Origin: Bactericera cockerelli
Lineage: Eukaryota; Arthropoda; Insecta; Hemiptera; Triozidae
Assembly (NCBI GenBank): GCA_024516035.1
Contig: CM044959.1
Location: forward strand, 14,240,046-14,304,045
Direction: 5' to 3'
DNA: 64,000 nucleotides
The notes below the pieces were generated by a model, which saw only the letters and a list, made by a program, of their open reading frames with translations, was not told the origin of the DNA and made no database searches. Position numbers and translations under genes: made by a program. Position 1 is the first letter of the stretch. Every line of letters begins with the position of its first letter. Shown here one piece after another: positions 1 to 64,000 of the stretch.

Positions 1-180
1 TGGGTGACCATTCAAATTCGAAATCTCGTGGTGCTGGCTCGTGAGGCTTCCCGGCCCCAATCAAGCTAGGACTTAATTTGAAGTTGAGTTCGAGAGTTTC
101 TATCGAGTGGAGAGTAAAATTCCCATCGTGGCAATATTACCTTGCAGATAAAAAAGACAGGGACGTTAAACAAAAAAAAT
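1..180. repeat. Dispersed family F copy (LINE/SINE tail)
   Basis: Matches the family found many times here, whose signature is a stretch around cgctttcaactgcatggtca and ccattcgcaggaaactcaca plus cagcctgggttgggccggaa. This copy is reversed and diverged, ending near gacgttaaac. Confidence 0.55.
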
Positions 181-720
181 AGTTTAGGCATTGGTGTACT
201 TCTAATATGGTCATCTTTTACCAGTCGAGAACTTGGTCTGGGACAGCGGTCGGCAACCTGGGGTCCGCGAGAGCTAAATTGGGGGTCCGCGAAGCCATTT
301 CAGGATTTAAAAAAAGAAGAAGTTCAAACGTGAATTTTCTCTTGTTTCTCCCGAGTGTCGGGATTCCCAATAATCCCAATTCAAAGTGAATGTTTATTAA
401 GTTTAGTTCTCCTTGATTTGTGCGTTAGGTAGGTGGTAGGTCAGTGATTAATTTTCTTTTCGTTTTATTTTTGTTTTTATTTTCGTTTTCTTGTTTCAAT
501 GAAGAACCAAATCCATTAAGAATCTTAATTACCATTTACATATCTACCTACTTTTCTTTCATACACCCCCCCCCCCCCACGCTTTTGTAAGGTGGGGGGC
601 CCTTAAAAATTTTAGAGATAAGCTGGTCTAGGAGAATCAATCTGTTCCCGGCTAGTCGTGGCCCACACTATAAATGAGTGGTTTGATGAGAAACCAACTA
701 TCTTGAGGACTTTGGCTTTT
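181..720. other. Gene-free AT-rich stretch
   Basis: No coding signal. It holds an isolated hAT-like end (CAGCGGTCGGCAACCTGGGG at 244-263) without a recognisable partner, and a poly-C run near 568-578. Confidence 0.5.
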
Positions 721-723
721 CTC

Positions 724-836
724 AAGCCTCTTTAAAACCTCTTTAAATCTGTTTCAAGCCTCTTTAAACCCTTTTTAAATCTGTTTCAAGGCTCTTTAAA
801 TCTTCTTTAAATCTGTTTCAAGCCTCCATAAACCCT
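724..836 (+). repeat. Tandem repeat, about 36-bp unit
   Basis: Three degenerate units of the form cctctttaaatctgtttcaa, ending next to a small TIR element. Confidence 0.8.
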
Positions 837-839
837 TTA

Positions 840-1003
840 GGGTGGTCCTCACTGTACAGATGCCTGGGTCATTTGTCCCTTCAGCTGATTTTGTTATGCA
901 GAGACGTTTGTTTGAAGCGCCTGTGCGCATGCGCATTCAAATGTCTCTTTAATAAATAATTTTCAAGGTCGAAGTTTTCCCTATAGCAAGCTCGGGACCA
1001 CCC
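840..1003. mobile_element. Small TIR element with TA duplication
   Basis: Ends are GGGTGGTCC (840-848) and GGACCACCC (995-1003), flanked by TA on both sides. It is 164 bases with no ORF and a palindromic core around gcgcatgcgc. Consistent with a mariner-type MITE. Confidence 0.55.
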
Positions 1004-1394
1004 TACAGTGAACCCTACAGTAAACCCACAGGGATAAGAAAAAACGTCTCTGCATACCAGCCTTAGAAATTTGCCAGCTAGCTGGGCTGGTTAAAGGTTT
1101 GTTCCTGTTATTCACTTCGTACGACAATACGACAAGGGGAACAGGGATATGCGTCAACACAATGAGTGATAACCTGATGATAATAATGCTATAGGCGGAT
1201 ACGACGAAATTAGTTGAAAGCGATATAAAACCCTCGAGGCCAAAAAATATCCATAAATCGCTCTTTTCTCTCACTTGCCGAATAGTAGAAATATCTCGGA
1301 CATGAGCGACATGTTCGCAGCAAGTCTGTATTTCTGTAAGTCAAGGAAGTATAACTGTATATTTAGTTGAAAAAAAGTTTTGAAAAGTTATCAT

Positions 1395-1530
1395 ATTTGT
1401 GTTATTCACTTTCGTGATATCAAATCTACTCAAACTCGCTTTTACTAAATCTACGCTGAAACCGGGACTTGAACCACCGACCTCCAGGTTACAAGTCCGC
1501 TGCCTTATCGATCAAGCCACTGAGGTCGGT
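1395..1530 (-). repeat. tRNA-derived SINE, family A
   Basis: On the minus strand it has the tRNA-like head gacctcagtggcttgatcga, a B box in ggttcaagtcccggtttcag, and the tail caaactagctt-like to acacaaatatgata. Same family as 12030, 15655, 21800 and 51875. Confidence 0.85.
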
Positions 1531-1589
1531 ATAACTGTATATTTAAGAAGAATAACAGTATATTGATTCTTCGAAGAAGAATTCGTCGG

Positions 1590-1800
1590 TCCCGGTAGAT
1601 CAGAGGTAAAGGCGGCACTCTGTGAATCCAGAGATTCCAGAGGTCGCGGGTTCGAAACCCAGTCGGGACATGACATGTTATGCTCCCATTTGAGATTTTT
1701 TACCACATAAAAATATGTCTTGGGCTTACTGCTGGAATAATGGGACTTTATAATATTCCTACTCGGGCAGTATAACTATATAACTAAGGCAATATTATTA
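1590..1800 (+). repeat. tRNA-derived SINE, family C
   Basis: Head gtcccggtagatcagaggta with A-box character, B box gggttcgaaaccc, tail ttgggcttactgctggaata, and an ATT-rich end. Not a functional tRNA because the fold is interrupted by an insertion. Confidence 0.85.
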
Positions 1801-2124
1801 TTATTATATTAGGAGTCAAACGCTTTAGCACTTTCTATACTGTAGTATTATTAGAAGAAAAGAGTTAATGACCCATATGCAAATTGCAAATATTTGCCGG
1901 TAGCAGTTCTGTACTCATCACTTACGAGTTCGTGACAGAATTGACCTCGCTTATTGCAAACACTTGAAAATTTTGCAAGTCCAAATTATTTTGACAGTCT
2001 GACAGGTAATTACACCTTATTGTAGGTAATTGTAGATCTGTGTACTGTACCTACTTATTAGAGCTGCACCTTTATACAGGGTGTCCCGTATTATATTTAC
2101 TGTTGTACATCTTTGCTAAAAGGT

Positions 2125-2275
2125 GAACAGCCTCAGAAGCTTGATCGATGCGGCGGCGGACTTGTAATCTGGAAATCGATGTTTCGAGTCCCAAGTTAAG
2201 CAAAATTAGAGTTTGGGTAATTATGATATTAGCATACGATTGTGATGAACACATTAAACACAAATATATCAAACT
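2125..2275 (+). repeat. SINE family A, diverged copy
   Basis: Shows cctcagaagcttgatcgatg, ggcggacttgtaatctgg and a tail with gattgtgatgaacacattaa. Confidence 0.6.
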
Positions 2276-2669
2276 TTTATACATAGATAGTTATAGGTAT
2301 GTACCTAATAAAGTGTTCCTTGTGAGTAATATTTGTTGTAATGTGCAATGGTCTTCAAATTCAAAGCGTACCTACCTAAATATTTTCACTGGAAAAATAG
2401 ACATTATTTATAATATTTATTAGTATTTTCTATGTCTCATTTTCTATAGTCAACAATGAACAACTAAATATAAAACAAAGAACAGTGCCAATTTATAGTA
2501 ATAGTAATAGTAATTATCGGTTGTACCGATTCATTTAATTACGAGCAGACCCCATTATACATGAAAACACGATACAAAAAAAATATTAAAATATTAATGT
2601 TAAATTAAAATTTAAAGAAAATGATGAAAAATATATAAATTCACAATTACTAACAGTTAATGAAAAAAA

Positions 2670-2921
2670 CTAGTTGTTCTGAATTCTCATCATACGGTTG
2701 AGAGGAGAAAAGAAAGTATAGTTGGTAGCACACTGTTTAACATAAAAAGTTTTAGAACCTCTGAGTCGACGACGGCAATCAAGTTGAACCAACTCAAGAA
2801 GCTTGGTGCAATCCACACTGCCTTCAATCAATTTGTTGAAAAAGTTCAGATCTCGAAGAGAGGGTAGTTTTAGGTCAACATTAGGATACCTAAACTTATA
2901 GAAACCCAATATAAAATTCAT
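2670..2921 (-). pseudogene. Non-LTR retrotransposon RT, C-terminal remnant
   Basis: The minus-strand reading of 83 residues holds SLRDLNFFNKLIEGSVDC, then RRRLRGSKTFYV and TNYTFFSPLNRMMRIQN. This pattern (a helix around FFNKLI.G, then the TNY...SPLNRM end) is the typical tail of insect Jockey/CR1-like reverse transcriptase ORFs. The catalytic domain is absent, so it is a 5'-truncated fossil. Exact clade not assigned. Confidence 0.7.
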
Positions 2922-3286
2922 GGACCAACATTAAAGAAAACTTTACAGTAGCAATAGTACCATGATTTGTTTGAAGTATGGGTATCACGAATATTTTATA
3001 TTGAAAATGCATATTTTTCAATATTACTTACCTTAGGAAAATTGGTACCGGTTAGGCCGGTAATTGATTTTTTATTTTTTTTAATATACCTATACAAATT
3101 ATATAAGTACCTATATTATGTGTTTACAATAAATTACACTCATAATATACCTAATAATAGGTATTATGAGTGTGTCTTTGCATGTGTCAATAGAAGAGAG
3201 TTTGATTTTTAATTGAGGATGGGGTTGAGCGTACTTATCTACCTCTAGATATTATTATCTAATTGATTCAAAACACACTACTTCAG

Positions 3287-4100
3287 AATTGAGGTCAAAG
3301 AAATTGACCTTCCAGTAAAGGAAAAAGATAAAATGCAGCAAAGTGACATCTTGATTTTCTCCTTTGAGAAAGTATACGAAACACTTGAACGCACTTGGCC
3401 AAGTGTAAATAAAATAGGTCATGGAGATGGGACTGATGTATGTAGGGCATTGTAGGGTAGATGTCTATAACAGCTACGGCCATTGAGGTCAAAGAAATTG
3501 ACCTTCCAATCAAAATAAAATGCTTCCAAATAACAACTTGATCTTCTCCGAGTGCTTTCAAGTGTTTCATGTCTGTAACATGAAACACTTGAAAGCACTC
3601 GGTGAAGTGTAAATTAAATAGGTCTTGGAGATGGCACTGATGTATGCAGGGTGCAGGGTAGATTATAACAGCTAGGGGCATTGTGATCAAAGAAATTGAC
3701 CTGCCAGTCAAGATAAAATGTTGCCAAATGACAACTTGATCTTCTCCTTTGAGAAAGTATACGAAACACTTGAAAGCACTCCGTCAAATGTAAATAAAAT
3801 AGGTCATGGAGGCACTGATGTATGTAGGGCATTGTAGGGTAGGTGTCTATAACAGCTAGGGCCATTGAGGTCAATGAAATTGACCTTCCAGTAAAGGAAA
3901 AAGATAAAATGCTGCCAAATGACAACTTGATTTTCTCCTTTGAGAAAGTATACGAAACACTTGAAAGCACTCCGTCAAGTGTAAATAAAATAGGTCAGGG
4001 AGATGGTACTGATGCATGCAGGGCTTTGCAGGGTAAATGCGATTTAGCAAAACTAAGGGCGAAATTAATAGACAACATCAGTAACTTAAGTCATTGGTAA
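3287..4100 (+). repeat. Four-copy 184-198-bp array ending in an unrecognised ORF
   Basis: Units start at about 3291, 3485, 3683 and 3867 with gaggtcaaagaaattgacct or variants. In the plus frame, copies 1 and 4 read EVKEIDLPVKEKDKM, then LIFSFEKVYETLE and SVNKIGHGDGTD. Copy 1 stops at CRAL; copy 4 stays open through RALQGKCDLAKLRAKLIDNI to a stop at 4098-4100. Copies 2 and 3 carry deletions and frameshifts. An acceptor-like cttcag stands just before copy 1. It may be an amplified exon of an unknown gene or a transposon-derived piece. Confidence 0.6.
3548..3602. repeat. Perfect 24-bp hairpin, 7-base loop
   Basis: CCGAGTGCTTTCAAGTGTTT plus CATG at 3548-3571 pairs without mismatch with 3579-3602; the loop is tctgtaa. 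It lies in copy 2 of the array and arose by local inversion of the gaaacacttgaaagcactc segment. Confidence 0.95.
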
Positions 4101-4225
4101 GCGTCGGTTTTCCCTATCTTACACAGTACGCAATCCGTGACTTAACGCTATAGAGGTATTATAAAAACATCTATTAATTCCGCCCTAAAGCTATTTCCAG
4201 TTGAGTTAGATATTTTAAATGGTGA

Positions 4226-4412
4226 CTTGACCTGGCCCTTGTTTCAAAAAGAACTCTCACATTCTCTGAATCCCCAAATCTCCCTTTCATTCCTTTCAAC
4301 CGTCGCACAAGGCATTTTCATTGGTTAATTAGAACGAAATAACCAATGAAAGTGCGTTGTGTGACAATTGAAAGGGAGAATTGGAGAGTAGAAAGTGTTT
4401 CTGGAACAGGCT
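4226..4412. mobile_element. Palindromic MITE, diverged copy
   Basis: Related to 33097-33259: the right end reads gagagtagaaagtgtttctg, the left arm is a worn complement, and the centre is ttggttaattagaacgaaat. Confidence 0.6.
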
Positions 4413-4717
4413 ACTTAATGGTGCACAAAATCAGGTAGTACTGAAGTTTTAATTAATAAAAAAAAGTACCTGAATTTTTGCTGCAGCATAGATGATGGTC
4501 TATTCTGCTGGGATAGCCGGAATTTTGTACCTATAAATTATAGGCTATAGTAAATTTTCTCTTGAAACCAAAGTAAGTAATTGTATATTATTATGAAGAG
4601 CCATCTTATAATATTATGATGGCCAAGTTAAAGAAAAATACAATGGGTCTAGGCTTTGCTTGCATCCAGGCTGACAAATCAAATTTAAACTCTCGTAATT
4701 CTAGATAAATTCGAACC

Positions 4718-4775
4718 AACGGATCCCTATGCTATCTGCATTACCAGACTAGCACGTTAACCACTTGACTACCAG
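4718..4775 (-). repeat. SINE family B fragment
   Basis: Reverse of the family B head: ggatccctatgctatctgca, then accagactagcacgttaacc and acttgactaccagtg. Confidence 0.75.
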
Positions 4776-5754
4776 TGATACAAACAGGAATAAGAAAGAA
4801 TCAGCAAAACCTAATTCGAAATTTTCCATCTCTGCTAAACTAATTGTAAAAAAGTTAATTCAAAATTTTCCATCTCTAGTGCAGCAGTGTTGCAGATACA
4901 CTGATTACATAATCTGCAATCCAGATTGTTTTAATGGGTGTGTAGGTATGTGAGTGATTGTAGGTGATATTAACGCTTGCTCTACATATATATATAGGTA
5001 AATATACATGTACCTATGTATACAGGGTGGACCAAAAAAACGTTTACACCCGTTAATGGTAGATTACTGACGACATTTCCAGGCCGGATCTGCAATCCGT
5101 TTTTTCGGATTCGCCTTTGTAACTGCACAAAGTGATTTTTTGCAACTTTCTTAAGAAGTCCAACTTTGGCTTATTCTTCAGGTCAGAACTTTTTTCCTGT
5201 TTAAGATGAGTTGGTTCTGAACAATTCTGCAGAAAGCCAACAAAATTTCGATGTTTCTAGTTACACTACTTTGTTTTTTACGGTTTGGTTTGGCATCTTT
5301 TTTGACACCTGAATTGAAAAAAAATTCTCATGTAAGTTTTTTACACTTTGAAACACCTAAGATTTGCCCGAGCAAATTTTGGCACAGACACGGGCAAGTT
5401 TGATAAAAGTTGGCGGCCAACCCAAGGATGCTAAAAAATAATTTTACGATTTTTTATCACGTGATCTTCTGGGGAAACAAACCAGGTAAGTCTCAAAAAA
5501 TGATGTTCAAAATCTTAAAAGTGTTGACTGTGTAGAGTCGTCTTGTACTCAAAGAGTAATTAGCTATTTATGTCTGATAATTATTTTCCTTGGAATTAAT
5601 TAAAGGCCAGTCAAATGAATGATTGTTTGTTTCTCGATGATAGTTTTCAAGCATATTTTTCTGCATTTTATGAAGTATTATCTTTAAACTTCTTGAGTTT
5701 TTTTAGTACAAGTTACATTATTGTAATTCGGATGCTGAAATGGCTGATATGCAT

Positions 5755-5986
5755 TTAGCATAAATATGGAGCTGCCAACAGGAACATTTGGGATAACGTG
5801 AAAAACATAGTTTACAAAATACCAGTGGAGACGCAAGAGTAGCAGAATCTGGTAGCAAGAATCCTGTTGGCATTCGATGACCTGACAGAAAAACCTGGAA
5901 TCTTCCGCAACATTCGAGGGAACATGATGAATAGGTTCAACCTTTGCATCCAGGAAGGTGGACGCCACTTCCAACAGTTCCTCTGA
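5755..5986 (+). pseudogene. Mariner-type transposase C-terminal remnant
   Basis: The plus frame ending at TGA 5984-5986 reads NIWDNVKNIVYKIPVETQE, an in-frame TAG, then about 48 codons ending MNRFNLCIQEGGRHFQQFL before the TGA. The R..LCIQ.GGRHF ending is characteristic of mariner-group transposases. The catalytic triad region is missing. Confidence 0.75.
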
Positions 5987-6000
5987 GGGAATTGAGAAGG

Positions 6001-6004
<4 letters not shown>

Positions 6005-6042
<38 letters not shown>

Positions 6043-6105
6043 GGCAGATAACGAAAGAGAGAGAGAGAGAGAGAGAGAGAGGCAGAGAGCGAAAGAGAGA
6101 GAAAA
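6005..6105. repeat. GA microsatellite
   Basis: Two runs of (GA)n interrupted by caga, gaggcagata and gcgaaa. The 159-aa minus-strand ORF rich in Leu-Ser is a product of this repeat. Confidence 0.95.
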
Positions 6106-7639
6106 GCAAGAAGTAAGAGGGACAGTTCTGAGTTAGAACTAAGGTTTCATTGGTTTCAAACACTGTACACTGTGTACTACGGCAAAATAAAAAATGGCAA
6201 CAGTCTTTTTTATTTTGCAGTCATGAATTTTTTGCTGGCTCTGGCGTTCGGACCCGTGTGGGATCTTCCGCAGGGCAAGTGACTAGCTTACCACTGAGCT
6301 AATCGTGCACTTCTAATCGTTTCTCATTGAACATACTAACACAAAATGTTTTTTTTTTTTTTTAATACCTACCTTTTTGTTTATATCAAAATAGTATAAA
6401 ACATAGGTAATAAAGACTGCAAAAGTTTATTAATTTTACAAAATATTATCTTGTTTTTTTTTTCAAGACTTCTATTAAGAGTTGGCAATCGGTAAATATT
6501 TGTTATTTAATTAGTATTGTTTATGATAGAAGAACCTACCTACATATTTACCTGGATTTATTTCATAAACTCTATTTTCGTTTGGAAAATTCGCTAGTTT
6601 TACAGATGGCATTACCCAAAATCCCAAAAATAAACCCATATGTTGTTGGTGTTACAACAGGTCAGATACAGGTATGAATAAAATATTCCATCAGATTTTT
6701 TTGATAATTAAAAAAATATTGACCGCCGAGAAGTGAACCTCAGTCATGCGACCAACACTCTTATCACTACCACATCTGGCTAACACCACTAACAATTTGA
6801 AGAGCACGAAAAGTATCATTTGAATTTTCCTAAACTGGCTGATGAAGGCATGTGAGACCGCGGTATTCAAAAAAAGCAATGTAAACAAATTTTGTAAACA
6901 ATACAAGACGCCCTTACACAGTCTACAGATAGAAAACTCTTAGGATTTTTGAAGAGTTTTTGGCAAACATCTAATAATTTTTCCCAGAAGATCACGTGAT
7001 AAAAAATCGTAAAATTATTTTTTAGCATCCTCGGGGCGGCCGCCAACTTTTATCAAACTTGCCCGTGTCTGTGCTAAAATTTGTTCGGACAAATGTCGAG
7101 TGTTTTATTTAGTAAAAAAGTTTTTTCGTGTGTTTTTTTCTGTTCAGGTGTAAAAAAATATGACAAACCAAACCGTAAAAAACAAAGTAGTGTAACTAGA
7201 AACGTCGAAATTTTGTTGGCTTTCTGCAGAATTGTTCAGAATCAACTCATCTTAAACAGAAAAAAAGTACTGACCTGAAGAATAAGCCAAAGTCAGACTT
7301 TTTCGGAAAGTTGCAAAAAATCACTTTATGCAGTTACAAAGGCGAATCCGAAAAAAACGGATTGCAGATCCGGCCTGGAAATGTCGTCAGTAATCTACCA
7401 TTAACGGGTGTAAACGTTTTTTTGGTCCACCCTGTATAGGCACTAGACCTACCAGAAAGTAAGTAGTTATAATGTGCAGGTACAAATTTATCTGCGGTGT
7501 GGTTTTCCACCTACATCTGCAGTACCTATGTAGCTAACAATATACAGAGCACCTAGTCAAGGCATTCTAGATTCTAGAAATCAGAACTTGATAGAGTAAA
7601 TGGAGGAATGCAAAGAACGCTAGTTAACAAATAGGTACC

Positions 7640-7863
7640 TACTACAGGTAAAATTACTACAGATATTACAGGTAAAATTACTACAAATACTACAAGTAAA
7701 TTACTACATGTAAAATTACTACAATTACTGCATGTAAAATTACTGCAAATACTACAGGTAAAATTACTACAAATACTACATGTAAAATTACTACAAATAC
7801 TGCAGATAAAGTTACTACAAATACTACAGGTAAAATTACTACAATTACTACAGGTAAAATTAA
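7640..7863. repeat. 24-bp minisatellite
   Basis: About ten units of ctacaggtaaaattactaca followed by aata, with 20- to 24-base variants. Confidence 0.95.
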
Positions 7864-8424
7864 CTTAGGGAGCACCGGCGATTGGCTTCCCTTAAATATT
7901 ATGGCTTTATTATTGCTAAAAGTGTAATACTTTTAACTTTTGATAAATAAAATATTATTCCGTTCTCAGATTGTGCGCAGGTCATGTATTTCTTATGCGA
8001 TCATGAAAAAGGACATTATATGTTTTCAATTTCAAACTGAAGTGTCTATCAAAAAGGCCTTCTTAAATTCTAAAAATCTAAACTATCTATAATAAAGGAC
8101 ATCTTCATTCCTAGACTGTCTATAATAAAATAGTTAAAGGACATCTCCAATTTGGACTGTGGTCCTAGACGCCCTTGTCATTTAAAATTCCGTTCAGATC
8201 CAGCATTGACCTTACCATGCCTACAAGTGCAAAACTCAGTAGACCCATAAGAGAAGATTTTTATGACCCATAATTATATGAATAATTATACATAATTATG
8301 GACGGGATGAAGCATCCGTAGGCCGGTAGTCTGATATTCTATCCTCGGCATAACCGGACCACATTAAAGAGACAGTTACCGAAGTGTGTCCTCTATGGGT
8401 AGGTAGTATTAGATTAAGTGGTTT

Positions 8425-8600
8425 ATTATGTCCCGGTAGCTCAGTGGTAAAGGCGGCACTCTGTGAATCCAGGAGTCGCGGGTTCGAAACCCAGCCGGGA
8501 CATGACAAGTTTTCCTGATGCCATTTGGGATATTTACCACATAATAATACGTCTTGGGCTTACTGCTGGAATAATAGGCCTAATCGGCAGTAGAAATAAG
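8425..8600 (+). repeat. SINE family C copy
   Basis: Head tgtcccggtagctcagtggt, B box gggttcgaaaccc, tail cttgggcttactgctggaat. Confidence 0.88.
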
Positions 8601-8659
8601 GATTAACAATTATACTTAGCAGCTTTCTTGATAGTAAGAAGAAAGAAATAGAGAAAATA

Positions 8660-8775
8660 ACACAGACACACATGCACCCATGCACCCAAACATACAACTA
8701 CTCATACACAATTACACACACATGCACACAAACATACAGACACACACACACACACACAGTACACACACACACTGC
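8660..8775. repeat. AC microsatellite
   Basis: Imperfect (CA)n with cacatgcacac variants. Confidence 0.95.
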
Positions 8776-9394
8776 ACTTTTATTAAATGTTCGTTATGTC
8801 CAGGACACGAACTCCAACCTCCCGGCTTGAACCTCCAACCTCCCCAATGACCATCCGACTACTGAGATCAACCTCCCGGCTTGAAGTACATTACGCTAAC
8901 CAACTACCAACAACCATCCGACTACTGAGATCGGTTGAGAATTTCATACTAATAAATTCTATTAATAGAAACACATCCTGGCGAATATTTGATTGACTCT
9001 GGAGAATTCTCTATGGACGCCCTGTTAGGATGGGTCAGTCAAGGGTCAAGATCTTGACCTAACCCGAGGTCAACACTCTTGTGCTCGGAGAGACGACTCA
9101 TTAGAATCGATTGGAGATCAATAATCGAGATGGATATTATAATGATTATGAATATGCATAATGGTTATGTATCATTCAGTGGTGGTTTTGATTGGTGAGA
9201 GTTATGTGTTCCAATTCTGAGTTCGGTGTTTGGTCTGGTAAAACTAATAAAATAAATTGAAAAATATTGAAATCGGAGCAAAAAATTATTTTTTTTACAA
9301 AAACGAAAACAATACTTCCGATTTCTAATATTACAAAATTTATCGGAAGTAATATTCAATTACCATTTCCATTCCACCAAATAATCTATTTCCG

Positions 9395-9630
9395 TCCCTA
9401 ATACCAGGCTGGATGAGGTTAATGTGGGTATAGCTGGTACGATTTCCAGCGAATGGAGGGTAAAACCCCCGTCCTAATCCAGGACGTTAAATCAAAAATA
9501 GAATTGTTGGTGTTAGGAATGGCATCCAGCCGTAAAAAATGTGCCACAACTAACTAATCTCAACCATAAGGTTGAACAACGTCGACCCTACTTGTGCGGG
9601 ATAAGATAGAGTAAAGGAAGAAGAAGAATA
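9395..9630 (+). repeat. LINE 3' tail with GAA end
   Basis: Family F head in reverse (ccaggctggatgaggttaat, gcgaatggagggtaaaaccc), then a tail with ggcatccagccgtaaaaaat and a terminal gaagaagaa run. Confidence 0.6.
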
Positions 9631-9840
9631 TTCAATTAAAAATATTACTATGAATGACCTAGTCTTCCACAAAAACTTGACTTTATTTTAGTCCTTCCTC
9701 CTACGAAATGTGAACTTACGTACGTCTTCAAGCAACAGCATGATCATGACTCATATCAAACTAAATTATTATATGAACGCAATGGAACAAGGTATGAATT
9801 GGAATTACCTTATTTGCTAGCGGATGTCACAACTTAAATT

Positions 9841-10015
9841 CAACAGTTTCCTATGCGCCACGAATTAGTAAAGTTGTGCAACATAGCAACATGTAGCAAG
9901 CAACAGTTCCTTATGCGCCACGGATGAGTAAAGTTGTGCAACATAGCAACATGTAACAAGCAACAGTTCCCGACGCTCCACGGACTATAGTGATGTTGTG
10001 CAACATAGCAACTTA
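9841..10015 (+). repeat. 60-bp minisatellite, about 2.9 units
   Basis: Unit caacagtttcctatgcgcca + cgaattagtaaagttgtgca + acatagcaacatgtagcaag. Each 60-bp unit contains the 30-bp unit seen in the next array. A SINE fragment separates the two. Confidence 0.92.
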
Positions 10016-10019
10016 GATC

Positions 10020-10216
10020 TTTTGTTTAAGGCTCTGGTATGATAATCCAAGTAGTTTTTGGATCCGTTCGTTTGAATCCCACCGAATGAATGAATTTTTC
10101 CTCATTTGTTTGACCCCATAATTACAAGACTCTGAGGGTTAGGTGGAAGAAATTGCCTTGAGCATTAACCTCCCCTGGTGGTTGCCATCCACTAATGACT
10201 GTTATCTGTTATTATT
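10020..10216 (+). repeat. SINE family B copy, 5' truncated
   Basis: It has ggatccgttcgtttgaatcc, tcctcatttgtttgacccca, actctgagggttaggtggaa and cattaacctcccctggtggt. It splits the 60-bp and 30-bp arrays. Confidence 0.85.
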
Positions 10217-10603
10217 ATGGAGCAAGCAACAGTTTCCTCTGCTCGACGGGTTAGTGAATTAGTGCAAAATGGAGCAAGCAACAGTGAAGTTGTGCAACAT
10301 GGAGCAAGCAGCAGTGAAGTTGTGCAACATAGAGCAAGCAACAGTAAAGTTGTGCAACATGAAGCAAGCAACAGTGAAGTTGTCCAACACGAGGCAAGCA
10401 ACAATGAAGTTGTGCAACATGAGGCAAGCAACAGTGAAGTTGTGCAACATGAGGCAAGCAACAGTGAAGTTTTGCAACATGACGCGAGCAACAATGAAGT
10501 TGTGCAACATAGAGCAAGCAACAGTGAAGTTGTGCAACATGACGCGAGCAACAATGAAGTTGTGCAACATAGAGCAAGCAACTGTAAAGTTGTGCAACAT
10601 GTG
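10217..10603 (+). repeat. 30-bp minisatellite, about 12 units
   Basis: Unit gagcaagcaacagtgaagtt + gtgcaacatg, after one first unit of the 60-bp type. The 30-bp period is a multiple of three, so five frames stay open (ORFs of 129-153 aa); none is a gene. Confidence 0.95.
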
Positions 10604-10706
10604 CTGGATTGTTGCCCGCCCTGTCACGACTCCAGTAGTCCTCGAGAAAGTGTTTGCTGTTATTTCGGCCAAACATAGGCTGGATGAGGTTGATACGTAG
10701 AAGCCA

Positions 10707-10785
10707 GAGTATGTTCAGTAAATAGAGGGAGTATGTTCAATAAATAGAGGGAGTATGTTCAGTAAATAGAGGGAGTATGTTCACA
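10707..10785 (+). repeat. 22-bp tandem repeat
   Basis: About 3.5 units of gtatgttcagtaaatagagg + ga. Confidence 0.9.
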
Positions 10786-10924
10786 GCTAATCAAAGTTGT
10801 AGAAATTGACGTCAAGATTAAATTATCAAAAGAAATTGGGATTTTTTTTTTTTTTTTTTTTTCAAGTTTATAGTTTCTATTTTAATAACAATAGGTATGT
10901 AGGTAACAATGGTGAAATGTATCA

Positions 10925-11010
10925 CAATACTCAAACTGACTTTACTGAATTTTGCTTAACTTGGGACTCGAACCACCGTCTTCCACATCGATCTCTACGC
11001 ATAGGTTAAT
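10925..11010 (-). repeat. SINE family A fragment
   Basis: Reverse of the B-box part: acttgggactcgaaccaccg and tactcaaactgactttactg. Confidence 0.6.
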
Positions 11011-11126
11011 CTAAACACTCTAATTGTCTAAAAAAAAGGTATTGTCATAATAAATTATTTTGATGGAATTCCAGAGATAAAAATTATGGATTGCATTGTG
11101 GTATAATGGTATAGGTATTCATAAGC

Positions 11127-11128
<2 letters not shown>

Positions 11129-11164
<36 letters not shown>

Positions 11165-11334
11165 GATAATAAATTTCTGCCATTTGCAATCCAGAGGGCA
11201 AAGTAGGTACTCAGAATACTTGAGCAATTTTCTCTCTGGATTACAAGTGACATTTTTTGGAATAAATATGATCGAGCCTTTGGTTTTCCTGTATTTTGTT
11301 TACAAATGTTGCCAACTTTCTTTATAAATAACAA
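11129..11334 (-). pseudogene. Non-LTR RT C-terminal remnant with poly(A)
   Basis: The minus strand reads TGKPKARSYLFQKMSLVIQR and ENCSSILSTYFALW, then runs into a 33-base T run (poly(A) on this strand). Same type as the remnant at 17730 (shared LFQ/IYQ..LAIQRGN..SIL motif). A 5'-truncated LINE copy with its tail preserved. Confidence 0.65.
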
Positions 11335-12029
11335 AATACAAGGATATACAATTATACAGTTAGCACATGTCCGGGCTGATAATAATGATCATGCACTAAT
11401 TAATATTATTGATCAATGCCAAAATAATAATAAACAACAATGGAACTCTGGGCTTCTTAATTATGGACGGCAGAAGTGAGGTCAACTTGTGTTTTTTTTT
11501 CAAGAAACTGCGGCCGCTTAATTTTTTTTATATTCCAAGTTTGTAATTCGAGATTTGGACTCAAGCAGAGATTGTGGCGCAACTTTGTGGATGGAAACAG
11601 AATCCTCGTTATTAATGAGACGAAAACCTGTTAAGAAAAGAATGCTGATAGCACGTTGAATATACTGTGACTTTTTTTTGCACTCTACACGCGATAGAAG
11701 AAGAAGATAGTTTTTAAAATATTAGATACTAAATATTAAATTAACCTATCTATCTTTATTTTACTATCTATAAAACTAGTCAACCAACTCATCTCCCTGG
11801 GGCACACAGCCCACAACTGCCGCCGCATTTCCTCTTTGAATAGTAGGCTTATTTTTTATGATAGATAGAAACTTACTCTACCATCACCTGATTTTTCAAC
11901 TAGCCTTGACCCCAACACGTTCACCAAGCTTTTTGTTTCAGCTCCCAACAAACCCATTGTCTCTACAGCAAAGGGGATGGAAATGTATCCATTGTCTTCC
12001 AATTCAATCTTGTACTATATTAAAGTGGT

Positions 12030-12182
12030 ATAACCGACCTCAGTAGCTTGATCGATAAGCCGGCGGACTTGTAACCTGGAGGTCGGTGGTTCAAGTCCCA
12101 AGTTCAGCAAAGATTGAGAAAAGCTAGTTTGAGTAGTTCTCACGTCACGAAATTGATTAACAATTTAACACAAATATGATAT
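12030..12182 (+). repeat. SINE family A copy
   Basis: Near full length: gaccgacctcagtagcttga, ggcggacttgtaacctggag, gtggttcaagtcccaagttc, tail to aacacaaatatgat. Confidence 0.88.
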
Positions 12183-12239
12183 TTTTTTTTGTTGATAATA
12201 AGACATAAATGTACAGTAGGTACAAATAATGATTACAAA

Positions 12240-12375
12240 GAAATGAAAAAATAGAACCAATACCTATAAAGAATAGAAAGGAAAAAATAGATAAATATGC
12301 ATATATATACACATATGTCTTAACTAGAGGGCGGGGTTATTACCTGTGGCAATCTCTTCCACCCAACAATTTCAT
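12240..12375. repeat. Dispersed family K tail
   Basis: Ends in gggcggggttattacctgtg then gcaatctcttccacccaac. The same tail recurs at 27520, 29612 (reversed) and 48390, and was captured in the exon-7 pseudo-copies. Confidence 0.8.
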
Positions 12376-12834
12376 CTGATTGACATCAAGGATATTCGAT
12401 ACCCGACCTTATTGTTGTGAGTCTGTTATGAAATTAGAAAGTAACCTACCTGGTATAGGTGTTAACGTAATCTGTAAAACAAAGAACCTGGATAATGCCA
12501 CATTAATACCTATTGTAATCTGACACACGCATGATATATGCTCCTGGAATTTCACTTGAGAATTCCAATGACATAATCCAGAAACTAGGCATTCTCTGCC
12601 ACCCAACCTGCCAGAGTGACGACGAGTGGAAAATTTCTCTTATATCCAGAATCGACTGAATTTTTTTTTTCTTTTTTAGTTTTGTTAATCTCAAAAGGGA
12701 TGTCACAATTCCTCTAAACTTACTATTTACAATATTTGGTACACTCACCCAATGCACGGTGATCGTGAACCCAATTTAAACTCTAGCCTCGGGCAATAAA
12801 AATACATGTCTATTATTATTATTTTAGTTAAGAG

Positions 12835-13095
12835 TGTCGTAGACACTGAAGCCGATTGAGTTAGAGCGCATTGCACGCATGGTGACCTGGGTTCGATCCC
12901 CAGCGGGGTAGGGATTTTTCTGCTCTGTACTGGGATGTTCGGAGTCCACTCATACCTCGTGAGGAAAAATGAGCCAAAAATGAGCTGGAAAAATGAGAAT
13001 TAGAGTCAAAAAAATAATACAAGACATTGTAAATTAAAGTTGTAAAGTCCTATGATTCTGCGCTACCCACTGAAATTGTGACATAATGACACAAA
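12835..13095 (+). repeat. tRNA-derived SINE, family D
   Basis: Head actgaagccgattgagttag, B box gggttcgatccccagcgggg, tail with tctgctctgtactgggatgt, catacctcgtgaggaaaaat and gcgctacccactgaaattgt. Confidence 0.88.
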
Positions 13096-13099
13096 GAAA

Positions 13100-14325
13100 A
13101 AGCAAATAATAATATGAGTAAGAGTATCAAGTTAGGTAGCCAATGTAACCGCGGACAAACACTTTGTGAGAAAATTTAGCCGGACGGAAGTTAAGCATGA
13201 GCCCGGGCAAATTATGAATATTATCTTCGGCAAATTGGTGACCAAAAAAGTAGAAATGAATTAGCGTTATGGCCAATGGCCATGCTTTAGTTTAGTGAAC
13301 ACTTATTTCCGTGACGAAACAGAGGAATCAGATAGAAAATGCGAAATACAGGGTGATTCAATTGTGCATTAAACTAGAGGATATATTTTGTACGACTTAC
13401 ACATATGTTTATATTATATCCATTTGGAATTTGGAAAACCGGGCATTTTAAACAATTTATTATTCTTTTGACACCACGACATTTTTTTTTAGTAGATATT
13501 AAAATTTAATGAATCACTACCTATGTACGTTACACCACATTGAACACGAATAGGCTAGTGGAACTTATGTAATTCTGGGGTGATGAAAGACTCCAATTAA
13601 GTGATTGAATTAATGTGACCACATAATAATAAGACTCTGAGGGTTAGGTGTTAGAAAATGCTTTGAGCACAAAAGAGTATTATTATTATTATTATTATTG
13701 ATACAATGCTTCCAGTCCACCCTGTATATTCTAGGTGTAGTGAACGTATTATTATTAGCCATTGTTGGAACGCTAAACACCAATTAGATAGACGTCTCTA
13801 ACAATATTCGCCAATATGATTTATTTTCGTCACAAATATTTCTCCTCACCATGTTGTACTTACATAAAATATTTTTTTAAGTTCATTGTTCATATTCCAT
13901 GTTCATAGATGAAAATACAATGTCTAGTTAAATAATAACATAGATTTTTCTTATTTCTTAAGTAAATATGTAGTTCTGAAGAATTTAGGCGAACATAAAT
14001 TATAATATACCTATGGTTTAATTAAACGTGGGTATGTCTATATCAATGTATATTGTGTACATAGTAAGTAGTAGGTATTCCTACATATATACTATATATA
14101 GTTATCGTCAGGTGGTATATATTTATGTTATGTGAGTACTATTTACCTAGTTACGTGCATCGAAACTGCGCACAAAATAGTTATTTTCGTAGAATAACAT
14201 TAAGACCTAAATTTACATCGCTTCTTTGGGGTTAAGAAAAATTCTTTAGGTAAGTGTCAATAGATAATATGTATCTAATTGTATAATTCATTTGTCTTCA
14301 AATTTCTTAGAAGAGGGAATTTTTC
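13100..14325. other. Gene-free stretch
   Basis: No coding signal. It holds a family B tail fragment (13616-13690), isolated CAGGGTG (13349) and CACCCTG (13721) mariner-like ends that do not form a convincing pair, and an ATT microsatellite near 13678-13700. Confidence 0.5.
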
Positions 14326-14329
14326 ATAA

Positions 14330-14440
14330 CCGTCTAGCGGACTCGTAACTTGGAGGTCGGCGGTTCGAGTCCCAAGTAGGTAATGTGGCTAAAATTTAAT
14401 CTAATTTGAGATTTTTTTGTGATTGTGATTAACACAATAT
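14330..14440 (+). repeat. SINE family A fragment
   Basis: Shows gcggactcgtaacttggagg and tcggcggttcgagtcccaag with a shortened tail. Confidence 0.7.
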
Positions 14441-15555
14441 TTTATGATACCTACCGATACCTACCCTGGACATTATCTTTCATTAATCTTATCACAGTAT
14501 TCATCTTCAGGCAAAAGTAATATACCTAGTGCTTAAAAGAACCAGAATTCCAGAATAACCACGGTCACCCAACCAGGACCTAGCCACTATCGATGATATT
14601 TCAGATTCTGTGCACCATCCATTCCGCCAGACAGAATAAATAGTTTAGGAGTGGCTTTTTATGGTGACATATTATGTATCATTAGGTACACACTTGTACA
14701 TAATAACTGTCAAATTATTTATTTATTATGACTATGTCATAAAATTGTTTGAACATGTAGGTACATAAATTAAATGATGACTGTATACTTGTATAGGTGT
14801 TGGTCAAAAAATCATAGGTAGGTAAGTCCTAGTATTCCTACTAATTATACTTGAACCTTATTATTAGCTAAGCCTATTTTACATACCTAATTAGCGAACG
14901 TTGGGTTTTTTCGCTAATTTTCTGCCTAGCTCGTTAAATTAATGTGTTGGACAACACAGCTGTCTCTATAATGTCACAGATTGTCGCAACCGCACCCACC
15001 CTCATTATAAAAACTCGTCCACAATAAACCACAATTATCTAACCGCAGTTACTGCAAAAATTCTTTCTCTGTGCCCATATAGTTCCCGAAAATAATCGCA
15101 AATCTGCGATAACTTTATTGGCAAACAAGCGCGAGCCCTTTTCGTTATATTTTTCGTAACGAACAATTGAAGAAACACAATGGGAACTAATTATTAGAGA
15201 TTGCTGTAGATATGTTCGTATTTATTTTAAATTGGAGTTTGTGGCACGTGCACTTGTATTTTTTTTATTTTGTAATGTTTTTGTGCCGCTCTGGTGGTGT
15301 TGGTGATGAATTGATGAAAGACCAATTATAACTTTACTATTATTAAATTTATTCTTCATATTTTGTTGTACCTCAGCGAGTCAGTACTCCCTAAAGCACC
15401 TCAATATGTCTAATATTGACTAACAACGAAAAAAATTTCAAGTCTGTGAAATTCTAGTATTCCATTCTGATTCTATAGCGGGATAAGACTGAGAAAAAGA
15501 AGAAGAAGACTATGCTGTAGATGCTAATATAAGTTTCCTCCACTCTAAAATATTT
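14441..15555. other. Gene-free stretch; possible 5' region of the transporter gene
   Basis: No ORF of note. From 14895 to 15190 the sequence is not recognisable as a repeat and is less AT-rich, lying 0.8-1.1 kb before candidate exon A. A promoter or untranslated exon could be here, but no core element is distinctive enough to call. Confidence 0.25.
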
Positions 15556-15559
15556 TTTT

Positions 15560-15648
15560 TTCTCCGTAGTTGAAGGGGGTATTTCTCCTTCATATTAAAC
15601 GATATGATAGAAAAGAGTACATAACAAACATGTTCTTCTACTCACCCA
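15560..15648 (-). repeat. Half copy of the 51493-type TIR element
   Basis: Matches the right half of the element at 51493-51870: gggggtatttctccttcata, gatagaaaagagtacat and ttcttctactcacccattca. Confidence 0.7.
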
Positions 15649-15654
15649 TTCAAT

Positions 15655-15806
15655 TATCATATTTGTGTTAATCACTTTCGTGATTTCACAACTACTCAAA
15701 GTACTCAAACTCGCTTTACTATCTCTACGCTGAAACTGGGGCTTGAACCACCGACCTCCAGTTTACAAGTCCGCCGCCTTATCGATGAAGCTACTGAGGT
15801 CGGTTA
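15655..15806 (-). repeat. SINE family A copy
   Basis: Reverse orientation, near full length: tatcatatttgtgttaatca through gaccgacctc complement at 15806. It lies about 155 bases before candidate exon A. Confidence 0.88.
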
Positions 15807-15962
15807 GGTATTGTAGATGATTTTTCTGCAATTTTCTTGCATTTCTAGAATTTTCTTTTGTATTTTCTTTTTTACTAGAATTTCGATTTTCTTTCTTTTC
15901 GATTCTAGAATTTCACAAGCTGCGATTTTCTAATTTTTCTTTGTTATATTCAATGATTTCAG

Positions 15963-16040
15963 GGGCAATCCACTCCGCCCAAGACAGTCGCACAGACCCT
16001 CAGGATGACACGAGACCAAATGCAGCTAGAGGACCATAAG
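15963..16040 (+). CDS. Candidate alternative N-terminal exon A of the transporter
   Basis: The stretch lies between a good acceptor (ttcag ending at 15962) and the donor GTGAGA at 16041. It is 78 bases, open in one frame from end to end, and reads GQSTPPKTVAQTLRMTRDQM then QLEDHK. It ends in phase 0, as does the start of the exon at 21612, so the two could join directly. It has internal Met codons (MTRDQMQ) that could serve as starts. It would form part of the cytosolic N-terminus. No upstream partner exon was recognised. An intronic chance ORF cannot be excluded. Confidence 0.5.
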
Positions 16041-16107
16041 GTGAGAAGATAGTTACTTATTTTATTTTCCTACTGATGGTTGTCTGGGGTCTATAAGTCT
16101 GGCTGGG

Positions 16108-16255
16108 ACACTATAAACAGAGAGTAGACCAGCATTGGCTTGGTTCTGGGGGCCCTTGTCAATTATTAGCCTCCTTGTAAAAGACAGTGGTTGTGCTGAG
16201 TCATTCCTCTACTGTCTGGCTACCATCGTTCACGATGACGCCACCCCATGGTGAC
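16108..16255. repeat. Dispersed family H copy
   Basis: About 130 bases with ccagcattggcttggttctg and ggctaccatcgttcacgatg. Other copies, reversed, lie at 53987 and 61449. Confidence 0.85.
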
Positions 16256-16729
16256 TGATGGTTGACTTATATCCAGTTATCAAACCTTGAACCACTTTTA
16301 CATTGTTGGAACTAGATCTCTGCACCACCTACCACTAATACTTTACCTGGCGAAATTAGAATAGTTACTTAGAAGTCTTAGAAGCCAAATAAAAATAGCT
16401 TAGGATGGGTAATCTGTATACAAAAAAAAATATGAAAAATAAAACAAATGATTTACTATTATTACCTTCCTTCCCTGATATTGTTTTGTAGGTACTTAGA
16501 AAAGTATTCCTTATTTGTAATGAGGGTGTGACTCGGTGAGTTATTCATCGAACCCCATTAAGTTTTATTCTATGAAAAATGAAAAGCTGGATAACATTTT
16601 TCATTTGTTTTTAATTTTCAAAAATCTCATTTTAAATTTTCCCTTCAGCCACATTTCTGAAGATTCATTCATATTTCAAGGCGCTTTACCTTCACATCCA
16701 TGTGGTAGCCCTCTGCCTTTTAATCCGAA

Positions 16730-16893
16730 GACTGAGGTTCAAATTTCGATCGGGACATTAAAAAAAAAGTTAATGGGCCCCATGTCATATCGGAAACGGA
16801 AAAACTCGGTCAGAATTTTCCACTCCGACCGGGATTCGAACCCAAAACCTCCGGGTCAGCAACCAATGCTCTTAACCACTGAGCCACGGAGGA
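16730..16893 (-). repeat. tRNA-derived SINE, family E
   Basis: On the minus strand: cctccgtggctcagtggtta, agagcattggttgctgaccc, a gggttcgaatcccggtcgga B box, and a tail complementary to ggaaacggaaaaactcggtc. Confidence 0.85.
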
Positions 16894-16899
16894 AGACAA

Positions 16900-17725
16900 A
16901 TAAGATTCAGTAAGCAGGTTGGTAATTTATGTTTCTAAAATTTCAATAAATTCTCTGTGACACACAAGGACTATCATTGGCAGAGGATCGCGGAAATTCG
17001 TAGAGCCTAGATCAGGCACAATGTAGCTGCCTATGGGAATGATAACTTCTTAGAATTGTTTTGATAAATAAATAATATATAATGATGTATTTATTATACA
17101 TATACTATCGCTCGAATAAGATTTTAGTAGCCCTTTATGTTAATTATGCGTAGATAAAGTCATAATAAACTGTATCTACACGGTGTCTTAATATGCTATA
17201 TTATTATATGTGCGTTTACCGGGTTAGGTACCTATACGTATGTAAAAATGTAGGTATTACTTTACATACATTTATATAACAATAATATACAATGTACAAG
17301 TACATACACATATGTACATAAAAGTAAAGTTCCACTAGAATGAGACTTGAGGTAGGTATAGGTTTTCTTTGCTTCAGGACTTGACACCTTACATAATTGA
17401 CCATACAAAGTGGATGTTTTAATTTCAACGAGATAAATTTGCAGATAGTTTGTCTATTTGTTTGTGACTCGATAACTTTTTACCGGACAATTACGGACAT
17501 TTTGATGAATTTTTATTATACGTCCATTAGTGGGCTCTCAGCATAGCTTTTGGGTCACCCAACTCGCACGGGGCCGCTTGACAACCCCAACAGAGGGCCG
17601 ATTGATATTTTCATTTTGAAACCCATCAAGTGGGGTATTGAATGAAAGTTCCTGCTGTTCGGATGCTTGATATGACATCTGAAAAAAGAGAACCACTAGT
17701 TGTGTATTGAGGCTTGGAGTGTCGA
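16900..17725. other. Gene-free stretch
   Basis: AT-rich with no recognised repeat. 17540-17640 is GC-richer (caactcgcacggggccgctt) but has no ORF. Confidence 0.5.
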
Positions 17726-17729
17726 ATCT

Positions 17730-17911
17730 AAGAAATGGTTAGACCATTTGGGAAAGAAATTGATTAGAATTACGGGTGATCCCCGTTCCAATCATTTTAT
17801 TTACCAAAAAATTGGTCTAGCCATTCAAAGAGGAAATGCTTCTTGCATCCTCGGCCGGAAGGACGGTCCCTGGGACAAGTTTTGTATATTTAATAAAAAT
17901 AAATAAAACAA
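17730..17911 (+). pseudogene. Non-LTR RT C-terminal remnant
   Basis: The plus strand reads LGKKLIRITGDPRSNHFIYQ and KIGLAIQRGNASCILGRK before a stop. The TG.PR....L.Q.I.LAIQRGNA..ILG pattern is the C-terminal end of a LINE reverse transcriptase widespread in Hemiptera. Only the last about 60 residues remain. Confidence 0.65.
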
Positions 17912-17914
17912 ACT

Positions 17915-18830
17915 TTTCAGGAACGTTTCTTTTTTTATATATAAAAAAAAAATCAATATACCTATAAGTATAATCCATCTAACCAATATATAATCAATAT
18001 ACCTATAGTTATGTATATTAGGTACTCATGAAAGGTTCAGTGCCAATAATTATTCACTTCGTAACAGCCGCATAGCGCGATATAACACCTCGAGAAAATA
18101 CATTTAAGGAACCTGTGATAGTCATGATAGACGTTCCAAGAATCAGGAAGGACTTGTAAGTCCTCACGACAGAACCTTAAGGATGATATGGAACCATCAA
18201 GGACGAGACCTGTGGACTATTCATGCAGACTTGGAATTAATGAGGCAGAGATGAAAGAGGCATACATGCAAGTAGAGGCATACATGAAATGTCTTGAAAA
18301 TAGGTATAACTCTATAAATAATAATAATCGTACTAGTAATGTACCTATGGATATTCAATGAAACCGAGAGTATCGAGACGTTTATATGAATAGGCGGTAC
18401 CTTGTAACAACCTTAAATAGGTATTGTATCTATGTTCAGTGGAAAATTAACAAGAAAAGTCACAATGGACTTGGCTCGTAAAAGATACTTGTTAAAGGAC
18501 AAACATGCTGGGAAATTCTACCGTATGAATCACACATCACACATTATGAAACTAATTCCTAGGTGTATAAAGTTTTCACTTTTAATTCCATTCAAATACA
18601 TATGTGTTGATTCACCAGGCACCGATCTAGGGGGAGCGGGGCCAGCTAGCCGAATAATATCCAGTGGGGCGCCACCCACTCGACGGTTGTTACTCAGATT
18701 TTGCCCCAGAAATCGAAATCCGTCCCTATCATTTAGGACAGATAAATGATCTTGTATTATTTTATCTACAGAAATATAGGTACTTACTCACATAAATATG
18801 TCTATATTAGCATTATTATCTAGTACATTA
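17915..18830. other. Gene-free stretch
   Basis: A 105-aa plus ORF (18432-18749) has no recognisable similarity and no coding character. 18836-18870 is a TTAC microsatellite. Confidence 0.45.
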
Positions 18831-18892
18831 TACATACTTACTTACTTTACTTACTTACTTACTTACTTTCCGAGTCCGTTTCTGTCACCAAA

Positions 18893-19129
18893 TTATATTT
18901 TGTTTTTCCAATAATCTGCAACCTCAATAGCTGCTGTATTTGCCAATACAAGATCCTCTTCCTTACAGGTGAAAATTGCAGTGGGGCAGTTAAGGAGGTG
19001 GTCTTCGTTTTGTATAGATCCGCAGTCACATTTGTCATCATCACTGTAACCCCATCTCACCAAATTCTTCTTACATTTAGAAACTTTAGTGCGAAGGCGG
19101 TTTAAAGTTCGCCATATAGGATATTTCAA
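18893..19129 (-). pseudogene. Non-LTR RT C-terminal zinc-knuckle remnant
   Basis: The minus strand reads TLNRLRTKVSKCKKNLVRWG, then CDCGSIQNEDHLLNCPT. The RLRT....K.NL.RWG....CDCG..Q...HLL.CP pattern is the C-terminal CCHC-like region of Jockey/R1-type LINE polymerases. A truncated fossil antisense to the transporter. Confidence 0.8.
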
Positions 19130-19501
19130 GTTACATCCTTTGGAGATTATACATACCTACTTAGGAAAATAAAAGAGTTAATTAATTAATTATCATGGAA
19201 CAACCTTCCACACGTCATTTTCTTAACACTTCCTTGAGAAGAGATGAAAAGAAAATATTTAAGGATAACTCATCTTTCTCATTGTTCTCAACTCTATATA
19301 TAATAGAAAATAGTTACCTACCTCCTTTACCTACCATCTGTACGTAGTTATTTAATGCAAAATACCTTCTCACTCACTCTCAGATAATAATTTTATGCAT
19401 CAAAATCTTAATACACCTTCCAACTGACGTATTGTTATGCTAAATCAGTCCAGTTTTATTATTATGTTAACCAGGAGACTAATTTATGATTATTCTTCCA
19501 G

Positions 19502-19556
19502 TTTACAATAGATAAAACAAGCTGACCTCTCCAGCTCTACAACAATGAGTGAGTTG
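19502..19556 (+). CDS. Candidate alternative first coding exon B (start codon at 19545)
   Basis: An acceptor (tttatgattattcttccag) ends at 19501 and a donor GTGAGT starts at 19557. The 55-base exon has a 5' untranslated part and then ATG at 19545 in the context ACAACAATGAG, giving MSEL before the donor. The phase is 0, so it joins the 21612 exon in frame to read MSEL-DGYDNP. Two leader exons of equal phase would give isoforms differing only at the N-terminus, as is common in insect SLC36 genes. Transcript evidence is lacking. Confidence 0.55.
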
Positions 19557-19780
19557 GTGAGTATAAGGAGTGTCTCTGTCAGCTTACAGGTATGACAAGA
19601 CAAGGCGTTTTATTACCGGCAGCTGTTTTCTTTAGAGTAATTATAGCATCTTGAAAATATGTCAGGATATTTTATTGTTCACCTACAAGGTCGGGAAAAA
19701 ATGACCCAACTCAGCAAATCAAGTTGTGGAGGATAGAGTAAACTTATTTACCTATCCGTTTATTGGTGTCATTTGAGGCG

Positions 19781-19813
<33 letters not shown>

Positions 19814-19945
19814 TAATTTTTTTTGTAATTTATCCTAACATTACATACCTATGTATTAAAATATGTCAGGTTTATTTTCTTAAATTTTACTTTCTTTAAT
19901 AGAGATGGTTCATTCTTTGTTGTACAATGAAAGTATGTTGAAACC

Positions 19946-20278
19946 TCAATTTCCAATGGCCTCCGTTGTACATGAATAGGTAATAATAATATCTGTTCCA
20001 TTTTTTTCTTCACTTAACACTGATAACATTGTATGGTAAATGGTTAAATGGATTGTCCTTTTGATTTGAACATCTCCTAGATTGGTATGGAACATGTCTT
20101 TTGTTATGCTTTCTTTTTCATCTTGGCTTTCCAAAGTGATTTGACCTTCATTGTTGTAGATGTGACCTCCATACTTGGACAAATAAACAATATTATTGTC
20201 TCCGTAAACAAGCCATTTCACCAACAAACAAGCACGTGTTAGATAGACCACTACACTAGTATAATAATTTGTAAACAA
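19946..20278 (-). pseudogene. Unrecognised 110-aa ORF, faintly lipocalin-like
   Basis: The minus strand encodes WLVYGDNNIVYLSKYGG, then LSEEKNGTDIIITYSCTT near the end. A pattern of VLS......YAI.YSC is common in insect lipocalins, but the GxW motif is not seen, so the assignment is speculative. It lies in an intron of the transporter on the opposite strand. It could be one exon of another gene, a retrocopy fragment or chance. Confidence 0.25.
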
Positions 20279-20394
20279 TAATTCATCTGCTCAATTTGAT
20301 ATTCATGAATTTTATGATGAAAAACAATATAAAAAGGGAGAGAGGGAGGGACAAAAGTGAAGATATAACAACCTGGAGATAGGTTTTCAAACAT

Positions 20395-20592
20395 ATGAAA
20401 TAAGCTCAGTGGCAAGATCCTCCTCTACCATGCGAAACACCCCGGTTGGTGATGAATTTGATTAGGTTGAGTTATATTTTGTGAGGGAGATTTTCCGGTG
20501 CGCTTGTGTTGACGCTGAGCCTTAATGTCACTTTTCTTCCATTAGAGGGGAGGCATACTACGGGACGGACAATCTACAAAACAGACCTTTTT
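20395..20592 (+). repeat. tRNA-derived SINE, family I
   Basis: Head ataagctcagtggcaagatc; tail ttttccggtgcgcttgtgtt, gcatactacgggacggacaa and acaaaacagacc, shared with 46725-46975. Confidence 0.75.
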
Positions 20593-21104
20593 TTTAAAAA
20601 TCTTTTCTTCAAATACCCAACTATTTTCCATTGATTGATTCCATCTTCATACCCAATAATGACTCTCCTCTTCTCCATCGAAAATTCCTGTATTATCTAT
20701 GCACCTAGATTACACTTTAAACTCCATTTCAAAAATATTAGGTATCTATTTCCTGCATTTTTTTATTTTAATTTCATTGCATAAAATATTGTGCCTCCAA
20801 AGTCGCCTCGCGTCTGGAATCCTTGAAACATGCACCGCCAATACCGCCATGCTCTGATTATAATATGCCATTGAGAACATTCAAGATCAATCAATTAATT
20901 GAGCAAACTAATAAATATTATCAGGATATGTCGCGAGATGCAATTTGCGTCCATTAAAAACCATTACACGCGGCTATTATCCTTGATGATGTTATAATGG
21001 GCTGGTGCATTGGGATACGATTGAGGTGGGATCCGGAGTCAAATGATCCTGATGGGTGACTACTGACTACTGAGTAATTTTCTTCTCAACTAAAAGCTGA
21101 CCTC

Positions 21105-21315
21105 CGTGGCTTAGTCATTATACCCTACACCGCGTGGTCGATATACCCTACACCCTCGACCCTGGTACCTACAGCTTGATACAGACAATTTTCGGGACTT
21201 CGTTGTGGCCGCTAACATTCAATGGAGTCTCGAAAATCGTCAATATCAAGCTGTAGGTACACCAGGGTCTAGGGTCGAGGGTATAATAGGCCAGGGTCCT
21301 CGGTGTGGCCGCCTA
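21105..21315. mobile_element. Palindromic MITE, GGCGGCCACAACGAGGACC type
   Basis: The right end is ggtcctcggtgtggccgcct. Long internal complementary arms hold ctacaccctcgaccctggta and its complement. Copies at 33638 and 60636. Confidence 0.75.
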
Positions 21316-21611
21316 CTAAGAGTATTGGCTATGGTTACTATTCTGACCGGATAATTCTGACCAAGTTTTTTCGTTTCCGGAAGCGCATGGATGTAAATTG
21401 AATTTTATTTTAAAATTTTCTTTAAAAGAGATGCATTTATAGATATAGAGCTTCGCCCGTTTTTTATAAGTAGGTATACCTACTAAAAACCCCCATGACA
21501 TTGTATACCTAATACGTCACTGCATAATTCTGAATATTACTTCAACATCAGACAAATCTTTTCCGGTAGGTACTATCTTTACAAAAATCACAAATTTTGT
21601 TTTGCTTCCAG

Positions 21612-21697
21612 GATGGCTATGATAATCCGACGCTACAAGCGGATGTGCCGGTGAACATCCCCCCTCCCTTACCCACCTACAGAGAACCTGCAGACAC
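21612..21697 (+). CDS. Transporter core exon 2 (cytosolic N-terminus)
   Basis: Acceptor gcttccag ends at 21611 and donor GTAAGT starts at 21698. The 86 bases encode DGYDNPTLQADVPVNIPPPL and continue PTYREPAD plus two bases of a Thr codon. The proline-rich hydrophilic stretch fits the cytosolic N-terminal tail. It starts in phase 0 and leaves two bases, which the next exon completes. Confidence 0.85.
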
Positions 21698-21799
21698 GTA
21701 AGTTACCTACCAATCCCCATCTTAAGTCATCTTAGTCAAACTTAAGTCCAACCGAAGATAATATTAATGTGGTGTTTTCCTAGAGTTTTTTTTTTTAAA

Positions 21800-21955
21800 A
21801 AACCGGCCGCCTCAGTATATAGCTTATATTTATAAGGCAACGGACTTTGTAGCTTGGAGGTCGGTGGTTCAAGTCCCGGTTTCAGCGTAGATTTAGAAAA
21901 GCTAGTTTGAGTATTTATGATATAACGAAAGTGATTAACACACATATGATAACAA
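21800..21955 (+). repeat. SINE family A copy
   Basis: Shows cttggaggtcggtggttcaa, gtcccggtttcagcgtagat and a tail to acacacatatgata, in the intron after exon 2. Confidence 0.85.
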
Positions 21956-22265
21956 ACAAACAAAGATGTTGCATATAGTTATATGATATAGTAATTATAT
22001 GTGATAAAGTAGTTATTATATAATTATCATAATAAATAATAAGATGTACCTACGTTAATTCCCATTCATTGTAGACGTTTTAAGCTATAAATCACCAAGT
22101 AGCTTCCAAGAACCAGTTAAATAATCTTCGTCGAGCTGTCTGATATACTGTTTTCTCTTTTGTGCCGACAAGACAAACAGGGAAAATACCGGTAGTTTGT
22201 CCAACTAAGAGCGTCATTCAAATTTATGCGTCTTGATGCAACGTAAAACTGGTACTACTTTAAAA

Positions 22266-22468
22266 AAATCCTTAGTTGAAGGTAACCACCAGACGAGGTT
22301 AATGCTCAAAGCATTTTCTACCACCTAACCCTCAGAGTCTTACGTATATGTGGTCACAAACTCAAATTAATGAGGAAAAATTCATGCACTGGGTGGGATT
22401 CGAACCAAAAGATCCCTACGCTAACTGGAGATTACGGGACTAGCGCGTTAACCACTTGACTAGCAGTG
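22266..22468 (-). repeat. SINE family B copy
   Basis: Full-length reverse copy ending gactagcagtgca 57 bases before the exon-3 acceptor. Family signature: gcactggtagtcaagtggtt, ggttcgaatcccacccagtg, actctgagggttaggtggta, and an ATT-rich 3' end. Confidence 0.9.
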
Positions 22469-22525
22469 CATATTACTTGCGTGAGAACTGGCGGGAGCCT
22501 GAAAAAATGTTTTATTTCGTTTCAG

Positions 22526-22654
22526 GGTGCTCCAATCAAAGCCCAAAACTTCTCCATCTAGTGTCTATGTAGTTGAGACTATCCAGGAGAAGAGAGCAGA
22601 CTTTGACCTCACTTATGACCCGTACCTGAACAGGGATGTCAAACATCCCACCAC
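22526..22654 (+). CDS. Transporter core exon 3 (N-terminal tail up to helix 1)
   Basis: Acceptor tttcgtttcag ends at 22525 and donor GTAAGT starts at 22655. The reading holds KTSPSSVYVVETIQEKRADF then DLTYDPYLNRDVKHPTT. The YDPY...VKHPTT block is the conserved approach to the first membrane helix in insect SLC36 proteins. The last codon is split 2+1 across the intron, and that intron holds the hammerhead ribozyme element. Confidence 0.93.
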
Positions 22655-22735
22655 GTAAGTCTGGCCTTTGTTACCATTATTTGTAAATTTCATTCCTGTA
22701 TGTCTCTTTTTAAAAAAATGATAGAAACCAAAGAC

Positions 22736-22955
22736 CAGGTATGTTCTGATATTCATGTACATCTAATACAACTTCTCACTTTTCTGTTTGTACTGATTAA
22801 AATAGAGAGATTAGTTGATGGCATGGATATTCAGAATTAATACCTGCTGATGAGAGCTAATAAGCTCGAAACAGCTGTCCAGGTATCTTCTGATATTCAT
22901 GTACATCTAATTCAACTTCTCACTTTTCTGTTTATACTGATTAATAATTTCTCTT
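22736..22955 (+). mobile_element. Retrozyme/Penelope-type tandem element with hammerhead ribozyme
   Basis: A 144-bp monomer (22736-22879) is followed head to tail by about 75 bases of a second monomer; both begin CAGGTATNTTCTGATATTC. The junction carries a complete hammerhead ribozyme whose predicted cut site is exactly the monomer boundary. Partial tandem dimers with a hammerhead at each junction are the layout of retrozymes and of the terminal repeats of Penelope-like retroelements. It sits in the transporter intron before exon 4, in the same orientation. A second locus with the same dimer arrangement lies at about 52416-52570. Confidence 0.8.
22840..22886 (+). ncRNA. Hammerhead ribozyme (type I, full core)
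   Basis: Stem I is ATACCTG (22840-22846) with CAGGTAT (22880-22886), 7 perfect pairs. The core CTGATGA is at 22847-22853. Stem II is GAGCT/AGCTC (22854-22858, 22863-22867) with loop AATA. The core GAAA is at 22868-22871. Stem III is the minimal form C-AGCT-G (22872-22877), then UC, with predicted cleavage after C22879. All invariant core residues are present in the right order. The very short stem III resembles schistosome and Penelope-type hammerheads, which often work better as dimers. Cleavage activity is inferred, not shown. Confidence 0.88.
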
Positions 22956-22977
22956 TCATCCAACTGATATTCCTCAG

Positions 22978-23128
22978 ATACTGGGACACCCTGTTGCACA
23001 TGCTGAAAGCAAGTCTGGGCACAGGCATTCTGGCCATGCCTAACGCCTTTCAAAACTCCGGCTATCTCATCGGAGTTGTGGGCACTTTACTCATCGGGTT
23101 CCTGTGTACCTACTCCATGCACATGCTG
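22978..23128 (+). CDS. Transporter core exon 4 (helices 1 and 2)
   Basis: Acceptor attcctcag ends at 22977 and donor GTAAGT starts at 23129. It encodes YWDTLLHMLKASLGTGILAM and continues PNAFQNSGYLIGVVGTLLIG and FLCTYSMHML, that is membrane helices 1 and 2. The GTGILAMP signature is the substrate-site helix of the amino acid/auxin permease fold. The exon ends in phase 0. Its last 15 bases and the donor are the seed of a 24-bp minisatellite that runs on into the intron. Confidence 0.97.
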
Positions 23129-23385
23129 GTAAGTAACTCCATGCGGATGCTTTTAAGCAACTTCATACACATGTTGGTAAGTAACTCCATGCACATGCTG
23201 GTAAGTAAGTCCATGCACATGCTGGTAAGTAACTACATGCGGATGCTGGTAACTAACTACATGCGGATGCTGGTAAGTAACTTTAGCTGGGAAGTAAGTC
23301 CATTCACATGCCGGTAAGTAATTTCATGCGCATGCTGGTAAGTAACTCCATGCGCATGCTGGTAAGTAAATCCATGCACATGCAT
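23110..23385 (+). repeat. 24-bp minisatellite copying the exon-4 donor site
   Basis: The unit is tccatgcacatgctg|gtaagtaac, with the exon-4 end, the donor and the first intron bases inside each unit. Donor-like GTAAGT copies stand at 23129 (the real one), 23177, 23201, 23225, 23273, 23294, 23314, 23338 and 23362; GTAACT stands at 23249 and the unit at 23153 is decayed. Units are multiples of three and the frame stays open from exon 4 to a TAA at 23315. Confidence 0.93.
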
Positions 23386-23600
23386 GAAGCCAATTGTCCA
23401 CACTTTTCATTGCGCCACGCACCGTCTTCTTATTAGTCCAGCCTGACTTGCGAAGTTACCATACATCTCTTCAAAATTTAAGGTTCAAGCAGTCTACTTT
23501 AGAGGCTTCAGTCTCTTTCGTAAACGGTTCTAAAGTTATGACTCTGGACTTGTGTGACAGAAGATTGCGTAGTACAGAATACCTCCCTTATGTAAAAAAG

Positions 23601-23633
<33 letters not shown>

Positions 23634-23641
23634 ATTATACT

Positions 23642-23849
23642 AATAACAATCTTTAGTGGAAGGTAACCACCAGGCGAGGTTAATGCTCAAAGCATTTTCT
23701 ACCACCTAACCCTCAGAGTCTTATTATTAAGTGGTCACAAACTCAAATTAATGAGGAAAAATTCATGCACTGGGTGGGATTCGAACCAACGGATCCCTAC
23801 GCTACCTGGATTACCAGACTAGCGCCTTAACAACTTGACTACCAGTGCA
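23642..23849 (-). repeat. SINE family B copy
   Basis: Full-length reverse copy next to a run of about 31 A (23602-23632), 57 bases before the exon-5 acceptor. Confidence 0.9.
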
Positions 23850-23905
23850 CTGTTTTGACCATTTTGTTAATTGACCATTTTTTTTTATTTTTTATTTTTC
23901 GACAG

Positions 23906-24027
23906 GTGAAATGCCACTACGAGCTATGCAGGAGGAAGAAGGTTCCCAGCCTGACTTACCCGGGCATAGCTGAGGCCGCCTTTGAGGAAGGTCCTCAGGC
24001 ACTCAGGTGGCTGTCTCCCATTGGACA
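23906..24027 (+). CDS. Transporter core exon 5 (cytosolic loop)
   Basis: Acceptor tttttcgacag ends at 23905 and donor GTAAGT starts at 24028. It encodes VKCHYELCRRKKVPSLTYPG and then IAEAAFEEGPQALRWLSPIG, the charged cytosolic loop between helices 2 and 3. The final Gln codon is split 2+1 with the next exon, 5 kb downstream. Confidence 0.97.
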
Positions 24028-24096
24028 GTAAGTATTTCTTCTCCAGTGATGACGTCATCGATATTTTTTAAATATACAGGGTGTAACATAATTCCA

Positions 24097-24311
24097 TCTT
24101 AATATATAAATGTCAAAGTCACTGACTGACCACTGACTGATCATCGCTCTACAGCCCAAACCGTAATACCTAGCGAGCTGAAATTTGGTAGGTAGCTTTG
24201 TCTTATAGTCTAGATGTGTAAATTCCCACTACAACACCTGCCATTGGCGAAAAAGGATTTTTTGCTTTGCGGGCCATGCCTCGGCCCGCAAAGCGGGCAA
24301 AAGCCCGCTAG
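24097..24311 (+). mobile_element. Non-autonomous Helitron
   Basis: Starts TCTTAATATATAAATGTCAA after an A and ends in CTAG before a T. A 3' hairpin GCCCGC-AAA-GCGGGC stands just before the end. These are Helitron marks. 215 bases, no ORF; sister copy at 40715. Confidence 0.85.
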
Positions 24312-24347
24312 TTAATAATAATAATAAATAAATACATGTGTTTCTTT

Positions 24348-24625
24348 GTGTTGTTATATCACAATTTCAGTGGGTAGCGCAGAATTATAGGTCTTTTCCC
24401 TATCTTTAATATCCCAATATCTTATTTTTGCCTATAACTCCGCCACTGGTCGCTGCTAACATTAAAGCAGCTACTCATTTTTCCTCACGAGGTATGAGTA
24501 GACCCCAAACACCCAAGTAAAATATCCAGAGCAGAAAATATCCTGCTCCGCTGGGGATCGAACCCAGGTCCCCGTGCGTGCAATGCCTAGCGTGCTAGCT
24601 CACTCGGCCACAGTGACTATACTTT
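24348..24625 (-). repeat. SINE family D copy
   Basis: Reverse copy with cgctggggatcgaacccagg and tcctcacgaggtatgagtag. Confidence 0.88.
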
Positions 24626-24789
24626 TTTTTAATAACAAACATTTTACACTTTCTGTGTTGTGTTGTGTCGGGGTGAAATGTAAAGTTCAAACTTTTAATA
24701 ATAAAAGTGCATCCCTGAAATTCTGAAATTTTATTTTGTTATACAAACGCAATCATGATGCTTATTCACATTTATTATAATAATAATAA

Positions 24790-24960
24790 ATAATAACACT
24801 CTTTGGTGAAAGGTAACCACCAGGTGAGGTTAATGCTCAAAATATTTTCTACCACAAACTCGAGTTATTGAGCAAAAATTCATGCACTGGGTGGGATTCG
24901 AACCAACTGATCCCTACACTACCTGGATTACCAGACTAGTCAACCACTTGACTACCAGTC
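24790..24960 (-). repeat. SINE family B copy, internally deleted
   Basis: Reverse copy; the ccctcagagtcttatt part is missing. Confidence 0.85.
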
Positions 24961-24999
24961 CACTTTACTTATTACCTGTAAATGCCGAATATCTATCAT

Positions 25000-27180
25000 C
25001 AGCGCATTCATAGACAATAGCAGTCTAATTTCATTACCTATCCGTGATGTCACGAATAGATCAGCAACTCGTGACAACTGACTCGGTCACGGGAGTGATA
25101 ACACCGGTAACGCGTCACGGAAGAATGCAGAATATTTGCACGTTTCGAGAAAGAAAATGAGAGAAAGAGACGGAGGGTTGCCAAAAAGAAAGAAAACGAG
25201 AGAATAACTCGAATGTGTACGTACATAATAAATGTACCTACATAAAAATCGAGCTATAAAAAATCCAAGTATTTCTCAGGATAGGTAAATCCTCCTTTCT
25301 ATAGAATATGTACCTACTATACCTTATACTTACCTTAAATTACATGAACAAATAATACAATGCCAATTATGTACACAATACTTCTTCGTGAATGGTAATC
25401 AAAATTTTCAACTTTTATTATCGCTAGAATCAGAGATTTTTTTTTACTGAATTACCTACTTGTATTTACAAAAGTTCTCAACCGATTCTCTTCAAATTTG
25501 TTTTATATGGTAGAATATTATTTTTCCTATATTCTTTCAAAAAAATTGAAATCGGAGCAAAAATATATTTTCTTTGAAAAACAAACACAATACCTACTTC
25601 CGATTTCTAATATAAGAAATTTCCCGGAAGTAAAACTTTACCTGTTGTACCGACTTAGGCAGATACATCTTAGGTAGTATAAATAGGTAGGTAATATTGC
25701 AATTTTTGTTTCAGATCAAGAAGTTTTTTCAAAAAATCATCCTTGGTTGGGATTCAAAGCAGTAGTCAAAATGTAAATAATTTTGAAAATACAGACCCTA
25801 ATTTTTCCAAAAATTGAATTTTCAACTCATTTTCAAAAAAAAACTAACCTATTGCAACATAATCTACATATAGGTGGGTTTATGACTGTTGTTAATTTAG
25901 GGGAAAAAGAATTATAATAGTTTAGAAGTCATCTTCGAGCTTCTTTTGTAACCATGCCTCTATTCATGGTTGTTTCCATTCTTGACTAATGCCGGGAACT
26001 CTACCAGTTTTTTTTATAGGTATCAAGCTCGCCGGGACTGGAGCGCTCGTCAAGTATCACTCGCCAACATTAACACTAAACAGAGTTTATATAATATTTA
26101 CTTCACAATATTTACCATGGCAGTCGAGCAGAAAATTGCAAACTTTATTACCTGAGAAATGATAATTAAATCTTTGAATTAGATGAGAATTAGCTCTCAA
26201 TTAAATCTCCTTACCTGTTCACCTTGGGGAGAATGAGCAATCTTGGTGCGTAAATTTCTGGCTTGATGTACGTACAGACTACAACGAAACTAACCTGGTA
26301 GATATCTATTCTTCGTCAGTAATAACCGAACTGCTACGCTACCAGTCGAGATGGAACGGTGAACAAACCAATCCTTCATAAAACACTGGTGTTAAGCAAC
26401 GTCTTACATGGTGAGGACATGGATTGCTGACCGTCCTATTTATGAATCTGTAGGAGTCGATTGCAATCCAAGGTCTCATTTCAGCCCTAATCATCTATAA
26501 GTATATATAAATGCGAAAGTTTTTTTTTTTTTAATAAAATACTAGACAATTATTGATAGTAAATGTAGAAGAGAAAAAGTATATTTATTTATATACGGCC
26601 GTGTGACGACTACGTCACTTTACTACAAAGTCCGGCTTTCTAAGATATTTTTTTAACAAGATTTTTACAAGATTTCAAGGTGAAAGTGGAACATATTCAT
26701 CAACATTTTTTTTTTTTTAATTTGTTTAGTTAATGGAATAAATGGTTAGTTGAGAATTCGAGTAAGGGCCAAATTATGAAACAGGAAGTTAAGCCAGACA
26801 GGTCCTCGAGTCGTAGTTTCAACCACAGAGCGAATTATATCCCTACTTGAGGGACAGTCTGGCGGAAGAATATAAACAGACTGTACATAGTTTAATTAGG
26901 CATACATAATGTACATGGATCACACTAAGTATGTAGGTAAGTAAGTTCAATAAGTTGGGAATGTTCCATCCAGTATTTTTTTGCGAAATAACATGTGCAA
27001 ACAAAAGGAGGATTATTTTCTATTGTTTTTTATTTTAGTTTTTTTTTTTTTCATTTGTCCAAGTAATGGATATTACTTAGGTTTGGGGTCTGCCTATTGT
27101 TTGCTCAAATAGGACAACTAGGTATTATGCACCCAGCTGAAGTAGCTATACTCATAAAATGACATAATACTGAGGTAACA
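25000..27180. other. Intronic stretch without a gene
   Basis: No coding signal. 25440-25640 is a dispersed repeat with gaaatcggagcaaaaatata and cgatttctaatataagaaat (also near 9265). 26755-26890 is half of a TTAA-type MITE related to 28652-28907. Confidence 0.5.
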
Positions 27181-27519
27181 CTCTTGTCTGAATATCATAG
27201 CAATATACAACAACAATGTACTAATGAACTCTGCACTTGCTTCAATACAGACAATGTGATGGATTTTTTTTGGCAATTCAGAAAAAACTTGATTTCTTTC
27301 GCAATTTTGTTTCCGAGTATGTTACACAAGTTTATTTGCAGGTTGAGTGGTCTAAAGTCTGGCAATCAGGTTAGTGCAGGGATTTGGGAGTTCAAACCTC
27401 AGCCATTGTGTTTAATTTTCATCTCTGATACCCCTAGTCTCTACATATTTATTATTATTATTATACAATGCTTTATTAGGAAATGGACATTATGTACATA
27501 CAAATAATTAATTTAACAG

Positions 27520-27810
27520 TGAAAAAAAAATGGAAACAATATATACTATGAAAATGAAAAAGAATAGAAAAATATATAAAAACATAAGTCCTAACTAAAG
27601 GGCGGGGTTATTGCCTATGGCAATCTCTTCCACCCAACCCTTTATGAGGATGATAGTTTTGATAATATTATTTTTTTTTTTTTAAGTGGGGTTTAACGTC
27701 GCTTTCAACTGCCATGGTCATATCACGACGGGGGTTTTACCCTCCATTCGCAGGAAACTCACAAACCTGCTACTCACATTGACCTCACCCAGCCTGAGTG
27801 GGGCCGGGAA
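27520..27810. repeat. Family K tail followed by family F fragment
   Basis: K: gggcggggttattgcctatg and gcaatctcttccacccaacc (to 27640). F: tttaacgtcgctttcaactg and ccattcgcaggaaactcaca (27690-27805). Confidence 0.8.
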
Positions 27811-28651
27811 TTTGATAATATTATTAGATTAAGTACCAAATACTAATACTCTTCTCTACACTCTCTGCGTGGTCACAGGGTCACCGTTTGGGGCTGCACC
27901 CGAGTTGCAGCCCGAGGCATGGCCTTATATTTATTCTTCCTAACCCTACTCTACACAATGAGGCATTGCCGTACTTCGTTTCGGGCCTGATTTCTGCGCC
28001 ACCGATTATTTGGTTATCAAGCTTTTATTTTTCTTTTTCAAATATTGTTCCACACTCGGCATTAGGGCTATACAGACCGTACAGATACACATAGATTCAG
28101 TTTATATAGGTATCCACAAAATTAGCTCATAATGTATTTAGTTCAAAGACAAAAAGTATTAGTGAATTTTGCATTTGCCAGAATTCTAATTCGCGAGGAA
28201 GCTACCTGACACCCCACGTGTGCGGAGAGTGATGTAAGATATAATAAAGCATGTAAAATCATTGTAATGAGAGTCTAGCTTAGTGTTTTTGGCAGCGCAC
28301 TTCGCTATGTCTTTAGATGTCAATTTTATGCTTGAAAATTATAGAGTAGGTACATACATACTATATATGACAGATAAGTATCCATTTATGTAGTTTTTTT
28401 TTTATGTTTTTTTTTATACCAAAAAGGTTTTAAGTTGTCTTAATTATATTCAATAATAGATGTCACAAGGGTTTCATCCGATATCAGGAGCTCGAATGTT
28501 TAGGCAGCGGACGTACAACCTGGAAGTTGGGGGTTCGAGTCTTAACCATGGTAAATTTCAGAGAGGCTGGTTCAGAGAGTAATAATTGTGATTTGAACGA
28601 AAACATTCATTATTTTTACTGAAGTATCGCTGAATTGCTCAGAGATTTTAA

Positions 28652-28907
28652 GGGCCTATTTATGAAATAGGATTAGTTAATCTTAGCTGGACACCATTCC
28701 TTAAATTTCACCTTGACAACAACTGTAGAGGCCATATCTACGCCGGGCTTTGTAGATGTACATATTATTATCTCTGTGGCAGAATGGAGCTATAGCCAGT
28801 CCTCGTGGCGGAAAATCTTGTTTTGAAATACCTATCGTTCAGCTGATAAGTTCTAAGGGGATTAAGGGCCGGCTTACATTTACTAATCCTGTTTCATAAT
28901 ACGGCCC
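28652..28907. mobile_element. TTAA-flanked MITE
   Basis: Ends GGGCC/GGCCC within TTAA target duplications (28648-28651, 28908-28911). The inverted ends match over about 35 bases (tatgaaataggattagt against tatgaaacaggattagt). 256 bases, no ORF. TTAA insertion fits piggyBac- or Kolobok-type mobilisation. Confidence 0.8.
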
Positions 28908-29030
28908 TTAATGTTATCAAAACCAAGAGTAGCGGCCGTTTTGCGGAAAATGCTATAAAAAACTGTTTTTGAACAACTAATCTATACCTAGGTAATTAAA
29001 AGAACCATTTATTCTGTTTTTGTTTTGCAG

Positions 29031-29115
29031 GCCCCTGTGTAACGCATTCCTAATCATGTACCAAATAGGTACGAGCTGTATATACGTTGTATTCATTTCT
29101 AGTAATATCAAAGCT
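29031..29115 (+). CDS. Transporter core exon 6 (helix 3)
   Basis: Acceptor ttttgcag ends at 29030 and donor GTAAGT starts at 29116. It reads PLCNAFLIMYQIGTSCIYVV and FISSNIKA, membrane helix 3. One base completes the split Gln codon and the exon ends in phase 0. The Met at 29056 is internal and not a start. Confidence 0.96.
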
Positions 29116-29387
29116 GTAAGTATGTGCCAATGTTTTATTAGTATCTATTATTTATTTTTTTCTTCTGACAATTTATTTATCATCAAGACGTTTTTTTCTC
29201 TATTCGCTAATTAGCTGTCTCAGGAACTCACATACATTAACTTCGGTGAGCCTAAGTGAGGCCTGGATTACCAGCAAAAACCAACGTTGGCATTAAAAAT
29301 AGTATGTAACTTTGTTATCATATTTGTGTTTATCATAATCGTTATATTGATTACATAATAACAATAATAATAGAAATATCACCTTAT

Positions 29388-29500
29388 TTATACTGCCCGA
29401 TTAAGACTATTAAAGTCCCATTATTCCAGCAGTAAGCCTAAGAAGTAATATTATTGGTAAAAATCCCAAATGGGAGGATGACTTGTCATGTCCCGCTTGA
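29388..29500 (-). repeat. SINE family C tail fragment
   Basis: Reverse of the tail: atactgcccgattaagacta, ccagcagtaagcctaagaag and gacttgtcatgtcccg. Confidence 0.75.
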
Positions 29501-29611
29501 TTTCGAAATTTTCCTCGCGAGGTTTGAAAGAACTTCTGATTACAGTCGAATCTGGATATAAGAGATCTCAAGGGACCGGAATTTATTTCTCCTATATTCA
29601 ATTTTAAGGGT

Positions 29612-29775
29612 TGGGTGGAAGAGATTGCCACAGGCAATAACCCCGCCCTTTAGGTAGGACATTTCTCTCTTTTTTCCTTCTTGTATATTTGTTTAATCTT
29701 TTTGTTTTTCTTTATATTTCATTGTGTTCTACTGTATATTATATTTTTTGTTCTACCTAATAAAGCTTTAAAAAA
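29612..29775. repeat. Dispersed family K tail, reversed
   Basis: Begins gggtgggtggaagagattgc-like and contains ggcaataaccccgcccttta, ending aataaagctttaaaaa. The gtggcaatctcttccaccca piece fused to the exon-7 copies comes from this family. Confidence 0.75.
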
Positions 29776-29823
29776 AATTCTTTATTGAACCTAGAAATTG
29801 TTCTTTTACATCGAGATGTTCAA

Positions 29824-30070
29824 CAGGCGCGGCTGGTGCTAAGGAGCTGCGGAACTGCAGCACCCTCAGACGGAAAAGAAAAAGAGAGGTTTTTTTTCAA
29901 ATCCTTAATTATACACAATGAAAAACATACTAATTAATACATAATTAGTATGATAGGCATTGTAAACAAACTCAAACTCTTTAGATACTGAAAGAGCGCC
30001 TCTATAAATCCCTTTTTAGTCCGGTTTATGTGGCTGCACCCCCAAAACATTTTCCCACCGGCCGCGCGTG
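29824..30070. mobile_element. Small hAT-type element, 8-bp duplication
   Basis: Flanked by ATGTTCAA (29816-29823 and 30071-30078). Ends CAGGCGCGGCTGG and CCGGCCGCGCGTG are imperfect inverted repeats. 247 bases, no ORF. 8-bp duplication with CA(G) ends fits hAT. Confidence 0.75.
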
Positions 30071-30122
30071 ATGTTCAACTATATGTATTCCAGGTATGTG
30101 ATATGTACTATATGTATTCCAG

Positions 30123-30240
30123 GTGTGTGATATGTACCTGGGGGAGCAACACGTCCGGGTGTACATGCTCTACATCTTCCTCCCTCTGGTCCTCATCTGC
30201 TGGCTGTGGCAATCTCTTCCACCCAACCCTTATGTATTCT
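30123..30240 (+). pseudogene. Partial exon-7 copy A fused to a repeat fragment
   Basis: The first 81 bases of exon 7 (30123-30203) are preceded by an intact acceptor and end at the bases coding ICW. They then switch to ctgtggcaatctcttccacc, a fragment of a dispersed LINE-like tail. No donor follows. It encodes LYIFLP where the real exon has LYIFVP. Confidence 0.9.
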
Positions 30241-30510
30241 ATATGTATTCCAGGTGTGTGATATGTACTATATGTATTCCAGGTGTGTGATATGTACTAT
30301 ATGTATTGTATTCCAGGTGTGTGATATGTACTATAATTATGTATTCCAGGTGTGTGATATGTACTATAATTATGTATTCCAGGTGTGTGATATGTACTAT
30401 AATTATGTATTCCAGGTGTGTGATATGTACTATAATTATGTATTCCAGGTGTGTGATATGTACTATAATTATGTATTCCAGGTGTGTGATATGTACTATA
30501 TGTATTCCAG

Positions 30511-30640
30511 GTGTGTGATATGTACCTGGGAGAGCAACACGTCCGGGTGTACATGCTCTACATTGCTCTACATCTTCCTCCCTCTGGTCCTCATCTGCTG
30601 GCTGTGGCAATCTCTTCCACCCAACCCTTATGTATTCTAT
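30511..30640 (+). pseudogene. Partial exon-7 copy B fused to a repeat fragment
   Basis: The same fragment as copy A (30511-30601) with the same repeat junction. It has a 10-base internal duplication (attgctctac), which shifts the frame. The acceptor is intact and no donor follows. Confidence 0.9.
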
Positions 30641-30833
30641 ACCTATGTTTTTTGGTCCTCTTTTGGTCTTTTGGTCCTCTTTTGGACCTTTTGGTCGGAT
30701 GCTCCTCAATTGTTCTTTTACATCGAGATATCTCTTGTAACCTGTAATCTTATATCTATGTTCAACTATATGTATTCCAGGTGTGTGATATGTAAAGTAT
30801 AATATACTATAATATACATATTATGTATTCCAG

Positions 30834-30950
30834 GTGTGTGATATGTACCTGGGGGAGCAACACGTCCGTGTGTACATGCTCTACATCTTCGTCCCTCTGG
30901 TCCTCATCTGCTGGCTGTGGCAATCTCTTCCACCCAACCCTTATGTATTC
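30834..30950 (+). pseudogene. Partial exon-7 copy C fused to a repeat fragment
   Basis: Exon-7 start (30834-30914), encoding LYIFVP as in the real exon, then the same repeat fragment. This copy is closest to the real exon, which starts 184 bases downstream, so it is probably the youngest duplication. Confidence 0.9.
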
Positions 30951-31017
30951 TATACTTATTCCAGGTGTGTGATATGTAAAGTATAATATACTATAATATA
31001 CATATTATGTATTCCAG

Positions 31018-31290
31018 GTGTGTGATATGTACCTGGGGGAGCAACACGTTCGCGTGTACATGCTCTACATCTTCGTCCCTTTGGTCCTCATCTGCTGGGT
31101 GAGGAACCTCAAGCTCTTGGCTCCCTTCTCCACCGTGGCCAACATCGCCACCGTGATAAGCTTCGGCATCACCTTCTACTATGTGTTCTCCGATGTGCCG
31201 TCCATGAGTGAGCGACGCGCTGTCGGCGAGTTCCACGGACTGCCGCTCTTCTTCGGCACGGTGCTGTTTGCCATGGAGGCGATAGGGGTG
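31018..31290 (+). CDS. Transporter core exon 7 (helices 4 to 6)
   Basis: Acceptor gtattccag ends at 31017 and donor GTGAGT starts at 31291. It is 91 codons: VCDMYLGEQHVRVYMLYIFV opens helix 4, TVANIATVISFGITFYYVF is helix 5, and LPLFFGTVLFAMEAIGV is helix 6. This is the only complete copy of the exon. Three partial copies of its first about 81 bases lie within 900 bases upstream, each with the same acceptor but no usable donor. Phase 0 at both ends. Confidence 0.96.
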
Positions 31291-31330
31291 GTGAGTTTGA
31301 GTAGAATTTGGGTTAACCCTTTCAATCCTC

Positions 31331-31666
31331 ATGGGATTATACGTCCCAGAGATAGCTGTTCAAGTGGGATTATATTATGTCCCAGAGATAGCTTTTCCTG
31401 TTCAAGTGGGATTATACGTCCCAGAGATAGCTTTTCCTGTTCAAGTGGGATTATATTATGTCCCAGAGATAGCTTTTCCTGTTCAAGTGGGATTATACGT
31501 CCCAGAGATAGCTTTTCCTGTTCAAGTGGGATTATAATGTCCCAGAGATAGCTTTTCCTGTTCAAGTGGGATTATAATGTCCCAGAGATAGCTTTTCCTG
31601 TTCAAGTGGGATTATAATGTCCCAGAGATAGCTTTTCCTGTTCAAGTGGGATTATTATATGTCCCA
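31331..31666 (+). repeat. 39-42-bp minisatellite after the exon-7 donor
   Basis: About 8.5 units of gggattatacgtcccagaga followed by tagcttttcctgttcaagt, in 39-, 40- and 42-base variants that alternate before becoming uniform. It starts 40 bases after the exon-7 donor. ORFs on both strands here are shadows of the repeat. Confidence 0.95.
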
Positions 31667-31777
31667 AAACTACTAACAGAATACCGGTCTCATTGTTATT
31701 TGATCACGTATCTTGTTTTCTGTCATGTGACCAAGTTTCATGTTAAATCGCTTCCAACTGTATGGTCCTATCATAAG

Positions 31778-31998
31778 TACACTGGTAGTCAAATGGTTAA
31801 CGCGCTAGTCTGCGTAGTCCAGGTAGCGTAGGGATCTGTTGGTTCGAATCCCACCCAGTGCATGAATTTTTCCTCATTAATTTGAGTTTGTGACCACATG
31901 AATCACATGATAATGCGACTCTGAGGGTTAGGTGGTAGAAAATGCTTGGAGCATTAAAATCGCCTGGTGGTTTCCTTCCAATAAAGAGTGTTATCATT
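31778..31998 (+). repeat. SINE family B copy
   Basis: Forward, full length: cactggtagtcaaatggtta, gttcgaatcccacccagtgc, ctctgagggttaggtggtag, ending attattatta. Confidence 0.9.
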
Positions 31999-32640
31999 AT
32001 TATTATATCACGACGGCGGTTTTACCCTCTATTTACTGGAAACTCATACACCAGCTAGGTACTCAAATTGTAGTTGCATTTGAGGTCTAGAAAGCACTTA
32101 AAAATGGACTAGCTACAGTAGCTACCAAATTTTGTGCGTTAAGCGGTGCAGCCAGCTTGACAATGGGAAATGTATACCTAGTTAAGTGGGAATGGGGTGT
32201 CAGGACTATCAGGCCGCTGCTACGATAAGATTACCACTTACCGCTGACGCTCACCGCACCACTCTACATGAATAGTTGGATATTATGGCAACATCGCGCC
32301 AAAACTTTGATTAGCGTTTTAGCGCGATGGTTATAGACAAACCGCGCCCTTTAGGACATGATATAATTATGAGTGTATATACTTGTCTATTTTTTTCCTT
32401 TTTATTGTTTATATTGTTTCCTTTTTTGCCATTCTTCGTAGGTAATCATTATTTGTACTGTACATGCTCGTATGTCTTATTATCTAATAAATAATTTAAT
32501 ATTAATAAAAGTAAGTAGGCCAACACGAGCGAAACGGAAGCTATTCCTTTTTGTATCGTCTCTAAGAATCGAACTCGGAACCTTCCGCATAGCAAGCAAG
32601 TTCTCACCACTGAGCTAATCGTGTGCCCTTTCACTTCCAG

Positions 32641-32756
32641 ATCATGCCTCTGGAGAACGAGATGGCCAAACCCAAGAAGTTCAGCTCGCCCCTGGGCGTC
32701 CTCAACGTTTCCATGGTGCCCATCACCGTGCTCTACACACTAGTGGGGTTCTTCGG
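32641..32756 (+). CDS. Transporter core exon 8 (helix 6 end, helix 7)
   Basis: Acceptor tttcacttccag ends at 32640 and donor GTAAGT starts at 32757. It opens with IMPLENEMAKPKKF, continuing the conserved EAIGV-IMPLENEM motif from exon 7, then holds helix 7 (VPITVLYTLVGFFG). The terminal Gly codon is split 2+1. A tRNA-like SINE starts about 20 bases into the next intron. Confidence 0.97.
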
Positions 32757-32778
32757 GTAAGTCAACGCCTTTTTTCTC

Positions 32779-32984
32779 AGCCGACCTCCGTGGCTCAGTG
32801 GTTAAGAGCATTGGTTACTGACCCGGAGGTTGCGGGTTCGAATCCCGGCCGGAGCGGAAATTTCTGACCGAAATTTTCCGTTTCTGGAATGGCATGGATG
32901 TAAAGGTAAGTGCCCTGAAGTAATGCGAAAGCGGTTCCGGGGAACACTTACCTTTGAAAAAAAAAAAAAAAAAAAAAAAAAAAA
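32779..32984 (+). repeat. SINE family E copy with poly(A)
   Basis: Head gacctccgtggctcagtggt, B box cgggttcgaatcccggccgg, ending in about 26 A. It looks young because the tRNA-like part and tail are intact. It starts 23 bases after the exon-8 donor. Confidence 0.9.
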
Positions 32985-33096
32985 CGCATTTCTCTCACCG
33001 GCGCGGCGTGAGTAAGAGGCGATATTAGGTGGTTTAAACACCCGCCCGGAAGGGAAAGCTCATACCGAAAATTGTGCCGAAATACACCACCAGTGG

Positions 33097-33259
33097 CCCG
33101 TTCCAGAAATACTTTCTACTCTCCAAATCTCCCTTTCAACTGTTACAAAACTCACTCTAATTGGTTAATGCGTTCAAATTAACCAAGCAGAGTGCGTTGT
33201 GTGACAGTCGAAAAGAATATTCGGATATTTGGAGAGTAGAAAGTGTTTCTGGAAAGGGT
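33097..33259. mobile_element. Palindromic MITE
   Basis: Left ttccagaaatactttctact and ctccaaatctccctttcaac against right ggagagtagaaagtgtttct. The centre is ttggttaatgcgttcaaatt. Copy at 4226-4412. Confidence 0.8.
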
Positions 33260-33637
33260 CACAGCTGTCCAAATCTACCTCCTCTAACTAAAACCCGCGG
33301 CTCATCGTCTATGCTACCATATCGTTGTGACACTGTTTGATGTTAGATACTTAAGGAGTATTATTCTTTTGGATAAAAAAAAATTCCAGGTTCGATATTT
33401 CTAAATATTTCCATTTTATTCCAAGGTCAACAACTTCACCATATTCGTGAAAGAAAAATGCGTTTCGGTACCTAAAGATAAACAATGGACTTATCCTATA
33501 AAAGAACTGGATGCAAGAATTTTCTACTTCCATTTCCTCTTCCAAAGAAAAATGACTTGCTTCCAGTTTAGTTCATTTTATTCCAGTTTGGTTAACTTTG
33601 GTTAGAAAGAAAAATTTGGCTATAGTAGGCGACCACA

Positions 33638-33830
33638 ACGAGGACCGTAGCATATACCCTACACCCTAGACCCTCGACCCTGGTACTTACAGCTTAATAT
33701 AGACAATCGGTACTCCGTTGTGGTCGTTTACATTCAATACCATGGTTAGATTATTTTACGTCGTACCTACTGGCTCTACCTCAAGTTTCAAGGTATAGGC
33801 CTCCGTTGTGTTCGCGCACTTAGAAGGTTA
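33638..33830. mobile_element. MITE of the GGCGGCCACAACGAGGACC type, partial
   Basis: Starts aggcgaccacaacgaggacc and contains accctcgaccctggtactta and actccgttgtggtcg. Confidence 0.7.
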
Positions 33831-34065
33831 TTTGAACCTAGCAGGGCAGGCAGGACTGTGTGATCAACCATTGGTGTCGTAGTTAGTACGCCTCCTCATG
33901 GTTCACCCTGGGAAACGCATTGACATGCGGCTAAAGTACTGACAATTTTGGCGATCAGACAAACACTGCCATCAGATTTCCTGATCAAGTTTATTAGATA
34001 TGTCTTTGAGAAGTGTAATAAAGCCATACGATAAATAAATAAATACGACTCTTGTTTCCTTTCAG

Positions 34066-34304
34066 CTACATCAAGTACGGAGAGAAAGCGGAGGGTAGCA
34101 TCACTCTCAACCTGCCTCACGACGAGAAGCTGGCCCAGAGTGTGAAGCTCATGCTGGCGATGGCAATCTACTGCACGTATGCCCTGAGTCAGTACGTGGC
34201 TTTCGATCTCCTCTGGAACAACATCATCGAGCCAAAGCTGGAGAAGACCAAGATGAAGATCTACTACGAGTATGGAGTGAGGACCACCATCGTGATGATC
34301 ACGT
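34066..34304 (+). CDS. Transporter core exon 9 (helices 7 to 9), last one found
   Basis: Acceptor tcctttcag ends at 34065 and donor GTGAGT starts at 34305. It reads YIKYGEKAEGSITLNLPHDE, then helix 8 (LMLAMAIYCTYALSQYVAF) and the start of helix 9 (VRTTIVMIT). The exon ends with one base of a split codon, so a further exon with helices 10-11 and the C-terminus is required. None is recognisable in 34305-64000; it may lie in the gap, in the poor-quality stretch at 37.7-40 kb, or beyond the window. Confidence 0.95.
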
Positions 34305-34399
34305 GTGAGTATTATTATTGTAGGATTGTAGCCCTTTTAGGGGGTTTAGAAAACTTGGGGTTAAATTAACAAAGACATAGAGAAAGGAAAATTGTGCTG

Positions 34400-34683
34400 A
34401 GTCCTTACCTGATCGAAAAATGTGATGGAGTGAAAAGTGAAAGTGGTGAAGAGGTTAGAGCTGGTTGTGGTTCAAGGCCGTCTCCCAACTTGTTTCCAAA
34501 ACAGCCGATCTCCAAATTGCGCAGTGATGCCAGCTGACTTGGAACAGATTTCTTGGTGTGGGACTTTTAACTTTTGTTAGGGTTTAAAAATTACTTCCCT
34601 CCACTCTCAACTCGAGCACGAAATGATCAGGAGAGGAAATAGGAGACAGGAGCGGCAACTCAGACATTCACAAGAATTATACA
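34400..34683 (-). repeat. 3' LTR start of the BEL/Pao element
   Basis: Downstream of the integrase ORF on the minus strand a polypurine tract (GGTGGGGGGAAAA) is followed directly by TGTATAATTC at 34683, as expected at a 3' LTR start. The far LTR end cannot be fixed without the 5' copy, so 34400 is only a rough limit. Confidence 0.5.
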
Positions 34684-34873
34684 TTTTCCCCCCACCAAAA
34701 TGGCCATTTTTCAACTGGGAGAAGGGACCTATCAACCAAGTAGTGGACTGTATCGGAAAAAAAGTGGACTGTATCGGAAAAAAATTAATGTTGGACCAGG
34801 ACAAGACTCAACATAATACATCAAATATACATGAAAAATTAAAACAACAAATTGACTAGAATGCATAACTAAC

Positions 34874-36010
34874 CTAAGTTAAGGTGGGCAAAAGGAGAAG
34901 CTTTCGAACGGGTCTAAGAAGTCTGCGTGCAGACGTTGTAATTTCCACAACACGTACAACACCATCTTGGTGAGGATGTATCTTGGTGATACGAGCAATG
35001 GGCCATTGCAAAGGCGCCATATTTTCTGACAAAACTAAAACGACATCACCAACTTTGACATTGTCAGATTGGTGATACCACTTCTGTCTTTGAAGCAGAG
35101 TATGCAAGTATTCGTCTGACCAACGCTTCCAAAAGTGTTGGCAGATCTGTGATACTAGAGTCCAGCAAGCAACAAAATTTGATGGTGACAAAGTTAAGTC
35201 GCGCTCAGGACGTGACAAAAGAGGCTGTCCAACAAGAAAATGACCAGGGGTAAGTACATCTAAATTATCCACGGTGGGAGATGGAACACCCAATGGTCTA
35301 GAATTTAAAATGGCTTCAATTTTCACCAAAACGGTCGAAAACTCCTCATAATGCAGAAGTCGATTGGTCAACACACGAGTCAAGTGAGATTTGACCGACT
35401 TCACACTCGCTTCCCACAGACCGCCCGCTGAGGGGTTGGCTGGGGCATTAAAGGACCACTTGATTTCTCGGCTACCTAAATGGTCAACAATGGAGTATTC
35501 ATTCTCCTGTAAGAAACGACAAGTGTCCTCGATGACATTGGCTGCACCCTTGAAATTGGTACCTTGGTCCGAAAATATCATGGACGGAACAGAACGCCTG
35601 GCAATAAACCGGTCCAATGCACCAAGAAAGCAGGCTGTGGAAAGCGAGGTAAGCAACTCAAGGTGAACTGCTTTTACAGAAAAACATACAAAAACGGCAA
35701 AATAAGCCTTCAGTGATGGAGCATTCCTACGATACCCATCCTTTATTAAGAACGGACCAGTTAGATCCACCCCTGTATTGACAAAGGGTCGGCACTGGTG
35801 GAACCGTGATAAGGGTAGCTCCGCCATCTGAGGCTGAGGAGGCTTGGCAGACAGACGGAAACATGGCAAACATTTAAAAATTATTTTTCGAACAAGGTTG
35901 CGCAGGCCAATAATAAAGTATTGACGCAGGATGAGAGTTTGGACAATTTGCGGGCCCCATGCAATGAATAAATATGAAAATGTCTGACCAGCAATATGGC
36001 CATATGACAA
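34874..36010 (-). pseudogene. BEL/Pao integrase and C-terminal domain
   Basis: A 378-codon minus-strand ORF. A zinc-binding remnant (KCLPC, residues 46-50) is followed by an integrase core with D82 (GVDLTGPF), D148 (FSDQGTNF) and E200 (GGLWEASVK), so the DDE triad is intact. The C-terminal part has LTPGHFLVGQPL and KVGDVVLVLSENMAP, typical of the domain that ends BEL/Pao polyproteins. It overlaps the upstream ORF by 130 bases in another frame; the single original reading is broken by a frameshift near 36000. It lies antisense to the transporter. Confidence 0.92.
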
Positions 36011-37668
36011 TTGTTTGGAAGAAGTACAGGATGACGGGAATGAAAAGGCAATGGTGCCTTGTCTATTCTACCCCCCACCCTGAGAACACCCCCATCAAGG
36101 AACGGGGACAGCCGAGCCAGTGAATCAGGCAACTGACGCCCAGACTGAACGGCCTCAATCTCTTTAGAGAAATGTCCTGACTGGGTAATCCTCACTAGGG
36201 TCAGCTCGGCTTGTACTAACTCATCGGTGGTCAAAGGGCCCACAGGTTTGGAAAGGGCACTGCCCGAACATCGGTGACGCCATCGAAGAATCCAGGCTGT
36301 CACGCGCTTGGCCCTAAACAAGGTAGAGAACCTTTTAATAAAACTAAAGTCCTCAGACTCCTGCACAACCTTTGTAACCAATGTGGTAACCTCAGCTGAC
36401 TTCAGCTCAGGAAGGCCCTCAACGGGTGTGAAAGTACTCATTGGCCAAAAGGAAATTTCCTGCTTTAGGAAAGGTGGACCATTCCACCACAAATAATGAT
36501 CAACAATAACACTAGGAAAACATCCTCGACTGGCCAAGTCAGCTGGGTTCAACTCAGTTTGAATATGTCTCCACTGAGACGGATCCGTTAATTCTAGAAT
36601 GCGCACCACCCGATTGGCAACAAACATCTTGAGCAAATGGGGCGGGGTGTGCAACCAGGAGAGGACAACCATAGAGTCCGAAAATAGATACTTGTTTGAA
36701 ATATTGAGACGGGTAATTAAAGGCCTCAGAGATTCAAGGACTTCAGCCAACATCACAGCTGCGCCCAGCTCTAGTCTTGGGACCGTTACCGGCTTCACAG
36801 GGGCCACTCGACTTTTGGCCCTAATTAAATTAATGAGGACCCGCCCATCTGTGCAGACAACGCGCAGATAAACTAGACACCCCATAGCGGAAAGAGAAGC
36901 ATCTGCAAATGCCACCAATTCCGGAGGAAAAATAAATGTATCCAGAATAAGTCTGGGAATACGAATTGACTCAAGCAGAGGGAGCTCAGAAGCAAACCTC
37001 TTCCACTCAGTCAAAAGGTCACCAGGCAAAACCTCATCCCAAGCTAGCCCTCTCAGCCAAATTACCTGGAGAAAAACTTTCATCCAACAGGTGACGGGGC
37101 ATAAAAAACCCGAGGTATCATAGATTTTGGCAATTTTTGACAATATTTGACGTTTGGTTTGGCAATTGCAATGTTGTTCTACCTTGTAACAAAACATATC
37201 CTGGCAAGGGTCCCACTGTAAACCCAATATCTTAATGGCATCAACATCATCAAATAAAGAGTGTGGCCTCTCCAACATGTCCTCTGGAAAATCTCCCAAG
37301 ACCCCAGGATGCGAACTGGACCACTTCCTCAGTTCAAACTTGCCAGCAGCAAGGAGGGACACTAGTTCATCCCGCATCCTGAGTGCCTCCTCAACAGAAG
37401 ATGCCCCAGAGACCAGATCGTCAATGTACACCTCACTACTTAGTGCACGGGCAGCCAAAGGGAACCTCGCCCCCTCATCAACAACTAGTTGCTTGATTAC
37501 TCGCTGGGCCTGAAATGGCGCAGAAGCGACACCAAAACACACACGCTGTATCTCATACTGCTGAATAGGCTGAGATGGATCCTCACGCCATAAAATCTGT
37601 TGAAACGGGCTGTCCCTAGGGTCTACCTTGATGGCACGGTAAGAAATAAAAACCCAAAATCTTTTCAT
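35881..37668 (-). pseudogene. BEL/Pao reverse transcriptase (partial) and RNase H region
   Basis: A 595-codon minus-strand ORF, homologous from about residue 10. The reverse transcriptase palm is present with VCFGVASAPF and the active-site YIDD at residues 81-84. The Pao-type peptidase/RNase-H-like region follows (RWSSSHPG-type motif, FADASLSAMGCLVY, TVPRLELGAAVML, LNPADLASRG), then the zinc-binding N-terminus of integrase. Gag, protease and the first part of the reverse transcriptase are missing; homology stops abruptly at about 37640 and the first residues are not Pao-like. Apart from truncation and the frameshift at its end it is well preserved, so it is fairly young. Confidence 0.93.
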
Positions 37669-38099
37669 TTTTAAAAATTAAAAATAATAAAAAACTTTTT
37701 TTTTTTTGTGTTATTTATTTTTTCAAAATTTTTTTTTAGGGGGGTTTTAGCGCAGAATCATAGGACCTTACCCTGAGCTCCCGGGGGGACAGACCCTTAG
37801 TGGTAAAAGGGAGCGCCTTTTTTTTAAAACCTGTTTTCCCTTTCCCGCAGCTTTCCCAGGTAGGGCAGCAGATGGGGCATGCTCGGGGATGGACTTTTGA
37901 TATGCAGCGAGCTGCTCACCCCTAGGTTCACGATGAGGGGGAAGGGGGGCTGGGGCCCCTTGTGGGGGTTCTTTACATTGGGGGGGAGGGGGGGGGTTTC
38001 ATGTGTGGGGGAAATGTCACCCAGGAAAAACCAGTTCAGCTCGATACTCTGGGAACCCCCATGTACGAGGGTTGTTTTTTTTTTTTTTTAATTTAAAAA

Positions 38100-38285
38100 A
38101 AAATATGGGGGGACTCTGTGATCCAAAGATTCAAGGGGGTCGTGGGGGGTTATCTTTCCCTTTTTGGGGGATTTTTACCATATAATAATCGTCTTGGGCT
38201 TCCCCTGCTGGAAAAATGGAACTTAATAGGGGCCTAATGGGGCCCAGTATTTTTATAAAGGCCCGATTTATTTTTTATTATTATT
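38100..38285 (+). repeat. SINE family C copy in the poor stretch
   Basis: Recognisable pieces gggggatttttaccatataa and cgtcttgggcttcccctgct against the clean family; the rest is smeared. Confidence 0.65.
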
Positions 38286-38796
38286 TAATTTTTTTTTTTT
38301 AAATTTTTGACAATTCATTTTATAAACGGGAAGAGGGGGGGAAGTTCTACTAGATGTACATGAAATATCAAAAACTTACCTGGACACCCTGAGCAGAAAA
38401 AGGGCTTATTTGCTCTCTAGGCTTTATAGGGGCGGGCTCTGGACTAGAGTCGCTTTTTGTTTAGTGCGAGTATTTTAAAACCCAAAAGTTTTGGGTTCAG
38501 TAAGATATACAAATCATATAAAAAAACAAAAATTTAAGTTGGATCATAATTCATAGATAAAAACATTGTTGTTTTTTTTTAACCAGCTTGGCTGTTTTTT
38601 TAAAAACAGCTGGGGGAAATTAGTTATGGTCTCCAACCCAATTTTTAGTATTTAAAGTTGGCTTGTTCTGAATTTACATAGGGCAATGTGTGAACACTTA
38701 ATCGTGAGAACTTCGTCTGTTTCTCTATAAAACCAGAAAACCCCTAGGGAAAAATTGCGAGTGGCCCGGCTTTTTTTGGGAGTTGGCTAGTCTGTT

Positions 38797-39732
38797 CTCT
38801 GTATACGGGGGTGGGGCAAAATTTGGGAAAAACCCCTGAATAACGTTCGAATGGTTTCTTGGGTAAAATTAAAATTTTGTAGGGTTTTAAACCGGGCTAA
38901 AAAAGACCTTCTTTTAGAGTGGGGGTCGATTTTTTTTACCGGTTCCCATGTCGGGGCCGGGGGGACCAACTTCTTTTTTTTAAAATACAAACCCCCCATC
39001 TTGCGATAAAATTTTTGGAAAGGTCTTTAAATAAAAAATACTTTGGTGTAAATTTTTTTTTTTTTTAATATTAACTTTTTGCAAATGGCGCCCAAAAATT
39101 TGTGAAATGCAGTAAAGCTGGAAACCCCTGAAAAATTTTTTGGGAAAGGGCTTTCTCGGGTAAATTTCAAATTGTGCAGGTAAGTTGGGGGTAATTAGAC
39201 CTTTCCAAAAAAAAGTATCGTAAGGTGGGGTTTTGTATTAAAAAAAAAAAGAAGTTGGCCTCCCTGGCCCCCACATGGGGGTCGGGGTTTGAAAAAATCG
39301 GTCCCATTTAATTTAAGGTCTAAATTTCCCAAAGGGTTACCGTACACATTTTTAAAAATTACTGAGAAAGGGCCCCTTTTGAAAAATATTCAGGGGTTTC
39401 CAAAACTTTACTGCATACACAAAGTTTCAGCCATTTGAAACAGTTAATATTAAATAAAAAAAAAAATTGCACCAATGTTTCCTATGTGTTATTTAAAAAC
39501 CTTTTCAAAAATGTATCGCAAGCTGGGGGTTCGTATTTAAAAAAATGAAGTTGGCCCCCCTTTGGGCCCCCACATGGGGGCCGGTTTAAAAGAAAAACTA
39601 CCCGACTCCCAAAAAAAGGTCTTATTGCCCGGGGTTTTCCGTTACAAATTTTTTTTAATTTTTTCCGAAAAAAAGGGCCCTTCGAAAATTATTCAGGGGG
39701 TTTTCCCGACTTTTGCCCCCCCCCCTGTATAG
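38797..39732. mobile_element. Possible fold-back element in the poor stretch
   Basis: The left end gtatacgggggtggggcaaa and the right end tttgccccccccccctgtat are roughly complementary. Between them a unit with gaagttggc...ccccacatgggggtcgg recurs in both orientations. The base quality prevents exact limits. Confidence 0.4.
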
Positions 39733-39771
39733 TCCTCTAGCAAGACACTAGTCTTAAAAAAAAATAATAAA

Positions 39772-39980
39772 ATTTTTAGTGAAAGGTAAAACCCCCAGGC
39801 GGGGTTAATGCTCAAAGCATTTTCTACCACCTAACCCTCAAAAGTCTTATTTTTAGGTGGCCAGAAACTCAAATTAATGAGGAAAAATTCATCCACTGGG
39901 TGGGGGTTTGAACCAAGGGATCCCTACGCTACCTGGGGTTTTCTAGACTAGTGCGTTAAACCCCTTGACTACCAGTGCAC
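39772..39980 (-). repeat. SINE family B copy in the poor stretch
   Basis: Full-length reverse copy; comparison with clean copies at 22266 and 23642 gives the clearest view of the smearing. Confidence 0.85.
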
Positions 39981-40324
39981 TTCTCCCTGTTTAAAAATCC
40001 CTCAGTCATGACTACTATCTTACGACGTTTTCACTCAGTTTCCTCACGTATCATGCAAGTTCGAGCCCCCGAGAAATCAGAATTTTCAGACTCTTTACCT
40101 TTGAGTGTTATCAATACATGGAGAATCATATTTGGGATGTTTTGTCACAATGGCCTATTAGATCACTCAGTTTGTACAAATATGACCAAGGTTTGAATTT
40201 TGGATTAGTTAGCATTTTTAAGCTAGTCCCTTATGATGGAAAATCAGTAACTTTTTTCATGTGATCAGCGACCATTACCGAAATCATTAGTTTATTTTTT
40301 TAATCATTACAATATTAACAACTC

Positions 40325-40690
40325 ACGAGTCGAAATATATTTCGAGCGGTTGAAAAGTCACCAATCATATATTATTATCTTTCGAGCAGTTGACAAGTCA
40401 CCAGTCATATCTTTCGAGCGGTTAACAATTTATTATTTACTATTAATAGTAAATTTACTATTATTTACTTTATTTTATTATTTACTTTATTTTTATTTTT
40501 ATAAGTATGTACTTCATTTTTATATATTTTTTCTGTTAACAATTCACCAATCATATCTTTTGAGCAGTGTACAACTCACCAATCATACTATATCTTGAGC
40601 TATTAACAACTCACCAATCATATCTTTCGAGCGATTCAGTAGTTACCAATAATACCTTTCCAGCGATTGACAAATCACCGCTCATGTCTT
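40325..40690. repeat. Degenerate tandem repeat
   Basis: Spaced copies of gagcggttgacaagtcacca + atcatatctttc, interrupted by an AT-rich insert at 40430-40530. Confidence 0.75.
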
Positions 40691-40714
40691 TCGAATGGTT
40701 TTAGGTACATGTAA

Positions 40715-40945
40715 TCTTAATATATTAATGTCAAAGTCACTGACTGACTGACTGATCATCACTGTTTCTCCGAACTGGTAAGTCCTAGGAAGCTGAAATT
40801 TGGTAGGTAGCTTTGTCTTATAGTCTAGATGTGCAATAAGACGGGATTTTTCGAAATTCCCACTACAACACCTGCCATTGGCGAAAAAGGACTTTTTGCT
40901 TTCACGGCCATGCCTCGGCCCGCAAAGCGGGCGACAGCCCGCTAG
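40715..40945 (+). mobile_element. Non-autonomous Helitron
   Basis: Begins TCTTAATATATTAATGTCAA after an A and ends CTAG before a T, with the hairpin GCCCGC-AAA-GCGGGC near the end. Sister of 24097-24311. Confidence 0.85.
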
Positions 40946-41099
40946 TTTTATATAAAACTAGGATTCTTTAATCTAGTTTATATAAGTCAGTATATTTAAA
41001 AAATTATATAAGTCAGTAATCGTGATCAAGTCTACGAGTTAGACGAAACTTAAGTCGGTGAGTGAAAATTAAAATAATCCTAGTTTTATATAAAATTAC

Positions 41100-41199
41100 N
41101 NNNNNNNNNNNNNNNNNNNNNNNNNNNNNNNNNNNNNNNNNNNNNNNNNNNNNNNNNNNNNNNNNNNNNNNNNNNNNNNNNNNNNNNNNNNNNNNNNNN
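41100..41199. other. Assembly gap of 100 N
   Basis: Exactly 100 N, the usual placeholder for a gap of unknown size. The sequence tagttttatataaaactagg at 40944 recurs inverted just before the gap (aatcctagttttatataaaa), so a fold-back may have stopped assembly. Confidence 0.95.
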
Positions 41200-41477
41200 C
41201 TCCTAGATAATTCCTGTCGCAATAATTATTGAATGGGTGATTCCGGGATAAGTACGGTTTTTTGGGTCAATATATTGACAAGCCAAAAACATCATGTTTT
41301 CAGTTCTTAATTTCGATATTCCACTTTATAACCAGTAGTACTAACATGCTTTTAAAGGAACACTACGAAAAACCGTTTTTGATGATTTTACACAACTTTA
41401 AAATATAAATACATGCCAGAGGAATGATGACCAAACCAGAGGAATGACTAATGTACCTCTTTCAAGGCATTTTTGAT

Positions 41478-42576
41478 TTACTGGTGATTTTTACGAATAC
41501 ATGATATACTTACTATGTATTCATTAACAAGCTCAATAAATATTTTCTGTAATATATAGTACTTACTAAAAATTGAAATGATTAACAAAAGTAGACTTTT
41601 TTTGAAGAAATGAAAATAGTTTTTTAATGTAAGAAAACAAAATAGGATACAGAATGTAAAAAGGAACTTAATTTGGACACACTTTGGTAGACAAAACTTG
41701 TAGTTTTCTTTGTCTTTTTTGTCTTCTATCCCGGGAGCCATACGACTATTGAGATCATCTTCAAAGAACTTCTGAATTGTGGCTCTCATCTTCTCGTTTA
41801 GTTTCCTGTTTCTCTTAGGGCTTCTTTTAAAATTTGCTTTCAAATCAGTTTTGAGTAAATCTTTATTGCACCTCAGTTTCTTGGGTAGGGCTCCTCTGAA
41901 GCGGTACTTCTCGACTAGACTTCCAGCTTTCAATCTTTTGAAAAATCTTTTCTCCTTTGCACTTTTCAAAAGTTGATAATTTTCCTGCAGCTGATCATTC
42001 AAAACTTCGCTAAAGAGCAACTTCTTTGCTAAAGTTTTTGTGTTACTCTTGTTTTGAAGAATCTTTGTAACTCTTGTGTTTGGTGAATCTGCACTTAGAT
42101 TTTCATTACATGTCCTCTTCATTTCTTGTATTTTTCAAGCTGTTTCTTTAACTTGTTGATAGTTTTCTTCCCTCTCTTTAGCTTTTCTGTACCTATCTTC
42201 TCATTATTTGTCTATTTGATTGTTTCTTTCTATCTTCTTGTTACTGCCTGGATGGCGGATCTCTGTCTTCTTCCTCTCCATCGGATTGAGGTGGTGTATT
42301 TATAGCCATGTGTTGCTCTGCAGTTTTATTTGCTCTTTTCTTCTTCCTATATGATTTTGAGTTAAGTCTCCATTCCTTCCCTTTTTCCTTTTCTCTCTGT
42401 CTATCATTTGGTTGATAGGTTTCACAATTTTCTTCTTTTTCTTTGCTTCATATTGCATCTTTTCTTTTTCTTGTAGCTTCATTCGTTCTTCGGGAGTGTC
42501 TTTCAATCTAGCATAACGCCTATGATAGTTCTGCTTCCCTCTTTTTTCTTAACAGTTCTTCTCTTGACTGTGGCAT
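41478..42576 (-). pseudogene. Broken transposon gene, N-terminal part
   Basis: From ATG at 42576 the minus strand reads MPQSREELLRKKR, shifts frame, continues YARLKDTPEERMKLQEKEKM and VKPINQMIDREKRKK, is interrupted again, then resumes in a 214-codon ORF (42122-41478). That ORF is very basic (ANFKRSPKRNRKLNEKM, then IQKFFEDDLNSRMAPG). From memory, this layout of Lys/Arg-rich repeats followed by a FF..DD.SR...G motif occurs in uncharacterised transposon proteins of aphids and Hydra. The last about 60 codons are hydrophobic and probably read-through. No catalytic domain is present. Confidence 0.6.
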
Positions 42577-43277
42577 GTTCTGAAAAGAGCGGGGAGGAAA
42601 GTTAGTAGGCAACGTCGCGCGCCAGTTATGTAAATAATGTACTTGAACGAGCGTCCATTTTAATTTGGACAAGATTCTGGATTAATTTTTCTTTGTTCAT
42701 TGTATTTGTAATAAACTGATGTAGACATCACACAACTTTCCTTATCGGGACCAAGCATAGTCAAAACCGACCGGTGTGTGTGGTCAAAACCACGCCACTG
42801 GTTGCAGTTAGAAAGAAATTAATATCATATTCATGTTTAACGCCGAAAAGTAGTGGGATTTGATATCTCCCAATCCCCATCTACGATGAAACGAAAATGA
42901 GTATTACATTACCTACCGCTAACGTACATGACTGTCCTGCCAATAGGAAAATGTGTTCACATAATTTCTTTTTTTTTTAAATATTAATCACCGTTTAGGC
43001 AGAACGGACCAATACCAAGCAAAAATGATCAAAATACCGCCCGGGATTGGTCCGATCCCGACGTTTCTTGTCGCGTGTCCAGTACACAATAAGCTTTCAT
43101 ATCAAATTTTAAGTCTCTAAGTCTTACCGTTCTCGAGAAAAAATGTTTACACACACACGGACCAAATTGGTTAAATAAGTTACTGGAATCCTGAAACGTG
43201 TTTTGGCATTGAAAACTGACAAGTTTCCTTTCCTTCCTATAGGTTAAGGAAAGTAAAAAGAATATACATTAGTCAAG

Positions 43278-43478
43278 GTGCACTGGTAGTCAAGTGGTTA
43301 ATGCGCTAGTCTGGTAATCCAGGTAGCGTAGGGATCCGTTGGTTCGAATCCTACCCAGTACACGAATTTTCCTCGTTAATTTGAGTTTGTGACCACATAA
43401 TAATTAGACTCTGAGGGTTAGGTGGTAGAAAATGCTTTAAGCATTAACCTCGCCTGGTGGTAACTTCCACTAAAGAGT
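43278..43478 (+). repeat. SINE family B copy inside the transposon
   Basis: Forward, near full length: gcactggtagtcaagtggtt, ggttcgaatcctacccagta, and an ATT-rich end. It post-dates the host transposon. Confidence 0.9.
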
Positions 43479-44984
43479 ATTATTATTATACATATATTGT
43501 ATGTTCTCTTTGAGGTTTCATTTTTAAAATATTAAAGAGATCTTCTGAGATTCATTTTTAAGATAATAAAGAGCTCTTCTAACACTAGATTCAAGTCGAT
43601 CCCTTAGATTCCCTTGATTCTGATTTTCAAAACATATTTTTTTCTCGTCATACCTAATGGTCCTAGTCCTAAGAATTCGTATGATTAGGACCGGAAAAAT
43701 AACCCTTTAGTTACCCTGAAAGGTCAATAATATCTAAAATGAAAATAAAGCATTAAAACTTTTCTTTTGTCCCTAATATAAACACATATTATCATTCCTC
43801 TGGCATAGTCATCATTCCTCTGGCACAACTTTAGCCAGAGGAATGATACCAGAGGAATGATGTTACACACTTTGAATCAACAAATATAAATTAATAGGAA
43901 ATGAAATCTCACATTTTACGTTCTAAATAAATAAAAAAAACTTAAAATAAAATTAACATGCAGATTAATGTTTAAAATTTCTGTAATAAACAGTATTTTT
44001 ACTTACCAGAGGAATGACGGTAATCAAAATTACAAACTCGTGTTTACGAGTTCAAAAGCGCTCAGACATCCTACACCATCAATTACATTTTACAAAATAT
44101 TTTTTACTTGTCATGGATGATCCTAGAAGGAGGATCCCCCACTTTTCAATACAATATTTCCCCTCCTTCTCTTTAATTTTAAGCATTATTACATTGCCCA
44201 GAGGAATGATGTTTATTTAAGGGACAAAATAAAAAGTAGCCTACTGGTATTATTAAATGAAATTAATGACGATTTTCAACCGTTTCTATATGGTCCATGA
44301 TCGACTATATTGTAACATAATCTAATAATATTAAATAAGGACAGAATATTTAATTTTGACTTGAATTAGTTTCTAGACTCGTGCTAGGGACATGCCAGAG
44401 GAATGATATTTGGACACAATATCTTCACATAAGTCGAAAATAAAAAACATTATATGGAAATGAAAATCGCCATGTTGAAACCAAAGTATATTTTATCACA
44501 AAGAAGATTTAAAAGTCACTAATATATCGTAATGTTACCTCTTTTTATACAAAGGACATAGAAAACCGTACTTATCCCGGAATCACCCGAATACACTATT
44601 TGGTATTGTTATTCTTGTTCCAATCCATCTATTGTTCAAGATGATTGAATCATTGCTGCCCAGGACACGTCGGCGCCTGTTCAATTGATTCCGAATCTGT
44701 GAACCCTGAACCCTAGTCCAACGTAATGTTGCTCATTAGAGGTTACAAGAGGAATACCCACTTCCTATGCACACGAATGTGACGTATGTATGTGGTCAAC
44801 ATGCATTGGTGGTCTGAGTGGTTCAGATCGATGTTCAAACTTTCATGAATATTAATTCCGAGTATCATAGATATTTGAATAGATATCAGATATTTATACT
44901 GCCGTAGATAACAGAATGATCTTTGCATAGATATTGGAGGTGATGTGTTTTATTTTTTTTATTTTGGGGGGAGGGGGGGGGGGG

Positions 44985-45345
44985 TTTCACTTTTGACTGC
45001 GACGTATAACACTCCATTCACAGGAAATTCACAAACCTGCTAACCACATTAACCTCACCCAGCCTGGGATGCGCCGGAATGCCAGCATTACGAAGTCTTC
45101 ACCACGCTAGACGTTGCTTAACACTTCGGTGATCCTACGAGGGGTAGGGGTTTAACTTCGCTTTCAACTGGGACGTATAACCTTCTTTATAACCCTCCAT
45201 TCACAGGAAATTCACAAACCTTCTAACCACATTAACCTCATCCAGCCTGGGATGCGCCGGAATGCCAGCCTTACAAAGTCTTCACCACGCTGGACTTTGC
45301 TTAGCACTTCGGTGATCCAACGAGAACCGGTGCATCCAACGCACC
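44985..45345. repeat. Family F, two tandem copies
   Basis: Both copies contain ccattcacaggaaattcaca, cagcctgggatgcgccggaa and cttcaccacgct, about 185 bases apart. A G-run stands at 44967-44986. Confidence 0.85.
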
Positions 45346-45474
45346 ATCAACGATGGCTTTTATTGTATTATTTTATACTTTGTGAAAAATGCATGCATTT
45401 GGTAAGATCAGATTTGATATCACATTTAAATTGGCTAATTTGTCACACTAGTGCACTAATATAATTCCACAAAT

Positions 45475-45712
45475 GTAGGTCTTGCCAGCTGCAGCGGCAG
45501 CGTCGCGTCGATTGCGCGTTGAATGCATCGGTTCTGGTAGGATCACCAAAGTTAGGCAACGTCCAGCGAGGTCAAGACTTCGTGATGCTGGCATTCCGGC
45601 CCAACCCAGGTTGGGAGAGATTAATGTGGGTACAGGTTTGTGAGTTTCCTGCGAATGGAGGGTAACACACCCGTCGTGATATGTCCATCTAGTTGAAAGC
45701 AACGTTAAAAAC
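45475..45712. repeat. Family F copy, inverted
   Basis: Reverse of the preceding pair: gatgctggcattccggccca and gtgagtttcctgcgaatgga. Confidence 0.85.
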
Positions 45713-45714
45713 CA

Positions 45715-46720
45715 TTTTTCTTTAATGTATGTTTTTATTATTAATTTAACTGTCTATCGTAGATTTTTTATTTATGTCATACGACAGGTATATCGCTTTT
45801 TACAAAGAAAATTTACCATTGAACAAGTATCTATCTTAAATTTTTTATTGGTAGGTATTACGAAGGAAAGGTATTCCAATTTTCGAGTAGTTTGATGTGT
45901 AAATCCAATACTTTCAAATACACTAAGCTAGAAGCCTTTAACTAACCACCAAAAATGAGAGTCGTTTTGCATGGTACTCGTGTTCTTTTGATGAACATTA
46001 TAGGATTCTACGATTTTATTACTATACAAATTTGATAAAGTTTTATTTAAAGTAAAAATTTACACAGACAAAGAATATTTTCAAAGTAGGTAAAATTATA
46101 GAAACAAAACTTGATCAAGGGTAGTGCTAATGCCAACGGCATTTTTTTCTTCGTCTCACATTAGATTTTGTCTTATTTTAGAAATTCAAAGGAGCTTCAA
46201 TTCTTCAAAGTTTTCCAAACAAATAAAGATGATAAATTGACTGAAAACTTACTTAAATGAGTTTAATTTGTCCAACTTGAAAACATTGATGCAGCAGAAG
46301 CCGGCACAACACCGTCAGCCAAATAAGTCACTATTTAAAAAAAAAAAAACACTGCTTCTGTTCACTTTCACACAAAATCACAATCGGTCACTGCTAAATA
46401 AATAGAAAAAGCTGTGAAAATCAAAATTTATTCAAAAATAAAACAGTAATAATTTTGACGTCGAAATCACAAAATGGAAAAACGAAAACGCAGGCTTCCA
46501 GAATGATGGAAGTTTTCGATCGAAAAGAGCCAATTGAAGAAAACAAGACCGCCGATAATATTTCCGATAAGAGTCGGGAGCTTGAATGAGAGGGGAGATA
46601 GGAGGGGGGACAGGTCCTAATCGGGAGCAGATGATAAAAAAGTCAGAGATCGATCAAGACAGTGTGTGTGAAAAATTTGTGACTTTTTTGCCGTCTGTGA
46701 AAGATATGAGAGCAGAATTT
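45715..46720. other. Gene-free stretch
   Basis: AT-rich. No recognised repeat and no ORF with coding character. Confidence 0.5.
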
Positions 46721-46724
46721 TTGA

Positions 46725-46975
46725 GCAAGCAATTATCTCAGTGGTCAAGCACTCGCTTGCCATGCGGAAGTTTCGATCCCCCGAGCCGACAAAGATTTGT
46801 ATTGTAAAATTGGTTAGAGTTGTTTGTAATGGATACCTTCCGGTGCGCTCATGTTGACCCAGCACCTGATTGGGAAGTATTGTGTCACTTCTCGCCCATC
46901 AGAGGTGGCCATTGGCCATACTACGGGATGGGCAGGCTACAACACAGACCGACATTGTGTAGCTCCTGTTTCATA
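46725..46975 (+). repeat. SINE family I copy
   Basis: Head attatctcagtggtcaagca with cgcttgccatgcggaagttt resembling a tRNA-Gly; tail ttccggtgcgctcatgttga and actacgggatgggcaggcta. Confidence 0.75.
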
Positions 46976-47149
46976 GCTACAAAATAAAAAAGGCTGTGAA
47001 ACACTCACCTTTTTTTTATGGGTTATATTTAATTTAAGTGGAACACTATCCCTTAACTCTGGCTAAAGTGCTCTGCCATTGGGTTAAATTACTCAGACTA
47101 GAGGTCGTACCTTGATTAGTTTAACTGTAATCTTGTCGCATAATGTGGC

Positions 47150-47530
47150 CCTAAGTCATTCGCTGGGACCAATTAACCAGCTACATACATTATACTCACC
47201 CAGTATAGTTGAAGCCAACCGGGAAATAACCAACATCACAAGGATTCAAATTAGAGAAATCACCCACCAAGTTTTTAATACCTCTCTGGACGTTGCTTAT
47301 CTACAGTGACACGAAACTGGTGTATTCATCCCTTTTTTCACTGGAAACCAACTAATCAGCTTCCTGCATTAATATCACTCAGCATGGGTGGAGCCAAGCC
47401 GGGAATAACCAACATTACAAGGATTCGAATTAGAGAAGTCACCCACCAGTTCTACCCACTAGATTGCTCAGCTTCAGTAATATGACATGACTGGTGTCTT
47501 CAAGGTGCGACGCTGTCTTGGGACCTTGGA
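47150..47530. repeat. Diverged family F, two tandem copies
   Basis: Both hold gccgggaataaccaacat-like sequence, aaggattcgaattagagaag and cacccaccag. Confidence 0.7.
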
Positions 47531-47616
47531 ACCATGAGCCACAGATCATTATTTTTCTACTTGAGAAAGTTGCGAATAAAACACGCGAGATTATTTAATA
47601 ATTAAACACAGTGATA

Positions 47617-47775
47617 AGTGCACTGGTAGTCAAGTGGTTAACGCGCTAGTCTGGTAATCCAGGTGTGTAGGGATCCGTTGGTTTGAGTCCCAGTCAGTGC
47701 ACGAATTTTTTCTCATTAATTTGAGTTTGTGACCACATAATAATAAGACTCTGAGGGTTAGGTGGTAGAAAATTC
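47617..47775 (+). repeat. SINE family B copy, 3' truncated
   Basis: Begins gtgcactggtagtcaagtgg and stops after ggttaggtggtagaaaat. Confidence 0.88.
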
Positions 47776-48119
47776 ACAATCAAATGTCAAAGGGCTAATG
47801 GCTATTAAATCAGTCCGTTTACTAAATTATAAAAACCAACAACAAAAATCAATTTTTTGTAATCATACCAACATAGTTGTGGTGCTTTTGATATGCCCTG
47901 TTATTTCAAAGGAATATCGACCTTTGGGCTTTAGAGTATACAGGGTCTAAACAATCTTCTAAATCTTCTTTTTGCTGGTATTTCAATCACCCGCCGACGC
48001 GACGCCTCCGTCGAAAACATAACCCTGTAAAGATCATATTTGTTGTGCTCGTCAAAGGAGGCACTAGCCTGTACCTACTCTGTTGTCATGCTTTCCGCTC
48101 ATACAAAGTGTAATACTGC

Positions 48120-48205
48120 CAGCAGTGCAGCCTTCGTGGCGTTACGGTTGTGTCTACTGCCCGTAGTCCAGAGATCCTAAGTTCGATTCCGGTTTGAGCA
48201 GACTC
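48120..48205 (+). repeat. tRNA-like SINE head
   Basis: gcagccttcgtggcgttacg, then actgcccgtagtccagagat and gttcgattccggtttgagca. The same head, reversed, ends the 63515-63745 repeat. Confidence 0.6.
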
Positions 48206-48389
48206 TCACAACCGTGATATATCGTGCCTATCTCACGGACACGGAATTATTATTATTAATATTATTAATATTATGTTTGGTCAAATTATTCAAGTCATGC
48301 TACTCTGTGCCATATTCACGGACACGGAATTTTATTATTAATATCTATAGTGTTTGGTCAAACTATTCAACTCATGCTACTATTATTTT

Positions 48390-48568
48390 TATTTATTATT
48401 TACCACTTTATTAGATAATAGGACATTACATAAAATAATTACAAACGAAAATACAAAATACAATATAAAAAAAAAAAAAAAAATGATAAAGAAAAAATAA
48501 ATAAATATATACATAATAAATGTCCTAATTAAAGGGCGGGGTTATTGCCTTAGGCAATCTCTTCCACC
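48390..48568. repeat. Dispersed family K tail
   Basis: Ends gggcggggttattgccttag then gcaatctcttccaccca, preceded by an A-rich run. Confidence 0.8.
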
Positions 48569-48607
48569 CATGAATACCTAATTACTATAAGTAATTAGGT
48601 ATTCATG
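48569..48607. repeat. Perfect 18-bp hairpin
   Basis: CATGAATACCTAATTACT, loop ATA, then the exact complement. Confidence 0.95.
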
Positions 48608-48653
48608 AGTACGAGGAATAGTTTCGTTCAAATTTTCAGTGGAGATGTCAGAT

Positions 48654-48812
48654 GGCCGGGTCGAGATGCGCCTGCCAGGTCCCGGTTCATGTAGATTTAA
48701 AGTCACGTGATCATTTTCCACCAACCAGAGAGCTTCAAAGTATCACTCGACCTTAAATCTACATCAGCAGGGGCCTGATAGTTATGGCAGGCGCATCTTG
48801 ACCCGGCCATAA
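48654..48812. mobile_element. Palindromic element, about 159 bp
   Basis: Left arm ggccgggtcgagatgcgcct and gtagatttaaagtcacgtga; right arm is the imperfect complement (tcactcgaccttaaatctac, ggcgcatcttgacccggcc). Confidence 0.75.
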
Positions 48813-49112
48813 AAACTCTAAAGGCTCTATTATTGTTTTTATGTTTGAATATTGCCTTGATAGAAATCCGCCTTAAGGATTCAGGACTCATGACATAAGA
48901 TAGACCGAGTGTTCTTTCATTCCAGGAGTGACAAATAGAACAATATTTCCGACTTAATTGAAGGTTACCTCTGTAATTGATTAAGTGACCCCGTGTAGGC
49001 CGCGGATTCTAATTGTTCTATGCAGGCCCGGCGCGGCGATAGCATCAGGGGCGAAAAGTACTAAATTGTCTGTGGCGCCGGCTTGCGGCCCGAAACGATG
49101 TACAGCAACAAC

Positions 49113-49285
49113 AAGGTTATTGCTAAAAGCATTTTCTACCACCTAACCCTCGAGTATTATTATTATGTGGTCACGAACTCAAATTAACGAGGACAAATTC
49201 ATGCACTGGGTGGGATTCGATCCAGCGGATTCCTACGCTACCTGGATTACCAGATTAGCGCGTGAACCACTTGACTACCAGTGCA
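49113..49285 (-). repeat. SINE family B copy
   Basis: Reverse copy: attttctaccacctaaccct to acttgactaccagtgcac. Confidence 0.88.
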
Positions 49286-50079
49286 CAAAAATTGGTTCAA
49301 AGTTCTTGCATGCCCGCTCTTCGAGGTATTTCGACTGCATGAGTATCGTGTTTACTTAAGTTACTCATATCGTGACCGGGAATATCTCTAGATGTCAGTC
49401 TTGACATCACTCTTCTGACCAACACAAATTTAACAGGTGAAAAATCCCCGTGATGCTGGACTATTCCCGGTCCCACTCAGAATGATTGAGGTTGATTTGA
49501 GTAGCTGGCTTGTCTCTTCCGGTGATCTTTTGGACAGAAGGGCGGCGGACCGCTTCAGTGGCGACGCCTCAGTTAATTTTAAACCGAAAACAGAAAGCGA
49601 ATAAAAAGTAATCTCCTACAATGGAACACACTTCCTGAGAAAAAACTATTTATTTGCATTGTATTTATACTCAAATAAATAAAGAGGTGCTTTGTTAAAC
49701 TGTTGGCATAATGGGACTACCTGTCTTGCGCTGACAGTCTAAATAAAGCTCTACTTATACTTATTTGTTGTACAACTATTAACATACGGAGTAAGGAATT
49801 TTCCATTGAGTGAGCAACTAATGTGTAAGTGTGTGTATGCTTTTCCTAAGACGTGTGTAGTTTTCGTTACGTGTGTTTTCCTTTTCCCGGACTTCATGCC
49901 TTATGAATGGACTCGGGTCTCGCCGAGTCAAGCTGTCTTGGGTGAGCTCGCGGATCCTACCTCTACCTCTATCACGTGTTGCACCGCTCGCCCCAAAGCA
50001 CGCTGTCCAGTGATGGGTAACAACAAACACGCCTAATCACAAACCTAATGAACTCTCCAGGGCGCGTTCACACTATGAG

Positions 50080-51055
50080 AAAGATTATTTTTTTTTTCGT
50101 CACTTTCAACTGCATGAGCATAATTTTACGACGGGAGTTTTATCCTCCATTCGCTGGAAACTCACAATCCAGCTACTCAAATTAACCTAACCCAGCGTGA
50201 GTGTGACCGGGAATAGCCAGCATCATGAGGGCTCGAATTTGAAAGGTCACCCATCTAAGTCCTATAACCTCGCTGGTCGTTGCTTAACTTTAGTGACAGA
50301 ACAATAAGTGTATTCAACGTGACATTGATGCTGGCTATGAGAAAGATTGTTCAATTGATTATTGTCATTTTGCACTGAATGGGTTTTTGCAAATGTGTTT
50401 TTTTTTTCTTTTCAAAATGATAGGTTTTATTGAGCATAGTCCAGCGTTGATGTCACGTTGAATACTTCATTTCTCGTAAAATAACTAAAGTTAAGCAACG
50501 TTCAGCTTGGTGAAATGCCCAAAGGTTTGAATCTTCGTGATGCTTGCTGTTTTCGACCTAAACTAAGCTAGGTGAAGATTTGAGCAAAATCGCAGATTCT
50601 TTGATTACCTATTTGACTATGCACTTGTACAAACAGTCAGTGATTAGAAGATTTTATAAATTAATTTATTATAGGTATAATAATATAATTATACATTTAT
50701 TAAATCTAATAGGTAGTAGGTAGTAGTATAAGTCTGTACCAGCCTTGACATACTGCTGTGGTCCTGATTTCGGTCAGGTCAGTACAATTTTAGCACCTAG
50801 TTTTCTTGTTTTTTTTTTCATTAGAGTTTAACGTCGTTTTTCAACTGCATGGTCAAACACGACGGGGGTTTTACCTTCCATTCGCAGTAAACTAAAAACC
50901 TGCTACCCACATTGACCTCACCTAGCCAGGGTTGGGCCGGAATGCCAGCATCACGAATTCTTCACCTTGCTGGACGTTGCTTAACTTCGGTGATCCTACA
51001 AGAACCGGTGCATTCAACGCGCCATCGACGCTGGCTATAATATAGTTTTCTTCGA
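50080..51055. repeat. Family F cluster, three copies
   Basis: Direct at 50080-50345, inverted at 50430-50600, direct at 50810-51055. Each has the ccattcgc, aacctcacc/aacctaaccc and gttgcttaac blocks. Confidence 0.8.
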
Positions 51056-51492
51056 TGGATATCTTAAAATAAAATTCGGTCTCCTACTAACAAAAATTAC
51101 ATTTGCGTTTTCTCTCACTAAAGTTATTACACATACCTAAAGACAGTAAGACAAATCGTTGGAGCCCCAGTGTGGCCGTTAGATAGGGTATCCAGTCGTG
51201 GAAGTAAAAACCACCCAGCAACCTCTACAATGAGGAAACGGTTCAATAGTGCCGACCACAAAATAAAAAACAAAGTGCATAAAAGAAGAAGAGAGAGTAT
51301 AGTTTTTGAAGCAGAGTTTCCTTCTGTTGATACACATTTTTAATCAACAAGAAGTTATTTTTGCAATACAATAAAAACGGAAAAATTTCCAGTTCTATTC
51401 TTCTAATTGTTGGTCAGAATCAAGTTCCGCCACTATTATCCCGAACCGAACGAATTTCAGAGAGATTCCCTAATATCAAAGAAGTAATATTT

Positions 51493-51870
51493 GAATGGGT
51501 GAGTAGAAGAACCAGGAATGTCAAAAATCGACTTTTCAGGAAAGCAAAAATAAGATTTGTCTTATTTTTGCTTTCCTGATGCTAATGAGTATAATAAAAT
51601 TAAATTTTACATTCCTTGTTATTCGACAAGATTCTCACAACTGGGTACTAATACCGCTAGCAAAAGTGGTCAGTGATTTTGTTACATTCCTTGTGTTACA
51701 TCAGATTTTTTTTCCGCTTCCCCCACTTTAAAATCGAAAAAAAAATATACTTTTAAGGGGTATTTCTCCTTCATATTCACAGAGATGATAGAAAAGAGTA
51801 CAACCTTCTTATTCTACGAAGAAAAAAAAAATCGATTTTTGACATTCCTGGTTCTTCTACTCACCCATTC
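51493..51870. mobile_element. 378-bp TIR element, ATTT duplication
   Basis: TIRs of about 39 bp start GAATGGGTGAGTAGAAGAAC. ATTT stands at 51489-51492 and 51871-51874. A second internal inversion (gaaagcaaaaataagatttg) lies next to the left TIR. No ORF. Confidence 0.8.
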
Positions 51871-51874
51871 ATTT

Positions 51875-52015
51875 GTTAACATGTGTTAATCACTTTCGCG
51901 GTGTCACATCTACTCAAACTTGCTTTACTAAATCTTTGCTGAAACCGGGACTTGAACCACCGACCTCCAGGTTACAAGTCCGCCGCCTTATCGATCAACC
52001 TACTAAGGTCGGTTT
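51875..52015 (-). repeat. SINE family A copy
   Basis: Reverse, near full length: gtgttaatcactttcgcggt, gggacttgaaccaccgacct, ending aaggtcgg. It abuts the TIR element. Confidence 0.88.
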
Positions 52016-52415
52016 AAAGGAGTAATTCTCAAAATTGAGACAGTATGAATCACTTCACATCGAAATTCTAAACTGCTTTCCCGCATTCTTCAGCACCATT
52101 CAAGACAACCAAACATGAATGTCGACGATTCTTTCCTGGTTATCATTCAAGCACATTCTCTGCTCTATCATTCAACATGAATGGTGCTTTCCACAATGCT
52201 CTTACATCCATAAGTTCACAACAGAACGGCAACTGTATGGGCAGAGAGGCCTGATGATAACCTCTGGGTTCATACCACCACGTTAATTCCCCGCTATATT
52301 GCTTCGTCCATTCATGATAAAAAGAGGGCTCAGTGTCGTGGGTGCATGGTGGAAAATTCTTGTTTCAGTAATTTTAATTTATTTTAAACCAAATTTTAAA
52401 AGGTAGGTACCATTT

Positions 52416-52570
52416 TCTCACTCTTCTGTTTAAACTGATTAAAATAGAGAGGTTAGTTGATGGCATGGATACTCAAAACTATTACCTGCTGCTGTCCAGG
52501 TATGTCTTGATATTCATGTACATCTAGTACAACTTCTCACTCTTCTGTTTATACTGATACTGATTTTAAT
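52416..52570 (+). mobile_element. Second retrozyme-like dimer, ribozyme core deleted
   Basis: The end of one monomer (ctcactcttctgttt to tattacctg) and the start of the next (caggtatgtcttgatattc) flank a junction reading ACCTG-CTG-CTGTC-CAGG. Relative to the intact copy, the bases between the two CTG triplets are gone, removing most of CTGATGA, all of stem II and GAAA. The flanks match the 22736-22955 element closely. The ribozyme here should be dead. Confidence 0.75.
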
Positions 52571-53980
52571 ACCAAATTTGAAGAAATATTTTTTAAATTA
52601 TCAGTTTTAAGTGCATCATTTCAATACACCACACAGTGATACGTTGGACATGGAAGGAGTTCAGAACAATGGTTCTGGGCGTCCAAAAGCCTCATCCATA
52701 TTAAACCTTCCACCGCCATGATATCACACATGGACTCGGAATGTAAAGCAAATAAGCAAATTTTTCATTGATGTTTGGAATAATCAAAGCTAAAACATTT
52801 TCTACCACCTCAGAGTCTCTCTTGTTAAGTGGTCACATCCTCTAAAGAATGAGGAGTATTCCAAGCATTTACAATATTCCGTTAACTTGGGTATAAATCA
52901 TAAACTATTCCTGCAAAATCATAAAACTTGCAAAAATTACTACATTTCTATTTTTATACTGTTTGGCACATTGCATAATTATTATTTATCGAATATTTGT
53001 CAGGCGCAATATGAACATAGTCTAATTATTTTTTCAGTGTCGAAAAAATTGTCGAAATGTCCATGTAGTTGAAAGCGACGAGACGTTAAGCCCGAATTGA
53101 GAGAAAGGCAGCCCAAGGATACTCAGAGGAATAGAATTGCGATTCTGAATCTGACTGACAGATCCAAGTCATCCAAAGTTCACTTTCTGGCGAACAGAAA
53201 AAAAAATTTGGAGCAAAAATATAATTACTTTTACAAAAACGAACCCAATAGTAAAGCGAGTTTGAGCAGTTGTGATATCATGAAATTGATTAACACAAAT
53301 ATGAATTAGAAGCCCTTCGAAACTTAGAAGAAGTACCTTTGTTTAAATGTTTCTTTATAAAGAAAATAAATAAATAAACTTAAAAATAAAATGAGTTTTT
53401 TTTTAGTTTCCTGCCTATCCCAGATTCAATGACGTATGATGGGAGCTATCAGACAATACTGTCGGCATTTCTCACCTCTGCCCGTCACAACCCATAACTC
53501 ACAATGGATGGTTTTAATTAATACTGTTTCGCACAGGTTGCATCCCAGTGATCCTGTGTATAATAAAAAACATGCCATGAATGAAGCCTACGAAATCTTT
53601 TATGATATGGTAACATCATAATAACAGCACAGACACGTCTTGTACTACTTAATTATTTATGAATAGACTGTTTTGCAGACTGATAATTAGCACATTATTT
53701 TGCTCTAGACGTACCTGGCAATTATTTTAATTTTAAATATTATATTTATTCATTAAACTACCATTATACTAGAGGATTATGGTAATCAAGATTGCAGGAT
53801 TACAGTCATCTTTGTTTAAATCCCGATTAGCCTCAACAGCTATGTGCATAATCAGGAGACTAGCTCTTAGTTGGTAAAAGGTAATAAGGTTTAAAGTTGG
53901 CAGAAAAAAATCATTTTGTAGTACCAGGTCTTTTGGTTTTAAATGGGTGCTTTCTTGGTTCTTTTGATTAGCAATCATTA
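52571..53980. other. Gene-free stretch with repeat scraps
   Basis: Holds a family B scrap (52786-52850, reverse) and a family A scrap (53255-53310). A 61-aa plus ORF at 53436-53621 (ending AYEIFYDMVTS) has no recognisable match. Confidence 0.45.
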
Positions 53981-53986
53981 TCATCA

Positions 53987-54118
53987 ACATAGGGTGGCGT
54001 CATCGTGAACGATGGTAGCCAGACAGTGGAGGTAGGACTGAGTACTTCTAGCACTGTCTTTACAAGGAGGCTAATAATTGAACAAGGGCCCCAGAACCAA
54101 GCCAATGCTGGTCTAGCC
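53987..54118. repeat. Dispersed family H copy
   Basis: catcgtgaacgatggtagcc to gaaccaagccaatgctggtc; reverse of 16108. Confidence 0.85.
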
Positions 54119-54295
54119 AATTCCAGACTGTTGATTAGCAAGCATTCATTAATTTTTTATGTTGAGAAAAAGCGCTAGAAAAAAGGAAAAGATAAAAAAA
54201 GAGAGAGTGAGTTAAGTACAATGAATACAATATAAAAGAAAAAACAGTTTTGTGGACATAAGATAGAGAGTTTTGTTTTGGGAAAATAATATTCC

Positions 54296-54520
54296 ATATC
54301 TTATTACCGGTTTTTTTTTGCCCATAATTGCGTCACTGGTGCACACTTGCACATGCTAAAATTCAAAGAGCTAAAACTCATTTTCCCACGATGACCCCGA
54401 ATATACAAGTACAGAGCCGAAAAAATTCCTACCCTGATGAAAGGGATCGAACCCAGGTCCCCGTGCGTGCAAGCCTGGTGTGCTACATATTTACATATCT
54501 CGGCCTTGGTGACTACTAAA
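54296..54520 (-). repeat. SINE family D copy
   Basis: Reverse copy with gatcgaacccaggtccccgt and cccataattgcgtcactggt. It ends about 45 bases before the TTAA element. Confidence 0.82.
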
Positions 54521-54656
54521 ATACGTATAAAAGTGTTAAGAGAAAACACGAATTTCGGATATTAACACGTATGAGACGGCGTGCCCACCTGTGAGTCACG
54601 TTTTTTTTTTTCAATTTCCCTTGTAACGTGACCCACCGGTGGGCACAGATAATACT

Positions 54657-55180
54657 ATCCCCCAAAAATACACTTCGTGTGCAAAAGACGCCAAGAAAAT
54701 TAGAATCCTTCAAATATAATTAATTACCTTAAAATATTTCTAAAAAGGAACTGATATCAAATGAATGCCAAGTTCTCCTAAACTGGAAATCATTTGCCCA
54801 GAAAGAAGTCTCAAGCACAGAAATCAAACTGAGGATTGGACATGACATTTCCCATTAATCTACGATTTACCAACGCTAAAAGTTAACATTAAAAATCTTG
54901 GCAAGTTTCAAAAATTAAAAAAATGCTTTCAACTTGCCAAGATTTTTAATGTTAACTTTTAGCGTTGGTAAATCGTAGATTAATGGGAAATGTCATTCCA
55001 ATCCTCAGTTTGATTTCTGTGCTTGAGACTTCTTTCTGGGCAAATGATTTCCAGTTTAGGAGAACTTGGCATTCATTTGATATCAGTTCCTTTTTAGAAA
55101 TATTTTAAGGTAATTAATTATATTTGAAGGATTCTAATTTTCTTGGCGTCTTTTGCACACGAAGTGTATTTTTGGGGGAT
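54657..55180. repeat. Near-perfect inverted repeat, 250-bp arms
   Basis: Arms 54657-54907 and 54931-55180 are complementary with a single one-base indel seen by eye; the spacer is 23 bases. The outer ends read atcccccaaaaatacacttc and its complement. No ORF. Confidence 0.95.
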
Positions 55181-55803
55181 ATCAGATATTTTTGGTAGGT
55201 TACATTTTTTGCAATTTTCTATAACTTCACACGAGCACCAAGGTAGAACTAACTATATCCTTGGAAATATTGGTGTCTTAAACTTTTCCTTTCTCATCAT
55301 CTCTATTCTTCGGTACAATAAATCTAAAATATTGCACCTTTAATTTTTTCCTTTAAGCTTATTACACCGGGTTTCTTCTTTCTAGTTGTTCCTCATGTAT
55401 TAATGGGGAATCCGATAGTATGGATATTCAGGACAATCGGTTCTTATTTTTTTTTTAATTTCGGCAAAATATTACTAAAGTGGGTAAGTCGTTCGAAAAC
55501 GCATTACAAAACAACTAATTAAAAAGAGAATAAACTGGTGTGACACCACCACACTTTTCTCATCAGTTGAAAAGAAGTCAGCTTCTGCCACTAAAAGATT
55601 CGTGTGGTATATAAAATCAACTTCCATACCAAATTTTAAGTCTCTAGGTTGTACCGTTCTCGAGATATCTCGTTCACAAAATTATGTACAGTGTACAGCT
55701 GTACACGCATGAAGCAAATTCTTTAAAATAGAAAGAGTAGGTACACTCTCTTATGATTTATCAATATTGTTTTGAATATCACACGTTCACCCTAAATAAC
55801 TCA

Positions 55804-56712
55804 ACTATAGTATATCCCTTCCATTATGATAGCTATGACTTATTAAAATCGTAGGCAGGGTTGCCAAAACTGCAAAGACTACAGAAGTAAAGAATCTTAA
55901 GTGCAGGAAGGTGCATTGCACAATACTTCCTTGTACATTTTCTTTCAACCTTAAGGTTGCTACAATATATATGTATCTACATATTATGTAGATTCAAACA
56001 TTCAAAATCATAAATTTCTGATCGATAACCAAGTACAGCTAGGTAATAATATTATGTGATGCAGTACATATAGGTATGATGATTTTTATTGTGATTTTTA
56101 TTATTAAAATACTAAATAATACCAGCATGATTTTGCGTGTATTTCCCCAACCATTGATTTTCACCGAAGTGATTCATTTGTATTTTTCCTAATAGGTTTG
56201 ACAACTATTTTTTCATTTACCTATAAATTAATAATAAAACCAAACTACATTTTTTTTTTTTTAATAAAGATAATACGTACAAAAATGATTTACCTACTCC
56301 ATAAGAGGGATAAAGCTATTAGCCCAATCCTCATATCAAATACAAGTGAGAACTGACTGATCTACTGATCATAACCAGATTAATTATTTAGGTAGTAGGT
56401 AGCTACATGTTTATAAAACAATCTAAATATAAACAATAGAAAAATGAAGAAGTAAATATTATATTTATTAAGTAATCCATGCACTGTGAACCAAGTCAAA
56501 CATTTGCGAAACCTTTTAAATATTACCTGCACCAAACGTACCCTTCCGACCTTTGTATAGTAGAGCTCCTTTTAATCGCAACGAGTGAGAGAGTGTACTG
56601 AAAATAGATATTTTTAGGACTGCAACATTGTAAGATATTCTGGAATCTGATTGGTTCTCGTATTTTGTCGTGATGATTCTCAACTATCATAATGAAATGG
56701 ATATACTATAGT
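55804..56712. mobile_element. TIR element, about 0.9 kb
   Basis: Ends actatagtatatcccttcca + ttatgatag and ctatcataatgaaatggata + tactatagt. Non-coding inside. Nested in the TTAA element. Confidence 0.65.
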
Positions 56713-57242
56713 ATCATCGGTCAATGAAACAACAAAAGAAAACCAGTTCTCTTTTGGTTTTTTCGCAAAAAAGTAGGTACTACACAGATACCGATTGGAA
56801 TAATCTTTTATGATTTGTTTACCCTTCTCTTGTGTTCAGTAATGTAAAGTCAAGCATTTTTATGGATCGGTAATTCTCAGAAATCAAATGCGTAACAACG
56901 AAATTTCGTGAAATTATTTTTACATTACCTATTCTCGTTATGTATGTGTGTTATGTATGCATGCTTAGATTGCTTAGGGAGGATCTCAATTCTCCGAGGA
57001 TCTGAATTTTCCGTATGGTTGATGCGATATTGTCAAACAAAACTCAAATCGCCGAATCTCGGCTTGCAGGCCTACATATTTTCAAAATACTAAAACTTAA
57101 GATGACTTTAACAAGTAAATACTCGTTGTGTGTGTGTTTTTTTTATAGCCTCGTACATCGTACATTATTTTAATGGAGTACTCTATACCTAATTGTTTTA
57201 GTTTTTTATACATTACAAATTATATTATGTAGGTACATTAAG

Positions 57243-57545
57243 TAGTCACCGTGGTAGAGTGAGTTAGCGCGCTAGGCATTGCACACATGGTGACCTGGGT
57301 TCGATTCCCAGCGGGGCAGGAATTTTTCTACTCTGTACTTGGATTTTTGGGGTCCACTCATACCTCGTGAGGAAAAATGTGTAGTTACTTGTATGAGTAA
57401 TGACCAGTGGCGGCATTACCAGAGTAAAAAGAAATTAATGTAATAGAATAATTCGAAATGTGAAGGAGGCTCTTAGTAATGCAGCGCTACCCACAAAAAA
57501 TTGTGAAGAGGCCTTGTGCTTCACCACAAATAAAATCATACATAA
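57243..57545 (+). repeat. SINE family D copy
   Basis: Forward: agtcaccgtggtagagtgag, acctgggttcgattcccagc, catacctcgtgaggaaaaat, gcgctacccacaaaaaattg. Confidence 0.9.
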
Positions 57546-59027
57546 TTATTATGTGCATTAGATCAAGTAGGTATTTTTCAATATGATATTGTTAAAGATA
57601 CTAGATATTTTATTGAATAATCTCACTCATATCTTTAAAAAAAGCTAGACGAAGAAAAATACATTCATCTATAAGACCAAATAAACTAAAAAAGATCGAA
57701 GAAAGAAAGGCAGCAAACACAGCCATTACGTATATTTCATTTGAGGAATCCCTGAGCTCTGATACTCGGAGAACATAGGTACTCTAATCGAAATTATATT
57801 GTGCGCTACCAATGACTTAAGGAGCTTATAACTCAAAAACCGTACATTTTTTGAAGACGGCTATTCTGACGAGGAATCATCTGACAAGACTCAGGAATAT
57901 GTTCTGAAAGTTTCAGCTCGATAGAATAAAGCCTTAATAGCGATACATGTGATTACGTGAAGAAAAGTCGGTGAACGTCAAAAATCAACAAAAAATGTTA
58001 TAACTCATAAATGGTTATAGTTATAAAAAAATTACACAGAATAAAAAAAGCTGTAAATTGGTCAAATAATTAACATACAAAGTTTCAGCTTTCTATTATC
58101 AGCCGCATTTGAGATACAGGCAATACCGCCAAAGCGCCACCGAGTGACCGCGGAAGTTTTTTTTTTGTTAAAACCTCGAGCTGCAAGCATTAAGAACCCA
58201 TAACCAAAATGTCATAATTTTAACTTGAACCATATGCCCGTGGTAAGTCGAATGCGGAAAAAAAAAAAATAAAGTATGAATCTTTTACTAATTTTGGGGG
58301 TGCTCGTAAAAGCGGTTAGGGGTGTCAGAAAAAGGTCAAATAAAAAGTAGTCATCTTCTATTCGACGAGGAAAACACGAATATGAAGAAAAAAGATTAAG
58401 AAGTTTTATTTAAGAAGGTCAAAATTACAAAAGAAAATACATACGAACTCGGTTTAGCGTAAGTATAGCACGCTCGTTTTGTTTATCTTGGCGTTGCAAA
58501 ACTAGCGTTTTGCTTGATTATTAATATATTTTTGTACTCGCCCGTCCCATTTTTTTTTTTTTTTTTTTTTGTCATATTTGGAACACATACCCTAATTTGA
58601 AGCTGTCCCAGCGTACAAACTATAGAAAATAGGACCCGTCTCATACGTGTTAAAACCTACATTAGGTATTGTTATGTGACCTGCCTGGTTGCAGGGTTTC
58701 AGATGAAACACCATACAATTTAACACTGCGACCTAGTAAGATCTATTGAGACCTGAAAAATCTAATAAAAAAATCTACATAGGTAAAAGTGCGGCAGGGC
58801 GGGGAATTTAGATACAAAATTCGGGGGGTTGGGGGGGAAGAGGGGGTGAAGAGGGAAAAGAGGGGGGGACATCTGACGCTCAGCTTTGATATCTTGCGAT
58901 GGCCTGGAACGTCATAATTATGTTTTATTCGAAATTTCGGGTGTCATGCTCTGGTCGTCATACTAAGGGAGATAAATGTACCGGGTGAATCAGACGTAAA
59001 CTGAAAGATTAAAAAAAAAAAAAAAAA

Positions 59028-59255
59028 AAAAATAGGTTTAACGTCGCTTTCAACTGTATGGTCATATCACGACTTGGGTGTTACCCCCCATTTGCAGAAA
59101 ACTTACAAACCTGCTACCCACATTAACCTCACCCAGCCTGGGTTGCGCTGGAATGCCAGCATCACGAAGTCTTCACCTCGCTGGACGTTGCTTAACTTCG
59201 TTGATCCTATGAGAACCGGTCCATTCAACGCGCCATCGATTCTAACAGCGCACAA
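59028..59255. repeat. Family F copy
   Basis: Preceded by an A run of about 22. aacgtcgctttcaactgtat to ttcaacgcgccatcgatt; close to the family consensus. Confidence 0.85.
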
Positions 59256-59671
59256 ACAATAGAAGTAGTTATTTGGTTAGTTTTTCTTTATTTGGTGTTA
59301 AAGTTGGGGAAAAAATGTTTACTAAAACTTATAATGTCCGAATTCTTTCATGTGGTCTTCAAATTGATACTATGTTCTTCAGATGTCAGTATGATATATT
59401 ATTTATATTGATCAAGTATTTATTAAATTATTCATATTAATTTATTTAGTAATTTTAAAAAATATTTTCAATATTTTGTCTGCCATGTGCAAAGTCACTA
59501 CTCACTAATGAACAGATTAAATCATTGCTCAATCAACTTTATACACAATCAAATGGCTAATGGCCGTGCTTAATCAGGCTGTTAATGACTATGCACTTGG
59601 GCCTAAGACAATGATTATGTATAACCTAACATTCAATATTCTCTTGATTCATACGGCTGTACACTAGGTGC

Positions 59672-59730
59672 GAAGGCATGGCCCTATATTCAATTTTCCT
59701 AACCCTACTCTACACTCGAGGCATTACCGT
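59672..59730. repeat. Dispersed repeat with built-in 45-bp direct repeat
   Basis: aaggcatggccctatattca ... cctaaccctactctacactc, then gaggcattacc, 45 bases after the first ggcatggcc. Related piece at 27921-27977. It resembles the unit of the 62887 array in reverse. Confidence 0.75.
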
Positions 59731-60329
59731 ACATCGCGGACTTTACTCAAGTCGTAAACACCGATTCATACCACCTCGAGATGTCTTATTTGTTTGTATA
59801 TAGGCTCCACCCTGTATACAAATAATTGCTTACGAATTAAACCAACACAAACTTCCATCTGATGTTGTATCCCAAAAGCAATTGCCCATGTAATGGATAT
59901 TGCTCCCGTAATTATTATCCACGTGAAATCTGCCGGTGCCTTGACGGGCCCGGGCTAAATGTGACGTGACAAATGAAGTCTTCGACACGAAACGTGTTGG
60001 AAATATGCGAGCGAAGCGTGCTAGCCTCTGACGTTTGTCCCGGCGCGGCGGCGGGCGGTTATTATAATAAGACTTAGTCTTTTTTTTATTTTTTTTTATT
60101 TTGGGTGAATAACCCTATTAGAGGGTTAATTTACAATATTATATTTTAAAGAGAAAAACATCGGAATATTTTAAACAAATTATTAGAAGGGGGAAAAAGT
60201 CTTATTATAATCAGTATAAAAAGAAAAGTGAGAAGTTGTATTAGATGTACATAATAATAATAAGACTTAGCTCACATTACCGCAGATGAAGTACAACTAC
60301 CTCTGCGTGCAAAAATCCTAATAATAATA

Positions 60330-60536
60330 ATAATATCGCCTTATTAATTTATACTGCCCGATTAGTACTATTAAGCCCCTTTATTCAAGCAGTAAGCCCA
60401 AGACGCATTATTACTTATGTGGTAAAAATCCCAAATGGGAGGATAACTTGTCATGTTCCGGCTGGGTTTCGAACCCGCGACCTCTGGAATCTCTGGATTC
60501 ACAGAGTGTCGCCTTTACCACTGAGCTACCGGGACA
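60330..60536 (-). repeat. SINE family C copy
   Basis: Reverse, near full length: tactgcccgattagtactat to accactgagctaccgggaca. Confidence 0.9.
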
Positions 60537-60635
60537 GACAAATTTGGTTTGAAATTCGTGATTCGAGACTGGCTGGATGTATTATTTTTATTAGATTTTC
60601 TTATAGGTGAATGTACAAGTTCATTCACTAAGTAG

Positions 60636-60830
60636 GCGGCCACAACGAGGACCTTAAGCCTATGTCCCACGACCCCATACCCTGGTTGGTACTTAGGTAG
60701 CTAAGTATAGCTCGATAGAGACGATTTTCGGTACTTTGTTGTGGCCACTTACATTTAATAACATAGTTAGATTATTTTACGTGGTACTCGCGTTGCCCTA
60801 GGGTCTAACCCTCTAGGGTATAGACTATGA
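60636..60830. mobile_element. MITE of the GGCGGCCACAACGAGGACC type
   Basis: Starts taggcggccacaacgaggac and contains gtactttgttgtggccactt; the internal arms are diverged. Confidence 0.7.
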
Positions 60831-61009
60831 ACGTAAAAATCACTAAGAACGTATCAACTAACAGTAAAAAGATGTAAGTTTCTTCGGGTATTGAACTACT
60901 CTCAAATATACAGTATAGTTTGTACGAGTATACAGCAAGGGTAGCCCCAACCTAGGCCGGGTGATCATAACTTATTCGCCCAAAAAAGCAAAAGAAATGC
61001 TCTGTCTGA

Positions 61010-61266
61010 GCAAAGAGAAATCCTTTCTGGCTTTTCAACAGGCCAGTGTAGCCTCAACTACCGTCTAAACAAATGGACATCGCTCAAAACCGAAAATGCA
61101 GTTTCTGTAAAGAGGCCCAGAGACAGCAAAACACATTCTCTGTGAATGTGGAGCAGCCTCTCACGCTCGACTGATGCACTTCTCAAGGCTGTCTAACACC
61201 TAAAGAAGTTAACGAAATCAGTCCTAAAAGAATCTTAAGCTACATTAATAGCTTTGATCTCTTATA
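61010..61266 (+). pseudogene. Non-LTR RT C-terminal remnant, frameshifted
   Basis: One plus frame reads IAQNRKCSFCKEAQR; the next reads HILCECGAASHARLMHFSRL; then PKEVNEISPKRILSYINSFD before a stop. C..C...(E)..HILCEC and the P..ILSYI end are typical of R1/Jockey-type polymerase tails. Two frame breaks. Confidence 0.7.
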
Positions 61267-61309
61267 GACTTACAGGGTCATGTCACAGCTATTAGGTCAT
61301 CTCGAGACA

Positions 61310-61576
61310 TGCGTGATACCTTCCATTCGCAGGAAACTCACAGACCTGTTACCCACATTAACCACATCGAGCCTGGGTTGGGCCGAAATGCCAGCATACA
61401 AATTAATATACCTGCCAGTAGCAAAACACCAAAGAGTCATTTTATATTATCATCATAGTGTGGCGTGAACGATGGTAGCCAGACAGTGGAGGAATGACTC
61501 AGCACTTCTACCACTGTCTTTACAAGGAGGCTAATAATGGACAAGGGCCCCCAGAACCAAGCCAATGCTGGTTCAC
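61310..61576. repeat. Family F scrap and family H copy
   Basis: F: ccattcgcaggaaactcaca (61322-61400). H: gtgaacgatggtagccagac to gaaccaagccaatgctggtt (61449-61576). Confidence 0.8.
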
Positions 61577-61739
61577 TCCCTGTTTTTAGTCCCCCAGCTA
61601 GACATTTTATATGCATCATTTAATTATGTAGAATAGAATAGAATATACCTTGTTTATACTGCCGAGGTAAGACTTAAAAGTCCCTTTACTCCAGCAGTCA
61701 AACAGGTCTTATATACATATTTTACGGGATAAATATTTT

Positions 61740-62880
61740 TTTATGTAGGTGTTATTTTAACATTTTTCTTTGCATATTCTATAGAATAATTCCTCCTTGA
61801 CATGCTGCGGAGTTGTGTAGTCTTCAGTATCAGAAATCAGCCATCCAAAAACGCTCATGTTCGACGTAATTGACGTTCTTCAACATCTGCACAATTTATG
61901 CGGAAACGGTTTTTTCATCGCGAAAAGATCATGTTTGGTTAAACCTACCTTAATAGTCAACCTATGTGCAAGGTGCAAAAATTAATTTCTGTACAAAATT
62001 ACGCATTCTTCTCTTTTGCGAGGTTTTGAGTAATCTACATACAACATTATTTTATGCACCTTATTTTAGCAAGTACATCTAGTTGTTTTAAACAGAATTA
62101 TGCATGCATTTAATGCACTTTAGTATACAAAGTTAACTTATAAAGTGAACATTATTACAATTGACCTACCTTATCTAAACGGCCTAGGTTATCCGTGTAT
62201 TGAGCTTTGGTCTGTGTTCTAGCAAAGCCGGGGCGCCATACATTTCCTCCCACTTGTTAAGGTATTCTTCTTTTTTAACATAATAATTTAAATATCGCGC
62301 CTATAATTATAATAATAATGTAAATAATTAATAAATAATGGGGACTCATCAACTGAATTAGCCGATAGAAAAAATCAGCATGTTAACATGCGTTTTGTTG
62401 CATAAATTTAAAAATGGTTAGAATTTTAATAAAATAATATGCACTATGCACTTGCGATGTTGCATCACATATTTATAATAGTATCTATATTTATAATATA
62501 TAATAGTATCACATATTTATAATAGTAAATCTCTACAAGCAACACCAACAGTAGATTGATAATAATAATTCCTTGTCCGTGAGAGGTCTTTTCATGTCCA
62601 TTGATTCTATTTAGTTTTGGGAACTTCACGATTCGGCCCAAATTACCTGAGGAGACCTTTTCCATAGCATGATTCGTCCCAAAACATACTATCAAGTTTT
62701 GATCCCACACAAAAAGTCCCACTTTCATTCTAACAAAAAGTCCCACTTTCATTCCACCAAAAAATCCCTATAAAATAGTATGGAAACGTTGCCCTGAAAG
62801 AACTGAGAACAATGGCGATGTTCACGATGTTATTGTTTTGAACTAGTAACAGTCATCTTTGTTATCAGTGTTTATTTGAG
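61740..62880. other. Gene-free stretch
   Basis: No coding signal. AT-rich, with ATA-rich short repeats near 62465-62530 and a short direct repeat of aaaaagtcccactttcattc (62711, 62735). Confidence 0.5.
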
Positions 62881-62886
62881 TGTTTG

Positions 62887-63355
62887 GCAGTAGGGTTAGA
62901 TAGAAGGCCATGCCTCAAGAATATAGTAGGGTTAGGTAAAATACATAGAAGGCCATGCCTCAAGAATATAGTAGGGTTAGGTAAAATACATAGAAGGCCA
63001 TGCCTCAAGAATATAGTAGGGTTAGGTAAAATACATAGAAGGCCATGCCTCAAGAATATAGTAGGGTTAGGGATAATACATAGAAGGCAATGCCTTAGGT
63101 TTATAGTAGGGTTAGGTAAAATACATAGAGGGCCATGCCTCAAGAATATAGTAGGGTTAGGGTTAATACATAATATAAGGCAATGCCTCAGGTTTATAGT
63201 AGGGTTAGTTAAAATGCATAGAAGGCCATGCCTTAAGAATATAGTTGGGTTAGGTAAAATACATAGAAGGCCATGCCTCAAGAATATAGTAGGGTTAGGT
63301 AAAATACATAGTAGGCCATGCCTAATACATAGAAGGCCAAAGCCTGATATACATA
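62887..63355. repeat. 45-bp minisatellite, about 10 units
   Basis: Unit gggttaggtaaaatacatag + aaggccatgcctcaagaata + tagta. The 45-bp period keeps frames open on both strands (159 and 178 aa ORFs), which are not genes. Confidence 0.95.
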
Positions 63356-63514
63356 GAAGGTAATTCCATAATTTAATGTTGAATAATAAAAAATCCCTCA
63401 ATATGTACGGTACTTAGAATGTTGCACTGGGCCGAATCGTTCGGTGACCTTTTTTACCTGAAATCGAAAACCTTTTTCATAAACCTTTTTGGGCCGAATC
63501 GTAATGCGCCCTTA

Positions 63515-63745
63515 GTTTTAACGTCCTGACTTGAGGTACGGGACGGGGGTTTTACCCTCCATTCGCTGGGACTTGTACCAGCTACCCACATTAACCTCAC
63601 CAGCCTGGGTAGGGCCGGAATTGCCAGCCTCACATGTTCGGAGGGAACAGAATTTTCTGTGCGAAAAGTCTGCTCCAACTGGGAATCGAAGTCAGGATCT
63701 CTGGACTACGGGCAGTAATCACAACCGTTACGCCACGGAGGCTGG
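63515..63745. repeat. Family F copy ending in a tRNA-like head
   Basis: ggggttttaccctccattcg, cagcctgggtagggccggaa, then gggaatcgaagtcaggatct and aaccgttacgccacggaggc, the reverse of the tRNA-like head at 48120. Confidence 0.75.
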
Positions 63746-64000
63746 CTAGTAGACTGATTGTTAAGAGGCTTGATGTGGTCAGCTCAAATGGCTTTCGATC
63801 AACAACAAAAAAACGTACAACACACCGTTCATTCGATATTTTATTGATATAATATACTTACCTATAGCTGTAAGTATTGTAAATATAGATCAATAAAAAG
63901 TCAAAGAAGAAAAATCCTGCTGAGACACTGACCTACCAAATTGATTTCAAACAAGCAGGAAACAGTTGAAACAATGGATCTGAAGAAAGTTTTTTTTTCA

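Follow-up and report, generated by a model that had tools for sequence, protein, structure and literature searches.

A 206-base insert in an intron of a predicted amino acid transporter gene of Bactericera cockerelli is one insertion of a large dispersed family of non-coding elements, whose 144-bp unit carries a complete type I hammerhead ribozyme motif. Nearly all the copies that we compared end at one position of the unit, and it is very probable that this retrozyme family is copied from a fixed internal start. Whether a Penelope-like element (PLE) of the same genome acts as helper enzyme is an even question, and the steps that would connect these observations, namely cleavage, circle formation and internal initiation, are proposed here from genomic sequence. 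Coordinates refer to the window, that is the whole 64-kb stretch of DNA analysed (CM044959.1, 14240046-14304045).

The insert and its ribozyme

The insert, its ribozyme and the other copies of the family in the window are as follows.

22736..22941, + strand: whole insert, 206 bases or 1.43 units of the 144-bp retrozyme; 3' end at unit 62, 5' end at the cut-site position
22736..22879, + strand: first complete unit, 144 bp; genome matches at 93-97% and exact patterns
22880..22941, + strand: second, partial unit with the fixed 3' end (TTTATACTGAT); unit 61-67 is where copies stop in 57 of 60 loci
22831-22893, + strand: predicted type I hammerhead ribozyme with outer helix; sequence by eye, RF02275 at 36.1 bits, below gathering
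22831-22836 (TCAGAA) and 22888-22893 (TTCTGA), + strand: outer helix, 6 bp, read directly
TTA / C, + strand: internal loop between stem I and the outer helix, read directly
22840-22846 (ATACCTG) and 22880-22886 (CAGGTAT), + strand: stem I, read directly
22847-22853, + strand: core box CTGATGA, read directly
22854-22867, + strand: stem II, GAGCT-AATA-AGCTC, read directly
22868-22871, + strand: GAAA, followed by CAGCTG (22872-22877) and TC (22878-22879)
Between 22879 and 22880, + strand: predicted cut site, after TC
52415..52558, + strand: second family copy, ribozyme core deleted between two CTG
60203..60256, - strand: 5'-truncated single copy, unit 15-69
38341..38417, - strand: degenerate copy, unit 1-40, with a weak preceding 14-nt match

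Every hammerhead element named in the original prediction was found by direct reading, together with an outer 6-bp helix (TCAGAA/TTCTGA, across the internal loop) that had been overlooked there and that makes the motif a canonical rather than a minimal type I hammerhead. As GAAA precedes CAGCTG and TC, stem III of a single molecule would consist of two pairs at most, closing a four-base loop; alternatively, CAGCTG could serve as a palindromic helix joining two RNA molecules. The helices of the window copy (7 and 5 bp) exceed those of most copies, most of the others that were read having a stem II of the form GAGC-AAATAA-GCTC and a six-pair stem I. The proposed coincidence of the cut site with the monomer boundary holds, the 5' boundary of the insert (22735/22736) falling at the cut-site position of the unit. 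What had been described as a dimer is less than a full one: the 144-bp unit is followed by a partial second copy of about 62-65 bp, 95% like the first, which gives 1.43 units. The window unit has a GC content of 34.7% and contains no reverse transcriptase (RT) or GIY-YIG frame.

A covariance search at the locus supports the ribozyme in part: a local scan of 501 nt returned RF02275 (Hammerhead_HH9) at 36.1 bits (E 1.5e-7), which remains below the gathering threshold of 52, and Rfam applied to the whole 64-kb window found no hammerhead reaching its gathering threshold. A loose hammerhead core pattern occurs 7 times in the window for 2.87 expected, a count reached by 2 of 100 shuffles, and such a pattern alone is weak evidence. 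The 71-nt ribozyme stretch is predicted to be more stable than its shuffles (z -4.74, with 0 of 200 as good); the minimum-energy fold, at -23.3 kcal/mol, differs from the hammerhead, whose pairs give -17.3 kcal/mol, and this computed fold, which competes with the hammerhead, was counted against our best explanation. The strongest support for the hammerhead is its genomic recurrence, with 1,813 exact copies of the core.

Regarding the other copies in the window, the one at 52415-52558 has lost the ribozyme hairpin, the gap lying precisely between two CTG as though the enzyme had passed over the hairpin, and has a possible 16-bp flank repeat by eye, while the flanks of the one at 60203-60256 resemble mutual inverted copies (AAGTCTTATTATT / AATAAGACTT). 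The window also contains Rfam tRNA-like and 5S-like matches that resemble SINE heads (23766-23848, 43280-43362, 32786-32854 and 50943-51035).

A dispersed family of 144-nt units

The genome searched comprises 565 Mb in 1,032 contigs; a search for COX1 gave weak matches (39.9 bits at best), and none of these contigs was recognised as mitochondrial. In addition to the 1,813 copies of the ribozyme core (a 33-place pattern), it contains 2,643 exact copies of the 3' end (a 29-nt pattern), the backward control being 0 in both cases. Windows of 22 nt allowing up to two mismatches gave 5,668 copies for unit 17-38, 5,763 for 3-24 and 5,169 for 133-10 (backward controls 33, 0 and 0, respectively); the fall of these counts across the cut is confounded by mutation and by 5' minisatellites. 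The core pattern was found 0 times in viral contigs. Thousands of dispersed copies of the same 144-bp unit are thus present, as the proposal of a retrozyme-like element had anticipated.

Sixty loci were compared: the window, 39 loci from a first similarity search and 20 from a second, whose query spanned the cut, beginning at unit 50 and ending at unit 65. Since just 40 of 999 first-look candidates (first search) and 40 of 1,032 (second search) were scored, this sample is biased toward copies like that of the window. The unit is 144 nt long in 32 of 36 distinct genomic units, and tandem arrays reach up to 3.4 units (L009). The core is intact at 53 of 59 junctions and its letters are less variable (3/648) than those elsewhere in the unit (97/3,726), as counted at 54 of the 59 junctions, five being dropped for indels or divergence and the duplicate locus L011 being included. 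Units within an array differ less than units of different loci (1.83 versus 2.74 differences per 82 nt in 12 multi-unit loci, with 0 of 2,000 regroupings as low). Such a difference falls short of proving copying from one template, as 14 locus-private variants occur in just some units of their locus and 2 are shared by every unit.

Ends of the copies

With a query extending past the end, the 3' ends of these copies lie at unit 62 in 18 loci, 64 in 16, 63 in eight and 61 in six, and the exceptions to the 61-67 interval are L023 (unit 81) and L039 and L042 (units 23 and 24, disrupted by near-end changes). Where the match continues for a few bases beyond unit 62, this reflects either short chance similarity or the beginning of a re-copied tail. 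A re-copied tail piece, scored as ACTGA at most 20 nt past the end, is found in 35 of 56 loci (L011, L023, L039 and L042 being left out), against 3 of 56 in a control stretch 60-80 nt further on; these pieces span from ACTGAT to TTCTGTTTATACTGAT. By direct reading, there is no A-run or polyadenylation signal at unit 62.

The 5' ends, scored in 37 of the 40 loci of the second search (the duplicate L011, near-identical to L010 including its flanks, and two others were set aside), are ragged: 10 fall within the eight bases from 139 to 2 that span the cut, 22 within 3-54 and five within 55-138. The pile-up at the cut has P 0.0026 against the density of positions 3-54 and is weaker against a heavily smoothed null, in which an 8-nt window was as full in 242 of 5,000 trials; exact starts number one at unit 1 and three each at units 2 and 141. 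The pile-up may therefore reflect either cutting by the ribozyme or a halt of the enzyme on reaching it. In L025, L033 and L044 the 5' end bears minisatellites, with repeats of about 18-23 bases derived from the region of the unit start; they may reflect either repeated enzyme jumps at the cut end or later slippage.

Direct repeats in the flanks reach the 99% level of their null in 5 of 39 loci (L032, L024, L016 and L041 strongly, L028 at threshold), with duplications of 14 to about 75 bp, and none is present at the window copy. For inverted flank matches, the 99% level of the corresponding null is attained at 4 of 39 loci, the match in L046 resembling a SINE pair. The AT content after the insert is 72.5% for the retrozyme and 81.5% for the PLE (14 flanks), for a background of 61.2%.

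Folded as a circle, the window unit has a predicted energy of -40.8 kcal/mol, which relative to shuffled letters corresponds to z -5.3, with a mean of -39.6 over the 36 distinct genomic units. The predicted shape is a single rod, in which the ribozyme occupies one end and unit 55-64 lies close to the opposite one. Because the start base sits in the apical hairpin loop in only 15 of 32 motif-bearing units (baseline 9% of positions; unpaired in 19), we place the start site near the apex.

Penelope-like elements of the same genome

The genome appears to hold intact PLEs. It has 25 GIY-YIG matches, six of them with frames of 837-838 aa; in one frame (L078) an RVT_1 domain occurs together with a GIY-YIG domain, and a tandem pair of copies at C7:37208200-37214200 shows no difference over 2,404 bp. 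About 39 kb before the window, at CM044959.1 14200942-14201169, there is a PLE whose frame measures 837 aa.

Upstream (5') of the PLE frame is a hand-called hammerhead-like core, CTGACGA...GAAA-TGGCCA-TC, which, like the retrozyme, has a six-base palindrome between GAAA and TC. This core was absent from 5,000 of 5,000 letter shuffles of the PLE non-coding part, and the 45 nt around it are identical in 21 of 22 loci (L072-L094, the exception being the unrelated L076), the non-coding part elsewhere going down to 92% BLAST identity. Its stem II has an unpaired U, and Rfam gave no match for the PLE hammerhead.

Past the presumed cut, PLE copies end after 63-65 nt in 9 of 19 cases, after 128-129 nt in six, 137-138 nt in two, and 271 and 286 nt in one each. 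These ends were set by hand from 22 loci, L076 and the tandem run-ons L079 and L089 being dropped and L073, L083, L084, L088 and L090 trimmed of a chance match of 3 to 14 nt. The retrozyme end, about 62 nt past its cut, is close to the first PLE site, and the retrozyme has no counterpart of any of the further PLE ends; agreement within 2 nt of the first site has a chance of about 5 in 144. The original prediction had also linked the insert to Penelope-like terminal repeats, a claim that is not supported at the level of sequence, the 144-bp unit having no significant overall similarity to the host PLE. Nor was the alignment of the two start regions significant (92 of 1,000 shuffles were as good); over the last 10 nt, 7 positions agree, a level found at about 1% of non-coding PLE positions for a length picked among five tried. 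The 5' ends of the PLE, seen in three loci, show inverted junctions and no cut-site signal.

Relation to known elements

Animal non-LTR retrozymes are self-cleaving elements giving circular RNAs of 170-400 nt (PMC7229834; PMC7761336), with earlier genomic repeats of 150-450 bp (PMC7229834); since the former range describes known cases and is no strict limit, and genomic repeats as small as 150 bp are on record, we file the present family as a small animal non-LTR retrozyme. According to the same source, they have type I hammerheads and a GC content below 50%, are non-coding, occur as partial to several units and are expressed as linear and circular RNA; where target duplications are present, they exceed 4 bp (PMC7229834). 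The present family resembles them in its type I hammerhead, its short, low-GC, non-coding tandem units, its flank duplications above 4 bp and its coexistence with PLEs bearing hammerhead-like motifs; it differs by its unit of 144 nt, and the text available to us does not describe their ends as fixed (PMC7229834). Their enzyme is stated there to be unknown, LINEs and PLEs being candidates and PLEs preferred (PMC7229834; PMC7761336) on the grounds that PLEs and retrozymes share type I hammerheads, tandem occurrence and coexistence (PMC7229834). Cleavage rates quoted in that text are about 0.8 per minute for coral and 0.1 per minute for mussel hammerheads, and axolotl hammerheads whose helix III is very short cleave slowly in monomeric form and do better when dimeric (PMC7229834).

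For the anole PLE (PAc), the accessible text reports that copying has an internal start, at a position lacking homology to the cut DNA, which its authors had not encountered in other retrotransposons (PMC11167929). It also reports that ribozyme mutants were without effect on insertion, that reactions in vitro relied chiefly on unprocessed RNA and that no reads started or ended at the ribozyme cut (PMC11167929). PAc and the retrozyme share a hammerhead upstream of a fixed internal copy end and AT-rich flanks (PMC11167929), whereas the retrozyme encodes no protein and its sequence is different. The distance from cut to end would be about 85-92 nt in the anole PLE (our arithmetic from the published part), for 63-65 in the host PLE and 62 in the retrozyme. 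The fixed 3' end, the re-copied tails and the 5'-end anatomy, as deduced from genomic copies, appear to be new for animal retrozymes; in the open literature covered, mainly titles and abstracts, we found no description of a fixed 3' end.

HH9 (RF02275) is the best covariance match, and the motif has the type I form and the sense orientation in an intron in common with the amniote intronic hammerheads; it scores 36.1 bits, below the gathering value of 52, and is borne by a mobile repeat rather than being a lone conserved motif.

The transporter gene and its duplicate

The gene features around the insert are the following.

22526..22654, + strand: predicted upstream exon of the transporter gene; AG/GT borders, conserved in the duplicate gene copy
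22655..22977, + strand: predicted intron with the insert, 323 nt; GT...AG only, cut 225 nt from its start and 98 nt before its end
22978..23128, + strand: predicted downstream exon, PF01490 Aa_trans; E 1.8e-11 for 22979-23130
30997-31548, + strand: further PF01490 stretch; 23.0 bits, below the cut-off of 25.6
34043-34366, + strand: further PF01490 stretch; domain match

The placement of the insert, in sense, within an intron of an amino acid transporter gene agrees with PF01490 in three + strand stretches, one of them below cut-off, and with an intron called from GT/AG. A second copy of the gene region (L027), about 0.6 Mb away on the same contig, has the same insertion in the same place and is 90% identical to the window over 929 columns, a variable minisatellite included; the insertion therefore probably predates the duplication of the region. 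The L027 ribozyme would be damaged, as it has an internal 7-nt duplication and scores 25.4 bits to HH9. Hammerhead cleavage of the transporter pre-mRNA in the window copy is plausible, and this gene would then offer a natural self-cutting element placed in sense in a short intron, with the damaged duplicate as internal comparison.

Two observations concern the neighbourhood. A 24-bp minisatellite at 23112-23383 (11.6 copies, TRF), also present in L027, derives from the end of the exon together with the 5' splice site of that exon (ACTCCATGCACATGCTG|GTAAGTA); candidate 5' splice sites are therefore numerous there and recur every 24 bp (8 codons). BEL/Pao-type LTR pieces (Peptidase_A17, DUF5641 and rve) lie near a transporter exon at 34877-37677, on the - strand.

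Proposed mechanism and alternative explanations

We propose that the hammerhead cuts read-through transcripts, here the transporter pre-mRNA, and that reverse transcription of the resulting monomers, multimers or circles would begin at one fixed internal position, about 62 nt past the cut and near the apex of the rod. The cDNA would round the unit from less than once to several times and end at scattered points or at the ribozyme, so that the inserts would share a single fixed 3' end while differing at their ragged 5' ends. Since neither a circle nor a multimer has a 3' end at unit 62, an internal start like that of the anole PLE would be the simplest account, and the likeliest enzyme would be the PLE of the same genome. 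Going further, and with somewhat more doubt than conviction, animal retrozymes could be seen as parasites of Penelope-type RTs: a 144-nt rod-shaped circle would have the hammerhead at one end and, 62 nt downstream and near the other, a start loop placed like the PLE start, and a telomerase-related enzyme would start inside the circle, could re-copy the start loop and would roll round, ribozyme cutting setting many of the 5' ends.

These data bear on which enzyme moves animal retrozymes and on whether the template is a cut, multimeric or circular RNA. The fixed 3' end and the nearly equal end distance of the PLE make the published PLE proposal testable with one protein and one 144-nt RNA, a unit that falls below the reported size range of retrozymes. 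If retrozymes do prove to be parasites of Penelope RTs, the family would provide a minimal model, readable from the genome, of how circular RNA is copied.

Several other explanations have to be weighed against copying from a fixed internal start. That the insert is a satellite or tandem repeat in which the resemblance to a hammerhead is fortuitous is scarcely credible: some loci do carry short tandem arrays and loose core patterns arise by chance, but the copies are dispersed, have a fixed 3' end and, in some cases, flank duplications, and their core is less variable than the rest. Highly improbable, too, is that the insert is a piece of a PLE, namely its terminal repeat. Both have a hammerhead-type core with the same kind of six-base palindrome between GAAA and TC, and copies ending about 62-65 nt later; however, the unit is not significantly similar to the host PLE and recurs alone in tandem, at loci which, as read, have no PLE frame. 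Amniotes carry intronic hammerheads, and the ribozyme might likewise act as a host regulator, cutting the transporter pre-mRNA to tune its level. The sense orientation, the complete core, the helices of 7 and 5 bp, lengths that most copies do not reach, and HH9 as best Rfam match would fit this, yet 1,812 other exact core copies are dispersed in the genome and the duplicate gene keeps the insert with a ribozyme bearing the 7-nt duplication and only 25.4 bits, so that we regard host regulation as improbable.

LINE-driven SINEs have a fixed 3' end, short tail repeats and ragged 5' ends. The retrozyme copies look the same in all three respects, and they could belong to a SINE-like element moved by a LINE with which it has the 3' end in common; the tail would then be a LINE-type 3' microsatellite, and the hammerhead would do no more than trim the 5' side. 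LINE-type RTs are indeed abundant, with 10,614 first-look candidates, of which 150 were scored. We nevertheless consider this explanation somewhat unlikely, as nothing at unit 62, neither an A-run nor a polyadenylation signal, accounts for an RNA 3' end there, and as the 3.5 kb downstream of 20 RT loci gave no sense match to the retrozyme 3' end among the best 40 matches, these loci being drawn from the best 150 RVT_1 matches, a sample outside which most LINE clades fall. The only good match among those 40 was an antisense retrozyme fragment in L069.
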